Assembly: GCA_016938195.1 (NCBI GenBank)
Contig: JAFGVC010000040.1
Location: 1 to 55,957 of the forward strand
Length of the DNA stretch: 55,957 bases
Direction: 5' to 3'
From: Tissierellales bacterium
GTDB taxonomy: Bacteria; Bacillota; Clostridia; Tissierellales; Dethiosulfatibacteraceae
Shown: positions 1 through 55,957 of the stretch, piece after piece
How the letters are laid out: each line of letters begins with the position of its first letter
How positions within the stretch are numbered: the first letter of the stretch is position 1
The notes under the pieces: generated by a model
Told to the model about the DNA's origin: nothing
Database searches by the model: none
The model's input: the letters and a program-made list of their open reading frames with translations, nothing else
Translations under genes and position numbers: made by a program

Positions 1-596
1 GCCGTCTCGTTTTGTTCCTTTTGTTGATGAAGGCGCCATTCAAAGACGACACTTCTGAGCATCATTCTAAGTCCCTTTAATTCAATCGGAACAATCAAAT
101 AAGGTAAATCCAAATAGTTAGATAGCTCTTTCAAAATCTTGTGTGATTTTTCTTCAATGTCTGAATCAAAAAAAACCAGTTGTTTGCTTGTGTCCTTGAA
201 GAATATTCTGGCTGATTTCTGGTCAAACCCCATCACCTCAATATGCTTTCTCCAATCCATCAGCCAATCCAAGCTCATCACATAGCTTCCTTGAGATATT
301 AAATAATCCAAAAATTCATCACACGTCAAATGGCTGAAACAATAGTTTCCAGTTATTTTTTGAATTTGGCTATTATCCTGAAGTAAATTGATCGCCGCAC
401 AAGTCTTATTGCAAATCAAAACACTTTGGTTATCCATCCCATGAGAAAGCACTTCCTGTGCCTCGAGTTTTCTGCTTCTATCGTCGCATAAAGATGGAAA
501 TATATGAATTTCCACGTCCCTTATATCTTCTTTTATCAATGCACATTGATATTCACTATAAAAATTTTCACATATGAAAAGTTGCAATTTTTTCAT
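1..596 (-). CDS. DUF1638-like protein, probable N-terminus of a sensor kinase (partial)
   Basis: An open reading frame starts at 596 and runs off the left edge, giving the first 198 residues. It begins MKKLQLFICENFYSEYQ and is rich in Cys (residues near 9, 20, 37, 62, 67, 88, 95). The tract with SYVMSLDWLMDW, followed by LVFFDSD and a YLDLPYLIVPIELKGLRMML-like end, resembles the layout of DUF1638 proteins, which are known near corrinoid methyltransferases. The last residues (FEWRLHQQKEQNE) look like a helical linker, so a kinase or other output domain may follow outside the window; this is inference. Its ATG overlaps the stop of the upstream methyltransferase (ATGA), so the two are co-translated. 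No membrane segment is visible, so it is probably cytoplasmic. Confidence 0.6.
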   Translation of the reverse strand, partial: MKKLQLFICENFYSEYQCALIKEDIRDVEIHIFPSLCDDRSRKLEAQEVLSHGMDNQSVLICNKTCAAINLLQDNSQIQKITGNYCFSHLTCDEFLDYLISQGSYVMSLDWLMDWRKHIEVMGFDQKSARIFFKDTSKQLVFFDSDIEEKSHKILKELSNYLDLPYLIVPIELKGLRMMLRSVVFEWRLHQQKEQNET

Positions 597-1630
597 TTAA
601 CTTCGTCCTTAATAGGATACCTTCCGTACTCCTTAACGGCCTCCGAAATTTCGAGCAGGATTTCTTCAGGAGCTTGCCAAGGAATATCCCCATGATTATC
701 CGAGAGAATCAACCCTCCCCCTTTAGCCGCTCCTTGAATGACCCGTTTCACTTCTGCTCTCGCTTGATTTTTATCCCAGTTCATCATATTGATGCCACTT
801 AAATTTCCCAAAAGACAAATTCTATTTTTTGACTTTTCTTTCATTTTCTCAATATTGTCCTTCGCGCTAAAGCCCAAGACCGCTGAACCCGTAGTGATAA
901 TATCATTCAAAACCGGTAGCGTCACACCCGAAGCAAGGTGAGTCGCTGTCGCGCCATTAATTTTGGATAGAGTGCTGCAAGCTATTTTGTGACCCGTTTC
1001 AAGATATTTTTCCCGTTCAATGATTGTGGGAGAAGCAAGCGGATCAAAATAACAGATTGCCGTAGCTCCGGCTTCAAGCTGTGCATTGGCCCATGAAACG
1101 CAAAACGCTTGATTAATTTCCATGAGTTGATTAAACGCATCTTGCCTAAAATAAATCAACTCAAGATATTTCTCGAATCCGATTTGCATCACAGGCAAGG
1201 AAAAGGGAGACATGACTACACCTATAATAGGAACTTCATCACCTACCGATTTTTTTAACATAGCCGTCGTTTCCAATACTTTTTTGAGAGGACCTGATTC
1301 ATGGATATTAGGAATCACAATTTTGTTAATATCTTCAATCATTTTTACAAAAGGCTCTCCCGAATTAGGGGGTCCTTCTTCCAAATATACAACTTCTCCA
1401 CCAAATGCCTCTATTTCGATAGGAGCATAAAAAAAAGTGTAAATACAGTCATTGCTATATTTTTTTCTCATTTTTAATTGTGCTTCCACGACGTATTCTG
1501 GTTTAGAGAAATATTCCTTAATTGAAATACCTAGCTCCTTGGCCCCATAAAACGAAAACAAATGAAAAATAGGTACGCGGTCGGGTTCTTTATGCTGAAT
1601 CGCCGTCATGACACGTTCCATTGAATTCAT
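593..1630 (-). CDS. MtaA/CmuA-like corrinoid methyltransferase (uroporphyrinogen decarboxylase fold)
   Basis: 345 residues, the usual length of the UroD/MtaA/CmuA family. The N-terminus MERVMTAIQHKEPDRVP is the family signature (x-R-x-P-D-R-V-P). These enzymes move methyl groups between a corrinoid protein and coenzyme M, folate or another acceptor. Family members with methyltransfer activity use an HxC...C zinc site; here the corresponding segment reads THLASG (His231, Ala233 in place of Cys), and the C-terminal segment reads SDNHGD (310-315) where a Cys is expected. The substrate is therefore open; an O-demethylase-like role is possible. The start has GGAGG nine bases upstream, and its ATG overlaps the stop of the corrinoid protein gene (ATGA). 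Translation is coupled on both sides. Confidence 0.85.
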   Translation of the reverse strand: MNSMERVMTAIQHKEPDRVPIFHLFSFYGAKELGISIKEYFSKPEYVVEAQLKMRKKYSNDCIYTFFYAPIEIEAFGGEVVYLEEGPPNSGEPFVKMIEDINKIVIPNIHESGPLKKVLETTAMLKKSVGDEVPIIGVVMSPFSLPVMQIGFEKYLELIYFRQDAFNQLMEINQAFCVSWANAQLEAGATAICYFDPLASPTIIEREKYLETGHKIACSTLSKINGATATHLASGVTLPVLNDIITTGSAVLGFSAKDNIEKMKEKSKNRICLLGNLSGINMMNWDKNQARAEVKRVIQGAAKGGGLILSDNHGDIPWQAPEEILLEISEAVKEYGRYPIKDEVK

Positions 1631-2277
1631 CCCTGTATACCTCCTTCATACAACTGTTCAATCAGTTTAGTTACTTCCGTTCCATTCTTACCATCAGCAT
1701 CCGCTTTCACTCTTTGCCACAAATTGGAATCCAGTCGAAATGGGGCGCCACCCACAATGATTTTTATGAGTGATTTTTTTTCTCTTAAGGCCTCTACAAC
1801 TTTCTTAACATTCAATGCTGAAGGCAACATTAATGTTGATATTAACAGAACATCAACGTTGTGGTTCATTGCTTTCTCAACAACTTCTTCAACACTTAAG
1901 CCTTGCCCAAAATCAATTAAGTCATAGCCGCTTGCCCTCAATATAGAATACACAATCCTTTTTCCCAATGCATGATGATCTTGCAAGACGACAATAGCAA
2001 TTTTAATTTGCTTTTGAGGGACTAATTCATGTATCGTCATATATTTTTCAATTAATTCTTCACATATAATACCACTCATATAGACCTGAGATAATGAAAA
2101 ATCACCTTCTTCCCATCCTCTTCCTATCTCTTCCAATGCACCCATCGTTAAATGCTCCAACACATCAAAAACATGGTCCCCATCGTAACAGCTCTCAAAT
2201 ATCTCCGCTGCTTTTATCCTGTCAATTTGAAGCAAAGCCATCTTAAATGCTTCTACTGGAATGTGAGCTTCCTTCAT
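1627..2277 (-). CDS. Corrinoid (B12-binding) methyltransferase carrier protein
   Basis: 216 residues with the two-domain layout of MtaC/MtbC/MttC proteins: an N-terminal helical cap (B12-binding 2, about 1-88) and a Rossmann-like cobalamin domain. The base-off ligand motif DxHxxG is present as D100-H-H102-A-L-G105, with His102 the expected lower axial ligand, followed by S147 (ISTLML) and the GG of VGGAPF (176-177). It carries the methyl group on cobalt for the methyltransferase encoded next. I chose the ATG at 2277 because GGAGG lies nine bases upstream; an in-frame ATG at 2292 has no such site. It is the first gene of the three-gene operon. No corrinoid reactivation protein is in the window. 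Confidence 0.9.
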   Translation of the reverse strand: MKEAHIPVEAFKMALLQIDRIKAAEIFESCYDGDHVFDVLEHLTMGALEEIGRGWEEGDFSLSQVYMSGIICEELIEKYMTIHELVPQKQIKIAIVVLQDHHALGKRIVYSILRASGYDLIDFGQGLSVEEVVEKAMNHNVDVLLISTLMLPSALNVKKVVEALREKKSLIKIIVGGAPFRLDSNLWQRVKADADGKNGTEVTKLIEQLYEGGIQG

Positions 2278-2312
2278 GAAATAATCCTCCATTCAAAATA
2301 TTCAATATATTC

Positions 2313-2400
2313 ATTTTACCGTCTATTTATCTATTTGTCATCTTAATTCAATTATATCATGAATTTATTGTGCATAATCACACTATTTTATCCGTCTATA
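2313..2400 (-). promoter_or_regulatory. Repeated motif upstream of the methyltransferase operon
   Basis: Two copies of a motif read on the minus strand as ATAGACGG-(A)-TAAAAT occur at 2313-2326 and 2385-2400, differing by one inserted base. A TATAAT hexamer on the minus strand lies between them near 2354. The region is the only upstream DNA of the corrinoid operon. The copies may be regulator sites; this is inference from repetition and position. Confidence 0.3.
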
Positions 2401-2411
2401 TCTAATCTTCT

Positions 2412-2440
2412 TTGACTTTTCAATCATCAAACCCTATAAT
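2412..2440 (+). promoter_or_regulatory. Sigma-A-type promoter of the VOC gene
   Basis: TTGACT (2412-2417) and TATAAT (2435-2440) are separated by 17 bp. A start site about seven bases after the -10 box would fall at the ribosome binding site GGAGG (2447-2451), so the leader would be extremely short. Confidence 0.7.
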
Positions 2441-2458
2441 GAATCTGGAGGTGATTAA

Positions 2459-2827
2459 ATGAAGTTTGGACATATTGGTATAAAAGTACTCGATATTGAA
2501 CGTTCACTGGCTTTTTATAATCAAGTGCTTTCTGCTAAAGTATTAAGTGATGAGCAATATCCCACAAGTCGATTAATTTTTCTGGAAATTGGCGGAACCG
2601 TTGTTGAATTAATCTCAAAATCGGAAAATGAAAGTCGCGAGCCTGGCCCCATCGAACACATTGCTTTCAAAGTAGATTCATTGAATGAAAAAATGCATAT
2701 GCTAGAAAACTTAGGGATTGAATACTCTAAGCCTAGGGTGGTCGGAACAAATCAGATCATATTTTTTGATGGTCCTAATAACGAAAAATTTGAATTTGCA
2801 GCAATAGTAGACCCTAAAAAGACTTAA
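2459..2827 (+). CDS. VOC-superfamily (glyoxalase/lactoylglutathione-lyase-like) protein
   Basis: 122 residues with two beta-alpha-beta-beta-beta modules typical of the vicinal oxygen chelate fold. Candidate metal ligands are His5 (FGHIGIKV), the Glu of VVELIS near 52, His68 (IEHIAFKV) and the Glu of FEFAA near 114, the spacing seen in glyoxalase I and methylmalonyl-CoA epimerase. The substrate cannot be told from sequence alone. GGAGG lies seven bases before the ATG. It is a single gene diverging from the corrinoid operon. Confidence 0.8.
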   Translation: MKFGHIGIKVLDIERSLAFYNQVLSAKVLSDEQYPTSRLIFLEIGGTVVELISKSENESREPGPIEHIAFKVDSLNEKMHMLENLGIEYSKPRVVGTNQIIFFDGPNNEKFEFAAIVDPKKT

Positions 2828-2849
2828 AGCTTTCTCAAAAATAAGATGA

Positions 2850-3623
2850 TTAATTTAAATTTATCAATATTCTCTCACCTATTGCAGCATGACCCTTGGT
2901 ATTGGGATGCAGGCCGTCCTGAGAAATATAATCTTCTAAGTTCAGCTTAAACAAATCATAGGTCGGTGTAAAAACTGTAAATTCATAAGATTCTATTAGC
3001 TTTTGAGTTGCATGATTCCATTCGAGAAGATATTCTGAATTTATTGCGTTTGTAGCACTGTAATCGAGATTGTATAAACCAAGAAAGACAATCATTGCTT
3101 TTTCGTTTTCTAATCTTATCACTCTTAAAATCTGGTCAAGCTGATCCAGAAAAATACGCATAGCCTCGTTAAAAGAGCTTAATTTTTCTTCACTCTGCGT
3201 TTTTGTCATCGCTCTTAAATCATTTCCGCCAATTGAAATCAATATGATGCCTGCTTGGCGGATTCCTTCAGCCATTTTTGGTTCTTTGACTTGTGATAAA
3301 AGCATCTGCGTTTTAAGACCTTCTATTGCAATATTATAATAAGGAATATCCGCCCCTTTTTCTTTTTCCAGTCCTTCAACTACATAACCCGCAAAGCCTT
3401 TTCCCGTCAAATCTCCGGTCCCTCTCGCTAAAGAATCCCCTATGACAAGCACTGAATCTGCCTCAAAAGCATCTATTTTTTCCTCTTCAGTTGTAGCTAT
3501 GTTATTCGGTTCTTTGTTTATTGCATTACCAATTGAAATCGCATTTTTAAACCCATATGCAAAAAAACCTAAGCCTAAAACAAAAATAATACCTACCGTA
3601 TACCATATTATTTTTTTTATCAT
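2850..3623 (-). CDS. Membrane-anchored SGNH/GDSL-type esterase
   Basis: 257 residues. An N-terminal hydrophobic segment (about 5-25) without a lipobox suggests a signal anchor with the enzyme outside the cell. The SGNH blocks are in order: VIGDSLARG (block I, nucleophile Ser), a Gly in the IAIEGLK region, GGNDL (block III Asn) and DGLHPN (block V Asp and His). This family hydrolyses acyl or acetyl esters of lipids, polysaccharides or peptidoglycan; the substrate is unknown. GGAGG precedes the ATG. The gene lies 10 bp after the ABC-2 permease gene and is probably in its operon. Confidence 0.85.
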   Translation of the reverse strand: MIKKIIWYTVGIIFVLGLGFFAYGFKNAISIGNAINKEPNNIATTEEEKIDAFEADSVLVIGDSLARGTGDLTGKGFAGYVVEGLEKEKGADIPYYNIAIEGLKTQMLLSQVKEPKMAEGIRQAGIILISIGGNDLRAMTKTQSEEKLSSFNEAMRIFLDQLDQILRVIRLENEKAMIVFLGLYNLDYSATNAINSEYLLEWNHATQKLIESYEFTVFTPTYDLFKLNLEDYISQDGLHPNTKGHAAIGERILINLN

Positions 3624-3633
3624 CTATATCCTC

Positions 3634-4647
3634 CTACGATAAAATATCCTTTTGTGTGAAAAATATAAAAGCAATGATAATAGCACCAATGCTCCACCCT
3701 AGCAAGACTAAAATGGAAAAGGACATACTTAATCCTTCTACGATTTGAAAATCTCCTGTAAGATAGGCCGTCAAATTCAAATTAGTTGTGAAAAAATAAC
3801 GTGTTATTTTCCATTCAGAAATAAACAGACTCAAAAAACTGCCTCCAATTAAAGTCGACATCATGATACCGATAGAAGCAGAAGTGCTTTGAACCATCAC
3901 TGAAACCATCAGTGAAAGCGAGCCAATGACAAAAGCCACAAAATAAGCAATTGCATAAACCATCAACAGATACTGCCATTGTGGGATTGTTCTGACAGCC
4001 GATGTATCTAGTTGATTCTCCAACACCCTAAAGCCTGTTACTACAGGCTCATTAAATCCAGAATAACTAAATACCATTGATGCAATCAAATAAGACAAAA
4101 GGGCAATCATTGAAATGACAACCATCTCGAGCATAGATAATGCTAAGAGTTTACCCATTATTATACGCCAACGTTTTACAGGTCTTGTTAATATCAGTTT
4201 TATCGTACCGAAAGTCATTTCTCCTGATACCATATCCGCAGCTAACAAAATAATTAATAGTGGCAAAAACAAAAATATAGACTGCTCTATTAACCGTCCC
4301 ATAAATCTAGCTACACTAGAACTAATGGGATTGACGTCGTAATCAATATAAAACTTGATTTGTTCGACTCGTACGCGTATTGATGCTTTACCTCTGTCTG
4401 GAATATATGCGCTATCAAGCCTTCTCTCCAAATCTGCAAGCTGAAGCTCTAAAATATTTTTCCATTCTTCTTCATTCTCTATCTCAAATTGAACTGCAGC
4501 GCGTTCTTGAGCTTTAGATAGCGTATAATGCTCCCCGTAAGCAAAAAGGATAATCACAATGAAAAGGATGGCTGTTATCACATGCATTCTTTTTTTATAG
4601 AAAATCTTTAGGATTTCATTTTTGACAATATTAACCAATCGTTTCAC
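3634..4647 (-). CDS. ABC-2 type transporter permease
   Basis: 337 residues. An N-terminal membrane helix (about 20-40) is followed by an extracytoplasmic stretch of about 80 residues and then five hydrophobic segments from about 120 to the C-terminus, the ABC-2 permease pattern. The segment SGEMTFGTIKLILTRPVKR is the conserved cytoplasmic motif of YhaP/NatB-like and lantibiotic-immunity-like permeases. It starts with GTG and overlaps the ATPase gene by 17 bp, so the two form one exporter. A TTG at 4638 with AGGGGG eight bases upstream is an alternative start. Substrate unknown. Confidence 0.85.
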   Translation of the reverse strand: MKRLVNIVKNEILKIFYKKRMHVITAILFIVIILFAYGEHYTLSKAQERAAVQFEIENEEEWKNILELQLADLERRLDSAYIPDRGKASIRVRVEQIKFYIDYDVNPISSSVARFMGRLIEQSIFLFLPLLIILLAADMVSGEMTFGTIKLILTRPVKRWRIIMGKLLALSMLEMVVISMIALLSYLIASMVFSYSGFNEPVVTGFRVLENQLDTSAVRTIPQWQYLLMVYAIAYFVAFVIGSLSLMVSVMVQSTSASIGIMMSTLIGGSFLSLFISEWKITRYFFTTNLNLTAYLTGDFQIVEGLSMSFSILVLLGWSIGAIIIAFIFFTQKDILS

Positions 4648-5542
4648 CCCCTGTAAGCTCCATAAAAAGATCCTCCAGAGACTTCTGCTTTTTATATACG
4701 AATTTTACGGCGATATCTGAAAAAAGCAACTCGCGATTTATCCTCTCAATATAATCATCGTCAATATTGGCATATAGCGAGTCTTGCGAATCTTTAAAAG
4801 ACTCAATGTCAAATTTTTCTCTCAAAATCTTCCTTGCTTTTGGCACATCATCAACATGCCAAATAATCTTATGTCCCTGGGATAAAGCTTGAACTTTAGA
4901 GTTTTGAATCATTTTTCCGTGCAAGACAATCGCAACTTCATCACAAATCATTTGGATTTCAGAAAGTTGATGACTAGAAATAAAAATTGTCATGCCTCGT
5001 TCTTTCGATAACATTTGGACTAGATTTCTAAATTCAATGATTCCTGCCGGATCAAGACCATTAGTCGGTTCATCAAGAATGAGTAATTTTGGTTTTTTCA
5101 TAAGTGCCTGAGCGATGCCTAAACGTTGCTTCATGCCTAGGGAATAAGTACTAACTTTGTCATGGATACGCTTAGACAATCCTACCCATTCTACAATTTC
5201 ATTTATCCCCAGCTTTAAATCATGAGGCTCCATCTTTCTTAGTAGCTCTAGATTGTCAAATCCTGAAAAATACTCATAAAATTCAGGATTTTCAATGATG
5301 CACCCTACTTGAGATATTGCTTTGACAAAGGATTTTCTAATATCATATCCTCCGATTTCAATAGAACCGGAAGTAGGATACATCAAGCCTACAATCATAC
5401 GAATCGTCATTGTCTTGCCCGCTCCATTAGGTCCAAGAAATCCATAAATTTGTCCTTCTTTAACGTTAAAGGAAATATCGTTTATTATTTGTTTGCCCCT
5501 GATGGTTTTCGAAACATTTTTTACTGATAATATTATTTCCAT
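4631..5542 (-). CDS. ABC transporter ATP-binding protein (exporter type)
   Basis: About 303 residues. Walker A is GPNGAGKT, the signature is YSLGMKQRLGIA, and Walker B is LLILDEPTNGLD followed by the SSHQLSEI switch His. The C-terminal 80 residues after the nucleotide domain are typical of the CcmA/BcrA/NatA group that works with ABC-2 permeases in drug, antibiotic or lipid export. I prefer the ATG at 5542, which has GAGGG five bases upstream; the in-frame ATG at 5557 has GAGG too close to it. It is first in an operon with the permease and the SGNH esterase. Confidence 0.9.
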   Translation of the reverse strand: MEIILSVKNVSKTIRGKQIINDISFNVKEGQIYGFLGPNGAGKTMTIRMIVGLMYPTSGSIEIGGYDIRKSFVKAISQVGCIIENPEFYEYFSGFDNLELLRKMEPHDLKLGINEIVEWVGLSKRIHDKVSTYSLGMKQRLGIAQALMKKPKLLILDEPTNGLDPAGIIEFRNLVQMLSKERGMTIFISSHQLSEIQMICDEVAIVLHGKMIQNSKVQALSQGHKIIWHVDDVPKARKILREKFDIESFKDSQDSLYANIDDDYIERINRELLFSDIAVKFVYKKQKSLEDLFMELTGGETIG

Positions 5543-5642
5543 ATTTTCCCTCTTCATTTACCTCTATAGCTTATTATATACCTAATTAAAACAATTTTCG
5601 ATGAAGGAATTCTACAAAAATATTTTGATTGTCAAAAAAACA

Positions 5643-5661
5643 AAAAAGCCTTACGGCTTTT
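5643..5661 (-). terminator. Rho-independent terminator overlapping the acetyltransferase stop
   Basis: On the minus strand AAAAGCC-GTAA-GGCTTTT is followed by a T-rich tract. The TAA stop (5651-5653) lies in the loop, so the last codons form one arm of the hairpin. Confidence 0.75.
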
Positions 5662-6214
5662 CTGTGTTGTATTCACTAGCAAGTAAACTGTACATAGCGG
5701 CATCCACAATTCCCTTGTTGCTAAAATCAGCTTCTCTTAGCGTTCCTTCATACTTCAACCCGCACTTTTGCATCACCTTGCCTGAACCCGGATTGTTTGG
5801 ATCATGCTGAGCTTCTATTCGATTAACCTTCACTTTGTTGAATAGATAAGGAATAATGGCACGAAAGGCTTCAGTGGTAATACCTTGGTTCCACCACTTA
5901 CTGCCAATACAATAACCGATATGGACTAAATTGACCCTTTCGTTTTGATCAACAACACTAATTGTCCCAATGGGCTCTCCAAGCGCTTTCAAAACAATCG
6001 CCCATTGATAAAAATCTTTTCGTGAGTAAGAAGCTATCCAATCAGACAAAACTCTTTGAGTCACTTCAAGAGAGGCATGCGTTGGCCATCTTAAATAGGA
6101 CGTCGTTTGATTATCGCTTGTCCAATTACGATAAGCCATCTCATCGTCTTGTGTTAAAAATTTTCTTAAGCATAATCTTTCAGTTTCAATTTCAATGGTT
6201 CCTAAATGATTCAT
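5651..6214 (-). CDS. GNAT-family N-acetyltransferase (RimJ/RimL type)
   Basis: 187 residues. It starts ETERLCLRKF, the first strand of the RimJ/RimL-type acetyltransferase domain, and carries the acetyl-CoA loop region IGSKWWNQGITTEAF and the C-terminal EAQHDPNNPGSGKVMQKCG motif. The family transfers an acetyl group from acetyl-CoA to protein N-termini or small amines; the substrate is not known. GGAGG is eight bases before the ATG. It follows the NUDIX gene by 27 bp on the same strand, so the two may be co-transcribed, ending at the hairpin over its stop codon. Confidence 0.85.
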   Translation of the reverse strand: MNHLGTIEIETERLCLRKFLTQDDEMAYRNWTSDNQTTSYLRWPTHASLEVTQRVLSDWIASYSRKDFYQWAIVLKALGEPIGTISVVDQNERVNLVHIGYCIGSKWWNQGITTEAFRAIIPYLFNKVKVNRIEAQHDPNNPGSGKVMQKCGLKYEGTLREADFSNKGIVDAAMYSLLASEYNTEKP

Positions 6215-6241
6215 CCATTGTACCTCCAGCGTACTTATCCG

Positions 6242-6667
6242 TTAAACATTGTAAAATATTGTTCTCATATCATCTTCTCTCTGACTGAGTTTGGCCCTAA
6301 AAAAACTCTCTGTATATTTAGCCAAAGGCAATTCAAATACCTGTGCCTCGTCAACCCAGATAAATTCTTCAGCTTCATCATTCAGAACTACCTCAAAATC
6401 ATGCGTCCTACACAAATAATCAAAGACAACCATGTGCCTTCCTGTAGCATGAGGCAATCCTTCTTTGATAGCAATCAACTTCATATCATACAGACTCAGC
6501 CTGGTTTCCTCAAAGACCTCTCGACGCAAAGCTTCTTCCAAAGATTCTCCAAATTCGACATGACCTCCCGGAACCACATATAAATTGTTCCACTTTGACG
6601 ATTTACATAAAAGAACCTTGTTTTCATCATTATAAATAATTGCTGCAACCACTACTTTTGGGCTCAT
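6242..6667 (-). CDS. NUDIX hydrolase
   Basis: 141 residues. The Nudix box is present as GGHVEFGESLEEALRREV then FEETRL, fitting Gx5Ex7REUxEExGU except that the last Gly is Arg. The catalytic REUxEE core is intact. These Mg-dependent enzymes cleave nucleoside diphosphates linked to another moiety. Substrate unknown. AGGAG lies seven bases before the ATG. It heads a probable two-gene unit with the acetyltransferase. Confidence 0.88.
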   Translation of the reverse strand: MSPKVVVAAIIYNDENKVLLCKSSKWNNLYVVPGGHVEFGESLEEALRREVFEETRLSLYDMKLIAIKEGLPHATGRHMVVFDYLCRTHDFEVVLNDEAEEFIWVDEAQVFELPLAKYTESFFRAKLSQREDDMRTIFYNV

Positions 6668-6828
6668 AGGTCACTCCTAAAAATTTTCGACATTGAATTA
6701 TCTTGTTTTTTTATATTCATTGTAATTATAGCAGAACGATTAAGTGACATCAACCGTATACCATACCTCCGTAATCAATTAACTTGTGATATAGCATGGA
6801 CTTTTTTTCTAAAAAACTACAAAACGGC

Positions 6829-6857
6829 TTGACAAAATAAAGGCAAAGGATTAATAT
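6829..6857 (+). promoter_or_regulatory. Promoter of the arsR-permease-CDF operon
   Basis: TTGACA (6829-6834), a 17-bp spacer and TAATAT (6852-6857). The -10 box runs into the palindromic operator. Confidence 0.8.
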
Positions 6858-6887
6858 TTACATATTCCCATATTAGAATATGTAAAT
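6856..6887 (+). promoter_or_regulatory. ArsR-family operator palindrome
   Basis: A perfect inverted repeat, ATTTACATATTC and GAATATGTAAAT, with an 8-bp centre. It covers the end of the -10 box and the expected transcription start, which is where ArsR/SmtB repressors bind. It lies 22 bp before arsR, so autoregulation is likely. Confidence 0.8.
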
Positions 6888-6909
6888 TATTAAATGATTA
6901 GGGGGCGCC

Positions 6910-7260
6910 ATGAATCAGCTAACAAATATTTTTAAGCTTTTATCTGATAGTACAAGACTGCGTATGCTTGCACTCTTGTTTCAAGAAGACTTGTGCGTTT
7001 GTGAAATAAGTGGGATTTTAGATGTTCCGCAATCTCGCGTATCAAAAAATTTATCCAAGCTTAGGGATTTGAACTTGGTTATGGATGAGCGAAAAGAACG
7101 ATTTGTATTTTACTCACTCCTTAAAGAAGATGTATTACTGGTTCAAACACTGCAATACATTCTTGACCAAAAGCTTTTATATCCTCAAATCGTTGAGGAT
7201 TGTAAGCGATTAACTGACAAAGAAAAATATTTGAATCAATGCTGTGTTCTATGTGACTAA
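6910..7260 (+). CDS. ArsR/SmtB-family metal(loid)-responsive repressor
   Basis: 116 residues with the winged-helix core. LFQEDLCVCEI contains the CxC of the classic ArsR metal box at the start of helix 3, and the recognition helix is VPQSRVSKNLSKLRDL. The third Cys of the E. coli-type site is absent, but the C-terminus (QCCVLCD) adds three Cys, so a thiol-rich site for As(III), Sb(III), Cd or a similar soft metal is likely. It should block the operon until metal binds. The start follows AGGGGGCGCC. The operator just upstream and the two transport genes downstream support this role. Confidence 0.88.
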   Translation: MNQLTNIFKLLSDSTRLRMLALLFQEDLCVCEISGILDVPQSRVSKNLSKLRDLNLVMDERKERFVFYSLLKEDVLLVQTLQYILDQKLLYPQIVEDCKRLTDKEKYLNQCCVLCD

Positions 7261-7284
7261 AAATATCAAAGGAGATAATGAAGA

Positions 7285-8289
7285 ATGTTTATATTTCAAT
7301 GGCTTAATAGTCAACTACTGAAAATGGATTGGCTATATCACTTAATTGAATTGTTCGTTGAAAACGTATTAGGACTTAATATTGAAGATTCATTAGGAGG
7401 AAGCCTCCACTTCTTCATATATGATGTGATTAAAATCTTTATTTTACTGTCTGTCCTAATATTTTCCATATCCTATATACAAAGCTTTTTTCCACCGGAG
7501 AGAACCAGGAAAATTCTTGGGAGATTCAACGGCATTAGTGCCAACATCTTAGGTGCTCTCCTAGGTACCATAACCCCATTTTGCTCATGCTCATCCATCC
7601 CTTTATTCATAGGATTCACAAGTGCAGGGCTCCCTATTGGTGTTACATTTTCTTTTTTAATTTCTTCACCCCTTGTTGATTTAGCGTCCGTATTATTATT
7701 AGCCAGTATATTTAATTGGCGGATTGCCATTTCTTATGTGTTTGTAGGGCTTATATTGGCCGTCATAGGAGGTACGATTATTAGCAAATTAAAGTTGGAA
7801 AAATATGTAGAGCCTTTTGTTTTTGGGAGCAAAGTAATGGAAATGGAACAAGAAGAATTGACTATCCACGACCGTATACGATATGCCAGAGAGCAGATGA
7901 TTGAAATAATAAAAAAAGTCTGGCTTTATATCTTTATCGGCGTAGGCATTGGGGCAACCATTCACAACTGGATTCCTGAATCTGTCATATCCGCTGTTCT
8001 GGGCCAAGATAAATGGTATTCTGTATTACTGGCTACTATGATAGGTGTGCCGATGTACGCAGATATTTTTGGTACGCTTCCAATTGCAGAAGCACTCGTG
8101 CTTAAGGGCGTTGGTATTGGTACTGCCCTTTCGTTTATGATGGCTGTCACGGCTTTATCCTTGCCTTCCATGATTTTATTGAAAAAAGTTGTAAAAACAC
8201 CCTTGCTCATTACTTTTGCAGGTATCGTCACTCTCGGAATTTTGATTATTGGCTACACATTTAATGCTTTTGGATATTTATTATTATAG
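7285..8289 (+). CDS. ArsP/DUF318-family permease
   Basis: 334 residues with about eight hydrophobic segments in two halves separated by a charged central loop (about 170-205). The first half carries TPFCSCSSIPLFIGF and the second GVPMYADIFGTLPIAEAL, the paired hallmark motifs of the PF03773 permeases, some of which (ArsP) export trivalent methylarsenicals and aromatic arsenicals. The CSC motif gives thiol ligands. It lies 24 bp after arsR and 10 bp before the CDF gene, clearly in one operon. That its substrate is an organoarsenical rather than another metal is inference. Confidence 0.85.
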   Translation: MFIFQWLNSQLLKMDWLYHLIELFVENVLGLNIEDSLGGSLHFFIYDVIKIFILLSVLIFSISYIQSFFPPERTRKILGRFNGISANILGALLGTITPFCSCSSIPLFIGFTSAGLPIGVTFSFLISSPLVDLASVLLLASIFNWRIAISYVFVGLILAVIGGTIISKLKLEKYVEPFVFGSKVMEMEQEELTIHDRIRYAREQMIEIIKKVWLYIFIGVGIGATIHNWIPESVISAVLGQDKWYSVLLATMIGVPMYADIFGTLPIAEALVLKGVGIGTALSFMMAVTALSLPSMILLKKVVKTPLLITFAGIVTLGILIIGYTFNAFGYLLL

Positions 8290-8299
8290 GGGGAATACA

Positions 8300-9223
8300 A
8301 TGAACGAACATCATCACCATAACCACTGGGAAGGTGGACACACACACGATGTTTCAAGCTTGTCAGGTAAAAAAATATTTTGGGTAACCTTACTGAATGC
8401 GACGATTACAATAGCAGAAATAATAGGTGGACTTCTTTCGGGGAGTCTAGCCCTGTTGTCGGATGCCATGCACAATTTAAGTGACACCATTGCAATTGCT
8501 TTATCCTACTTCGCATTTAAAATTGCCGAAAAACCTAAGGATGCAAAACGGACTTATGGTTACAAAAGAGCAGAAATACTTTCAGCCTTTATCAATGCTT
8601 CTGTTTTGATTGTTTTATCAGTCCTGTTAATGATAGAAGCCTTCAAGCGCTTCATTTCACCTGAATCTATTAATGGAAATCTGATGATTATTGTTGCTTT
8701 TATTGGCCTGATGGCTAATCTTGTTTCCGTTCTTTTGTTGGAAAAAGATTCTCATGCCAGCCTTAATATTAAAGCCAGCTATTTGCACTTATTAGGTGAT
8801 ACGCTTTCATCTGTTGGTGTTTTAGCCGGAGGAATTGCCATAAAAATTTGGGGAGTTTTATGGATTGATCCCCTTGTCACAATAGCCATTTCTCTATTCA
8901 TCCTAAAAGAAGCGTGGAATGTTACAAGGAAAACCGTTGATATATTGATGCAAGCCTCTCCTGGTCTTGATTACGAACGCATTAAAAAAGATGTTGAAGC
9001 TATTGAGCATGTTAAAAACATCCATCATGTGCACGCGTGGATGATTAATGAAAACACCATTCACTTTGAAGCTCATCTGGATTTATCTGACATGTTATTA
9101 TCAGAAGTACAACTTATCTATGCACAAATCGAAAAATTGCTAAAAGAAAATTATGGTGTTAGCCATATTACATTACAAGCAGAAGTGGACGCCTGTTGTT
9201 CTAAGAATTTTTTTAATGCTTAA
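8300..9223 (+). CDS. Cation diffusion facilitator (CzcD/ZitB-like metal exporter)
   Basis: 307 residues. The N-terminus is His-rich (MNEHHHHNHWEGGHTHD), a metal-binding extension common in ZitB/CzcD-type exporters. Six membrane segments follow, with the transport-site motifs SDAMHNLSDT in helix 2 and HLLGDTLSS in helix 5 (the H/D pairs), then a C-terminal ferredoxin-like domain with HHVHAWM. The family exchanges Zn, Cd or Co for protons. I chose the ATG at 8300, preceded by AGGGGG, instead of an upstream in-frame start inside the permease gene. The C-terminus DACCSKN is unusual in having a CC pair. Confidence 0.9.
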   Translation: MNEHHHHNHWEGGHTHDVSSLSGKKIFWVTLLNATITIAEIIGGLLSGSLALLSDAMHNLSDTIAIALSYFAFKIAEKPKDAKRTYGYKRAEILSAFINASVLIVLSVLLMIEAFKRFISPESINGNLMIIVAFIGLMANLVSVLLLEKDSHASLNIKASYLHLLGDTLSSVGVLAGGIAIKIWGVLWIDPLVTIAISLFILKEAWNVTRKTVDILMQASPGLDYERIKKDVEAIEHVKNIHHVHAWMINENTIHFEAHLDLSDMLLSEVQLIYAQIEKLLKENYGVSHITLQAEVDACCSKNFFNA

Positions 9224-9333
9224 TACCACAAAATTAAATGTTACACTACTCCACTTATAATATGGCTTTTAAAATAAGCGTCACTCTCATTCATAGCTTG
9301 ACTTGTTTTAAAAGATAAACCGAGGTGATTCAG

Positions 9334-10788
9334 ATGTCTGTCAATGGAGTTATATTTCAATATTTTGAATGGTACCTAGAGGATAACGGAACACTCTGGA
9401 AGAGACTAAAAGACGATGCTAGTCATTTAAAAGAGATTGGCATCACTTCTGTCTGGATTCCTCCTTGTTTCAAAGCCACGGGTACAAATGATACGGGTTA
9501 TGGTGTATATGATGTTTATGATTTGGGAGAATTTGATCAAAAAGGATCTATCAGAACAAAATATGGCACAAAGGAAGAACTACATCAGGCAATTAATGCA
9601 CTTCACGAAAAAGGTTTGAATATTTATGCTGATGTCGTTCTAAATCATAAGGCGGGTGCAGATGGAACCGACAAGTTCATAGCTATTGAGGTTGATCCGA
9701 ACGACAGAAAAACACCTGTATCCGACCCTTATGAGATAGAAGGTTGGGTAAGATTCGATTTTAATGCAAGAAACAACAAGTATTCTGATTTTAAGTGGAG
9801 ATGGGAACACTTTAACGGCACTGACTTTGATAATATCTCCGGTAAGAAGGCTATCTTCAGAATTATTGGAGAAAACAAAAATTGGTCAGAGGATGTCTCT
9901 TTGGAATTTGGAAATTACGACTACCTAATGTTTGCAAATGTGGATTATATGCATCCAAACGTTCAAAAGGAAGTTTTAAAATGGATTAGCTGGTTTGTTA
10001 AAGAAACCCATGTGGATGGTTTAAGATTTGACGCCGTTAAGCACATCAACAGTCACTTCATGAAAATGCTATTAACCCACTTGCATAATGAATTCGGAAA
10101 TACCTTCTACGCCGTTGGTGAATACTGGGAATCTAACAAATTAGCTATAGACAGTTATTTAAGAACAATCAATTATCAAATGGATATGTTTGACGTTGTT
10201 TTGCATTACAATTTCTATAAGGCCTCTCTTGAAGGAAAAAATTTCGATATGAGGAAAATATTTGACGACACCCTTGTTAAACAACATCCCTCTCTATCCG
10301 TTACATTCGTTAACAATCATGATTCGCAAATAGGACAATCTCTAGAATCAAATGTAAAAAGATGGTTTATGCCCTTAGCTTATGGTTTGATTTTGCTACG
10401 CGCTGATGGTTTTCCTTGTATATTTTATGGTGATTACTATGGATTGACTATAAAGGAGTCTATGTCACCTATACGCGATGAAATCTATAAGCTTCTTCAT
10501 ATCAGGCAAAACAATGCTTATGGCAATCAAATAGATTATTTTGATGACAAAAACCTCATTGGTTGGGTTAGGTTAGGAAACGAAGAACATCCCAATGGTT
10601 GTGCCATCGTAATGACTAATGGCAACCCCGGGATAAAGAAAATGAATGTTGGACAGATGCATCATGGAGAAATATGGGTTGATAAAATGAGAAACATCGA
10701 AAATCCTGTTCTCATTGACGAACAAGGAAATGGCATCTTTAAGGTAATGGGTGGTTCAATATCTGTTTATTCACATCAGCTCATATAA
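9334..10788 (+). CDS. Cytoplasmic alpha-amylase (GH13)
   Basis: About 484 residues, with no signal peptide, so it acts inside the cell on maltodextrins or glycogen. GH13 motifs are in order: ADVVLNHK (region I), GLRFDAVKH (region II, nucleophile Asp233), GEYWE (region III, acid/base Glu263) and FVNNHD (region IV, Asp330). The opening sequence FQYFEWYLEDNG is the signature of the AmyA/liquefying-type GH13_5 group. GAGGTG lies before the ATG at 9334; an in-frame GTG at 9325 overlaps that site. The gene stands alone, 110 bp after the metal operon. No clear promoter was found in that gap. Confidence 0.92.
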   Translation: MSVNGVIFQYFEWYLEDNGTLWKRLKDDASHLKEIGITSVWIPPCFKATGTNDTGYGVYDVYDLGEFDQKGSIRTKYGTKEELHQAINALHEKGLNIYADVVLNHKAGADGTDKFIAIEVDPNDRKTPVSDPYEIEGWVRFDFNARNNKYSDFKWRWEHFNGTDFDNISGKKAIFRIIGENKNWSEDVSLEFGNYDYLMFANVDYMHPNVQKEVLKWISWFVKETHVDGLRFDAVKHINSHFMKMLLTHLHNEFGNTFYAVGEYWESNKLAIDSYLRTINYQMDMFDVVLHYNFYKASLEGKNFDMRKIFDDTLVKQHPSLSVTFVNNHDSQIGQSLESNVKRWFMPLAYGLILLRADGFPCIFYGDYYGLTIKESMSPIRDEIYKLLHIRQNNAYGNQIDYFDDKNLIGWVRLGNEEHPNGCAIVMTNGNPGIKKMNVGQMHHGEIWVDKMRNIENPVLIDEQGNGIFKVMGGSISVYSHQLI

Positions 10789-10839
10789 AACGCATTATCA
10801 TCTAGGATAAACATAATATTATGAGAATAACGCACCCAG

Positions 10840-11706
10840 CTATATAAAAAGCTTGCTGATCGCGGTGAAATCCATCTCGTCATATTCTTGTGCCATCAAA
10901 TAAAATTCATGAGCAAGCTTTGAAAAGGGCAGTGGTATGCCTTGTACTGAATCTAACGCAACTTTCAAATCTTTTCGCATGTGCTTCAGTTTAAAGCCCT
11001 CGCCAAATTGATGGTTCATAACATTCTTGAATTTCCGGTCAAAAATATCTGAATACCCTGAACTCTTTTTTATAATTTCATAAATAAGCTCCGGCTCAAG
11101 TCCTTGATTCAGTCCCGCAGAATAAGCTTCAATAAATGCAATAGCATGAAGGCCCACCATCATCTGATTCACACTTTTTACAGCCTTTCCTTTCCCTAAT
11201 TCACCTACATACATGATTTTATCCCCAAGAATTTCCAGTATTGGCCTGACACCTTCCACGTCTTCTTTTTCTCCGGAGGCTAATATTGCCAGTGTCCCTT
11301 TCTCAGCTCCATTTATTCCGCCACTGACAGGCGCATCTATGACTCTACATTCCAAATCAGCATATATGCCACCTATTTCCTTGATGGTAGCTGATGAACA
11401 AGAGGTCATATCAACAATGGTGGTGTTCTTTTTTAAGCTCTCCATGAATTTTGGATCCAGAAGCACTTCTTTGATTTCCTTGTCTGCAGGTAAAATCGTC
11501 ACAATAACGTCCGCTTTTTCCGCGACTTTCCAGAAGCTTTCTTCAATAACAAAACCTCTTTCTTTAAGCTTTCTCATCTTTTCTAATGATTTTGGGTTTT
11601 GGCTATGCCCTGAAATATAGAGCTCATGCCCCGCTTCAAAAAGCCTTATGGCCATCGGATAACCCATTTCTCCCAAACCAATAAATCCAATTTTTTTACT
11701 CTTCAT
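10840..11706 (-). CDS. 3-hydroxyisobutyrate-dehydrogenase-family NAD(P)-dependent reductase
   Basis: About 288 residues. The N-terminal nucleotide-binding site is GFIGLGEMGYPMA; the substrate loop is DAPVSGGINGAEKGTL; and the catalytic Lys sits in GKGKAVKSVNQ. These are the hallmarks of beta-hydroxyacid dehydrogenases such as 3-hydroxyisobutyrate dehydrogenase, tartronate semialdehyde reductase and succinic semialdehyde reductase. Which substrate is used cannot be decided. I chose the ATG at 11706 because GGGAGG precedes it; the upstream in-frame stretch lacks such a site and does not fit the family start. Confidence 0.88.
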   Translation of the reverse strand: MKSKKIGFIGLGEMGYPMAIRLFEAGHELYISGHSQNPKSLEKMRKLKERGFVIEESFWKVAEKADVIVTILPADKEIKEVLLDPKFMESLKKNTTIVDMTSCSSATIKEIGGIYADLECRVIDAPVSGGINGAEKGTLAILASGEKEDVEGVRPILEILGDKIMYVGELGKGKAVKSVNQMMVGLHAIAFIEAYSAGLNQGLEPELIYEIIKKSSGYSDIFDRKFKNVMNHQFGEGFKLKHMRKDLKVALDSVQGIPLPFSKLAHEFYLMAQEYDEMDFTAISKLFI

Positions 11707-11785
11707 AACCGTCCTCCCTTCCCTATCTCGAAAATCATCAAATAACATCTCTTCCTTCCAAAAAAATCAATGCAATCACCCTATT

Positions 11786-12508
11786 CTATTGATTCATAAT
11801 GAACGCCATGATTTGGTCTACTGCTTGTATTTGTTGTTCTTCATGCGTAATCAAAGCTACGCCATCGCCTTCTTGTTCACCATAGTCTCCAAAATAGGCA
11901 TGATTGCCGTCAATAATTTCAAAAACCTCATCAGCCATTTCAACTTTATCAAGGTCTAATTTTAAGTCGTAAGTTCCATAAATGACTAAAGAATCCATAG
12001 GAGCTTCATTGACAGGATAGGCTCCAAGCAATATTAATCCTTGTACCTTATTAAAGTTTTTCTCCAAATACTGACTCGCCATAGCACCTCCTAGAGAATG
12101 CCCCATAATATACCAATCATCAATATCACGATGTGATGCAATTACATCATCCGCAGCGTTAATATCCAAAACAGCCAAATTTCCAGGCATTTCGACTAAT
12201 ATAGGCGTCACGCCTCGATCAGCTAATTGAATCAATAAGGGAATATATGCCCTAGCCTCAACTTTTCCACCGGGATAAAAGATTAATCCAATTGGCTCAT
12301 CAAATATCTCTTTTGCTTCTATCAAAGTATATTGTCCGTTCTCAAAAATCCTAGAGCTGTTTTCAGAAATAATACTTTGAACATAATCACTGGCTTTGTA
12401 ATAATCATTTAAATATAAATAAACTCCGATAGCTAGTGCTAGCATAAGGACTAAAAGGCCTATTCCTATTCTTTTCATCAATTTGATTTTTTTATTCATT
12501 TCTGTCAT
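11786..12508 (-). CDS. Membrane-anchored alpha/beta hydrolase
   Basis: 240 residues. An N-terminal membrane helix (about 13-33) is followed by an alpha/beta hydrolase domain with the nucleophile elbow GHSLGG (Ser near 137), a candidate acid Asp in YGTYDLKLD and the His of DGNHAYFGDYG. FYPGGKVEARAY near 77-88 matches the strand before the oxyanion hole. The product is likely exposed outside the cytoplasm. The natural substrate is unknown. The ATG follows GGTGG by seven bases. Confidence 0.82.
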   Translation of the reverse strand: MTEMNKKIKLMKRIGIGLLVLMLALAIGVYLYLNDYYKASDYVQSIISENSSRIFENGQYTLIEAKEIFDEPIGLIFYPGGKVEARAYIPLLIQLADRGVTPILVEMPGNLAVLDINAADDVIASHRDIDDWYIMGHSLGGAMASQYLEKNFNKVQGLILLGAYPVNEAPMDSLVIYGTYDLKLDLDKVEMADEVFEIIDGNHAYFGDYGEQEGDGVALITHEEQQIQAVDQIMAFIMNQ

Positions 12509-12640
12509 TTATAATCCACCGTCCTTTTCTTGAGGTACTGGACTATATTTTCCTTTCCTAGAATTTGTATTTTGAAGTTCATATGGTTTAACAGAAAATA
12601 AATGTTTAAAAAGGACTACTTCGTAATTACCTAATGATAC

Positions 12641-12961
12641 TTATGCCCGGCTCAGCCATATTTCCAGTATAACTCCATAAACAATCCCTGCTATGAAACT
12701 GATAGGATCACTGAAGCCTGTGGAACTGTAAAAAGCGAACGAAACCATAAGTCCAAGTAAAGCACCACGCAACAAAGCCTTGCTCTTCACAGTTGATACC
12801 CAAGGGGCTCCTACAACCAATCCAATAATCACACGGTTGTACCATAATGCAAATACAAAATCAGGCGAGGCTGTAAAACCTGACCTTATAAACGCGCCTA
12901 CTACACAAATTAATCCCAACAAAGCCCCACCAATAAGCCCTACTTTCATTCTTTTATTCAT
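12641..12961 (-). CDS. Small hydrophobic membrane protein of unknown function
   Basis: 106 residues with four short hydrophobic segments (about 7-25, 33-52, 63-80, 84-102) and Gly-rich turns such as GLIGGALLGLI and RGALLGLMVSF, which suggest an internal repeat of a two-helix unit. I do not recognise a catalytic motif. GGAGGAG lies before the ATG, so it is well translated. It sits between the SOUL gene and the alpha/beta hydrolase gene, same strand. Confidence 0.7.
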   Translation of the reverse strand: MNKRMKVGLIGGALLGLICVVGAFIRSGFTASPDFVFALWYNRVIIGLVVGAPWVSTVKSKALLRGALLGLMVSFAFYSSTGFSDPISFIAGIVYGVILEIWLSRA

Positions 12962-13003
12962 CCTTATTCTCCTCCTTGAATAACCGCAAGAACCGTCCTA
13001 CGA

Positions 13004-13513
13004 TTATAATTTTTCAATTTTAACTAAAATTTCATTTCTCTTGAAAATACCGGGAATAAACGGTGGATTATAGAGAAAGAGCATAAATTCAGATGATATT
13101 TCCCAGTCATTACTATTGACCCATTGCTTAAGCTTATCCTTTTGTGAAGATTCAATTTTTTTATTTGAATTTCCACGATAATATATCGCTGCGTATAACC
13201 CTTCTTCAAATTTTTTGATGGACAAATTTTTACTGTTTGGAATTGGGGTTTTTTCCCATAATGCCTTGGGAACTACAAATGCCATACTCATCTTATTGTC
13301 ATGCATTTCTTCTATAACCGGAACGGTCATACTAATCTTTTTGCTTTCGTTATTATTGCTGCTAATATAACTAAATAAGGTTCTAAATCCTTCGTTAATC
13401 ATCGGGTCACTTTCATTATCGTATTCAACAATATAGAACGCATCATATTTACGAAGCTCAAACTCATCTTTGTTTTTCAAAACTTCATAATCAGGAGTCT
13501 CATATCTTCCCAT
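13004..13513 (-). CDS. SOUL-family heme-binding protein
   Basis: 169 residues. It matches the SOUL/HBP pattern: YEVLKNKDEFELRKYD at the N-terminus, GFRTLFSYISSNN, the hallmark KISMTVPVIEE and the AFVVPKALW strand. Members bind heme or tetrapyrroles, although the bacterial role is uncertain. No signal peptide is seen, so it is cytoplasmic. GAGG precedes the ATG by nine bases. It is followed on the same strand by the small membrane protein gene. Confidence 0.88.
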   Translation of the reverse strand: MGRYETPDYEVLKNKDEFELRKYDAFYIVEYDNESDPMINEGFRTLFSYISSNNNESKKISMTVPVIEEMHDNKMSMAFVVPKALWEKTPIPNSKNLSIKKFEEGLYAAIYYRGNSNKKIESSQKDKLKQWVNSNDWEISSEFMLFLYNPPFIPGIFKRNEILVKIEKL

Positions 13514-13571
13514 CTCATCACATCCTCTTAATATTCATTATATCACAATTTATGACCTATCTTTATAACAT

Positions 13572-13600
13572 AAGCAGGATTCCATAAAAGAATCCTGCTT
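13572..13600 (-). terminator. Stem-loop between the SLH gene and the SOUL gene
   Basis: A perfect 11-bp stem, AAGCAGGATTC and GAATCCTGCTT, with a 7-base loop. Neither side has a good T-run, so it may be a weak terminator or an mRNA end-stabilising hairpin downstream of the SLH gene. Confidence 0.5.
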
Positions 13601-13640
13601 ATAAAGAAATTTATGACATGATGGTCCCTTCTTATTGATT

Positions 13641-15404
13641 TTATTCAAGATAATTTTCTGAACCATCAGAGTTCCTGTCATAGTTGTGTGTTGTTGTAGC
13701 CTCCAAAATATCGTAAAGTGCCCAGTAGTCACTTGGCAAATCAGTAAAAGGTGAAGCCGGTATCCCTACTGATTCAGTAGAAAGCTTTCTATTGAAAAGA
13801 TTGTTGAGCATTACAATAACTTCAGCACGTGTCACCGGTGCTTGTCTCCACATCGGATTCAGCCAATCTTCACCTGCAGGACTGTTTTCCAAACCTTCGG
13901 TATATCCGCTTGAAACAGCCAAGGACACATACTGCTGACTCCAGCTCCCCGTGTTAATAACAGTAAGTGTTGGAGGAGTATAATTGGCAAATCGTGTTAA
14001 TACTGTAACAAATTCTTCTCTTGTAATATTGTTTTTGGCTAAAAATTTTCCGCTAGGATATCCCTCAAATAATCTAAGACTAGCGACATATTCTATCTCC
14101 TTCCCGCCCCAAACAGGACTATCCAAAGCGACATCACTAAATTTGTTGCCCGTTCTCACAAAGCTAGCTTTAGTTGGGTCTTTTATGAGACGATACAAGA
14201 TAGAAGCCATTTCCTCACGTGTAATTCCTTTTTCAGGTTTAACCGTTGAATCGGGATAACCTCCAATGTAAGCCGTATGCGTACCTGTTGCATTGCTCAG
14301 ATAACGGAAGGTGACCGTATCTCCCGGATCTACCGCCTTGTACACGATATCATCAAGGAGTTTAAAGCCTTCTATCTCCAAATTTGGTGCAAATACATAA
14401 CCACTTATAGGATATTCTATGGTCGAAGTATAAATAATCGGAGGCTCTAAGTCAAAATAACAATTGATTGTAACATCAGTGCTTTCTGGTTCTTCAGCTT
14501 CTTCAGGTTCTTCAGCATACTTAAACACGGCTAATAATCTACGTTGCCCCAAGCTGCTAAAGACATCAAGCGGCGATGCACTTTTTAAGTCATAACCGGT
14601 AATCTCAGGCGCATCCACCTTATTATCAGCAGGATAAGGTGCTTGATAAGCCGGTGTTAAAAAATTATTCTCTTCATCCATGATATGAATGGTTAGTGAT
14701 TCAACACTAAATGGGAGCGTCTCATAATTAGCCCTATCTTCGTATACATTGCCAAAGATGGGTATAATGATGCCCGAACCAATATTCTTACTACCCACTT
14801 GTTCTATATGATAAGCATCCTCTGTCCAAGCTGAAGCAATCACGGTTGAATCTCCATACCCATTTTCAAGAACCTTGAATTTAACTTGAGTAATTATCTT
14901 ACCGACAATATCATCACTCAAATGAGCCTGGTCCATGCGAACTTCAAAAGAAGCCTCCATAATATCCTCATCTGAATCTATGGTTTCATAAATTACATCT
15001 CCTACCATGCTGAATGCTGCATTTACAGCAACGTGGTCGATTTTAACTATATGCTTATTGTAACGATAGGTGAATTTAATTGTACCATCGCTTTCAATAC
15101 CGACATAAGGATTGGCTAAATCTTCGGGTGCTGATGCCATACTTGAGTTGACATAAAATAAATCATTTGTATATAATCCATCAATAACAGCTGGATTGAT
15201 AGGTACCATTGTAAAATCCAAGCCCATGCTCGGTGTCAAAAGGATAGGATCAATAGGTATAATCAGCTCATAGTCAGGTACGTCCATTTCATAAAGCGGT
15301 GGCATAAATTGAAATTCAGTTAGAGGAAAAGCATCTGCTTGTAGATTGATAGGCATAAATATCAATGTGATTGCCATTATGAACATAATAATTTTTTTAT
15401 TCAT
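13641..15404 (-). CDS. Secreted SLH-domain protein with a C-terminal EF-hand-like loop
   Basis: 587 residues. A signal peptide (about 1-24, ending NLQADA) is followed by a region of about 270 residues I do not recognise, a Glu/Pro-rich hinge (EEPEEAEEPES, near 300), a beta-rich domain, and three SLH-like modules from about 392 to 575 (GITREEMASILYRL, NITREEFVTVLTRF, PVTRAEVIVMLNNL). SLH modules bind pyruvylated wall polymer, so the protein is displayed at the cell surface. The last 12 residues, DRNSDGSENYLE, fit an EF-hand calcium loop (D1, N3, D5, S7, N9, E12). It is 99 bp downstream of the larger SLH gene, probably in the same operon. Confidence 0.88.
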   Translation of the reverse strand: MNKKIIMFIMAITLIFMPINLQADAFPLTEFQFMPPLYEMDVPDYELIIPIDPILLTPSMGLDFTMVPINPAVIDGLYTNDLFYVNSSMASAPEDLANPYVGIESDGTIKFTYRYNKHIVKIDHVAVNAAFSMVGDVIYETIDSDEDIMEASFEVRMDQAHLSDDIVGKIITQVKFKVLENGYGDSTVIASAWTEDAYHIEQVGSKNIGSGIIIPIFGNVYEDRANYETLPFSVESLTIHIMDEENNFLTPAYQAPYPADNKVDAPEITGYDLKSASPLDVFSSLGQRRLLAVFKYAEEPEEAEEPESTDVTINCYFDLEPPIIYTSTIEYPISGYVFAPNLEIEGFKLLDDIVYKAVDPGDTVTFRYLSNATGTHTAYIGGYPDSTVKPEKGITREEMASILYRLIKDPTKASFVRTGNKFSDVALDSPVWGGKEIEYVASLRLFEGYPSGKFLAKNNITREEFVTVLTRFANYTPPTLTVINTGSWSQQYVSLAVSSGYTEGLENSPAGEDWLNPMWRQAPVTRAEVIVMLNNLFNRKLSTESVGIPASPFTDLPSDYWALYDILEATTTHNYDRNSDGSENYLE

Positions 15405-15503
15405 ATGAATTCACTCTCCTTTTTTTTACTGATTGCATCATAGTATTCCTAAAAATTGAAATCTTAAGTTCATCTGGATACCCAAAAAATATTTTTTTTG
15501 TTA

Positions 15504-18500
15504 TTATTCGAATACTTTCCCACTAGCTCTCATAGAAGACAAAGCAACTCTACTAATTATCGCCGCCGCTTCAGCTCTCGAAATGTTTCTTTCTGGGTAG
15601 AATGTACCTGATGTATCACCTCCTGTCAATATACCTGCCCTATAAAGCGTCATAATTGAAGCATAATAGGGCGTCGTACTGTTGACGTCAGGCAAATGTA
15701 CAACCGTATTTTGTTGCTCAAATTCACTTGTCGGCATCGCGTTTGAGAAAATATAGGCCATCTCAGCCCTAGTTGCAGTTCTGTTATAATCATCAAAATC
15801 ATCCTCTTCAATTATGCCATTGTCTATGGCATAATCAACGTAAACCTGGTACCAAGGTGAACCCTGAGAAAAAGTAGCCGTTCCGGTTGAATAAATACTA
15901 TGTACCCTCGCTGCCATTGTCACGGCCTCAGCTAGTGTAACATTACCTATTGGATTGAAGGTGGAAGGGCTGTTGCCTTTCATCAAACCATACTCATAAG
16001 CTTGCGCTATCACCTTCTGCTTATTAAATCCATACCATTGAGATTCATCAATATCAGTAAAGAATCCATTCGTATAAGCACTGTCTTTTTTAAAGTTTAA
16101 TAAGGATCCGTTGCCTGTTCCTGATACAGGTATGGGTTTTAAGGTTGTAAATGCAACAGAATCCCCATAGAATACTTCTCCCGATAAATTAGTACCAAAT
16201 GCCCTTGCATAATAACTTTTCTCAAATCCAAGAGTTGTAGCTGTAAATAAATAGGTTTTGTTTTTAATGTCATATGGGTTGACGAGAACCCATGGCGCAG
16301 TATCATGACTTAGATTTGCGTCAGAACCAATAAGGATCCCTACTGAAACCAATTCCTCAAAGCCTTGTCCCGGTTCTCTGACATTCATCCCTATTTCTGC
16401 CGTGCCTACACCAGGCTTGATGTTCCCTGTTGAAACAGATGCATTTGCAGAAGGTAGCGTTGAAAAGGTTTTAACTTCGCCATAGCTAATCCCCAAAAGA
16501 TTTTGTGCGAAAACTCTGTAATAATAGGTCTGATCGTTTTGAAGCTTGCCTAGTACACGATAGGTTTTGCTACTTGGTAATTCAAACCGTCCAGAACCCA
16601 ATATTTCTAATGTGCCTTGGGATCCCAATGTAGGTATTTTCTCATAAGTAGAGACCAGAACGCCATGCTTTATAATATCAGAGCCATTTGGATTGATACT
16701 CGCATAAACCATCGCACCGTCATCTTCAACGCTATCAAACGGAACTGTCGGATTGACAACAATTGGAAGACCCATCGTATCCGTGACAAATGTTACGACG
16801 CTACCTAAATAAAGCCCTTGAGGATTGCTCGTATAGCACCTCAAGTAATAGGTCGTATCCGGAGAAAGCCCCGTTAATGTGGTTGTGACTAAACCTTTAC
16901 CTGTCATGCTCAAAGTGCCGGCAAAAGCCGATGTTACGCCTTCACCACCCGGCAAAGGATTTTGATTGGAAGACGAGTAGACGAGCATCCTAGTAAAAAG
17001 CTGCAGCGTACCCGCAGACACGGTAGCGTCAGTCTTGATAACCGCAGAAGTTGCGCTGACAGATTCCACCTCTGTTTTAGTAACTATTGCCTTGGATACG
17101 GTCGTCGGTTGATTAATGGTAGTGAATTGACCTGCGTATGTATAAGAAGTCCCATTTTCATTGGTTGCAAAAGCCTTATAGTAGTATGTTGTACCGGCCG
17201 ATAATCCGGATAAGGTTGCACTAAAGCTTCCATTAACAGCCGCTGTCATGACTTGCTCCGCTCCGTTAGCTATCGATGGATTGATATCGGTTCCGTAAAT
17301 AAATCCCGTTGCAGTTACCGTCGTGCCTGGTGGCGTTGAAAAGCTTGCACTAACTTGTTTTGTATCAGGCGTATTCTGAGAAGGGCTTAGTCCCAATTTG
17401 ACGCTCGGTATTCCTTCTAGTGCAAGTGTCACAAAAGACTGTTGTGTTCCATAATATGTGCCCTGGGCATTTCGGACAAACGCTTTAAAATAATACGTCG
17501 TTTCAGGTATGAGATTGGTCAATGTCGAACTATAAAGACCGGACTTTGCTGTTGTATTGTTGTCCAGTGTAAACATAGTCCCTTCTTTACCTAGCTGCGG
17601 GTCTGATACTTCCGAAACAACAAACCCTCTCAAGGTTGGCGACAAGCCTCCCGTCAAAGCATTTCCGCTAAGCTTAATCGAATTGCTCGTCGCATCCTCA
17701 GACTTGATTGTTGTAGCACTCGGTGCATTTTCAGTCGCAAAAGTCTTTACTGCACCGTAACTTAATCCTTCCGGATTACGTACATACGCGCGATAATAAT
17801 AACCGGTATTAGGCGAAAGATTCTGTATATATGCACTAAAAGCGATAGGAGTTTCCTGCGTACTAATGGGAACTTGTGCTTTAACAACACCTATTCCATC
17901 AATTTCAGGGTTATCATTGCCACTGGCTAAAGTTGCATATACAAAGCCTTGTTCCGTCAAGTATGTATTGCCGTTAAATGTAATTGAACCTTCAAGCTTA
18001 GCTCTGTCCGTCGCTATAAAACTAGCACCTATAGTTGAAACAGCTGCTATGGTAGGCGGGGGAAGCGTTTTGAAGGTTTGCTTGGTAGAATAAATAAATT
18101 CCGTACCCATTCCTTTAGATGATACGCCAATTTGTACATCATAACTCGTATCCGGAGATAATCCTTTAAAATAGAAGCTAATTTCGCCCTTTGACGGATT
18201 GAAGCTTAAGAGTTCTCCTCTTATTGCATTCGCATCATTCTTTGGATCCTGCGAGTCATTGTCATCAATCAGGGCTATCATCCCCGTCAATAAATCACGC
18301 GAGTCCACTTGAATATTTGCTGACACGGTAACATTGCTAGAGCCTTTTTTTACATATAAATTATGCACATTGGGCATAATCATTGTCGTAAATTCTAATT
18401 TATTTGAAAAGGCTGTCAAATCATGTTGATTAGTTGCTGAAGCTTGCGCTATATATGTTTTTCCAGGATCCAAAGGTATGTTATTCGGATAATCAAATAG

Positions 18501-19208
18501 CGTATACCCTATATTATATGGCATAATGCCTGTTGAAAATCTGACATTAGGTTCTAGTGTCCGAGGTAAATTTCCACCGGTATCATACTGCTTTTCCATA
18601 ACGGTTATGGAATAATCCTTCATAACTGCTTCACCGGAGCTCATTATAGAGCCCGTCACCGGATTAGCGACGTGTCCTGTTCCAGTGCTGAAAAGTCGCC
18701 CTCTCAAATTAGCAGAAAACGATCTAATCTCTGCTGATTCAAGAGAGATTTGCGGTGCAAATACAGATTCAGTTCTAGTTCCGATAAAATCGCTTAAATA
18801 AATTCTTTCTACATCGTCTACCCCAGCCATTCCGGAACCGGAAAAGGCCCAGCCGCGAATTTGGACGTAGTATTGTGTATTCGATTTAAGATTTGTAAAA
18901 ACATGCTTGTAATCACCTCTTGGGTCTACAGGTGAGTCAAATCCAAAGCTGTGTGATTTAATATAGGTTTTGTTTTCATCGTAAAGCATTACACTTAAAG
19001 ACTGTCTTTGCTCGTTTGAAGTGTCTTTACTGTAAGTAAAAGAAATTCCAAAGCTACTGCTAGTCCTATCGGTCACACTAATATTCGTGATAAACTGTGA
19101 CGCAGCTTCTGAAGGAATAGGTGGTATCATTCCAATAAAAAGAAACAACACTAAAAGAAACACACTGCTCTTCCGCAAAAATAAGTTAGAATTCAAAAGC
19201 CAACTCAT
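15504..19208 (-). CDS. Large SLH surface protein with tandem Fn3-like repeats
   Basis: About 1234 residues. A signal peptide ends near residue 36 (PSEAAS). The body, to about residue 1030, holds eight or more repeats of about 90-110 residues that each close with a variant of L-S-P-x-T-x-Y-Y-x-R-A-x-x-x-N-x-x-G (for example GYYYRAYVRNPEGLSYG, TYYFKAFVRNAQGTYYG, TYYYKAFATNENGTSY). This is the Fn3-like pattern of bacterial surface and adhesion proteins. Three SLH modules (about 1048-1225) end it, anchoring it in the wall. I chose the ATG at 19208, seven bases after GGAGG. No catalytic domain is visible; an S-layer, adhesin or scaffold role is inferred. Confidence 0.9.
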   Translation of the reverse strand: MSWLLNSNLFLRKSSVFLLVLFLFIGMIPPIPSEAASQFITNISVTDRTSSSFGISFTYSKDTSNEQRQSLSVMLYDENKTYIKSHSFGFDSPVDPRGDYKHVFTNLKSNTQYYVQIRGWAFSGSGMAGVDDVERIYLSDFIGTRTESVFAPQISLESAEIRSFSANLRGRLFSTGTGHVANPVTGSIMSSGEAVMKDYSITVMEKQYDTGGNLPRTLEPNVRFSTGIMPYNIGYTLFDYPNNIPLDPGKTYIAQASATNQHDLTAFSNKLEFTTMIMPNVHNLYVKKGSSNVTVSANIQVDSRDLLTGMIALIDDNDSQDPKNDANAIRGELLSFNPSKGEISFYFKGLSPDTSYDVQIGVSSKGMGTEFIYSTKQTFKTLPPPTIAAVSTIGASFIATDRAKLEGSITFNGNTYLTEQGFVYATLASGNDNPEIDGIGVVKAQVPISTQETPIAFSAYIQNLSPNTGYYYRAYVRNPEGLSYGAVKTFATENAPSATTIKSEDATSNSIKLSGNALTGGLSPTLRGFVVSEVSDPQLGKEGTMFTLDNNTTAKSGLYSSTLTNLIPETTYYFKAFVRNAQGTYYGTQQSFVTLALEGIPSVKLGLSPSQNTPDTKQVSASFSTPPGTTVTATGFIYGTDINPSIANGAEQVMTAAVNGSFSATLSGLSAGTTYYYKAFATNENGTSYTYAGQFTTINQPTTVSKAIVTKTEVESVSATSAVIKTDATVSAGTLQLFTRMLVYSSSNQNPLPGGEGVTSAFAGTLSMTGKGLVTTTLTGLSPDTTYYLRCYTSNPQGLYLGSVVTFVTDTMGLPIVVNPTVPFDSVEDDGAMVYASINPNGSDIIKHGVLVSTYEKIPTLGSQGTLEILGSGRFELPSSKTYRVLGKLQNDQTYYYRVFAQNLLGISYGEVKTFSTLPSANASVSTGNIKPGVGTAEIGMNVREPGQGFEELVSVGILIGSDANLSHDTAPWVLVNPYDIKNKTYLFTATTLGFEKSYYARAFGTNLSGEVFYGDSVAFTTLKPIPVSGTGNGSLLNFKKDSAYTNGFFTDIDESQWYGFNKQKVIAQAYEYGLMKGNSPSTFNPIGNVTLAEAVTMAARVHSIYSTGTATFSQGSPWYQVYVDYAIDNGIIEEDDFDDYNRTATRAEMAYIFSNAMPTSEFEQQNTVVHLPDVNSTTPYYASIMTLYRAGILTGGDTSGTFYPERNISRAEAAAIISRVALSSMRASGKVFE

Positions 19209-19278
19209 TGCCAAACCTCCTTGAATTTTTTATCCCTTAATTCACCTTCTACTACATAAAATAAATAACGTTATTATT

Positions 19279-19307
19279 ATTTTAACATTTAATGAACATG
19301 ATTTCAA
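19279..19307 (-). promoter_or_regulatory. Promoter of the SLH operon
   Basis: On the minus strand TTGAAA (19302-19307), a 17-bp spacer and TAAAAT (19279-19284). It leaves a leader of about 65 bases containing the palindrome AATAACGTTATT. Confidence 0.6.
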
Positions 19308-19374
19308 TAGGACCCCTCCATTAACTAAAAATTTAACATTCAGTACCTGAAAATTAGCATCAAACTGATAATTC

Positions 19375-19414
19375 AAAAAAAAGAGCCTGCAATTTAACAT
19401 AACCTACAGTGCTC
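19375..19414 (-). terminator. Rho-independent terminator of the MBL-fold gene
   Basis: On the minus strand GAGC-A-CTGTA pairs with TGCAG-GCTC (one G-U pair) across a 13-base loop and is followed by eight T. It ends the MBL-fold gene transcript before the SLH promoter. Confidence 0.7.
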
Positions 19415-19440
19415 CAGAATAATTTTAATCATATTCATAA

Positions 19441-20328
19441 TTACAATATTTCAAATACTTTACCTGCATTTAAACTTTTAAATTTTTCTCCGTATTTTTT
19501 CGACAATAGATATTCCGCAGCTAATCCCGTACAGTGTCCCGCTGATATAAACTGCAAATTGTATTCTTCCAATTTGTCAATGATTTCATTGATTTGAGCT
19601 TCGTTTTTATTAAGCAAATGAAGTCCTCCAATAATTCCATAAACTTTGTTGTTTCCCGTTATTTTAATAGCATGCTCGATGATTTCAACAAGACCTGCAT
19701 GACTACAACCCGTCACAATAAATAATCCTTTTTCTTTTAAATTAAATACAACAGACATATCATCTAAGAAGTAGTCGGTTTCATATTGATTATCGCCTAT
19801 TTTATTTAAATACCCCGTTGGCTTAGCTTCTATTTTTCGATTGACTTGACCGGTAGAAATTGCCCCAGGGAAAATTTCAAAAATTTCTTTTGATAATTTT
19901 AATTTTCCGCCGTTTTGCTGTATTTTTTCTTTGCTGTTCTTTTCGGATATTCCTTTGTATACCAACCGATCCGTTTCCTTATATGTTTCTCTAAATAAAT
20001 CAGTGTGTCCTATGATTTCAATGTCTTTATTTATCTCTTTCAATAAGCCTACCAAGCCTCCCACGTGGTCATCATGACAATGAGATAAAAATATTTTTTC
20101 CGATTGTTTTAAATTGACATTTAACGCATTGGCATTATAGATGATAGGTTCGTGCTCTTGCCCCGTGTCAAAAAGCAAGGTGTGCTTTGCTCCATTACTA
20201 TAAAATTCGATAAAAAAGGAAATGCCATGCTGGGCCAAATAAGACTTTTGACTATCTGCCTTATCATCGACAAGGGTTGTAATCTTGAAATTTTCAACTT
20301 CTGCTGAAAAACATTGTTTTTTAATCAT
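19441..20328 (-). CDS. MBL-fold metallo-hydrolase
   Basis: 295 residues. The metal motif HxHxDH is present as SHCHDDHVGG, FDTGQ precedes it, the TGCSHAGLVEI segment supplies the next His, and SAGHCTG near the C-terminus supplies another. This arrangement fits the MBL proteins annotated as similar to 7,8-dihydropterin-6-yl-methyl-4-(beta-D-ribofuranosyl)aminobenzene 5'-phosphate synthase. The true substrate is unknown. It is cytoplasmic. AGGAG lies seven bases before the ATG. It is a single gene. Confidence 0.88.
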   Translation of the reverse strand: MIKKQCFSAEVENFKITTLVDDKADSQKSYLAQHGISFFIEFYSNGAKHTLLFDTGQEHEPIIYNANALNVNLKQSEKIFLSHCHDDHVGGLVGLLKEINKDIEIIGHTDLFRETYKETDRLVYKGISEKNSKEKIQQNGGKLKLSKEIFEIFPGAISTGQVNRKIEAKPTGYLNKIGDNQYETDYFLDDMSVVFNLKEKGLFIVTGCSHAGLVEIIEHAIKITGNNKVYGIIGGLHLLNKNEAQINEIIDKLEEYNLQFISAGHCTGLAAEYLLSKKYGEKFKSLNAGKVFEIL

Positions 20329-20434
20329 TTGTTTGCTCCTCGTATCATAGTTTTGTTATCCCATAGTCAAATATTATACCTATTATCAATTTTTTTCCAT
20401 CATAATATTTATCATATACCCATTTAATCGTTTG

Positions 20435-20463
20435 TTGACATCTTAACCCTTAGTCATTAGAAT
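20435..20463 (+). promoter_or_regulatory. Promoter of the small membrane protein gene
   Basis: TTGACA (20435-20440), a 17-bp spacer and TAGAAT (20458-20463). Downstream is GGAGG at 20489-20493. Confidence 0.7.
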
Positions 20464-20499
20464 TAGATAAGCAACAAAAATAAAGTTTGGAGGTTAATT

Positions 20500-20925
20500 T
20501 TGCCTAAGTCTGATTCTTGTCATATGAGCAATATTATCATAAGAGTATTGACTAGTTTTATCGTTCTCTTATTTGGTCTATTCGTCATGATTATCCCTGT
20601 ATTTAAATCCATGTCAAGCACAAGTGAAGGATATCAAACTTCAATTTCAGGATTTGTCGTTGGTATTTTGTTTTTTCTTTTACTTCCCAATATTATTTAT
20701 TTCATAATAACTATGAAAGCAAAGAAAACAGCCTATGTTTTAATACCGGCCATAATGTTATTAATAGCTGAATATTATTTTTTTCATGATTTTCAAACAT
20801 GGATTGCTTCTGATGCAAATGCAGCCGTCGCACTCTTGTTTATTCCGATATATTTATTGTTAATATTAGGACTTTCCTACCTTATTGCATTTTTGACAGG
20901 GCGTATGAAAAAAGTTGGTCAATAG
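20500..20925 (+). CDS. Small four-helix membrane protein of unknown function
   Basis: 141 residues with four hydrophobic segments (about 12-33, 46-68, 76-91, 104-131). I do not recognise the family. GGAGG at 20489-20493 is six bases before a TTG at 20500, which is the likely start; the first ATG (20524) is too far from that site. A consensus promoter lies 37 bp upstream. It is alone on the plus strand between minus-strand genes, so it is an independent unit. Confidence 0.7.
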   Translation: MPKSDSCHMSNIIIRVLTSFIVLLFGLFVMIIPVFKSMSSTSEGYQTSISGFVVGILFFLLLPNIIYFIITMKAKKTAYVLIPAIMLLIAEYYFFHDFQTWIASDANAAVALLFIPIYLLLILGLSYLIAFLTGRMKKVGQ

Positions 20926-20974
20926 AAGACTTTCAAAATAATCTTTTAACACTTGCCAAGCCAATTTCATTTTC

Positions 20975-21958
20975 TTACAATTCAAGCCATGTACCAATAT
21001 TCATTTCTATAGCTTTATGATACACAATGATTCCTGTTGAAACATCAGATAAAGCCATTCCTAAATTAGAACAGATTATTCTCTCTTTATCGTTTTCTCT
21101 ACCGACTATTTTGCCTGTTACTATTTCTCCTAAATCACCATGAATACGATTAATTTTTTGAAAATAATGCATTTGTTCCTTAGTGTGTAATAATTGGGCT
21201 ACATCATCTGTGCAAAACTTATCCGCTAAATCAAAAGTCTCGTCTTTCCAATAACAATCATAATCGACCGGTGCACCAAATGCTCCTTCTTGAAACCACT
21301 CCGGTTCTATTATTTTTTTTGGATTCTTGAGTAATCTTGTTGCTGTAACAATAATATCGCTGTTTTGAACAACTTCTCTTGGTTCATCCACGCATTTAAA
21401 TTCAATATTAGGGTATATTTGCTCCATTTTACTGATATAATCATTGCATTTGTTTAAAAATGAATCATGAGCAAAAACCTTTTTTATATTTTTCTGAACA
21501 ATCATCAAAGCTTCTAAATTTGATTCTCCTTGTACACCACAACCTATTATCCCTATGGTTTCAGAATCTTTTCTAGCAAGATATTTTGCGGCCACAGCAT
21601 TTGCAGCTCCGGTTCTTTTCCCCGTTATCCACGTTGCGTCCATAACACAAATTGGGATACAGGTTTCCGGGTCGTTTAATATAATTAATCCTGTTGTATA
21701 CGGAAGATTCTTTTTTGTGTTGTCCGCGTCTCCTGAAACCCACTTCATACCTGCCGATTTCATATCCGGTATATATGCGGGCATCGCATGAATAAACGAC
21801 TCTTCTTTAGGATGTATGCCCGGCTTCGGTGGCATTTCTACCAGACCTCTTCCTTTAAGCTCAAACATTTTTTCTATAGCAACAATAATCTCTTCCATGG
21901 ATATGTCGATTTCTTCAATGTCTTTTCTGGATAAATAAAGCATTTGCAATTTTTTCAT
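20975..21958 (-). CDS. Ornithine cyclodeaminase/mu-crystallin family protein
   Basis: 327 residues. The NAD-binding site is GIIGCGVQGESNLEAL, preceded by the substrate-site segments SAGMKWVSGD and TGKRTGAANAVAAKYLA, all typical of the family. Members act as ornithine cyclodeaminase, alanine dehydrogenase or ketimine reductase, or are annotated as tyramine oxidase subunit B. The exact reaction cannot be assigned. GGAG lies eight bases before the ATG. It is 66 bp downstream of the serine dehydratase gene on the same strand, which suggests joint amino acid metabolism. Confidence 0.87.
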   Translation of the reverse strand: MKKLQMLYLSRKDIEEIDISMEEIIVAIEKMFELKGRGLVEMPPKPGIHPKEESFIHAMPAYIPDMKSAGMKWVSGDADNTKKNLPYTTGLIILNDPETCIPICVMDATWITGKRTGAANAVAAKYLARKDSETIGIIGCGVQGESNLEALMIVQKNIKKVFAHDSFLNKCNDYISKMEQIYPNIEFKCVDEPREVVQNSDIIVTATRLLKNPKKIIEPEWFQEGAFGAPVDYDCYWKDETFDLADKFCTDDVAQLLHTKEQMHYFQKINRIHGDLGEIVTGKIVGRENDKERIICSNLGMALSDVSTGIIVYHKAIEMNIGTWLEL

Positions 21959-22024
21959 GGCTTTTACTCCAATCTTTTATTGTATTTTTGTGAATTTAAA
22001 GTATATCGAAACTAATGAATCAAA

Positions 22025-23593
22025 TCATAAAAGCCGTTTAGAAATCTCTATAGATGTTTTTGTTTTTCCCAGACCCCCTAGCGTGCATCTCAACTCAAGC
22101 GGGAGCTTGAGCCCTATATCATAAATGGCACCAATCGTTTCATCTAGAGGGATCACCTTATCAAAGCCGGCAAGTGCCATATTAGCGCTTACAATTGCGT
22201 TTGAACCGCCCATAATATTTTTTCCGAGGCAAGGAACTTCAACTCTATTCGCTACCGGATCACAGGCTAATCCAGTAACATTCTGCAATGCTATTGAAGC
22301 AGCATCAATGCACTGTTCGACCGTCCCATGAAACATTTGAACGAGACCGGCGGCTGCCATGCCCGACCCGGCACCACACTCAACTTGACAACCCGCAACT
22401 TCAGCCGAAAAAGTTGCCCCTTCAGAAATAAATACGCCGATCAATCCAGCCGCTAGCATGCCATTTCTGATTTCTTCTCTCGTCATGTTTAGTGTTTTTC
22501 CAACGGCAAGCAAGGCTCCCGGCAAGCAACCGCATGAGCCTGCTGTCGGTGCTGCAACAATCACACCCATTGAGCTTTTTACTTCCATGATTGCGGTGAT
22601 GAATTTAATAACTTGATTCAATACATCTCCTGGAATTAGGCATCCACTTTTAATGCCTTCTTCAATTTTGTTGGCTTGTGATCCTAGTATTCGATCCGCA
22701 TAATTTGTTCCTTTCAAACCCTCCTCTATCGCATGTTCCATTATTAGTATTAAGTCATCCATCTTCTGTAGAACTTCCTGTTCAGAAGTATTGCCCCTCA
22801 TACTTTCATACAGCACCGCCATTTCACTCATTTGCCTGTTGTCTCTTTTGGCAAATTCCAATAGTTGAGATGCTGTTGAAAAAGGCACCTTGCAATTCAC
22901 ACTTGAAAGCGTAGGCAAAATAGGTTGAAGATCTATTATTTCAATAACATCAGATAGACTACGCAAAGCTTCCAAAAGTGAAGCTTCCGTTTGTACTTTT
23001 GTTTTTATATTAATAAGTCCTCTATTCAGTCCATTTTCACTTGTAATCTCTTCATAACCACCCATTATATTTTCAACGCTTTTCACGATACTATTTAGCT
23101 TTGATTCTGTTGTATCAACTAATATCAATAATTCAAAAAAATCCCCGCAAATTGAAACTTTAAAGGCTTCAAATTGAACTATTTCAATCATGCCACCCCC
23201 AACCGATATGGCTTCCCAAAAATGATTATTGCCATTTTGATTGTATACCTGAATACGATAATTGTTAGGATGCGATGCACCATAATCCGAAACCATATAT
23301 TGAATTTCTATGCCCCTTTCTTTTGCTATTTCACATGCGTTTTGAACAGAATGATCGGTCAGCTCCATGCCAAGTATTCCGCTTGCAAACCCAATATCAG
23401 AGCCGTGGCCATGATAGGATTCAGCCAATGAACCATTTACATCAAATTCTACAACAACTCTTTTAATATCCGCTTTGAAAGATTGCCGAATAATTGAGCC
23501 GATTCTTGCAGCGCCTGCAACATGGGAGCTTGAAGGACCTCTCATCACAGGACCTATCACATCATTAAATATACTTGCCGGTATTTTCTGCAT
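22025..23593 (-). CDS. L-serine dehydratase, iron-sulfur type, fused beta-alpha
   Basis: 522 residues. The N-terminal part (about 1-220) is the beta domain (FNDVIGPVMRGPSSSHVAGA, including an ACT-like segment near 155-220). The C-terminal part is the alpha domain with APTAGSCGCLPGALLA, SAEVAGCQVECGAGSGMAAA and ACDPVANRVEVPC, whose Cys bind the 4Fe-4S cluster. The enzyme converts L-serine to pyruvate and ammonia and is oxygen-sensitive. Clostridia often have two separate subunits; this one is a fusion. GGAGGAG precedes the ATG and a TTGACA promoter lies upstream. It leads an operon with the cyclodeaminase-family gene. Confidence 0.93.
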   Translation of the reverse strand: MQKIPASIFNDVIGPVMRGPSSSHVAGAARIGSIIRQSFKADIKRVVVEFDVNGSLAESYHGHGSDIGFASGILGMELTDHSVQNACEIAKERGIEIQYMVSDYGASHPNNYRIQVYNQNGNNHFWEAISVGGGMIEIVQFEAFKVSICGDFFELLILVDTTESKLNSIVKSVENIMGGYEEITSENGLNRGLINIKTKVQTEASLLEALRSLSDVIEIIDLQPILPTLSSVNCKVPFSTASQLLEFAKRDNRQMSEMAVLYESMRGNTSEQEVLQKMDDLILIMEHAIEEGLKGTNYADRILGSQANKIEEGIKSGCLIPGDVLNQVIKFITAIMEVKSSMGVIVAAPTAGSCGCLPGALLAVGKTLNMTREEIRNGMLAAGLIGVFISEGATFSAEVAGCQVECGAGSGMAAAGLVQMFHGTVEQCIDAASIALQNVTGLACDPVANRVEVPCLGKNIMGGSNAIVSANMALAGFDKVIPLDETIGAIYDIGLKLPLELRCTLGGLGKTKTSIEISKRLL

Positions 23594-23668
23594 ACTCTCC
23601 TCCTGTTTCTACCAAATGAACGATTCTGGTTGTTTAGTTATTCTTATCAAACATCATTACCGTTATCA

Positions 23669-23697
23669 ATTATTAAATTGTAACATTTTTATGTCAA
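23669..23697 (-). promoter_or_regulatory. Promoter of the serine dehydratase gene
   Basis: On the minus strand TTGACA (23692-23697), a 17-bp spacer and AATAAT (23669-23674). Confidence 0.55.
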
Positions 23698-23731
23698 CTT
23701 TGAAATAAGGTATTTATTGTTGAAAGGGGTG

Positions 23732-23847
23732 TCTGTCCTAAAACCTGCATTTAGCAGCTTTTACTCGGTCGCGCCCTCTCAAGGTTCGACTCCCTTCCAT
23801 TCAAAGCATCAAAAAAACACCTTTTCAGGTGTCTTGTTGATACTTTG
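23732..23847. repeat. Direct repeat, left copy (116 bp)
   Basis: Matches 25908-26023 in the same orientation over 116 bp with a single difference (A at 23782, G at 25958). It contains a stem-loop based on CCTGC-ATTTA-GCAG, a T-arm-like stem around TTCGACT, and a copy of the ssrA terminator hairpin (23817-23832). It is separated from the right copy by about 2.06 kb. Confidence 0.95.
23811..23832 (-). terminator. Duplicated ssrA-type terminator in the left repeat
   Basis: On the minus strand ACACCT-GAAA-AGGTGT followed by seven T. It is identical to the terminator directly after ssrA, and here it would end transcripts from the DUF4143/AraC-remnant segment. Confidence 0.75.
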
Positions 23848-24035
23848 TTTACCCCGAACAAGAAGGCTAACGTTTAAATCACTTATAATTTACTACAATT
23901 CAAATACTAATATAATCATTTAGAATTTCCATCTTTTAATCTCCCTTTGCAATATGGACAATACTTTGGATCGAAAATATATTTTGAATATAATCTATAG
24001 CAGTTAGGACGCCTTCTAAGTATAAAAAACACAAA
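23848..24035. other. Intergenic stretch inside the repeat-bounded segment
   Basis: AT-rich sequence with no gene, RNA or clear hairpin that I can recognise, between the left repeat and the AraC-family remnant. Confidence 0.4.
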
Positions 24036-24338
24036 TTAAACAATACCAAAGTAAGCAAACATAATATACATTACAATTTGTTTTAAATAATTATTTTCAT
24101 TGAGTACTAAAATAAAATAAAAAGTAATGGTATCTATTATTTTTTTCCCGGTTTTTATAGCCTCAATGGATGCTGTAATACGCCTTCTACGTAAATATTC
24201 AGATAATGACATTTGTGCTAGGAAAGAAAACATTCTTCTAAACTCATATTCTGAACAGTTGATTATTCTTGCTAATGATGAATATTTGAACAATAAATTT
24301 ACTGTGCATTTTGTGTAATCTCTTGCATAGTTTGATAA
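24036..24338 (-). pseudogene. AraC-family regulator remnant
   Basis: The frame reads LARIINCSEYEFRRMFSFL then MSLSEYLRRRRITASIEA, which is the first helix-turn-helix of an AraC-type DNA-binding domain. It continues through KTGKKIIDT, where the second helix-turn-helix should begin, but then becomes unrelated sequence up to the stop. Upstream the frame stays open only for 15 codons (to 24338), before a stop, and the only start-like codon is a TTG without a good ribosome binding site. The second half of the domain is missing, so it is a decayed fragment, in the segment bounded by the two 116-bp repeats. Confidence 0.7.
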
Positions 24339-24411
24339 TTAAGCGCAGGGGGGTTGCATATATGTTTTTATCTAGTCCTTAACTCTATCGGTATCCAGTG
24401 ATTTCTTTTTT

Positions 24412-25611
24412 CTAATAATGCGCCATCAATAAAAAATCCTTTATATTCATATGCTTTATCCCGTTTCTGCTTCTATCAATTTCATCCATAGAAACAACAT
24501 ATTTAGGATAGTTATCTGGTATTGATTCAAGTACCGAAAATTCTCGTTCCACCGTTTCATCAGAAGCTAGCAAATAAGAGACCTGAATGTATATTCTTGA
24601 ACTCCCGATTAATGCTACAAAATCCACTTCGTTATTACCATTTTTCCCTATAAGCACATCATATCCCCTACCAAGCAATTCAATATATACAATATTCTCT
24701 AAGGTTTGATTGATATCGCGCATATTATTTCCAAACAACGCTTCTCGAATCCCATGATCCGCTATATATATTTTTTCCTGAAATTGTAGTAATTTTTTAC
24801 CCATTAACTCTTCTCTTTGTACCAAATGTAAAAAACAGGCAGCTTTACAATAGTCTATATAATTATAAATGGTTTCTGTTGAAACGCTTCGCAGTTCATT
24901 TTTAAGATATTTTGATATGTTAGAAGCTGAAAATGTATTGCCTATATTCGCTATAAAGAATTGAATCATTCTCTTCAATAATTCAATGTCCCTTATCTTA
25001 TTCCGAGTTGCAATATCTTTCAATATGATTGAATCATAAATATCATTCAAATACTGCATAGCACTACGATCATCCATAGGAAACTGATAGAGAAATGGCA
25101 TTCCACCCCTAACGAGATAAAGTTGAAATATCTCTTGCTTGCTTTTTTGAGGGAAAAAACTTAGTATTTCTTTATATGAGAAAGGATAAATTTTCACTTC
25201 TACATACCTGCCAGCCAAGTAGGTTGCAAGCTCACCCGATAATAATTTAGCATTGGACCCCGTTATATAAATGTCTGCATCAAAATCAATCATGATAGCG
25301 TTAATCATCGTTTCCCAACCATCAAGCTCTTGTATCTCGTCAAAAAAAAGATAATTCTTTTTTTTTGATTCAGTGGCTATTTTTTTAATATATTCATAGA
25401 TTCCGTCAATAGTGATTACAAATGGATTCATTTTACTTTCAAGATTGATTGAGACGAAAAATTCTTCATTGATACCTTGTTGAATCAATTCTTTTTGAAT
25501 AAGCTCAAGCATGACTGATTTTCCTGAACGCCGTATGCCTGTTAATACTTTAATAATGGGTTGATTTAAAAACGGACGGATTTTTGACATATATTGTTCT
25601 CTAAAAATCAT
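24412..25611 (-). CDS. AAA ATPase with DUF4143 (archaeal-type ATP-binding protein)
   Basis: About 399 residues. Walker A is GIRRSGKS (25-32), Walker B LFFDEIQ (88-94), sensor motif YITGSNAKLL, then a winged-helix region and a C-terminal DUF4143 segment with a nuclease-like EVDFVA...YIQVSY strand pattern reminiscent of PD-(D/E)xK folds. Members are widespread, often horizontally moved, and of uncertain function. I chose the ATG at 25611, since AGGA precedes it; upstream in-frame ATGs lack this. It is the only intact gene between the two direct repeats, so it may be cargo of a lost element. Confidence 0.85.
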   Translation of the reverse strand: MIFREQYMSKIRPFLNQPIIKVLTGIRRSGKSVMLELIQKELIQQGINEEFFVSINLESKMNPFVITIDGIYEYIKKIATESKKKNYLFFDEIQELDGWETMINAIMIDFDADIYITGSNAKLLSGELATYLAGRYVEVKIYPFSYKEILSFFPQKSKQEIFQLYLVRGGMPFLYQFPMDDRSAMQYLNDIYDSIILKDIATRNKIRDIELLKRMIQFFIANIGNTFSASNISKYLKNELRSVSTETIYNYIDYCKAACFLHLVQREELMGKKLLQFQEKIYIADHGIREALFGNNMRDINQTLENIVYIELLGRGYDVLIGKNGNNEVDFVALIGSSRIYIQVSYLLASDETVEREFSVLESIPDNYPKYVVSMDEIDRSRNGIKHMNIKDFLLMAHY

Positions 25612-25907
25612 TTTCGACACATCCTTTCTCATAGTCTTTAACTTCACTTTAATTCATTTATAACGAAAAGTCAAACGAATTATTAATTTTTCACTCGATA
25701 CATCGAAATCTATTTAAAGGTTTAATTCAATGAAACACTCCAAGCATTAAAATCACACTTAACAATCCATATTACCGATTTTGGTGGCCGCCTTAAACAC
25801 CTACGGTATTTCTGGCGCTCGCAAACTTCGTTTGCCTAACCCTCTCCATCTCCTCCCTTGCATGAAAAGTCTCCTACAATACCCCCTCACATACATACGG
25901 GAGTCGC
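25612..25907. other. Non-coding stretch between the DUF4143 gene and the right repeat
   Basis: No gene is visible. The part from about 25785 to 25907 is more GC-rich than its surroundings and holds the hairpin GCAAAC-TTC-GTTTGC (25821-25835). GGGAGTCG at 25899-25906 is complementary to CGACTCCC at 25963-25970 inside the right repeat. Confidence 0.5.
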
Positions 25908-26023
25908 TCTGTCCTAAAACCTGCATTTAGCAGCTTTTACTCGGTCGCGCCCTCTCAGGGTTCGACTCCCTTCCATTCAAAGCATCAAAAAAACACCTTT
26001 TCAGGTGTCTTGTTGATACTTTG
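25908..26023. repeat. Direct repeat, right copy (116 bp), ending at the ssrA 3' end
   Basis: 115 of 116 bases match 23732-23847. Its right edge lies within the encoded CCA of ssrA (the gene's 3' terminal base is at 26022). The repeat therefore covers the ssrA terminator and the DNA downstream of it. The position is typical of a site-specific integration or duplication scar. Confidence 0.95.
25987..26008 (-). terminator. Rho-independent terminator of ssrA
   Basis: On the minus strand ACACCT-GAAA-AGGTGT followed by seven T, 14 bp past the 3' end of ssrA. Confidence 0.88.
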
Positions 26024-26376
26024 GTGAAGGCGGTGGGAGTCGAACCCACGTCCGAAAGCATTTCCATACAACTTTCTCCGAGCGCAGTCAAGATTTAGTT
26101 ATCGCTTGATGTGACCAATCTAGACAAATGTCACGCCAAGCTATCTCCGATTGTTCCGCAAAAGGTCGAAGCACCCCTAATGCAGTTCCCTGATTTGTTT
26201 GATGCCCCAGTATAGCCTACAGGTCGGCTAAGTGGAACAAGCTAGCAGCTTACGCTGCGTATGCTAAATTATTGTTTGTGTTTGCTTTTAATTTAGGTTG
26301 CCACTTTTAACGCTGTTTGGCGACAGCGGCTCGCTTATTATACTTCTATACCCCCGTCGAAACCAGTTACGCCCCC
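26022..26376 (-). ncRNA. ssrA: Transfer-messenger RNA (tmRNA)
   Basis: 355 bases. The 5' end GGGGGCGTAACTGGTTTCGAC and the 3' end GGTTCGACTCCCACCGCCTTCACCA-like tail (T-arm, acceptor strand and encoded CCA) form a 7-bp acceptor stem with two G-U pairs, as in alanine-type tmRNA. The tag frame lies at 26250-26285 and reads ANTNNNLAYAA followed by TAA, with GCA as resume codon. tmRNA with SmpB rescues stalled ribosomes and marks the product for proteolysis. The 5' end directly abuts the smpB stop codon (26377), so RNA and partner are made from one transcript unit or overlapping ones. A terminator follows. Confidence 0.96.
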
Positions 26377-26838
26377 TTAATAATCACGGACTCTCTGCAT
26401 TCTTCTTTCGGCATCTTTTTTAGCTATATCTTGTCTTTTATCGTATTTCTTTTTACCCATGGCCACAGCTAACTCAATTTTTACGAGACCATTTTTCAAA
26501 TACAAGCTCAAAGGAATGAGAGAATATCCTTTTTGTGTTGTCAATCCAACGAGTTTCCTGATTTCTTTTCTGTTTAGCAAAAGTTTTCTTTTCCTCAATG
26601 GATCAGTATTATAAATATTACCTTGTTCATAAGGGCTAATATGCATAGCATGAATGAAGGCTTCTCCACTTTCAATCTGACTATAGCTGTCTTTCAGATT
26701 TACTTTTCCTTGTCTAATCGATTTAACCTCTGTACCGGTCAACACAATTCCGGCTTCATAGGTCTCTTCGATAAAATAATCGTGGAGTGCTTTTTTGTTT
26801 CTTGCGATCACTTTTGTGCTTTCCTTCAATTCAATCAC
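26377..26838 (-). CDS. smpB: SsrA-binding protein SmpB
   Basis: 153 residues, normal for SmpB. Hallmarks are [50 protein letters not shown] and the basic tail [18 protein letters not shown]. It binds the tRNA-like part of tmRNA and places it in the A site. The start is unclear: a GTG at 26838 with AAGGA just upstream, or a TTG at 26829 with AGGTG six bases upstream (MKESTKV). The stop codon lies immediately before the first base of ssrA. Confidence 0.95.
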
Positions 26839-26920
26839 CTGTCCTTATGTGTAGCATATTATAGCAAATCCAACAGATACTGTCAAATGACGCTGATATT
26901 ATGGTTATGTTTATTTATGG

Positions 26921-27745
26921 TTAATCAGTCAGCTTGATGCCTCGATCAGTAATTTCAATGAGCTTTCTTTTATAGAGCCTCCCAATAGCAATTTTAAATG
27001 CATTCTTGCTCATATTAAAAGTGGCTTTAATGGTGTCCGGATGAGTACGATCGTTATATGGTAAAAAACCTTTTGCTTTGACGAGCATTTTATATATTTT
27101 TTCTGCGTCATCATCCATTTTACTGTATACAGAGTCAAATAGATTCAGATTTAATTTTCCATCTTCTCTTACTTTGACAACTCTAGCATCAACCTTATCA
27201 CCAATGCTTTTCCCAAAAAAATCTTTTTCTTGAATCAAACCATGATATTTATCTTCGACAGCAACCATGGCACCCAGCCCTCTTTTCATGCTGTAGATGG
27301 TACCTTTTACGCGATCTCCAACCTTATAGGGAGATTCCGTACTAAGCATATCATAAATATCCATTGTTGCGCATAATCTCTCGGACTTATCCAAGTAAAC
27401 ACCCACTATGTACTGATGTCCTACTCTGAGCTGTCCCTTTTGTTGAGCAAAAGGTAAAAACAGTTCTTTATCCAAGCCCCAATCCATAAATGCGCCTATG
27501 TCTGTGATATCATTGACTTTTAGATATCCAATCTCACCGATAACCAAAAAAGGCCTCTTGAGTGATCCTTCAAGCTTGTTATTGTTCTTATAAACAAAAA
27601 CCTCCCTAAATTCTCCCTTTTCAATAATTTCTTGCCCCTTCTGTTTTGTCACGTAGACCTCTGTCCCGTTTTCATCTATGAAAATCAAGTGCTTTTGTTC
27701 TACTTTATTTAGTCTTAACGACTGCATTTCTCCTAATTTTATCAT
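26921..27745 (-). CDS. cvfB: CvfB-family S1-like RNA-binding protein
   Basis: 274 residues. Successive S1-like modules can be followed: an N-terminal one, then GYLKVNDITDIGAFMDWGLDKELFLPF, then GDRVKGTIYSMKRGLGAMVAVEDKYHGLI, and a C-terminal winged-helix part (TFNMSKNAFKIAIGRLYK). This is the organisation of CvfB of staphylococci and relatives, an RNA-binding regulator. GAGGAG precedes the ATG. It sits 9 bp after rnr on the same strand, so RNase R, CvfB, SmpB and tmRNA form an RNA quality-control cluster. Confidence 0.88.
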   Translation of the reverse strand: MIKLGEMQSLRLNKVEQKHLIFIDENGTEVYVTKQKGQEIIEKGEFREVFVYKNNNKLEGSLKRPFLVIGEIGYLKVNDITDIGAFMDWGLDKELFLPFAQQKGQLRVGHQYIVGVYLDKSERLCATMDIYDMLSTESPYKVGDRVKGTIYSMKRGLGAMVAVEDKYHGLIQEKDFFGKSIGDKVDARVVKVREDGKLNLNLFDSVYSKMDDDAEKIYKMLVKAKGFLPYNDRTHPDTIKATFNMSKNAFKIAIGRLYKRKLIEITDRGIKLTD

Positions 27746-27754
27746 ATGACTCCT

Positions 27755-29866
27755 CTACTTTATAAACATAAAATCTATTTCAGCTTTTTGTATATTAACT
27801 CGGACCAATTTTACCTTTTGTACATCCCCAATTTTGAACATTTTTTTTGTTCTTTCTCCCAATAGACAATAATTTTTTGCATCATACAGATAATAATCAT
27901 CCGTCATGTTGGATATGTGAACCAGACCTTCAATGGTATTGTCAAGTTCAACAAAAACGCCAAAGCTTGTCACGCTTGAAATAATACCTTCAAACTCCTC
28001 TCCGATATGCTGCTCCATATATTGAGCGATTCGAATATCGTCAACATCACGTTCGAGTTGTTCTGCCTTTCGTTCGTTTGTTGAACAGCTTTTGGCTATT
28101 TCTTCGATTTGTTGATTCAGACGCTTTGCCTTTTTTTCTAATGTCCCATTCAAATAATACTTGATAATTCGATGAATTTCTAAATCAGGATACCTTCTGA
28201 TTGGAGAAGTGAAATGACAGTAATATTCTGATGCTAGTCCAAAGTGGCTGTCATGATTACTGGTGTATATAGCTTTTTTAAGTGATCTAAGCATGATGGT
28301 ACTAATCACCGTCTCTTCTTTTTTACCTTTTATCTTATGTGAGATGCTCTGAAATTCTCTGGGATGGATGTTGTTAATTCCCTTTATAGCATATCCGAAG
28401 TTAGCTAAAAATTTATTGAAATCCACAATGCTTTCGTAGTCAGGGATTTCATGTATCCTATAAATGAAAGGAATCTTAGCCCAATACATATTCTCAGCAA
28501 TTGTTTCATTGCAAATAATCATAAATTCTTCAATGATTCTGTTTGCAATGCGTCTTTGATATTTTTCAACTGCGACAACCTGATTGCTTTCATCTAAGAT
28601 TATTTTAGCCTCTTCAAATCCAAAATCGATACAGCCTCTCTTTTCTCTTTTTTCCCTTAGAATTGTGCATAAAGTCTCCATTGATTTAAAATCATCATAG
28701 AGATGGCTGTACTTTTGCTTCAATGTCTCATCTTCTTTTTCGAGGATGTCAGACACATCATCATATATCAATCTAGCTTGAGATTGAATAATGCTTTCAT
28801 CTATCGAAAATTGAGTAACCTTTCCTTTTCTATCAATCGTCATGGTAACAGATAACGTCAATTTATCCTCATATGGATTTAGACTGCAAACTCCATTGGA
28901 AAGTTCCTTTGGCAACATCGGTATGACACGCTCTGGCATATAAACCGAAGTGCCTCTTTTCAATGCCTCTGCATCTATTTCAGACCCTTCTCTGACATAG
29001 TGGGATACGTCGGCAATGTGGACTCCTAATTCAAATTGTCCATCTTCTCTTTGAATAATGTGAATGGCGTCATCCAAATCCTTGGCATCAGCTCCATCAA
29101 TGGTTACTATTTTGTATTGCCTGAAGTCTTTCCTTCTTGATATTTCTTGAGGAGCTATTTCCCGGGAAATGGAGGCGGCTTCCTTTAATACGGGCTCCGG
29201 AAATTCTATCCTAATATTATTCCTAATAAGAGCTGACATAATATGCGTATTGATGTCTTCCGATGAACCCAAAATCTTGGTAATAATCCCTTCTGGATTT
29301 TTTCTTTTTCCAGGCCATTCCGTGATTTTCACAATAACCTTCTGTCCGTCTTTTGCCCCGTTGAAATCACCCTTTGAGATAAATATATCTTGAGAAAGCC
29401 TCTTATCATCGGGTACAACAAATCCAAAATTTCTACCAACTTCCAATGTGCCAATGACTTCATTATTGTTTCTGGAAATGATTCGGATGACTTTGCCTTC
29501 TTGTCTTTTTTCATTTTCCGTGATAGCGACGGGCCGAACGATGACTTTATCCCCATTCATTGCTCCGTTGAGATCCGCAGGTGCAATGAACAAATCTTTA
29601 ATTCTTTTATCATCAGCAATAAAAAAACCATAGCCTTTCGAGGAACCTTGTATTGTTCCGACCAACAAATTCATTTTCTGGGGGATAGCGTATCGGTCAT
29701 TCCTAGTTTTTACTATTTTGCCTTCCTCTTCCAGTTGGGTCAGAATTTTAAAGAGCTCTTTTTTCATATCCTTTGAAGTGTCTAGCTCTTTCATGATTTC
29801 ACCTAATAGCATAGGCTTATAGGCATCTTTGCTCATGAATTCTATGATTTTTTCCTTTACATTCAT
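27755..29866 (-). CDS. rnr: Ribonuclease R
   Basis: 703 residues. An N-terminal winged helix (about 1-65) is followed by two cold-shock OB folds (70-225), the RNB catalytic domain with DGADAKDLDDAIHI (the Mg-binding Asp cluster near 260) and HIADVSHYV, then TSPIRRYPDLEIHR, and a C-terminal S1 domain (about 622-700). It degrades structured RNA 3' to 5' and in bacteria works with tmRNA and SmpB. AGGAG precedes the ATG. It lies just upstream of cvfB. Confidence 0.95.
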   Translation of the reverse strand: MNVKEKIIEFMSKDAYKPMLLGEIMKELDTSKDMKKELFKILTQLEEEGKIVKTRNDRYAIPQKMNLLVGTIQGSSKGYGFFIADDKRIKDLFIAPADLNGAMNGDKVIVRPVAITENEKRQEGKVIRIISRNNNEVIGTLEVGRNFGFVVPDDKRLSQDIFISKGDFNGAKDGQKVIVKITEWPGKRKNPEGIITKILGSSEDINTHIMSALIRNNIRIEFPEPVLKEAASISREIAPQEISRRKDFRQYKIVTIDGADAKDLDDAIHIIQREDGQFELGVHIADVSHYVREGSEIDAEALKRGTSVYMPERVIPMLPKELSNGVCSLNPYEDKLTLSVTMTIDRKGKVTQFSIDESIIQSQARLIYDDVSDILEKEDETLKQKYSHLYDDFKSMETLCTILREKREKRGCIDFGFEEAKIILDESNQVVAVEKYQRRIANRIIEEFMIICNETIAENMYWAKIPFIYRIHEIPDYESIVDFNKFLANFGYAIKGINNIHPREFQSISHKIKGKKEETVISTIMLRSLKKAIYTSNHDSHFGLASEYYCHFTSPIRRYPDLEIHRIIKYYLNGTLEKKAKRLNQQIEEIAKSCSTNERKAEQLERDVDDIRIAQYMEQHIGEEFEGIISSVTSFGVFVELDNTIEGLVHISNMTDDYYLYDAKNYCLLGERTKKMFKIGDVQKVKLVRVNIQKAEIDFMFIK

Positions 29867-29885
29867 ATTTTCTCCTGACGGGGTT

Positions 29886-31046
29886 TTATTTCTTGACCCC
29901 TTTGGCCATGTTATTCAACAAATCCACATCATAAGTCTTAATGTTTGAGGATTCATCTTCATGCTTCTTAATGGCTATATCAATCAGTCTATTAATCAAT
30001 TCCTTAAAAGGAATCCCAGACGGCTCCCACAAGTAAAATGAGATTGAGCCTGGAATAGTATTAATTTCATTGACAAATATATTCTTGCCATCATATAAGA
30101 AATCAACTCTCGAAGTGCCTGAAGCGTCAATTGCAATAAAAGCTTTTTTAGCAAGCTCCTGTATTTCATGTGCCAACTCATCAGGTATATCTGCCGGAAT
30201 GACTCTCTTTTCAGACCCTTTGCCTTTGCTTCCACTCATATATTTATCTTCATATTTCAAAAATTCTCGCCAACCAACGGGTTCTTCACAAAGAGAAGCA
30301 ATGACATCGTCTTCATAGCCCAAGACGGCACAATTAATTTCTCGTGGATTTTCAATGCATTTTTCGATGAGAATCTTTTTATCATAATGTAGCGCAACTT
30401 CTATTGAGTTTCTTAATTCTTCTGTGTTATGAGCTTTCGAGATGCCTACACTTGAACCAAGATTAGCAGGCTTCACTATCAATGGAAACCCTATTTGACT
30501 CGCTTCCTCTAAGTATTTTTCCATGTCTTTCAAATATTGAGATTTGTAAAACCAGACACAATCGACGACCGGAAGCTTATCCGCGACAAAAACTTTTTTC
30601 ATTGAGACCTTGTCCATGCCTAAAGCCGAAGCCTTGACATCCGGGAAGCAATAAGGCACTCCGCAGGTTTCCAAGATGCCTTGAAGCTCTCCATCCTCTA
30701 CGCTTGTTCCATGTACAGCCGGGATAACTACATCCGCTTCTGTTTTCTCAATTTTCTTTGAAAATAAACCCTGTTTTAAATCCGGGTGAGGATAAAGGGC
30801 AAGGCTTTTTTTATTTGTGGGGTTATGCCAAGGGATAACCTCAATAACCTCATCAAATTTTTTCTTCTTGTAGGTGTCAATTTGATGTAGAGAAGTGCCA
30901 ATCAACCACCTTCCTTGTTTATCGATGTAAATGATGAATGGGTTATATTGAGTTCTATCAATATTGTCAAAAATTTGCAAGCCCGTAATAATAGAAACTT
31001 CATGTTCTACTGATTTTCCGCCAATGATGATTCCAACTTTTTTCAT
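29886..31046 (-). CDS. ddl: D-alanine--D-alanine ligase
   Basis: About 386 residues. The N-terminal domain starts KKVGIIIGGKSVEHEVS (GGxSxEHxVS hallmark); the ATP-grasp core has PLIVKPANLGSSVGISKA, EKCIENPREINCAVLG, and the metal-ligand segment VNEINTIPGS. It joins two D-Ala for the peptidoglycan stem. I chose the ATG at 31046 because GGAGA lies about ten bases upstream; the in-frame extension to 31121 overlaps the upstream ligase gene. It is immediately downstream of the MurF-like gene, whose substrate it makes. Confidence 0.93.
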   Translation of the reverse strand: MKKVGIIIGGKSVEHEVSIITGLQIFDNIDRTQYNPFIIYIDKQGRWLIGTSLHQIDTYKKKKFDEVIEVIPWHNPTNKKSLALYPHPDLKQGLFSKKIEKTEADVVIPAVHGTSVEDGELQGILETCGVPYCFPDVKASALGMDKVSMKKVFVADKLPVVDCVWFYKSQYLKDMEKYLEEASQIGFPLIVKPANLGSSVGISKAHNTEELRNSIEVALHYDKKILIEKCIENPREINCAVLGYEDDVIASLCEEPVGWREFLKYEDKYMSGSKGKGSEKRVIPADIPDELAHEIQELAKKAFIAIDASGTSRVDFLYDGKNIFVNEINTIPGSISFYLWEPSGIPFKELINRLIDIAIKKHEDESSNIKTYDVDLLNNMAKGVKK

Positions 31047-31071
31047 GTGATTATTCTCTCCATTATGTTTT

Positions 31072-32688
31072 TTATTCTTCGTTATATGTTTCCGGCAAAT
31101 CATTTTCAAACAATACAACATCGTTTGGTTTTAAAAGATTTTTTAATATTTCCTGTGAGTCTTTTAATGATTTTACCAGTATAATTCTTTCCTTATCAAA
31201 GCCGCTTTCGACTAATCCTTCTTGGATAGCCTCCGTTCTTTTGACACCTACAAGTATGGCATAATCACATACCGAAGCAATTTTTTTGCCGAATTTCTTG
31301 TTCTCTTCATATTCAATCGGCCCAAGTTCAATCATCCCGGGAGTCACGATGATTTTCCTTTGATCATTAAATTGTGATAATACATCAAGTGCTGCCGCGG
31401 CTCCGTCCGGATTGGAATTGAAGGCATCATCAATGACAGTTACACCCGTTCCCGGATTGATTAATTCAAGTCTATGCGCAACCGGTTCGATTTTTTCTAT
31501 TCCACTCGATATTTGTACCAAAGTCATATCTAATGCATAACCCACAGCCGCTCCGGCTAAAATGTTCAAAATATTGTGTCGTCCCAAAAGCTTTGTTTTA
31601 CAAACAACGTTACCTTTTTCTTTTATATGCAAAGTGAAGGTTGATCCTTCAGGCGTTGTGACAATTTGATCCGCAAAAACATCTACGTCATTTGGTTTTT
31701 CTAACCCGTAAAGTATCTTTTTGGTATAGGTCATATCCGCTAACTTTTTAACATGCTCATTATCGTAATTAAAAATTGCAATCCCATCAGGAGGCAATTC
31801 TTCAATTAGCTCATATTTTGTTTTCATAATATTTTCTATTGTTTTGAAGGTTTCAAGATGGCACGGTCCGATGGAAGTTAAAACACCGATTTTAGGATTG
31901 ACCAACTGCGCCACTTCTTTGATTTCTCCCATTCTTTCAGCTCCCAGTTCGGCAACAAAAACACAATAAGTTTCGTCTAGCTCTTCGTTGATAGCCTTGC
32001 TGATTCCCATTGGCGTATTATAGCTTTCCGGCGTGTGATAAGTCTTATACCTTTGATTTGTGATAGTTGCAACAATAAATTTAGTGCTGGTCTTTCCATA
32101 ACTACCTGTTATGCCAATGGTCTTTAAATCTTGATAACCCTTTATCTTTTCTTGAGCCATGCGGTAAAACTTATGATTGATTGATTTTTCAACCGGGGTT
32201 AAGAGCCAAATTCCCCCCACAATATAGTAAAGACCGTAATAAATGGACAATGAAAGAATGAGGGCATATATCGATATATAATATTCATTTCCAGCTATCC
32301 AGCGACTAAATCCGTAAACAATCAGCCCGTCTAAAATAATCAGAAGAAGAGTGCCTTCCATCAGACGCTTTGCTCGTTTTGTCAAAACTAATGGTTTTTT
32401 TAAATCATATTTTGCAAATTCAATCGAAAAAACGGCTGCACCAGCCCATAGGACGGCAAATAGATAGCTGTTGAATCCATAGCAAAGATAAACATAGGAC
32501 ATCAAAACTGTTGCAATAACAAAGATTTTTGATTTTTTAGTATAGATTTTATCTTTGTTTCTATTGATCCAGTTCATGTATTTTGGATTGTCATACATTT
32601 CTATTTGCATCATGTGTAGCGAATACTTCATACGGAAAAAGATGTTTATGGCCCAGCCTAATGTAATAATGAGTATTGGAAATATCAT
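31072..32688 (-). CDS. murF: Membrane-anchored Mur ligase, MurF-like
   Basis: 538 residues, longer than MurF's usual 450. The N-terminal 165 residues hold about five hydrophobic segments (1-20, 54-72, 74-92, 111-128, 137-163). The Mur ligase core follows: P-loop GITGSYGKTSTK (192-203), ELGAERMGEI, GPCHLETF, NYDNEHV, the LLGRHNILNILAGAAVG domain junction and DDAFNSNPDGAAAALDVL with TPGMIELG, MurF-type features. It would attach D-Ala-D-Ala to UDP-MurNAc-tripeptide. The usual MurF N-terminal UDP-binding domain seems replaced by the membrane part. The ddl gene follows directly, which supports the assignment. Confidence 0.82.
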   Translation of the reverse strand: MIFPILIITLGWAINIFFRMKYSLHMMQIEMYDNPKYMNWINRNKDKIYTKKSKIFVIATVLMSYVYLCYGFNSYLFAVLWAGAAVFSIEFAKYDLKKPLVLTKRAKRLMEGTLLLIILDGLIVYGFSRWIAGNEYYISIYALILSLSIYYGLYYIVGGIWLLTPVEKSINHKFYRMAQEKIKGYQDLKTIGITGSYGKTSTKFIVATITNQRYKTYHTPESYNTPMGISKAINEELDETYCVFVAELGAERMGEIKEVAQLVNPKIGVLTSIGPCHLETFKTIENIMKTKYELIEELPPDGIAIFNYDNEHVKKLADMTYTKKILYGLEKPNDVDVFADQIVTTPEGSTFTLHIKEKGNVVCKTKLLGRHNILNILAGAAVGYALDMTLVQISSGIEKIEPVAHRLELINPGTGVTVIDDAFNSNPDGAAAALDVLSQFNDQRKIIVTPGMIELGPIEYEENKKFGKKIASVCDYAILVGVKRTEAIQEGLVESGFDKERIILVKSLKDSQEILKNLLKPNDVVLFENDLPETYNEE

Positions 32689-32709
32689 TTTTTTCTCCTA
32701 TCAACAGTT

Positions 32710-33477
32710 TTATGACTTAATCCCTAAAAAACTGTAAATTACCCTTTTGAACGTGTTGTAATCATCTATATATGCGTAATGTCCGGCATCTTTGATAACG
32801 ACCAGCCCACTGTCAGGTATTTCCTGCTCCATCGCTTGACCCATATACAATGGTGTCGCATCATCCTTTTCACCCCAGACAAGAAGTGTGGGAGCCTTGA
32901 TATCCTTGAGGAGATGTTTTAAATTGTCATTAACTACCTTGACCATCGTCTGTCTCATGATACCTTGAGCTTCTCTATAATCAACAGAACCAAATTTATT
33001 GTAAAATTTTTCGACTTTTTCTTGCTGTGTTTTTCCAAAAGACAATGCAATTACTATTTTTTTCATCATTTTAAACCAAAAAACCTTCAAGTGGTACTTC
33101 AATGTTCTATTTGGAAGGATACCTGAGCTCCCAATCAAAACGACTTTGTTAATTAATTCAGGTAGTTTTGCCGATAATATGATGGCTATTCTTCCACCAT
33201 GAGAATGTCCAAATAGGATAACGTCTTGCATTTCTTTTAGTTCCATGAATTTTTGGACCACCTCGGCATAATCATAAGAATTAAATGCCTTTTGAGGAAT
33301 AGAACTTGCACCAAAGCCCGGAAGGTCCATCGCAGTCACTTTATAGTGGTTGCTAATCAAATTCATGATTGGTCTCATGGTATCAAGACTGCATCCCCAA
33401 CCGTGTAGTAAAAGCACGTCCTGTCCGCTACCTTCTTGAATATAATTAATTTTTAATTCATCAATTTCTATTATCAT
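32710..33477 (-). CDS. Alpha/beta hydrolase
   Basis: 255 residues with a complete alpha/beta hydrolase fold: VLLLHGWGCS (oxyanion region), nucleophile elbow GHSHGG (Ser near 93), LLVWGEKDDATP (Asp) and AGHYAYIDD (His). There is no signal peptide, so it is cytoplasmic. The GHSHGG elbow is similar to the MhpC-like and proline iminopeptidase-like group; the substrate is not known. GGAG precedes the ATG. It lies 21 bp upstream of the MurF-like gene, on the same strand, and is probably the first gene of that operon. Confidence 0.88.
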   Translation of the reverse strand: MIIEIDELKINYIQEGSGQDVLLLHGWGCSLDTMRPIMNLISNHYKVTAMDLPGFGASSIPQKAFNSYDYAEVVQKFMELKEMQDVILFGHSHGGRIAIILSAKLPELINKVVLIGSSGILPNRTLKYHLKVFWFKMMKKIVIALSFGKTQQEKVEKFYNKFGSVDYREAQGIMRQTMVKVVNDNLKHLLKDIKAPTLLVWGEKDDATPLYMGQAMEQEIPDSGLVVIKDAGHYAYIDDYNTFKRVIYSFLGIKS

Positions 33478-33542
33478 TTAAACTCCATTTTATTTCGGAC
33501 TAAATAGATTATAACAGATATCTTCAATTTTTGAAAGTGAAA

Positions 33543-33562
33543 AAGCCCCTTGCAGGGGGCTT
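33543..33562 (-). terminator. Rho-independent terminator of hppA
   Basis: On the minus strand AAGCCCC-CTGCAA-GGGGCTT followed by T residues, 24 bp after the hppA stop codon. Confidence 0.85.
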
Positions 33563-33585
33563 AGTCTGATTTCAATATGTTCTAC

Positions 33586-35589
33586 TTATTTAATCAACAT
33601 TCCGCCGTACTGGGCAATCAATGGTCCAAATACGAGAGCAACAATAGTCATAAGCTTGATTAAAATATTGATTGATGGTCCCGATGTATCCTTGAATGGG
33701 TCTCCTACTGTATCACCAACAACTGCGGCTTTATGGGCATCACTTCCTTTTCCGCCATAAGCGCCACCTTCAATATATTTCTTGGCATTATCCCATGCAC
33801 CGCCGGCATTAGCCATCATAATTGCCATTAAAACACCCGAAACAAGTGATCCTGCCAATAATCCACCCAATGCTTCCTTGCCTAGAATCAGTCCGGTTAA
33901 AACAGGTGCTACCACTGCAAGCACACCCGGAATAATCATTTCTCGCAAGGCCGCTGTCGTACTAATGTCAACACAAGTCGTATAATCCGGTTTAGTTGTG
34001 CCTTCCATAATACCAGGCATATCCCTGAATTGTCTTCTGACTTCCTCAATCATGGCAAAAGCAGCTTTACCAACCGCTTGCATTGTAATTGAAGAGAAAA
34101 GGAATGGCAACATACCTCCTATCAAAAGTCCTGCGATGACAGTAGGCTCTGTTAAATTAATGACTGTAAGTCCAACAACTTGCGTATATGAAGCAAATAA
34201 TGCTAAAGCCGTCAATGCAGCTGAACCGATAGCGAATCCTTTACCGATAGCAGCTGTGGTATTGCCAACGGCATCCAATTTATCCGTGATAGCTCTAACT
34301 TCTTTAGGTAATTCACACATTTCAGCAATACCGCCTGCGTTATCTGCAATCGGTCCATAAGCGTCTACTGCTATTGTCATCCCTGCTGTTGAAAGCATGC
34401 CGACAGCTGCCAAGGCTATCCCATATAATCCTTGTGCAGGGTCTGCTGTTCCACCTGACACATAATAAGCAATCAGAATACCTATTGCAAGCACAAGCAT
34501 TGGGAATGTTGTCGATCCCATACCAACGGCAAGTCCGCTGATAATATTGGTAGCTGCACCTGTATTGGACTGATCTGCAATCCCTTGAACAGGCTTATAT
34601 TCAGCTGATGTATAATATTCAGTGATTTTAGCTATAATAATGCCCACTAACAATCCTGTGATAATGGCTGCAAATGGCTTAACAGTGCCTAATATGGCAT
34701 TGCTTAGGAAATATGCAGCTATGATAACAATCACAGCACTTATATTTGTACCCATATCTAAAGACTTTTGAGGATTTGATCCTTCACTTCCTTTTACAAA
34801 GAAGGTGCCAATAATTGAAGCAACGATACCTACTGAAGCAAGCACAAGTGGAAACAATGCCCCATCCGGTCCAAATGCAATTATTCCTAATGTGATGGCT
34901 GAAATGATGGATCCCACATATGATTCAAATAGATCAGCACCCATTCCTGCAACATCACCAACATTATCGCCAACATTATCTGCAATAACAGCTGGATTTC
35001 TAGGATCGTCTTCAGGAATCCCTGCTTCTACCTTACCCACAAGATCAGCACCGACATCAGCAGCTTTTGTATAAATACCACCGCCTACACGTCCAAAAAG
35101 TGCGATTGAAGAGGCTCCCAAGGAAAATCCTGTAACGACGGAAATATCATCAAAGATAAGATATAATACACTTACGCCGATAATACCAAGTCCTACGACG
35201 GCCATACCCATTACTGAACCACCTGAAAAAGCAACTGATAATGCTTTATTCATTCCATATTCCTTTGCAGCATTTGCCGTTCTGACATTGGCCTTGGTTG
35301 CAACCTGCATGCCGAAAAATCCGGCTAATGCTGAGAATATCGCTCCGACAAGGAAACAAACAGCCGTTGACCAACTAATTCCAAAACCTAAAATAAGAAA
35401 TAATATTCCTGCAAAAATGGTCAAGGTTTTATACTCTCTGCTTAAAAAAGCCATGGAACCTTCATGGATATAGGATGCAATTTCTTTCATCCTGTCCGTG
35501 CCGGCATCTACCTTATTAATTGTCACAGCTTTGTAATACGCGTACAACAAAGCTATAACACCTACAATAGGTGCTATCATATAATTCAT
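33586..35589 (-). CDS. hppA: K+-dependent membrane pyrophosphatase (probably Na+-pumping)
   Basis: About 667 residues with some 16 hydrophobic helices. Catalytic motifs are [40 protein letters not shown], and the C-terminal [15 protein letters not shown]. The segment [10 protein letters not shown] has Ala at the position that is Lys in K+-independent enzymes, so this is a K+-dependent type. The Glu in [11 protein letters not shown] sits where Na+-pumping enzymes such as that of Thermotoga maritima carry it; Na+ transport is inferred. PPi hydrolysis in the membrane stores energy as an ion gradient. GGAGG lies nine bases before the ATG at 35589 (an alternative TTG is at 35595). Confidence 0.94.
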
Positions 35590-35624
35590 TTTCAATTGAC
35601 CTCCATATTAATTAATATTTATGA

Positions 35625-35852
35625 TTAAAGTGCCGCTAAAAATAATGTCAGCACAATAAAAAGCACTGCTGATACCGTCGTCAGTTTTTCTAGCAGCCCT
35701 TCATAACTTCTTCCTTTATTTTTACCCCAGATAGATTCTGCTCCGCCTGCAATTTCGCCGGATAGTCCCGCTGATTTTCCTGATTGTAATAAAATACTGG
35801 CGATAAGCATTAAGCTTGCTGCAATAAGTAATATTGATGCGAATAATTTCAT
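35625..35852 (-). CDS. secG: Protein translocase subunit SecG
   Basis: 75 residues, two membrane helices (about 3-24 and 54-74) around the conserved stretch LLQSGKSAGLSGEIAGG. It is the small subunit of the SecYEG channel. I chose the ATG at 35852 because GGAGG precedes it; the longer frame upstream has no such site. A promoter lies just upstream, separating it from the glycolytic operon that ends shortly before. Confidence 0.92.
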   Translation of the reverse strand: MKLFASILLIAASLMLIASILLQSGKSAGLSGEIAGGAESIWGKNKGRSYEGLLEKLTTVSAVLFIVLTLFLAAL

Positions 35853-35883
35853 AACCACACCTCCTTTTCTGATTAACAGGAGT

Positions 35884-35912
35884 ATTCTATCACAAGAACT
35901 ATTATAAATCAA
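35884..35912 (-). promoter_or_regulatory. Promoter of secG
   Basis: On the minus strand TTGATT (35907-35912), a 17-bp spacer and TAGAAT (35884-35889). Confidence 0.6.
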
Positions 35913-35932
35913 TAAAAACCACTCACTTAGAT

Positions 35933-35964
35933 TAAAAAACATCAAGTCTAAAAAGACTTGATGT
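35933..35964 (-). terminator. Rho-independent terminator of the glycolytic operon
   Basis: On the minus strand an 11-bp perfect stem ACATCAAGTCT and AGACTTGATGT with a 4-base loop, followed by six T. It lies 14 bp past the eno stop codon. Confidence 0.9.
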
Positions 35965-35978
35965 CTTAAAATAATGAT

Positions 35979-37298
<1,320 letters not shown>

Positions 37299-37301
37299 TT
37301 A

Positions 37302-38819
37302 TTAAATTTGCTTTTCAATCAAAGTGTGCCCGGTCATTTCTAGTGGTTTTTCAATATCTTGCAGGTCCAATATCGTGGGTGCGATATCAGCGAGAATTCC
37401 TTCTCTCAATGCGCGTTTAGGCGTGCTTATCAATATCAGTGGCACCTTATTGGTTGTGTGTTGAGTAAGTACGGAATGGTTCTCATCGAGCATCTCTTCT
37501 GCATTTCCATGATCAGCTGTAACTATCAAATTGATATTGTTTTTGATTACATAAGTCGCTATTTCTCCTAAGCACTCATCTACAACTTCTACGGCTTTGA
37601 TGGCTGCTGACATGATACCCGTATGTCCTACCATATCCGGATTGGCGAAATTCACAATAACAACATCATATTGCTGTTTTTCTAGTTCACGGAGTAATGT
37701 GTCCTTAACCTCATAAGCGCTCATTTCCGGTTTAAGATCATAAGTAGCCACTTTCGGGGATGGAATTAGAATTCTTTCCTCCCCTTTATTTGATTTTTCA
37801 ACGCCTCCATTAAAGAAAAAAGTGACGTGGGCATATTTCTCTGTTTCAGCTAATCTAAGCTGTTTAAGTCCTTTTTGGCTGATATATTCTCCTAAAGTAT
37901 TTTTAAGAAATTGTGGCTTATATGCCACTGATACATGATTGATCGTAATATCATATTGCGTAAGACAAACAAATTCTGTTTTGACACGTTTTCTTTCAAA
38001 TGCGTCAAAGCCATCATCTACAATAGCTCGCGTAATCTGTCTGGCTCGGTCCGGTCTGAAATTAAAAAATATAACACTATCCCCGTCTTCTATCATTCCC
38101 TTCTCATCGATAATAATTGGCTTAATGAACTCATCATTCACCCCTTCACTATAAGATGTCTCTACAGCAGCGACAGGGTCTTTACAATGCAAGCCAATAT
38201 GGCTAATCATGGCCTCGTATGCTAATTGAGTTCTTTCCCATCTTTTGTCTCTATCCATTGCATAGTATCGCCCCATAATTGACGCAATTTGACCTAAGCC
38301 AATTTCATCTATTTTTGCCATTAGTTCTTTAACATATCCTATACCATTGTTAGGTGGCACGTCACGTCCGTCCATGAAACAATGGATATATACTTCAGTT
38401 AACCCTTTTTCCTTGGCAAGTGTTAACAGTCCGTATAGATGTGAATTGTGGGAATGTACGCCTCCATCCGAGAGCAATCCCATCAAATGAAGCTTTTTAT
38501 GATGACGGACCGCATTTTCTAAAGCACGATTTATTTCAGGATTATTTTTTGCTTCTCCGGTCTCAAAGCTCTTCGTGATTCTTGTCAATTCCTGATAAAC
38601 AATCCTACCCGCACCAATATTCATATGTCCAACTTCGGAATTTCCCATTTGTCCTTCAGGGAGGCCAACATCATAACCACTTGTTCTGATTAATGTATTA
38701 GGATATTCTTTAATTAATCGATTGAAATTCGGTGTATTTGCTTTTAAAATCGCATTGCCTTCATAATTTATACCGTGACCCCATCCATCCAAAATCATCA
38801 GAATCGTTTTATTTTTCAT
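37302..38819 (-). CDS. gpmI: Cofactor-independent phosphoglycerate mutase
   Basis: 505 residues. Hallmarks are LMILDGWGHG (first metal Asp), MGNSEVGHMNIGAGR (the phosphorylated Ser), HCFMDGRDVPP and TADHGNAEEML near the C-terminus. It interconverts 3- and 2-phosphoglycerate with Mn. AGGAG precedes the ATG, which overlaps the tpiA stop (ATGA), so the two are co-translated. Confidence 0.97.
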   Translation of the reverse strand: MKNKTILMILDGWGHGINYEGNAILKANTPNFNRLIKEYPNTLIRTSGYDVGLPEGQMGNSEVGHMNIGAGRIVYQELTRITKSFETGEAKNNPEINRALENAVRHHKKLHLMGLLSDGGVHSHNSHLYGLLTLAKEKGLTEVYIHCFMDGRDVPPNNGIGYVKELMAKIDEIGLGQIASIMGRYYAMDRDKRWERTQLAYEAMISHIGLHCKDPVAAVETSYSEGVNDEFIKPIIIDEKGMIEDGDSVIFFNFRPDRARQITRAIVDDGFDAFERKRVKTEFVCLTQYDITINHVSVAYKPQFLKNTLGEYISQKGLKQLRLAETEKYAHVTFFFNGGVEKSNKGEERILIPSPKVATYDLKPEMSAYEVKDTLLRELEKQQYDVVIVNFANPDMVGHTGIMSAAIKAVEVVDECLGEIATYVIKNNINLIVTADHGNAEEMLDENHSVLTQHTTNKVPLILISTPKRALREGILADIAPTILDLQDIEKPLEMTGHTLIEKQI

Positions 38820-39574
38820 TTGTTCTCCTGATAATTAATAATTTTTTGAAAATCCTCTGCTTGAAGGCTGGCCCCTCCTACAAGAGCTCCGTCAATATCC
38901 GGTTGTTTCATTAAATCAGTAATGTTTTCCGGCTTAACACTTCCGCCATATTGAATTCTGATTTCTTGGGCCTTGTCTTCTCCGAATATTTGCGACAATA
39001 TGCTTCTGATATAAGCAATCATCTCATTCGCTTGTTGACTAGTGGCTGTCCTTCCTGTTCCAATGGCCCAAATAGGCTCATAAGCTAGGACCAGTTTCGA
39101 TGCCATAGCGTCAGAAATGTCCTTTAAGCCTCCTAGCAATTGCTGTTTAACAATATTTTCTGCTATTTGACCTTCTCTTTGCGCTAAGGATTCTCCGACG
39201 CACAGAATCGGAATCATATCATGTCCTTGCGCCGCTTTTACCTTCAGATTAATTGTCTCATCCGTTTCGTTGAAAAACTGCCTTCTTTCAGAATGGCCGA
39301 CAATCACATATTCTACTCCTAAATCCTTCAACATTAAAGGTGATATTTCACCAGTAAAAGCTCCTTTGTTCTCAAAAAAAATATTTTGCGCACCTAATTT
39401 AATACGGGTATCTTCTATTAATTCTCCAACTGCGTACAACGCCGTAAAGGGAGGACAAATCACAATATCACGATCAACGGGGTATTCCTGTCTTGTCAGT
39501 TTTTTTACAAGCTCAATGCTTTCTTCAATATTATTATTCATCTTCCAGTTTCCGGCCAATATTGGTTTTCTCAT
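38816..39574 (-). CDS. tpiA: Triosephosphate isomerase
   Basis: About 252 residues. RKPILAGNWKMN (active-site Lys), VIVGHSERRQ (electrophile His) and LAYEPIWAIGTG (catalytic Glu) are all present, with QYGGSVKPEN and DGALVGGASL closing the phosphate site. The second of two adjacent ATG codons (39574) has better spacing to GGAGG, so I start there. It overlaps gpmI by four bases. Confidence 0.97.
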   Translation of the reverse strand: MRKPILAGNWKMNNNIEESIELVKKLTRQEYPVDRDIVICPPFTALYAVGELIEDTRIKLGAQNIFFENKGAFTGEISPLMLKDLGVEYVIVGHSERRQFFNETDETINLKVKAAQGHDMIPILCVGESLAQREGQIAENIVKQQLLGGLKDISDAMASKLVLAYEPIWAIGTGRTATSQQANEMIAYIRSILSQIFGEDKAQEIRIQYGGSVKPENITDLMKQPDIDGALVGGASLQAEDFQKIINYQENK

Positions 39575-39583
39575 CATTTCCTC

Positions 39584-40771
39584 CTATTTATCTTCTATAG
39601 CTTCTATTCCGGGCAGCAATTTGCCTTCCATATATTTCAATGAGGCGCCACCACCTGTAGAGATATGTGTCATCAATTCAGCAAGTCCTGCTTTTTCTAC
39701 TGCAGCCGCGCTATCTCCACCACCAATGATTGAAATGACATCCTCTTTTGCCAACGTCTTTGCTATTTCATTTGTACCTTCTGCAAAGTTTTCAAATTCA
39801 AAAACTCCCATCGGCCCATTCCATATGACCGTTTTTGAATTTTTAATAACTTCACTGAAGCTTTCAATTGTTGCCTTTCCTATGTCAAGACCCATCGCGT
39901 CTTCAGGAATTTCTTTCCAATCGACAACCTCATATTGATCAGTATCTTTAAATTCTTTTGCCACCTTATAATCCATAGGCAAAAGCATCTCGACACCTTT
40001 CTCCTTAGCCTTTACTAATAATGCCTTGGCAAGCTCTACCTTGTCTGCTTCAAGCAAAGACTTTCCTACCGGATAACCTTGTGCTTTTACAAAGGTAAAA
40101 GCCATCCCGCCGCCCACAAGTATATAATCAGCAATTCCCAATAAATTTTCAATTACACCTATCTTATCCGAAACCTTTGCGCCGCCTAGAATAGCAGTTA
40201 GCGGTCTTTTGGGATTTGACAAAGCACCTCCGATAGCCTCAATCTCTTTACCAATTAAAAAACCAACAGCAGACGGAAGATACTGCGTCACCCCCACATT
40301 GGAAGAATGCGCTCTATGTGCCGTCCCAAAAGCATCATTTATAAAGACATCCGCTAAGGATGCGAGCTCTTTAGAAAAATCAAGATCATTTTTAGTTTCT
40401 TCTTTTCTAAATCGGGTATTCTGAAGAAGCATTACTTCACCGGGAATTAGACGATCGGCGAGAGCTTTAACTTTTTCGTTGACAACCTCATCATAATCGG
40501 CAAATACAATCTCTTTTTCAAGTAGATCTGCCAATCTTTTAGCCACAGGTTTCAGGGAATACTCTTGTCGTGCTTCTCCTTTCGGACGACCAAGGTGAGA
40601 CATCAATATCAGACTGCCTCCATTTTCAAGTACATAGTTTATTGACCTCAGTGCACTTTTTATTCTGATATCGTCGGTGATGTTTAAATCTTTATCTAAG
40701 GGAACATTGAAGTCGCAACGCATCAATACCCTTTTATCCTTTAAATGCATATCCGTCAGTTGTTTTTTCAT
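39584..40771 (-). CDS. pgk: Phosphoglycerate kinase
   Basis: About 395 residues. Hallmarks are KRVLMRCDFNVPLDK (substrate loop), SHLGRPKGE, RFRKEETKND, ILGGAKVSDKIGVIENLL and SIIGGGDSAAAVEKAG. It transfers phosphate from 1,3-bisphosphoglycerate to ADP. I start at 40771, the ATG with GGAGG five bases upstream; an in-frame ATG four codons earlier lies inside that signal's spacing. The gene is separated from gapA by a hairpin-containing gap. Confidence 0.97.
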   Translation of the reverse strand: MKKQLTDMHLKDKRVLMRCDFNVPLDKDLNITDDIRIKSALRSINYVLENGGSLILMSHLGRPKGEARQEYSLKPVAKRLADLLEKEIVFADYDEVVNEKVKALADRLIPGEVMLLQNTRFRKEETKNDLDFSKELASLADVFINDAFGTAHRAHSSNVGVTQYLPSAVGFLIGKEIEAIGGALSNPKRPLTAILGGAKVSDKIGVIENLLGIADYILVGGGMAFTFVKAQGYPVGKSLLEADKVELAKALLVKAKEKGVEMLLPMDYKVAKEFKDTDQYEVVDWKEIPEDAMGLDIGKATIESFSEVIKNSKTVIWNGPMGVFEFENFAEGTNEIAKTLAKEDVISIIGGGDSAAAVEKAGLAELMTHISTGGGASLKYMEGKLLPGIEAIEDK

Positions 40772-40801
40772 CATATCCTCCATTACACCATCAAAATAAA
40801 T

Positions 40802-40827
40802 AAAGCTGTAGATTAATCCACAGCCTT
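40802..40827 (-). promoter_or_regulatory. Intercistronic hairpin between gapA and pgk
   Basis: A 13-bp near-palindrome, AAAGCTGTAGATT against AATCCACAGCCTT. As minus-strand RNA its two odd positions become U-G wobbles, so it folds completely; as plus-strand RNA they would be A-C mismatches. This supports a role in the operon transcript, such as processing, partial termination or stabilising the gapA 3' end. Confidence 0.6.
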
Positions 40828-40835
40828 ATTTGAAT

Positions 40836-41843
40836 TTATATATTTGCAATATGCTTTAGTGTTCGAATAAGCTGTGAAGTATAGGACATCTCATTATCAT
40901 ACCAAGAGATGACTTTAAACATTTTTTTGCCATCAACTTCTATTGAGGAGGTAGATAACGCATCAAACACACTACCGTAAGATGTGCCAATTACATCACT
41001 AGAAACAATAGGGTCTTCTGTATAGGCTAACGTCTCATTAGCAGCAGCTTTGACTGCGTTATTAATATCTTCAACAGTTGCATCTTTCCTCAGTTCTACT
41101 ACCAAATCAACAACTGAACCTGTGATAACAGGTACTCTCAACGCAATACCGTCAAGTCTTCCCTTTAGATTCGGCATAACCTTGCCAACCGCTGCCGCTG
41201 CTCCTGTAGAAGTCGGTACAATATTCGCTGCCGCCGCACGTCCTCTTCTAGCTTTTATACCACTCTTATGCGGTGTATCTAAGGTTGTTTGGTCATTGGT
41301 ATAAGCATGTACTGTCGTCATAAACCCTTTGATAATACCAAATTGATCATCCAGTACTTTAGCTACCGGCGCAAGACAATTCGTCGTACAAGATGCACCG
41401 GATATAACCGTTTCAGTTCCATCCAACACTTCATGATTCACATTGTAAACTATAGTCTTCATATCTCCTTTGCCCGGTGCAGAAAGAAGAACTTTTTTGG
41501 CTCCGGCAGTGATATGCTTCTCAGCGTCTTCTTTTTTTGTGAAAAATCCTGTGCACTCAAGCACCACATCAATCCCTAGTTCTTTCCATGGCAAATTTTC
41601 AGGATTTTTTTCCGAGAAAATCTTATATTCATTTCCTTCAACGATAATTTTATCCTCTTTAAAGGAAATATTATTTGTCTTGTAGTTCCCCTGTGACGAG
41701 TCATACTTCAACAAATATGCCAATGTCTCAGCATCTGTGAGATCATTGATGGCAACAATTTCAAAATCCTTGTTGTCATACATTTTTCTAAAAGCCAATC
41801 GTCCTATTCTCCCAAATCCATTAATCGCAACTTTGATACCCAT
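40836..41843 (-). CDS. gapA: Glyceraldehyde-3-phosphate dehydrogenase
   Basis: About 335 residues. NAD-binding [15 protein letters not shown], catalytic [16 protein letters not shown], the substrate segments TVHAYTNDQ and [20 protein letters not shown], and the C-terminal [13 protein letters not shown] are present. Asp after the second strand (VAINDLTD) favours NAD. I start at the ATG at 41843, preceded by AAGGAG; the upstream in-frame GTG (41855) sits on this site. It follows cggR by 15 bp. Confidence 0.97.
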
Positions 41844-41858
41844 TTTTTCATCCACTCC

Positions 41859-42887
41859 TTAGTTTATTTTAAGTATTTCTTTTGCTGTCTCTTCGTCCGT
41901 GATTAGCGTGTAATCATGATAGTACCTTGAAAATGCAGTAATGGCCAAAGCTTTATGCCGTCCTGCAACTGCGCAAATGACTTGCTTGATTCTTGTCAAA
42001 TCATCCAAATCAATCCCGACAGAATCCGAATGCATGACCGAACGTCCGTTTTTGTCAAAATAGTATCCTAAGGCTTCTGCCTCAGCATTTTTAATCTTTA
42101 ACTCATCCTTCATTATCTCCGATAAGCCTCTTCGATTTGCCATATCCAAGGCCGTCCCTATTCCAAATACCAAAATATCGATTTTTTTGATTGCATCTAA
42201 AACACTTTTTATCTGAGGATTTGTCTTCAATACTTCCATGACATTTGGATTGACATTGTCCGGAACATGCAATAATTTGTATTCTGCCCCTAACTTATGC
42301 GCAAGCTTTGCAGCTACTGAATTGGCTTGAATCTCAAGCTTCTCTCCAAGCCCTCCCCTTCCAGGAATAACCATGATGTTTTTTTTGCTTTTGGAGTCCC
42401 CCATCGCATTGGCAACATGAGCCATCGTTGTCCCGCCCATAATTCCAATTTTAATATCATCCTCCAAATATTGCTGTATAATTTTCGATGCTTTTCTCCC
42501 AAGGTCTTTTCTGACAATCTCGCTAGCTTCATAATCTCCTTCAACAATAGCCACACACTTCAAACCAAGTTTTTCCTTAATCTGATTTTCCATCTCCTTG
42601 AGCCCTTTAATCTGATAAATGAGTTCTTCCGTCTTAAGCAAAATCTCTTCGCCAAGCTGAGACAGCTTCATGCCGGAAGCATCGCTATAAATCAGTCCAA
42701 ACTCTCTTAATCTGTCCGTTTCTGAACGGAGAACTCTTTCGCTAATTGACATATTTGCAGATAAAGCTCTTCTCCCCACCGGCTGCATACTTTTAATTGT
42801 ACGCAGGATTCCATACCTTTTCAAGATAAGTTCAGACATTTCAGGAACAATGATATTTTGAATTGATAGTACCCTATCAAATTTCAT
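41859..42887 (-). CDS. cggR: Central glycolytic genes regulator (SorC family)
   Basis: 342 residues. An N-terminal HTH region (ILRTIKSMQPVGRRALSANMSISERVLRSETDRLREFGLI) is followed by the SorC sugar-binding domain with GIMGGTTMAHVA and VPGRGGLGEKLEIQANSVAAKLA. CggR is known to repress the gapA operon, with fructose-1,6-bisphosphate as inducer. Here it is the first gene of cggR-gapA-pgk-tpiA-gpmI-eno, and the GGGAC direct repeats upstream match its known operator style. GGAGG precedes the ATG. Confidence 0.95.
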   Translation of the reverse strand: MKFDRVLSIQNIIVPEMSELILKRYGILRTIKSMQPVGRRALSANMSISERVLRSETDRLREFGLIYSDASGMKLSQLGEEILLKTEELIYQIKGLKEMENQIKEKLGLKCVAIVEGDYEASEIVRKDLGRKASKIIQQYLEDDIKIGIMGGTTMAHVANAMGDSKSKKNIMVIPGRGGLGEKLEIQANSVAAKLAHKLGAEYKLLHVPDNVNPNVMEVLKTNPQIKSVLDAIKKIDILVFGIGTALDMANRRGLSEIMKDELKIKNAEAEALGYYFDKNGRSVMHSDSVGIDLDDLTRIKQVICAVAGRHKALAITAFSRYYHDYTLITDEETAKEILKIN

Positions 42888-42909
42888 AAGAACCTCCTGG
42901 TCATATTAT

Positions 42910-42934
42910 GTCCCTATGTTTATTTTTTTGTCCC
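42910..42934 (-). promoter_or_regulatory. CggR-type operator (GGGAC direct repeats)
   Basis: On the minus strand TAGGGACA occurs twice with GGGAC exactly 20 bp apart (42910-42914 and 42930-42934), the second followed six bases later by TGAC. This is the CGGGAC-N6-TGTC tandem layout of the B. subtilis CggR site. It lies just after the -10 box, where a bound tetramer would block elongation. Confidence 0.8.
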
Positions 42935-42939
42935 TATTC

Positions 42940-42968
42940 ATTATATCCCTCTTGGTTCGCAATTGCAA
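42940..42968 (-). promoter_or_regulatory. Promoter of the glycolytic operon
   Basis: On the minus strand TTGCAA (42963-42968), a 17-bp spacer and TATAAT (42940-42945), immediately upstream of the operator repeats. Confidence 0.72.
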
Positions 42969-42970
42969 GC

Positions 42971-43006
42971 AAAAAAAACTAAATTAAGCCTGAAAATTCA
43001 GGCTTA
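42971..43006 (-). terminator. Terminator of rpoN
   Basis: On the minus strand TAAGCCTGAA-TT-TTCAGGCTTA; the stop codon of rpoN (43004-43006) is its first arm base. A run of eight T follows after six bases, so its strength is moderate. Confidence 0.65.
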
Positions 43007-44389
43007 AAATCTCTTTCTCAATGATGAAGCCGGTATTTCCAACTCATCCCTATATTTTGCAACCGTTCTCCTGGAGATGTCGATTCCCTTTTGGTTTAAT
43101 ATGTCCGATATTTTTTGATCACTCATAGGCTTTTTAGTGTTTTCTTTTTCAATCAGATCCTTTATCATCGCTTTGATACTAGTGGAAGCCATGCCATCAT
43201 CATTTCCTTCCTTTGAAATCGAACTCGAGAAAAAATATTTTAGCTCATAAAGCCCTCTCGGGGTTTGAACGTACTTACCATTGGTCGCACGACTAACCGT
43301 TGATTCGTGCATTTCAATATCTTCAGCCACATCCTTTAAAACAAGCGGTTTTAGAAATTTATCCCCTTTTTCAAAAAAATCTATCTGATGCTTCAAAATC
43401 GATTCAACAACCTTATACATCGTGTTCCTTCTTTGTTCAATACTTTTTATCAGCCACATCGAGGCGTTCAATTTGTCGTACAAGAATTTATTGGTTTCCT
43501 TATCATCTACCGTTTTCATGATATCCTTGTAAAAACTGCTAATTCTCAATAGCGGTATGTCTGAATCATTAACAATGATAATATATTCTCCGTCCATTTT
43601 TTTTACCGTTACGTCAGCTGAAATGTATTTAATATTATCACTGTCAAGAACAAATCCCCTAGACGGTTTTGGTTCCAGCATTCTAATAATATCACATATT
43701 TCCTGAACTCTGTTGACAGATACATCAAGGTCTTTTGCAATGCATTGCATTCTATTACACGCTAAGTCCTCTATGTGATGGTCAATGATGGCATAAACCT
43801 TTGAATCGAAAATACCTTTCTCCTTAAGCTGAATCTTTAAACACTCATTCAAATCTCTTGCCGCTACACCAATCGGGTCAAATGCATGAAAGAGATTGAG
43901 CACCTCTTCAACTGATTCTAAAGGGACTTTTAGCTGGTTGGCTATTTCAGTAGTCGGGATTGCTAGATACCCTTTTCTGTCTAGTGAATCAATAATTCTC
44001 TCGCCTATTTTTCTTTGCTTTTCATTTTTTACTGCTAGTCCAAGCTGAAATCTTAAATAATCATTTAGAGATTGTGCCTTGGACGTGTATGATTCAAAGG
44101 TTTGTTTGGATTCAGAAGTATCGCGATAGGATTTATAGCTAATATCATCATATCTTTCTACGACTTCATGCCAGTCAATCCCCTCGTCCTTAGGAACAGA
44201 ATCGTTTTCCTGAGTAGGTTGAGTAGGTTTTTCTCCGACTTCAAGAAAAGGATTAGCCTCAATCTGACGTTCAATATAATCCTTTAGCTCAATATTGTTG
44301 TATTGCAGAACTTGAATGGCTTGTCTAAGCTCTGGTGTCATAATTAATTTTTGAGTTTGTTGTAGATTTAATTCAAAACCTATTTTCAT
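43004..44389 (-). CDS. rpoN: RNA polymerase sigma-54 factor
   Basis: About 461 residues. Region I is Gln/Leu-rich (LNLQQTQKLIMTPELRQAIQVLQ), followed by an acidic linker (about 50-80), the core-binding region, DVAEDIEMHESTVSRATNGKYVQTPRG of the DNA-binding part, and the RpoN box ISRRTVAKYRDEL. It directs polymerase to -24/-12 promoters with activator proteins, none of which is in this window. The start is the ATG at 44389; no strong ribosome binding site is visible, with GTGGG ten bases upstream. It is followed by the cggR operon. Confidence 0.95.
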   Translation of the reverse strand: MKIGFELNLQQTQKLIMTPELRQAIQVLQYNNIELKDYIERQIEANPFLEVGEKPTQPTQENDSVPKDEGIDWHEVVERYDDISYKSYRDTSESKQTFESYTSKAQSLNDYLRFQLGLAVKNEKQRKIGERIIDSLDRKGYLAIPTTEIANQLKVPLESVEEVLNLFHAFDPIGVAARDLNECLKIQLKEKGIFDSKVYAIIDHHIEDLACNRMQCIAKDLDVSVNRVQEICDIIRMLEPKPSRGFVLDSDNIKYISADVTVKKMDGEYIIIVNDSDIPLLRISSFYKDIMKTVDDKETNKFLYDKLNASMWLIKSIEQRRNTMYKVVESILKHQIDFFEKGDKFLKPLVLKDVAEDIEMHESTVSRATNGKYVQTPRGLYELKYFFSSSISKEGNDDGMASTSIKAMIKDLIEKENTKKPMSDQKISDILNQKGIDISRRTVAKYRDELEIPASSLRKRF

Positions 44390-44468
44390 TTTATCAAAAC
44401 CCACATTCAAGATTCATACCAACTTTTTGATATTGGTACGTTACTTTTATTATTTTATCAAATTTTAA

Positions 44469-44512
44469 CAAAAAAATAAAGTTAATTCTACAAAAAATAG
44501 AATTAACTTTAT
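44469..44512 (-). terminator. Rho-independent terminator of the nucleoside ABC operon
   Basis: On the minus strand a perfect 15-bp stem ATAAAGTTAATTCTA and its complement around a 7-base loop, then seven T. Confidence 0.9.
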
Positions 44513-44541
44513 TAATTCAATCGAAATAATGAAAATCTATC

Positions 44542-45486
44542 TTATTTTTCTCCTTTTTCATAAGGAATACCGCTTGAAGCAGGACCCGTTGCTTTTCCAA
44601 CTACCCCTGCTAAAGCAAATATAGTTGCAACGTAAGGTAGCATCTGTAAAAATTCAGGAGCTAATTTGATGCCAATTGTCTGTGCCTGAATTTGCAAAGC
44701 TTCTGTAAATCCAAAAAACAAGCAAGCAAACATGGCGCCAACAGGATGCCATTTTCCAAAAATCATCGCGGCTAAAGCAATAAATCCTTTTCCAACTGAC
44801 ATTCCCTCTCTAAAAAGACTAATGGTTCCTAAAGATAACGTAGCTCCAGCCAATCCCGCCAAGGCTCCTGAAATCATAACACAAATGTATCTTGTTTTGT
44901 AAACATTTATTCCTAGTGTATCTGCAGCTCTTGGATGTTCACCCACCGCTCTCACTCTCAGTCCAAAGGGTGTTTTGAATAAAACATAATATGAGACACC
45001 CACCGCAACAAAAGCAAGATAAACAAAGGGTGTAAACCGACTAAACAAATCTCCTAGAATCGGTATTTTTTCTAAAAAGGCTAGACTTTGTGGATTGCCG
45101 GTCAAAGATAATTCTTTCGGAAGTGAAGTCGTCTGTCCCGACCTTTTCCAGACCATTTCAAGGAAATAAGCTGTGATACTTGCAGCTAAAACATTAATAG
45201 CCACACCTACAACTACTTGGTTGGCTAGCAAATGTATTGCCATGAAAGCCAATAAAAGGGATGTCACTATACCTACTAAAATCGCACCCCCTACACCTAG
45301 CCAGGCACTTCCATAGAGATAGGTGATTAATACGGAAAAGAAAGCTCCCATGAGCATGATACCTTCTAATGCAATATTGACAACACCGGATCTTTCGGAA
45401 AAAGTACCTCCTAAGGATGCGAAAATGAGAGGCGTTGCCAGCCTAAAAGCCGATGCGATTAATGCAATGATAATGGTAAAATTCAT
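44542..45486 (-). CDS. Nucleoside ABC transporter permease (second)
   Basis: 314 residues with about nine hydrophobic segments. The conserved block AVGEHPRAADTLGINVYKTRYICVMISGALAGLAGA is typical of BPD_transp_2 permeases such as NupQ, which work with BmpA-type binding proteins. FSERSGVVNIALEGIML near the N-terminus is likewise typical. It overlaps the first permease gene (ATGA). Confidence 0.93.
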   Translation of the reverse strand: MNFTIIIALIASAFRLATPLIFASLGGTFSERSGVVNIALEGIMLMGAFFSVLITYLYGSAWLGVGGAILVGIVTSLLLAFMAIHLLANQVVVGVAINVLAASITAYFLEMVWKRSGQTTSLPKELSLTGNPQSLAFLEKIPILGDLFSRFTPFVYLAFVAVGVSYYVLFKTPFGLRVRAVGEHPRAADTLGINVYKTRYICVMISGALAGLAGATLSLGTISLFREGMSVGKGFIALAAMIFGKWHPVGAMFACLFFGFTEALQIQAQTIGIKLAPEFLQMLPYVATIFALAGVVGKATGPASSGIPYEKGEK

Positions 45487-46589
45487 TTCTCATCACCTTC
45501 TTTCGGTTTTATTTTCGCTTTCTTTCTTTTTTCAAGAATTTTGGACATCTGATCAGCAGCCACAAAGACAATAATAACACCTTGTATGATGCCGATAATT
45601 TCTTTTGGAATGCCTGCAATTTGCATTTTTCGTGATCCATTGCTCAATATACCAAAGAGCAGGGCGCTAAAAATGATACCAATAGGATGATTTTGCCCTA
45701 CCAAAGCCACAGCAATTCCATCAAATCCATATCCCGGCATATTGGGCGTTTGACTTACTTTGTATAATAAGCCGGCTACCTGAACGGCACCTGCCATACC
45801 TGCCAAGGATCCGGAAATAGCCATGGATATAATGATATTTTTGGTTTTATTGATACCACCATATTCTGCAGCGTCCGGATTTTTACCGACTGATCTTAAT
45901 TCATAGCCAATTGACGTTTTAAAGAGCAAAATATAAATCACAAAAACCATCGCTAACGCTATAAAAATTCCTGTATGCGCACTTGAATATTCAAATTGAG
46001 GTATTATTTCATTAAGTTTGGTAAGCTTTCCTGCATCTGTCAAGGAAACAGTATGGGCTTTTTTTTCAGTTCCCTCAAGAACTTGAGGATTTAAGACCGC
46101 CTTAGCGATATAATTTGATAAATGTAACGCCGTATAGTTTAACATGATAGTGGTAATAACTTCATGCACACCAATCTTTGCTTTTAAAAAACCTGCAATA
46201 GAAGCCCATAATGCACCAGCTAAAGCTCCTGAAATAACAATTGCAATAATTAGCGGAAGATGTGGTAGCCCTTGGAAATACCATCCGGCGGCTACAGCGC
46301 TGATTGCCCCAACAATATATTGACCTTCGGCTCCTATATTGAATAGACCTGTTCGAAATGCAACCGCAATGGCTAATCCCGTAAACAATATAGGTGTTGT
46401 TTTATATAATGTCTCTCCAAAGCTACTGAATGAACTAAGGCTTCCCTGGAAAAGGGCTTGATAGGCGACTATCGGACTATTATCTGACGCTATAATAAAA
46501 ATAGCGCCAACTAAAAAACCTAACACAATTGCGATTAAAGGAAATTTCATACTATTCCAAATTTTTTTAATTAATTTTTCACCTTTCAA
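45483..46589 (-). CDS. Nucleoside ABC transporter permease (first)
   Basis: 368 residues with about nine hydrophobic segments. FRTGLFNIGAEGQYIVGA and RSVGKNPDAAEYGGINKTKNIIISMAISGSLAGMAGA mark it as the NupP-like partner. It begins with TTG overlapping the ATPase stop (TTGA), and GTGAGG is upstream. The TTG is the best supported start. Confidence 0.93.
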   Translation of the reverse strand: MKGEKLIKKIWNSMKFPLIAIVLGFLVGAIFIIASDNSPIVAYQALFQGSLSSFSSFGETLYKTTPILFTGLAIAVAFRTGLFNIGAEGQYIVGAISAVAAGWYFQGLPHLPLIIAIVISGALAGALWASIAGFLKAKIGVHEVITTIMLNYTALHLSNYIAKAVLNPQVLEGTEKKAHTVSLTDAGKLTKLNEIIPQFEYSSAHTGIFIALAMVFVIYILLFKTSIGYELRSVGKNPDAAEYGGINKTKNIIISMAISGSLAGMAGAVQVAGLLYKVSQTPNMPGYGFDGIAVALVGQNHPIGIIFSALLFGILSNGSRKMQIAGIPKEIIGIIQGVIIVFVAADQMSKILEKRKKAKIKPKEGDEK

Positions 46590-48124
46590 ATATCCTCACC
46601 GCCCTCCACTTTGTTTATAGTTCCTCCTGCCATCATGATGCCTAATTTCTTTTCGTCCGCATCCTTTGCATCTAGACTTCCAACAATTCGTCCGTCATAT
46701 ATCACACCGATTCGGTCTGCCAAGGCAAGGACTTCGTCTAGTTCTAGCGAAACAAGCAAGACAGCCGTTCCATTATTTCTTGCCTCAACAATTTTCTTAT
46801 GCACAAATTCAATAGAGCCAACATCAAGACCTCTCGTAGGTTGTGCTGCAATTAAAACTTTAAGGTCCTTATGAAATTCCCTTGCTACAATCGCTTTTTG
46901 CTGATTTCCTCCTGATAGGGAATGAGCTGTTACATTTTCACTAGGCGTTCTGACATCAAACTCCTTAATCAGTCTTTTAGCATGCTTGTGAATTTCGCTG
47001 TAATTCATCATTAGTTTTTTTGTAAAGGGTTCCTTATAATGATAACCTAAAATCATATTTTCCGCTAAATCATGATCTAAAACTAGACCTCTCTTTTGTC
47101 TATCCTCAGGAATATGCCCAACGCCCTGTTCAATAATTTTTCTTGATGAATATTTTGTTACATCCTCTCCATTGATAAAAACCATACCCGATTTAATTTT
47201 TCTAAGTCCGGTTATAGCCTCAATAAGCTGTGATTGTCCATTGCCATCAACGCCTGCTAATGCAAAAATTTCGCCTTCATTCACATTGAATGAAATCCCC
47301 TTTACAGCTTCAAGAAAACGATTGTCAAGCACATGTAAATCTTTAATTTCGAGAACCTTATTGCCTGTGAATTCTTTTGTTTGCTTATCAACAGTCAGGT
47401 TAACTTTTCTTCCGACCATTAATTCCGCAAGATGGTCAGTGTCCGTATCTTGAGTACTGATAGTATCAATAAACTTGCCCCTGCGAATAACTGTTACTCT
47501 ATCACTGATAGACATGACTTCCTTAAGCTTATGCGTAATCAAAATAATAGACTTGCCTTCAGCAACAAGATTTTTCATGATAACGCCTAGCTCCTCAATT
47601 TCTTGAGGTGTTAAAACGGCCGTAGGCTCATCAAGGATGAGTATTTCAGCTCCTCTATAAAGTGCCTTGAGAATTTCAACTCTTTGCTGGATCCCTACAG
47701 AAAGATCCATGACCTTTGCTTCAGGGTTAACTTTTAATCCAAATTTTTCTGAAATCTCTCTTACCTTAGCGTTTGCGACTTCCATATCTATTGAAAGTCC
47801 TTTTTGGGGTTCTCTACCCAAAACAATATTTTCGGCAACTGTAAAGGTTTGAACTAGCATAAAATGTTGATGGACCATGCCTATTCCTTTTTCGATTGCA
47901 GTATTTGGATCTTTTATGATTGTTTTTTCGCCATTGATAAATATCGAACCTGAAGTGGGACGGTATAGTCCGTACAAAATATTCATCAACGTCGTCTTTC
48001 CGGCTCCATTTTCTCCAAGAAGAACGTGAATTTCACCTTTTTTGAGATTAAAATCAATATCATCATTAGCAATAACACCCGGAAAAATTTTAGTGATGTT
48101 TTTCATCTCAACAACGTTAGACAA
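46586..48124 (-). CDS. Nucleoside ABC transporter ATP-binding protein
   Basis: About 512 residues with two ATPase halves. The first half has Walker A GENGAGKTT, signature LSVGIQQRVEI and Walker B ILILDEPTAVL; the second has a degenerate Walker A (GVDGNGQSQ), signature LSGGNQQK and the altered Walker B VLIAAQPTRGLD. This is the layout of NupO/RbsA-like importers. The start is decided by GGAGGGG six bases before a TTG at 48124 (LSNVVEMKN); other in-frame ATGs lack a site. It lies downstream of the BmpA gene after a terminator-like hairpin. Confidence 0.94.
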   Translation of the reverse strand: MSNVVEMKNITKIFPGVIANDDIDFNLKKGEIHVLLGENGAGKTTLMNILYGLYRPTSGSIFINGEKTIIKDPNTAIEKGIGMVHQHFMLVQTFTVAENIVLGREPQKGLSIDMEVANAKVREISEKFGLKVNPEAKVMDLSVGIQQRVEILKALYRGAEILILDEPTAVLTPQEIEELGVIMKNLVAEGKSIILITHKLKEVMSISDRVTVIRRGKFIDTISTQDTDTDHLAELMVGRKVNLTVDKQTKEFTGNKVLEIKDLHVLDNRFLEAVKGISFNVNEGEIFALAGVDGNGQSQLIEAITGLRKIKSGMVFINGEDVTKYSSRKIIEQGVGHIPEDRQKRGLVLDHDLAENMILGYHYKEPFTKKLMMNYSEIHKHAKRLIKEFDVRTPSENVTAHSLSGGNQQKAIVAREFHKDLKVLIAAQPTRGLDVGSIEFVHKKIVEARNNGTAVLLVSLELDEVLALADRIGVIYDGRIVGSLDAKDADEKKLGIMMAGGTINKVEGGEDI

Positions 48125-48151
48125 AATAACCCCTCCTGACATTTTCTATTT

Positions 48152-48182
48152 AAAAAAGGCCGAATGTTTCCATCCGGCCTTT
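48152..48182 (-). terminator. Attenuating terminator between bmpA-like gene and ATPase gene
   Basis: On the minus strand AAAGGCCGGATG-GAAA-CATTCGGCCTTT (one G-U pair) followed by T residues. It would lower the ATPase and permease level relative to the binding protein. Confidence 0.75.
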
Positions 48183-48194
48183 ATGATCCAACTG

Positions 48195-49274
48195 TTAAAG
48201 TTCAGGAACTTCAAAAGCCTCAAAGGTTGCAAGGTCAGTCGGTACAATAATTGTGCCGTCTATAATTGCCGCTCTGTATTTTTCTGCTGCTGCGACCATT
48301 TCTGCAGAAAGATTTCCGGCTTCATCGCTATAACCAACACCATCGACCTCAAGTCCAAATTCAATGGTTTCACCTTTAAATGTTCCTTCTACAATTGACT
48401 TAGTTGCTAAATAAGTTGCATTATCAACCCTTTTAATCATAGAGCAAAGAACATGCTCAGGATCTAATGCCGATTGATCCATGTCTACTCCAATAGCCCA
48501 AAAGTCTTGCTCTCCTGCTGCTTGAATAACTCCAATGCCACAAGCTCCTGAAGCATGATAAATAACGTCAGCGCCAAGTTGATGCTGTGCTAAAGCTGCT
48601 TCTTTTCCGAGAGCCGGGTCACCAAATGAACCCGTGTAGTTGACAAGTACCTGTGCGTCAGGATTTACGGCCTTCACACCGGCTTGGAATCCATATTGGA
48701 ATTTTTCAATTAATGGGAATTGCATCCCCCCAACGAATCCAATAACATCCGTTTCAGATGTAAGTCCGGCTATAACACCTACTAAGAAAGAACCTTCATG
48801 CTCTTTAAAAGTTAATCCGGCAACATTTGGAAGAACAATACCTCCTTCGTCAATAATAGCGAAGTTTTGATCAGTAAATTGCTCTGCGGCAGCTTTAGTT
48901 GCATCAGCCATCAAGAATCCTACTGAAAAAATAAGGTCATACTTTTCTGAAGCAAAAGCGGTAAGATTAGGACCATAATCATCTTCATCATCAGATTCAA
49001 GCACTTTAACCTCTACTCCAAAATCTTCTTTAGCTTTAGTTAAACCTAGATAAGCCGAATCATTAAATGACTCATCCCCAAGTCCGCCCGTGTCAGTAAT
49101 CATTCCGACTACTATTTGTTTTGCAGGCGCTTCTGTTTCTGTTGGCGCTTCTGTTTCCGTAGGAGCCTCTGTTGGTGCCGCAGTAGTTGGTTCTGCAGGT
49201 TTGCTACATCCGGTTAGTGCAAGCGCAAATACCATTGCTATCACTAAAGTTAATGCCAATACTCTTTTCTTCAT
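48195..49274 (-). CDS. BmpA-family nucleoside-binding lipoprotein
   Basis: 359 residues. A lipoprotein signal peptide ends with lipobox LTGC (Cys near 23). A Thr/Glu/Pro linker with repeated TEAP units follows. The mature domain has TDTGGLGDESFNDSAYLGL, the PF02608 (Bmp) signature, and the FVGGMQFPLIEKFQYGF and GSFGDPALGKEAA segments; these proteins bind purine nucleosides outside the membrane. Promoter TTGTTA-17-TATAAT lies upstream. It is first in the importer operon and is followed by a hairpin. Confidence 0.93.
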   Translation of the reverse strand: MKKRVLALTLVIAMVFALALTGCSKPAEPTTAAPTEAPTETEAPTETEAPAKQIVVGMITDTGGLGDESFNDSAYLGLTKAKEDFGVEVKVLESDDEDDYGPNLTAFASEKYDLIFSVGFLMADATKAAAEQFTDQNFAIIDEGGIVLPNVAGLTFKEHEGSFLVGVIAGLTSETDVIGFVGGMQFPLIEKFQYGFQAGVKAVNPDAQVLVNYTGSFGDPALGKEAALAQHQLGADVIYHASGACGIGVIQAAGEQDFWAIGVDMDQSALDPEHVLCSMIKRVDNATYLATKSIVEGTFKGETIEFGLEVDGVGYSDEAGNLSAEMVAAAEKYRAAIIDGTIIVPTDLATFEAFEVPEL

Positions 49275-49310
49275 TTTAATCCTCCTAAATAAGATTGTTC
49301 CTCAAGTTAA

Positions 49311-49339
49311 ATTATATTGCAATTCAATTTTAATAACAA
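49311..49339 (-). promoter_or_regulatory. Promoter of the nucleoside importer operon
   Basis: On the minus strand TTGTTA (49334-49339), a 17-bp spacer and TATAAT (49311-49316). I see no riboswitch in the short leader. Confidence 0.65.
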
Positions 49340-49373
49340 GCTATTTTAATCATTTTAAATGTTACAAAAAGTT

Positions 49374-50315
49374 CTAATTTTCCATTTCCTCAATATATTT
49401 TTCAGCCTGAACCGCAGCAATAGCTCCGTCAGACGTTGCTGTGACAACCTGTCTAAGGGATTTTACCCTTACATCTCCGGCTGCAAATACACCTGTAATA
49501 TTAGTTTTCATATTTTCGTCAGTTAGGATATATCGATTCTGCATATTGATAATGCCCTCAAACAATTCAGTAATAGGGTCATATCCGACAAAAACAAAAA
49601 CACCCAAAATCCCATCTTCAGGACTAGCCTTCTTTTCAGTGACCTCACCCGTCTTAAGATTTTTAAGGACAATTCCATTGACAAACCCTTGACCCATGAC
49701 TTCTTCAACTACGGTATCCCAAATAAAGTCAATTTTCTCATTCTCAAAAGCCTTTTGCTGAATCGACTTGGCCGCTCTTAATTCATCTCTTCTGTGGACA
49801 ATATGGATTTTTTTAGCAAACTTTGAAATAAACAGCGCTTCTTCTACTGCCGCGTCACCGCCACCAATCACATAGACCTCCAAGCCTTCAAAAAAAGGAG
49901 CATCACAGGTTGCGCAATAAGAAACACCTTTTCCAATGAATTCTTTTTCTCCCGGACATCCCATCAATCTAGGCTTAGCACCGGTAGCAATTATGACAGC
50001 TTTCGCTTGATAGTCATCTTTGTTACCTTTCAATATTTTAATTGGTCCACTCAAATCGACAGAAGTAATCGTATCAATTTCCCTTTTTGTATGAAATCGA
50101 TCGACCTGTGCCAACATTTTCTCAATCAAGGAAGGACCTGTTTCTCCTTCGGCAGCGCCGGGATAATTATCTACCTCTTCAGTCTGAATAATCATTCCAC
50201 CCGCTTTTTCTTTTTCCAACATTAACGTATTCATTCTAGCTCTTCCCGCATACAATGCAGCTGCAAGCCCTGCCGGGCCTCCGCCAAGAATAATCACATC
50301 ATATAATATACTCAT
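49374..50315 (-). CDS. trxB: Thioredoxin reductase
   Basis: 313 residues. FAD site ILGGGPAGLAAALYAGRA, redox-active CATC (SYCATCDAPFFEG), the NADP-binding GGGDAAVEEALFIS with HRRDELRA, and GVFAAGDVR near the C-terminus. It passes electrons from NADPH to thioredoxin. AAAGGTGG lies upstream of the ATG. It ends 99 bp before the BmpA gene start. Confidence 0.95.
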   Translation of the reverse strand: MSILYDVIILGGGPAGLAAALYAGRARMNTLMLEKEKAGGMIIQTEEVDNYPGAAEGETGPSLIEKMLAQVDRFHTKREIDTITSVDLSGPIKILKGNKDDYQAKAVIIATGAKPRLMGCPGEKEFIGKGVSYCATCDAPFFEGLEVYVIGGGDAAVEEALFISKFAKKIHIVHRRDELRAAKSIQQKAFENEKIDFIWDTVVEEVMGQGFVNGIVLKNLKTGEVTEKKASPEDGILGVFVFVGYDPITELFEGIINMQNRYILTDENMKTNITGVFAAGDVRVKSLRQVVTATSDGAIAAVQAEKYIEEMEN

Positions 50316-50375
50316 GTCATTACACCACCTTTATTTTATTACTTCTTAAGATTTTACATCAAATCACAACGTTAA

Positions 50376-52022
50376 TCAATTATCTCCATTGACTATTTTC
50401 ACTATTTTTTGTTTATTGACAACTTCAATGATTGCTTCCGCAATATTGATTGAGTGATCTCCTATTCTTTCCAAATTACTGATTGCGTCTAAAAATATAA
50501 TCCCTGATTGAGTCATACAAGCCCCTGCATTCAATCTGTCCATATGATTTTTGCGCAAAGTTTTTTCCATTGCGTTAATCAGTTTTTCTTTTTCAAATAC
50601 CTTCATGCCAATCTCCGTATCCGTTGTTTTATAGGTCAGTAGAGAAAGCTTATAGGATTCATGCACCAGTTCAATCATTTCATTGAGTTCATCTTTAGCC
50701 TGACCGGAAAACGTAACATTATTCGTAATATTATCAAGTGCTAATTCCGCAATATTGTCCGCATGGTCACCAATTCTTTCAATATCGTTAATATTATTCA
50801 TCAAGGTTGTAATTTTATCACGTTGTTCCGCTGTTAGTGACAATTTTGTCAAATCAACCATATAGTCCAGAAGCTTTTTCTCCATGATGTTTACATTTTT
50901 TTCCTTTGCAAAAACGGAATAGACCATCTCCTCATCATTATTTAGCAATGCGAACTGCGCATCTATAATTTGTTGTTCAACTAGCTTAGCCATTCTTAGA
51001 ATTTCTCTTGAAACTTGAACCAGTGCAATGCTAGGAGTCGCCATCAATCTCTTATCGACATATTTCAACTCGCCTTCCTTCTCAACATCCTCGCCTTTAA
51101 TCAATTTTTCTGAAATTTTAACAATTTTAGAAGCAAACGGGAATAGCAGAATGACGGATATAATATTAAAGAGCGTGTGCGCGTTAGCAATCTGTCTTTC
51201 GATATTATCCGGGGATAAGATTGTCACTAAATATTGTACCGGAATTCTAAGAAAAATCATGAACAACAATGTCCCTATAATATTAAAAATCAAATGCATC
51301 AAAGCCGCTCTTTTAGCCGTCTTGCTGGCTCCAACACTTGAAATCATGGCGGTAACACAAGTACCAATGTTTTCTCCGAAAAGAATAGGATAGGCCATTT
51401 CGATAGTCATCAAACCACTCCCAGCTCCGGCAACAGCAATTAATAGTGCCGTCGTTGCAGATGAGCTCTGCATAATAGCCGTAATACCAAAACCCGTCAA
51501 AATTCCAATCCATGGATTATTGAAATTCAATAGGGCATCAATGAAAATCTGAGATTCGCTCAAAGGCTTGATGGCTTGCTTCATCATATCCATCCCTAAG
51601 AAAAGTATACCGAATCCTATTAAAATTTCAGCTTTTTCCTTGACTTTCTTTTTTTTGGCGCCAAAATAAAAAGCTACCCCTATGCCAACAATAACAGGAG
51701 CAATATCTCCCAGATGAAAAGCAACAAGTTGAGCCGTAATGGTAGTTCCTATGTTCGCCCCCATAATCACGCCAATGGCTTGCGAGAGATTCATCAAGCC
51801 TGCATTCACAAAACCAACAGTCATAACTGTTGTAGCTGAAGAACTCTGAACAACCGCGGTCACCAATGCGCCCACCAAAACACCCAGAGCACGATTGTTT
51901 GTCAATGCAGATAAAATGCCTTTCATCTTCGAACCTGCTGATTTTTGTAGTGCGCTCCCCATAAAGGTCATACCGAATAAAAACAATCCCAATCCACCCA
52001 TTAATTCAAATGCAATACTCAT
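50376..52022 (-). CDS. Na/Pi cotransporter family protein (NptA-like), second copy
   Basis: 548 residues. Two inverted halves each carry the QSSSATT motif (VVQSSSATTVMTVGFVNAGL and IMQSSSATTALLIAVAGAG) with GANIGTT and GENIGTC following. The C-terminal 210 residues are a PhoU-like helical domain (MEKKLLDYMVDLTKLSL, IERIGDHADNIAEL, LERIGDHSINIAEA). It likely imports phosphate with Na+. It lies 21 bp downstream of a paralogue. GGAGG precedes the ATG. Confidence 0.93.
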   Translation of the reverse strand: MSIAFELMGGLGLFLFGMTFMGSALQKSAGSKMKGILSALTNNRALGVLVGALVTAVVQSSSATTVMTVGFVNAGLMNLSQAIGVIMGANIGTTITAQLVAFHLGDIAPVIVGIGVAFYFGAKKKKVKEKAEILIGFGILFLGMDMMKQAIKPLSESQIFIDALLNFNNPWIGILTGFGITAIMQSSSATTALLIAVAGAGSGLMTIEMAYPILFGENIGTCVTAMISSVGASKTAKRAALMHLIFNIIGTLLFMIFLRIPVQYLVTILSPDNIERQIANAHTLFNIISVILLFPFASKIVKISEKLIKGEDVEKEGELKYVDKRLMATPSIALVQVSREILRMAKLVEQQIIDAQFALLNNDEEMVYSVFAKEKNVNIMEKKLLDYMVDLTKLSLTAEQRDKITTLMNNINDIERIGDHADNIAELALDNITNNVTFSGQAKDELNEMIELVHESYKLSLLTYKTTDTEIGMKVFEKEKLINAMEKTLRKNHMDRLNAGACMTQSGIIFLDAISNLERIGDHSINIAEAIIEVVNKQKIVKIVNGDN

Positions 52023-52043
52023 GATTCCTCCTAAACAAATAGC

Positions 52044-53648
52044 TTATGACTTAAATCTCAACACGGACTGCGCAATATTTTTTGAATGATTTCCGATTCT
52101 TTCAAGATTACCAAGCGCATCCAGAAACACGGTTTCAGTTTGTGTGTTATAACCACTTCTTTTGATTCTTGTAATATGCTTTGTTTGAAAAACTTCACAC
52201 ATTTCTTTTATTTCTGAATCCAGTTTAATAACCTTCTGAATCATTATATCATCTATAGTATCAAAAATGTCTCTTGAATAAACAAAAATGTCTATCACCT
52301 TATCAAAAAGCATGTTTATTTCTTCCTTAGCCTCTTCAGGAAAATTCATTTTGTTTTCATGATTGAGAACTGAGATTTCTGCTAGATTTTCAGCTAAATC
52401 AGCAATTCTTTCAATATCTGTCAATGTCCTTGAAAATACCGCAACCTTATCGATTTGCTTTTCATCTAAATCTTTTCCTGTCAATTTTACCAAGTAATCA
52501 AATGTTTTCTTTTCAAGTCTGTTAATAATTTGTTCATTCTCGAAAATCACTCGGCAAATCTTTCCGTCATACGAGGCCAATACCTTTTGGCTCATTGTAA
52601 TTTGTTTATCCACTATCGCAAATAGTCTCAGAATTTCCTTTTTTGACTGGACCAAAGCTATTTCGGAGGACACCGTCAATCTTTCATCAATATATCGTAG
52701 ATCATCTCTTGTTTTTTTGTCTTGACCTTTGATAACTTTGCTAGATAAATTAACAATTTGATTTGAAAAAGGATACAACGCTAAAACTGTTACGACATTA
52801 AAAATAGTATGCGCATTGGCAATTTGTCTCTCTACACGCTCGGGTGTCATCCATATAACAATATCCTCTACAAGTCTCCTTAAAAATATCAGAAAAAAAA
52901 GAGCACCAATCGTTTTAATGATTACATGAATAAAAGCCGCTCTCTTAGCCGTTTTGTTCGAACCAACACTTGAAAGAACTGCTGTCACACAAGTACCAAT
53001 ATTCGAACCCAAAATGACAGGAAATGCCATCTGAATCGTTAGCATGCCACTCCCGGAAGCTGCAATCAATAGCCCGGCTGTAGCCGCTGAGCTCTGAAGA
53101 ATTGCGGTGATGACTAGGCCAGCTATAAGACCAATTGCGGGAGAATTAAGCCGAATAATTGTCTCCGCAAAAAAAACAGAATCTCTTAACGGTTTCATAG
53201 ACTCTTTCATAAGGCTCATCCCTAAAAATAAAATGCCAAATCCAATAATGCCATTAGCTATATTTTTATAAGCCTTGTCTTTTGAGACTAGGTACAACAA
53301 CACCCCAAAGCTAACAATCAACGGAGAAAAACTGTCAAAGTTAAAGGATATCAACTGAGTCGTCAACGTGGTTCCAATGTTAGAGCCCATAATTACCCCA
53401 ATTGATTGGTTGAGGCTCATCAACCCTGCATTGACAAAGCCTACAGCCATAACAGTAGTAGCGGACGAGCTTTGCAAAATGACGGTCACTAAAATACCCG
53501 TCAGTATCCCCGTCATCTTATTATTAACTAGTTTATTAATCAGTGCTCGCAATTGAGATCCAGTTGACTTTTGTAGCGCCTCTCCCATGAAAAGCATTCC
53601 AAAAATGAATAGCCCCAGTCCACCTATTAATTCGACCGCCATTAACAT
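52044..53648 (-). CDS. Na/Pi cotransporter family protein (NptA-like), first copy
   Basis: 534 residues, the same domain order as the gene downstream: ILQSSSATTVMAVGFVNAGL, GSNIGTT, ILQSSAATAGLLIAASG (second motif altered to QSSAAT) and a C-terminal PhoU-like domain (FLDALGNLERIGNHSKNIAQ). It probably arose by tandem duplication. GAGGGG precedes the ATG. It starts 12 bp after trmL. Confidence 0.92.
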   Translation of the reverse strand: MLMAVELIGGLGLFIFGMLFMGEALQKSTGSQLRALINKLVNNKMTGILTGILVTVILQSSSATTVMAVGFVNAGLMSLNQSIGVIMGSNIGTTLTTQLISFNFDSFSPLIVSFGVLLYLVSKDKAYKNIANGIIGFGILFLGMSLMKESMKPLRDSVFFAETIIRLNSPAIGLIAGLVITAILQSSAATAGLLIAASGSGMLTIQMAFPVILGSNIGTCVTAVLSSVGSNKTAKRAAFIHVIIKTIGALFFLIFLRRLVEDIVIWMTPERVERQIANAHTIFNVVTVLALYPFSNQIVNLSSKVIKGQDKKTRDDLRYIDERLTVSSEIALVQSKKEILRLFAIVDKQITMSQKVLASYDGKICRVIFENEQIINRLEKKTFDYLVKLTGKDLDEKQIDKVAVFSRTLTDIERIADLAENLAEISVLNHENKMNFPEEAKEEINMLFDKVIDIFVYSRDIFDTIDDIMIQKVIKLDSEIKEMCEVFQTKHITRIKRSGYNTQTETVFLDALGNLERIGNHSKNIAQSVLRFKS

Positions 53649-53660
53649 AAGGGTTCCCCT

Positions 53661-54131
53661 CTAACATAAATTGTTGAAGCCGGATTGTCTCAGTGCTTCG
53701 TAAATAATTATATTGACGGCATTTGATAAATTGAGTGATCTTGCTCGTTCATGACCAACCATCGGAATTTTAATACGTTTATTAGGATATTTGTCATGTA
53801 TCTCTTGTGGTAGACCTGCTGTCTCTTTGCCAAATACAAAAAAACAATCTGCTTCATATGCGTTTTCCGAATAAAATTTATCGCCCTTTGTTGAAACAAA
53901 GAAAAAGCGATTGATTCCTTTTTCTTCAATTAAGTCAAACAAGCTGTCGTAATAAAAGACCTTCACCAAATCCCAATAGTCCAGGCCTGCTCTTTTCAGA
54001 TGCTTATCATCAACCGAAAAGCCTAAAGGTCTAATTAAGTACAAATTTGTTCCGGTTGCTGCACATGTTCTAGCTATATTTCCAGTATTTTGAGGAATCT
54101 CGGGTTCATACAGCACCACATTAAATGACAT
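53661..54131 (-). CDS. trmL: tRNA (cytidine(34)-2'-O)-methyltransferase TrmL
   Basis: About 156 residues, a single SPOUT domain. NVVLYEPEIPQNTGNIARTCAATG is the family N-terminus, LIRPLGFSVDDKHLKRAGLDYW follows, and the knotted SAM site has FGKETAGLP and IPMVGHERARSLNLSNAVNIIIYEA. It modifies the wobble base of tRNA-Leu in other bacteria. I start at the ATG at 54131, preceded by GGAGG. Confidence 0.95.
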   Translation of the reverse strand: MSFNVVLYEPEIPQNTGNIARTCAATGTNLYLIRPLGFSVDDKHLKRAGLDYWDLVKVFYYDSLFDLIEEKGINRFFFVSTKGDKFYSENAYEADCFFVFGKETAGLPQEIHDKYPNKRIKIPMVGHERARSLNLSNAVNIIIYEALRQSGFNNLC

Positions 54132-54208
54132 ATCGGCCTCCACAAGATAAGATTATAACATAGAATAAATATAAATAAAGAAATATATTCTTGAAAATAT
54201 TCATGATT

Positions 54209-54826
54209 TTATATCCCTATCTTTTGACATTCTTCTTCAATGATACATTCAGTGCATAAAGGATGCTTTGCTTTACATATTTTTCTACCATGAAAAATCA
54301 AAAGATGATGCGCCTTAATCCAGTCATTTTTATCAATAAGTGCCATAAGGTCATCAGAAACTTGATCAGCCGTGTTTCCCTTAGATAATCCAATCCTCCT
54401 GCTAACCCTAAATACGTGGGTATCGACTGCCATTGCAGGGATATTAAACGCTACCGACTGGACAACTGACGCCGTTTTTCTTCCTACACCCGGCAAAGAA
54501 ATTAAAGCTTCATATTCTTTTGGGACTTCTCCACCATACTGCTCATTCAATATTTTGCATAAACGATAAATGCTTCTGGATTTATTTTTATAAAGTCCAA
54601 TAGATTTAATTTTGCTCTCTATCTCTTCCAAGCTCAACTTCAAAAAAGCCTGCAAATCAGGATAGATTAAATATAAATCTTCTGTTAATTTATTAACACT
54701 TTTGTCTGTGGCTTGGGCACTCAAAATAGTCGCTATCAATAATTGGAAGGGCGTTTCATGCCGAAGCTCGCATTGCGCATCCGGATGTTGCCTTTGTAAT
54801 TTCAAAAGAATGCTATTAACGTCCAT
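54209..54826 (-). CDS. nth: Endonuclease III
   Basis: 205 residues. The helix-hairpin-helix LPGVGRKTASVV includes the catalytic Lys; the Asp lies in VDTHVFRVSRR; the C-terminal Cys cluster has the C-x6-C-x2-C-x5-C spacing (CKAKHPLC then TECIIEEEC) for the 4Fe-4S cluster. It removes oxidised pyrimidines. The ATG immediately follows the LCP stop codon, with a weak ribosome binding site, so it may depend on coupled translation. Confidence 0.96.
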   Translation of the reverse strand: MDVNSILLKLQRQHPDAQCELRHETPFQLLIATILSAQATDKSVNKLTEDLYLIYPDLQAFLKLSLEEIESKIKSIGLYKNKSRSIYRLCKILNEQYGGEVPKEYEALISLPGVGRKTASVVQSVAFNIPAMAVDTHVFRVSRRIGLSKGNTADQVSDDLMALIDKNDWIKAHHLLIFHGRKICKAKHPLCTECIIEEECQKIGI

Positions 54827-55795
54827 TTAATCCACTGGCTCACTTTCATCTTCTACCCCGTATAATTCATAGACCAAATCCTGAACCATTCTGGGGTCAT
54901 GCACAAAAAATGATACTCTGTCAATCATCGTCGCATGTCCGGGAATCATTTGAGCATTTAAATCTTCAGATTTGAAATTGATTGCGTCTCCGGCTAACAG
55001 CACCATATCCGATAGACTCAAATCCGTTTTGATAAAAGGGTATATTTCTTTGGCTACCACCGGAAGTTTAAAGCCCATCGCCTTTTTTATTGCACTCTTC
55101 ACAAACTTTTGTTGTGCTTCTATTCTTCCCAAATCCCCATTGGAGTAACCTACGGTAAAATCATTATTATGTCTGAATCTAAGATATTGAAGCGCCTTGT
55201 TTCCATCAAGAATTTGTACACCTTGTGGAATATCTATGATAAGAGGTGGCACGTCATATGGGTCCTCATAGAGCATGTGAAAGGGAACATTAACCTCTAC
55301 GCCTCCAATCACATCCACAACATGTCTAACACCTTCATAATCTATTGTTGCATAGCCATGAACAGGTATTCTCATGATGTTTTCAATAGCCTTCATCACA
55401 CCCTGCGCGCCGGAAACACCATAAATTGCATTGATTTTTTTACTTCCTGGGTCATCATAACCCTCCCTATGAAAAAAAGTATCTCTCGGGATTGAAATGA
55501 TATCTGCTTTAGCTGTTGCACGGTCAAAGCTCACTAACATAATTGTATCAGTTCGGCTATGTTCAAGCCCTAACAGCAAAATATTAATGCGTTTTGAGCT
55601 CAAAATAGCTTTTTCAAGCGCACTTGGCTCTTCCTCCCCGTCCGGTTCCCGTACAACCCACGAAGGATTTTCCGTATGAGTATAATCCTCTATATCAGAA
55701 GGATTGAAAAATTTAACATACGTATATAGTCCCGCACCCAGCGCCAATATAAAACACAATAAAGTTACGAAAAATACTTTGATAAAAACCTTCAC
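54827..55795 (-). CDS. LytR-CpsA-Psr (LCP) family protein
   Basis: 322 residues. An N-terminal membrane anchor (about 5-28) and an LCP domain: ILLLGLEHSRTDTIMLVSFD, IISIPRDTFF, the SKKINAIYGVSGAQG segment, DVIGGVEVNVP, and LQYLRFRHNN (active-site Arg residues). LCP enzymes attach wall polymers such as teichoic acid precursors to peptidoglycan outside the membrane. The start is GTG, with GAGGTG upstream. It lies downstream of pgi with a 54-bp gap. Confidence 0.93.
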   Translation of the reverse strand: MKVFIKVFFVTLLCFILALGAGLYTYVKFFNPSDIEDYTHTENPSWVVREPDGEEEPSALEKAILSSKRINILLLGLEHSRTDTIMLVSFDRATAKADIISIPRDTFFHREGYDDPGSKKINAIYGVSGAQGVMKAIENIMRIPVHGYATIDYEGVRHVVDVIGGVEVNVPFHMLYEDPYDVPPLIIDIPQGVQILDGNKALQYLRFRHNNDFTVGYSNGDLGRIEAQQKFVKSAIKKAMGFKLPVVAKEIYPFIKTDLSLSDMVLLAGDAINFKSEDLNAQMIPGHATMIDRVSFFVHDPRMVQDLVYELYGVEDESEPVD

Positions 55796-55849
55796 CTGTA
55801 CACCTCTCTGAAGAATTATATATGCGTCATTTTCGTTGTGAATCCATCA

Positions 55850-55957
55850 TCAAAACAATAATGTTTTCTTCAAATCATCAAATCCTTCTTTTCCAAGTAA
55901 TGCAAACATATTTTTTTTGTATGCCTCCACGCCCGGTTGATTAAAAGGGTTAACACC
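55850..55957 (-). CDS. pgi: Glucose-6-phosphate isomerase, C-terminal end (partial)
   Basis: The last 35 codons and a TGA stop, open to the window edge. They read [20 protein letters not shown], the conserved Gln-Pro-Gly-Val-Glu C-terminal motif of this isomerase. The rest of the gene lies beyond the right edge. It interconverts glucose 6-phosphate and fructose 6-phosphate. Confidence 0.88.

What the first reader, a model, noticed from the sequence alone, without database searches (positions are those of the whole stretch)
23732..26023. 116-bp direct repeats bracket a 2.06-kb segment and end exactly at ssrA
The repeats differ at one base, so duplication is recent or the copies are kept alike. 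ssrA 3' ends are well-known integration sites, and the segment holds only an AraC remnant and a DUF4143 ATPase. However, the repeat covers DNA downstream of ssrA instead of its 3' coding part, which is unlike common ssrA att sites.
Basis: partly seen in the sequence, partly recalled or inferred. Interest (0 to 1): 0.65.

Follow-up and report, generated by a model that had tools for sequence, protein, structure and literature searches.

The report
Folded cassette-end repeats at tRNA genes
The two repeats beside the tmRNA gene are worn copies of a previously undescribed folded DNA/RNA module that sits just past the 3' ends of many different tRNA genes in Clostridia, marks the ends of inserted gene cassettes (here a candidate phage-defence gene), and carries a mirror copy of the T-arm of whichever tRNA it is attached to.

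Summary
In detail: 116 bp, 115 identical, 23732-23847 and 25908-26023, only two copies in the genome. It is not an att core. Read on the ssrA strand, each copy is a terminator plus the first half of a ~145-nt folded unit. A covariance model built only from other Clostridia (R1) finds exactly these two places in the 56-kb window. Intact units occur in 84 of 391 class genomes, typically 38-57 nt past the 3' end of a tRNA or tmRNA gene (14 tRNA isotypes plus tmRNA). Each ends in a copy of tRNA nucleotides 59 to the gene's 3' end, with a sharp A58|N59 junction in 48 of 51. Each carries an antisense T-arm matched to its own tRNA (nt 57: 54/54). The fold has strong covariation. A filled/empty pair at one tRNA-Lys shows precise insertion. 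Cargo lies before the unit on the tRNA strand; in the window it is a full-length PDC-S01 (DUF4143) candidate defence ATPase. A near-identical relative has one unit and no segment. Best reading: mobile tRNA-end cassettes with a folded, integron-like recombination module; recombinase unidentified, mechanism inferred.

The parts
26022..26376 (-). ssrA (tmRNA), tag ANTNNNLAYAA; the T-arm GGGTTCGACTCCC and the 3' end are the cassette insertion site
   Evidence: ARAGORN; Rfam RF00023
25908..26023 (-). repeat copy 2 (ssrA-proximal): terminator plus truncated folded unit
25978..26023 (.). terminator hairpin CAAAG.ATCAA..ACACC/GGTGT..TTGAT.CTTTG directly after ssrA (both orientations)
   Evidence: fold; its sequence varies between relatives while the hairpin is kept
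25897..25972 (-). truncated unit, R1 match 34.7 bits, E 4.3e-8 in the window; hairpins P4-P5 missing, P1 closed by GGGAGTCG/CGACTCCC
25958..25970 (+). 13-nt T-arm mimic GGGTTCGACTCCC (antisense to ssrA when read on the ssrA strand); conserved element of the unit
25916..25938 (.). P3 hairpin AAAACCTGCATTTAGCAGCTTTT of copy 2
23732..23847 (-). repeat copy 1 (distal): terminator plus truncated unit, one mismatch to copy 2 (position 51)
23720..23796 (-). truncated unit, R1 match 19.9 bits, E 5.8e-4 in the window
23717..23731 (-). decayed distal copy of the ssrA 3' end (TTGTTGAAAGGGGTG; intact in L051 as TTGGTGAAGGCGGTGGGAG); about 60 nt of the unit deleted next to it
   Evidence: alignment of window and L051
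24412..25647 (-). cassette cargo: AAA_14/DUF4143 ATPase, full-length match to PADLOC phage-defence candidate PDC-S01 (E 3.2e-151), same strand as ssrA
24036..24293 (-). remnant: AraC-type HTH fragment (PF12833, below the curated cut-off)
   Evidence: nearby 23903-24070 is 82% identical to DNA in same-family genome G006

Best explanation
SHOWN: The two repeats are truncated members of a family of short cassettes inserted at the 3' ends of tRNA/tmRNA genes in Clostridia. A complete cassette reads, on the tRNA strand: [tRNA nt 59 to 3' end] - optional cargo genes - terminator - folded ~145-nt unit - next copy of [tRNA nt 59 to 3' end]. The unit contains, in order, the complement of its own tRNA's T-arm (GGGANTCGAACCCT), a triloop, AGGG, and hairpins P3, P4, P5. 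It folds so that this complement pairs on one side (P1) with the distal copy NTCCC and on the other (P2) with AGGG. Tandem arrays, cargo-bearing cassettes and filled/empty sites show that these are insertions. In the window: ssrA - [terminator-unit] - [PDC-S01/DUF4143 and an AraC remnant - terminator - unit - decayed core] - sdaA. INFERRED: the unit is a folded recombination site. P1 and P2 rebuild, on one self-folded strand, a duplex resembling the tRNA T-arm (GGG-TTCGANT-CCC), interrupted on one strand by P3-P5. A recombinase acting in trans would join it to the double-stranded T-arm of the tRNA gene at A58|N59. The cassette restores the tRNA 3' end, so the tRNA stays functional. This is functionally analogous to an integron with tRNA genes in place of attI. 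The target match in T-loop and T-stem would be the homology that strand exchange needs. NOT SHOWN: which enzyme acts, whether the folded molecule is ssDNA or RNA, and whether any copy is active now. The window copies lack P4-P5 and their core is decayed, so they are probably inert.
For: Membership: R1 was built from 9 units of other families and finds only the two repeat copies in the window, plus L051 (6.8e-10) and G004 L057 (3e-9). Family: 84/391 class genomes, 57/223 genera. tRNA link: 67 of 82 units have a tRNA/tmRNA upstream on the same strand by ARAGORN, 54 within 38-57 nt; most of the next ones lie about 240 nt away, as second units of arrays. Junction: duplicated tail starts exactly at nt 59 in 48/51; 18 nt where CCA is encoded, 15-16 nt where it is not. 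T-arm match outside the distal copy: nt 57 54/54 (best of 5000 permutations 44), nt 51-58 418/432 (permutation max 391). Fold: 94.7% of cells paired, covariation 0.480 vs at most 0.091 when slid and 0.156 when shuffled. Filled versus empty tRNA-Lys site with the original terminator right after the distal copy. Arrays and cargo: L084, L100, L185, L139, L187, L191. Units resemble their genome-mates at other isotypes (0.83) more than units at the same isotype elsewhere (0.77). Near-identical locus without the segment.
Against: No recombinase is tied to the units. The enriched tyrosine recombinase family (24/38 strong-unit genomes vs 40/353 others; phylogeny not controlled) is absent at the threshold used from G258 and G267, which are rich in units, and only 1 of 30 loci lies near a unit. 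The paired strand is the tRNA strand (G-U 94 vs A-C 14), whereas integrons use the attC bottom strand, and wobble tolerance could equally mean RNA. Carrying a tRNA-specific 3' end does not by itself explain how closely similar units came to match different isotypes. No excision product has been seen.
Confidence: 0.55

Rival explanations
1. The unit works as an RNA (guide or regulator). It is transcribed from the tRNA strand, and its T-arm complement pairs with the tRNA gene or transcript, either guiding a recombinase (bridge-RNA-like) or regulating the tRNA or cargo. Insertion itself is done by an ordinary integrase.
For: Pairs tolerate G-U on the tRNA strand (94 vs 14 A-C). Conserved loop sequences and strong RNA-like covariation. 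13-nt complementarity to the host tRNA T-arm.
Against: The complementary stretch is itself paired in P1 and P2. The unit always sits beside the duplicated core, as an attachment-site part would. G-T wobble is also tolerated in ssDNA.
Confidence: 0.25
2. Ordinary tDNA genomic islands and their remnants: a tyrosine or serine integrase of larger islands inserts at the tRNA 3' end, and the unit is just a conserved island end that amplifies by unequal crossing-over.
For: tDNA islands restore the target gene and leave a displaced fragment (PMC4383910 abstract). A prophage sits in ssrA of L051. A serine recombinase gene and MobC/NikA genes lie near unit ends in L189 and L190.
Against: Most units have no genes at all, only a terminator. 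The duplication starts sharply at nt 59, not at T54 as for the L051 prophage. Covariation and T-arm matching are not explained by an ordinary double-stranded att site.
Confidence: 0.15
3. Copying of a tRNA 3' end by reverse transcription: 18 nt from nt 59 is the length copied from a tRNA primer up to a modified A58 in retroviruses (own knowledge).
For: Duplication is exactly nt 59-76 in 44 of 51.
Against: Where the gene does not encode CCA, the copy also lacks CCA (6 of 51), so mature tRNA was not the template.
Confidence: 0.03
4. For the window only: a plain duplication of the ssrA downstream DNA by homologous recombination around an unrelated 2-kb insertion, or an assembly join through the repeat.
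For: Copies 99% identical; draft assembly of 194 contigs.
Against: The repeat is a member of a widespread module. Cargo-unit arrangements of the same layout occur in L139 and L189. Relatives show one unit at the same place. One base distinguishes the copies.
Confidence: 0.1

Closest known systems
Integrons and their gene cassettes (attC sites, IntI)
   Same: Cassettes end in a folded, imperfectly palindromic site. Cargo lies before the site in one direction. Arrays grow at one chromosomal site. Single sharp junction. Two short duplexes flank an unpaired spacer (R box / spacer / L box layout; attC described in PMC2727003 and PMC6393395 abstracts).
   Different: Target is the T-arm of many tRNA/tmRNA genes, not attI. 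No IntI gene linked. The paired strand appears to be the tRNA (cargo) strand rather than the bottom strand. Sequence is conserved. Extra hairpins P3-P5. Terminator in front of the site.
Genomic islands in tRNA and tmRNA genes (Islander type, tyrosine integrase)
   Same: Insertion at the 3' end of tDNA, target restored, displaced 3' fragment marks the far end (PMC4383910 abstract).
   Different: Mostly gene-less 190-210 bp units. Duplication starts exactly at nt 59. Folded module with an antisense T-arm. No integrase in the cassettes read fully.
MITE-like or REP-like repeats
   Same: Short, non-coding, structured, present in several copies per genome.
   Different: Located at tRNA 3' ends. 18-nt junction copy is tRNA sequence. 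Target-matched sequence inside the element. Can carry cargo.
IS110 bridge RNA systems
   Same: Structured non-coding element with sequence matched to the target (comparison from own knowledge).
   Different: No IS110 transposase linked. The matching stretch is base-paired in the predicted fold. Compared only by memory.
PADLOC phage-defence candidate PDC-S01
   Same: The cargo ATPase matches PDLC04787 over 405 of 412 positions, E 3.2e-151.
   Different: Candidate only; no defence activity tested.

Membership tests
R1 tRNA-end unit family (this work) | Match to a covariance model built without window sequences | tested here: met
   Two hits in 56 kb, E 4.3e-8 and 5.8e-4, exactly the two repeats
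R1 tRNA-end unit family (this work) | Lies about 45 nt past a tRNA/tmRNA 3' end on the same strand | tested here: met
   Copy 2 directly after ssrA and its terminator
R1 tRNA-end unit family (this work) | T-arm complement matching its own tRNA | tested here: met
   GGGAGTCGAACCC versus ssrA GGGTTCGACTCCC, 13 of 13 in copy 2; 12 of 13 in copy 1
R1 tRNA-end unit family (this work) | Full fold with P4 and P5 and an intact distal core | tested here: not met
   P4-P5 deleted in both copies, core decayed: the window copies are remnants
Integron | intI gene with attI next to the array | tested here: not met
   No integrase in the window segment; tyrosine recombinases in unit-rich genomes were not linked to units, with one exception near the G301 tmRNA
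Integron | Folded attC recombined through its bottom strand | tested here: inconclusive
   Folding strongly supported, but pairing tolerance points to the tRNA strand; recombination itself not testable here
Integron | Cassette = gene plus folded site, in arrays, one direction | tested here: met
   L139, L187, L191, tandem arrays L100, L185, L172
tDNA genomic island | Target restored and 3' fragment duplicated at the far end | tested here: met
   48 of 51 with the exact nt 59 junction; filled/empty tRNA-Lys; L051 for ssrA
tDNA genomic island | Integrase gene inside the island | tested here: not met
   Units of 190-210 bp contain no gene; the window segment has no integrase
Known Rfam RNA family | Match to one of 4227 families | tested here: not met
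   Nothing above gathering over units; only sub-threshold noise in a permissive search
PDC-S01 defence candidate | Full-length profile match | tested here: met
   antiviral activity not tested

The most novel reading that the evidence does not exclude
A previously undescribed recombination system in Clostridia. tRNA and tmRNA genes serve as integration platforms for gene cassettes whose ends fold, as ssDNA or RNA, into a mimic of the target tRNA's T-arm, so that integration is guided by base-pair match to any of about 15 tRNA types and occurs at A58|N59.
Probability: 0.4. Interest if true: 0.92.

Novelty: new variant of a known kind. Interest (0 to 1): 0.77.

Why it matters
It gives a common, testable explanation for small conserved repeats at tRNA 3' ends in about a fifth of the sampled Clostridia species. 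It suggests that cassette capture by folded sites may not be limited to integrons. It points to tRNA-end arrays as places to look for cargo such as defence genes (PDC-S01 here, a restriction-modification island beside the unit in G004). The covariance model lets anyone map the arrays, and the target-matched T-arm complement predicts the target of each cassette.

Tried and rejected
Repeat as a phage att core: rejected, it lies outside the ssrA coding part and the true core is beside copy 1. Dispersed repeat: rejected for this genome. tRNA pseudogene or known RNA: ARAGORN and Rfam negative for the unit. Copying from mature tRNA: rejected by CCA-less genes. Dedicated recombinase: the L222 tyrosine recombinase family is enriched but neither sufficient nor necessary. 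Units on plasmids or phages in the annotated collections: none found for a typical unit; in IMG/VR only the flank of one prophage, L051. A possible degenerate third unit near 25770-25860 had no R1 support. Literature searches in the open PMC library for tRNA-end repeats, structured RNAs or integron-like arrays at tRNA genes returned nothing that describes it; most subscription journals are not covered.

Full report
Observation. Reading the window confirmed two direct copies of 116 nt at 23732-23847 and 25908-26023 that differ only at position 51. The right-hand copy meets the end of the tmRNA gene, 26022-26376 on the minus strand. In the window's own draft genome the repeat has no third copy; the only other sizeable match is the inverted self-match of the terminator and T-arm sequence. 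The DNA between is 2060 nt, with one intact gene on the ssrA strand (AAA_14 + DUF4143) and a fragment of an AraC-type HTH.

What the repeat is made of. On the ssrA strand each copy starts with the ssrA terminator, a long hairpin whose sequence differs between relatives while the pairing is kept. Then comes GGAAGGGAGTCGAACCCTGAGAGGGC, which contains the complement of the tmRNA T-arm (GGGTTCGACTCCC, 13 of 13 in copy 2), and a hairpin AAAAGCTGC..GCAGGTTTT. Same-family genomes have the same DNA directly behind ssrA: G004 (L015/L057/L050, a single copy beside ssrA) and G001, whose contig ends inside it.

The near-identical locus. A prophage contig, L051, carries the same sdaA flank at 97.9% identity over 1089 nt. 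There, one unit lies between an ssrA 3' fragment and a second copy of the ssrA 3' end, GAAGTAGTTTCTCCCACCGCCTTCACCA, followed by sdaA. The 2-kb segment is absent. In the window the second ssrA 3' copy has decayed to 23717-23731, and about 60 nt between it and the unit are deleted.

The family. Searching the class with the G004 sequence gave hits in 21 of 391 genomes, and where a tRNA or tmRNA gene was found it lay close by. Reading them on the tRNA strand showed one layout: tRNA 3' end, terminator, folded unit, copy of the tRNA 3' end, often repeated in tandem every 190-211 nt. A covariance model, R1, was built from nine units of other families, without the window or its family. It matches 84 of 391 class genomes, 57 of 223 genera, with E down to 4e-38 and eight or more copies in some genomes; only the best few candidates per genome were scored. 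A sample of the phylum gave only three further genomes at E 1e-5, and one of those matches (G749, L267) overlaps a tRNA gene itself and is doubtful. Applied to the window, R1 finds exactly two places, the two repeats (4.3e-8 and 5.8e-4); both lack the P4-P5 hairpins.

Structure. On 84 distinct units, 94.7% of the cells of the 42 pairs form standard pairs, 37 pairs show changes on both sides, and the covariation score is 0.480, against 0.156 in shuffles and at most 0.091 when partners are slid. Cells that are not Watson-Crick are G-U far more often than A-C (94 versus 14), which indicates that the tRNA strand is the one that folds; this alone does not separate RNA from ssDNA.

Link to the tRNA. 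Of 82 units, 67 have an ARAGORN tRNA or tmRNA upstream on the same strand, 54 of them within 38-57 nt, covering 14 tRNA isotypes and tmRNA; several of the others show a recognisable tRNA 3' tail or lie at the end of cargo. The distal copy begins exactly at nt 59 in 48 of 51 and runs to the gene-encoded 3' end: 18 nt with CCA, 15-16 nt in genes without encoded CCA. The unit's T-arm complement is specific to its own tRNA even outside the duplicated part: nt 57 agrees in 54 of 54 (permutation maximum 44), and nt 51-58 agree in 418 of 432 (permutation maximum 391). Units in one genome at different isotypes are more alike (0.83) than units at the same isotype in different genomes (0.77). One unit (L265) sits behind tRNA-Arg but carries the core and T-arm complement of another tRNA.

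Insertion. At tRNA-Lys(CUU) in one genus, G309 has the tRNA directly followed by its terminator. G465 has the tRNA, then terminator-unit-GTCCCTGAAGGTGCACCA, then the same original terminator. This is a precise filled/empty pair.

Cargo. L139 carries tRNA-Ser, unit, core, 3.1 kb with two genes, unit, core. L187 has tRNA-Leu, a small gene and an AraC-GyrI/Cass2 regulator, then unit and core. L191 has tRNA-Met, a hexapeptide-repeat transferase gene, unit, core. In all three the genes share the tRNA strand. The window has the same layout: ssrA, terminator-unit, DUF4143 gene on the ssrA strand, terminator-unit, decayed core. The DUF4143 protein is a full-length PDC-S01 phage-defence candidate (E 3.2e-151). 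The G004 island behind the unit encodes a type II restriction-modification pair and a possible type IV enzyme.

Mechanism. What is shown is insertion of terminator-unit cassettes at one exact point of tRNA genes, and a conserved fold that contains the tRNA-matched T-arm complement. What is inferred is that P1 and P2 together imitate the T-arm duplex and serve as the recombination site. The layout resembles the R box, spacer and L box of integron attC sites (PMC2727003, PMC6393395, abstracts), with the T-arm of the tRNA gene in the role of attI. The sharp nt 59 junction differs from the prophage in L051, whose duplicated part starts at T54 as expected for exchange across the T-loop. I could not identify the enzyme: one tyrosine recombinase family is enriched in unit-rich genomes (24/38 versus 40/353, p 4e-12, not corrected for phylogeny), but it is missing from some unit-rich genomes and is rarely near units.

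Verdict. The finding is real and leads to an apparently undescribed element family. The window copies themselves are truncated remnants, and the mechanism remains a hypothesis.

Noticed in passing
L051 (IMGVR_UViG_3300001335_000190), 1-5415: A prophage is integrated in ssrA of a close relative; its duplicated part starts at T54 of the T-loop (TTCGACTCCC...), unlike the nt 59 junction of the units.
   Followed up: partly
window 24412-25647: The DUF4143 ATPase is a full-length match to PADLOC candidate PDC-S01; no PDB relative found by sequence.
   Followed up: partly
L057 2974-6696 (G004): Type II methyltransferase, restriction enzyme and a possible type IV restriction enzyme lie in the island behind the ssrA unit.
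   Followed up: partly
L265 (G819) around 1501-1633: A unit about 45 nt behind tRNA-Arg carries the core and T-arm complement of a different tRNA, possibly an off-target insertion.
   Followed up: no
L222/L216/L219: A conserved 279-aa tyrosine recombinase family (NLRHLFARTYYSL...) is enriched in genomes with strong units and occurs in several copies per genome.
   Followed up: partly
L189 7-1218 and L190 877-2362: Large serine recombinase (LSR) C-terminal region, and NikA/MobC-like plus HTH_36/DnaD-like genes, lie just before units; some unit-ended islands may be mobilizable elements.
   Followed up: no
L059 196-276, L060 2911-2967, L061 9755-9802: Orphan fragments of the terminator and T-arm part lie away from ssrA in G001 and G004.
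   Followed up: no
window 23903-24070 and L066: Sequence 82% identical to same-family genome G006, apparently the remnant of a membrane/zinc-ribbon protein fused to the AraC fragment.
   Followed up: no
L176 1480-1545 (G301): A second copy of the tmRNA-proximal terminator and the first bases of a unit, followed by a protein fragment and a tyrosine recombinase gene.
   Followed up: partly
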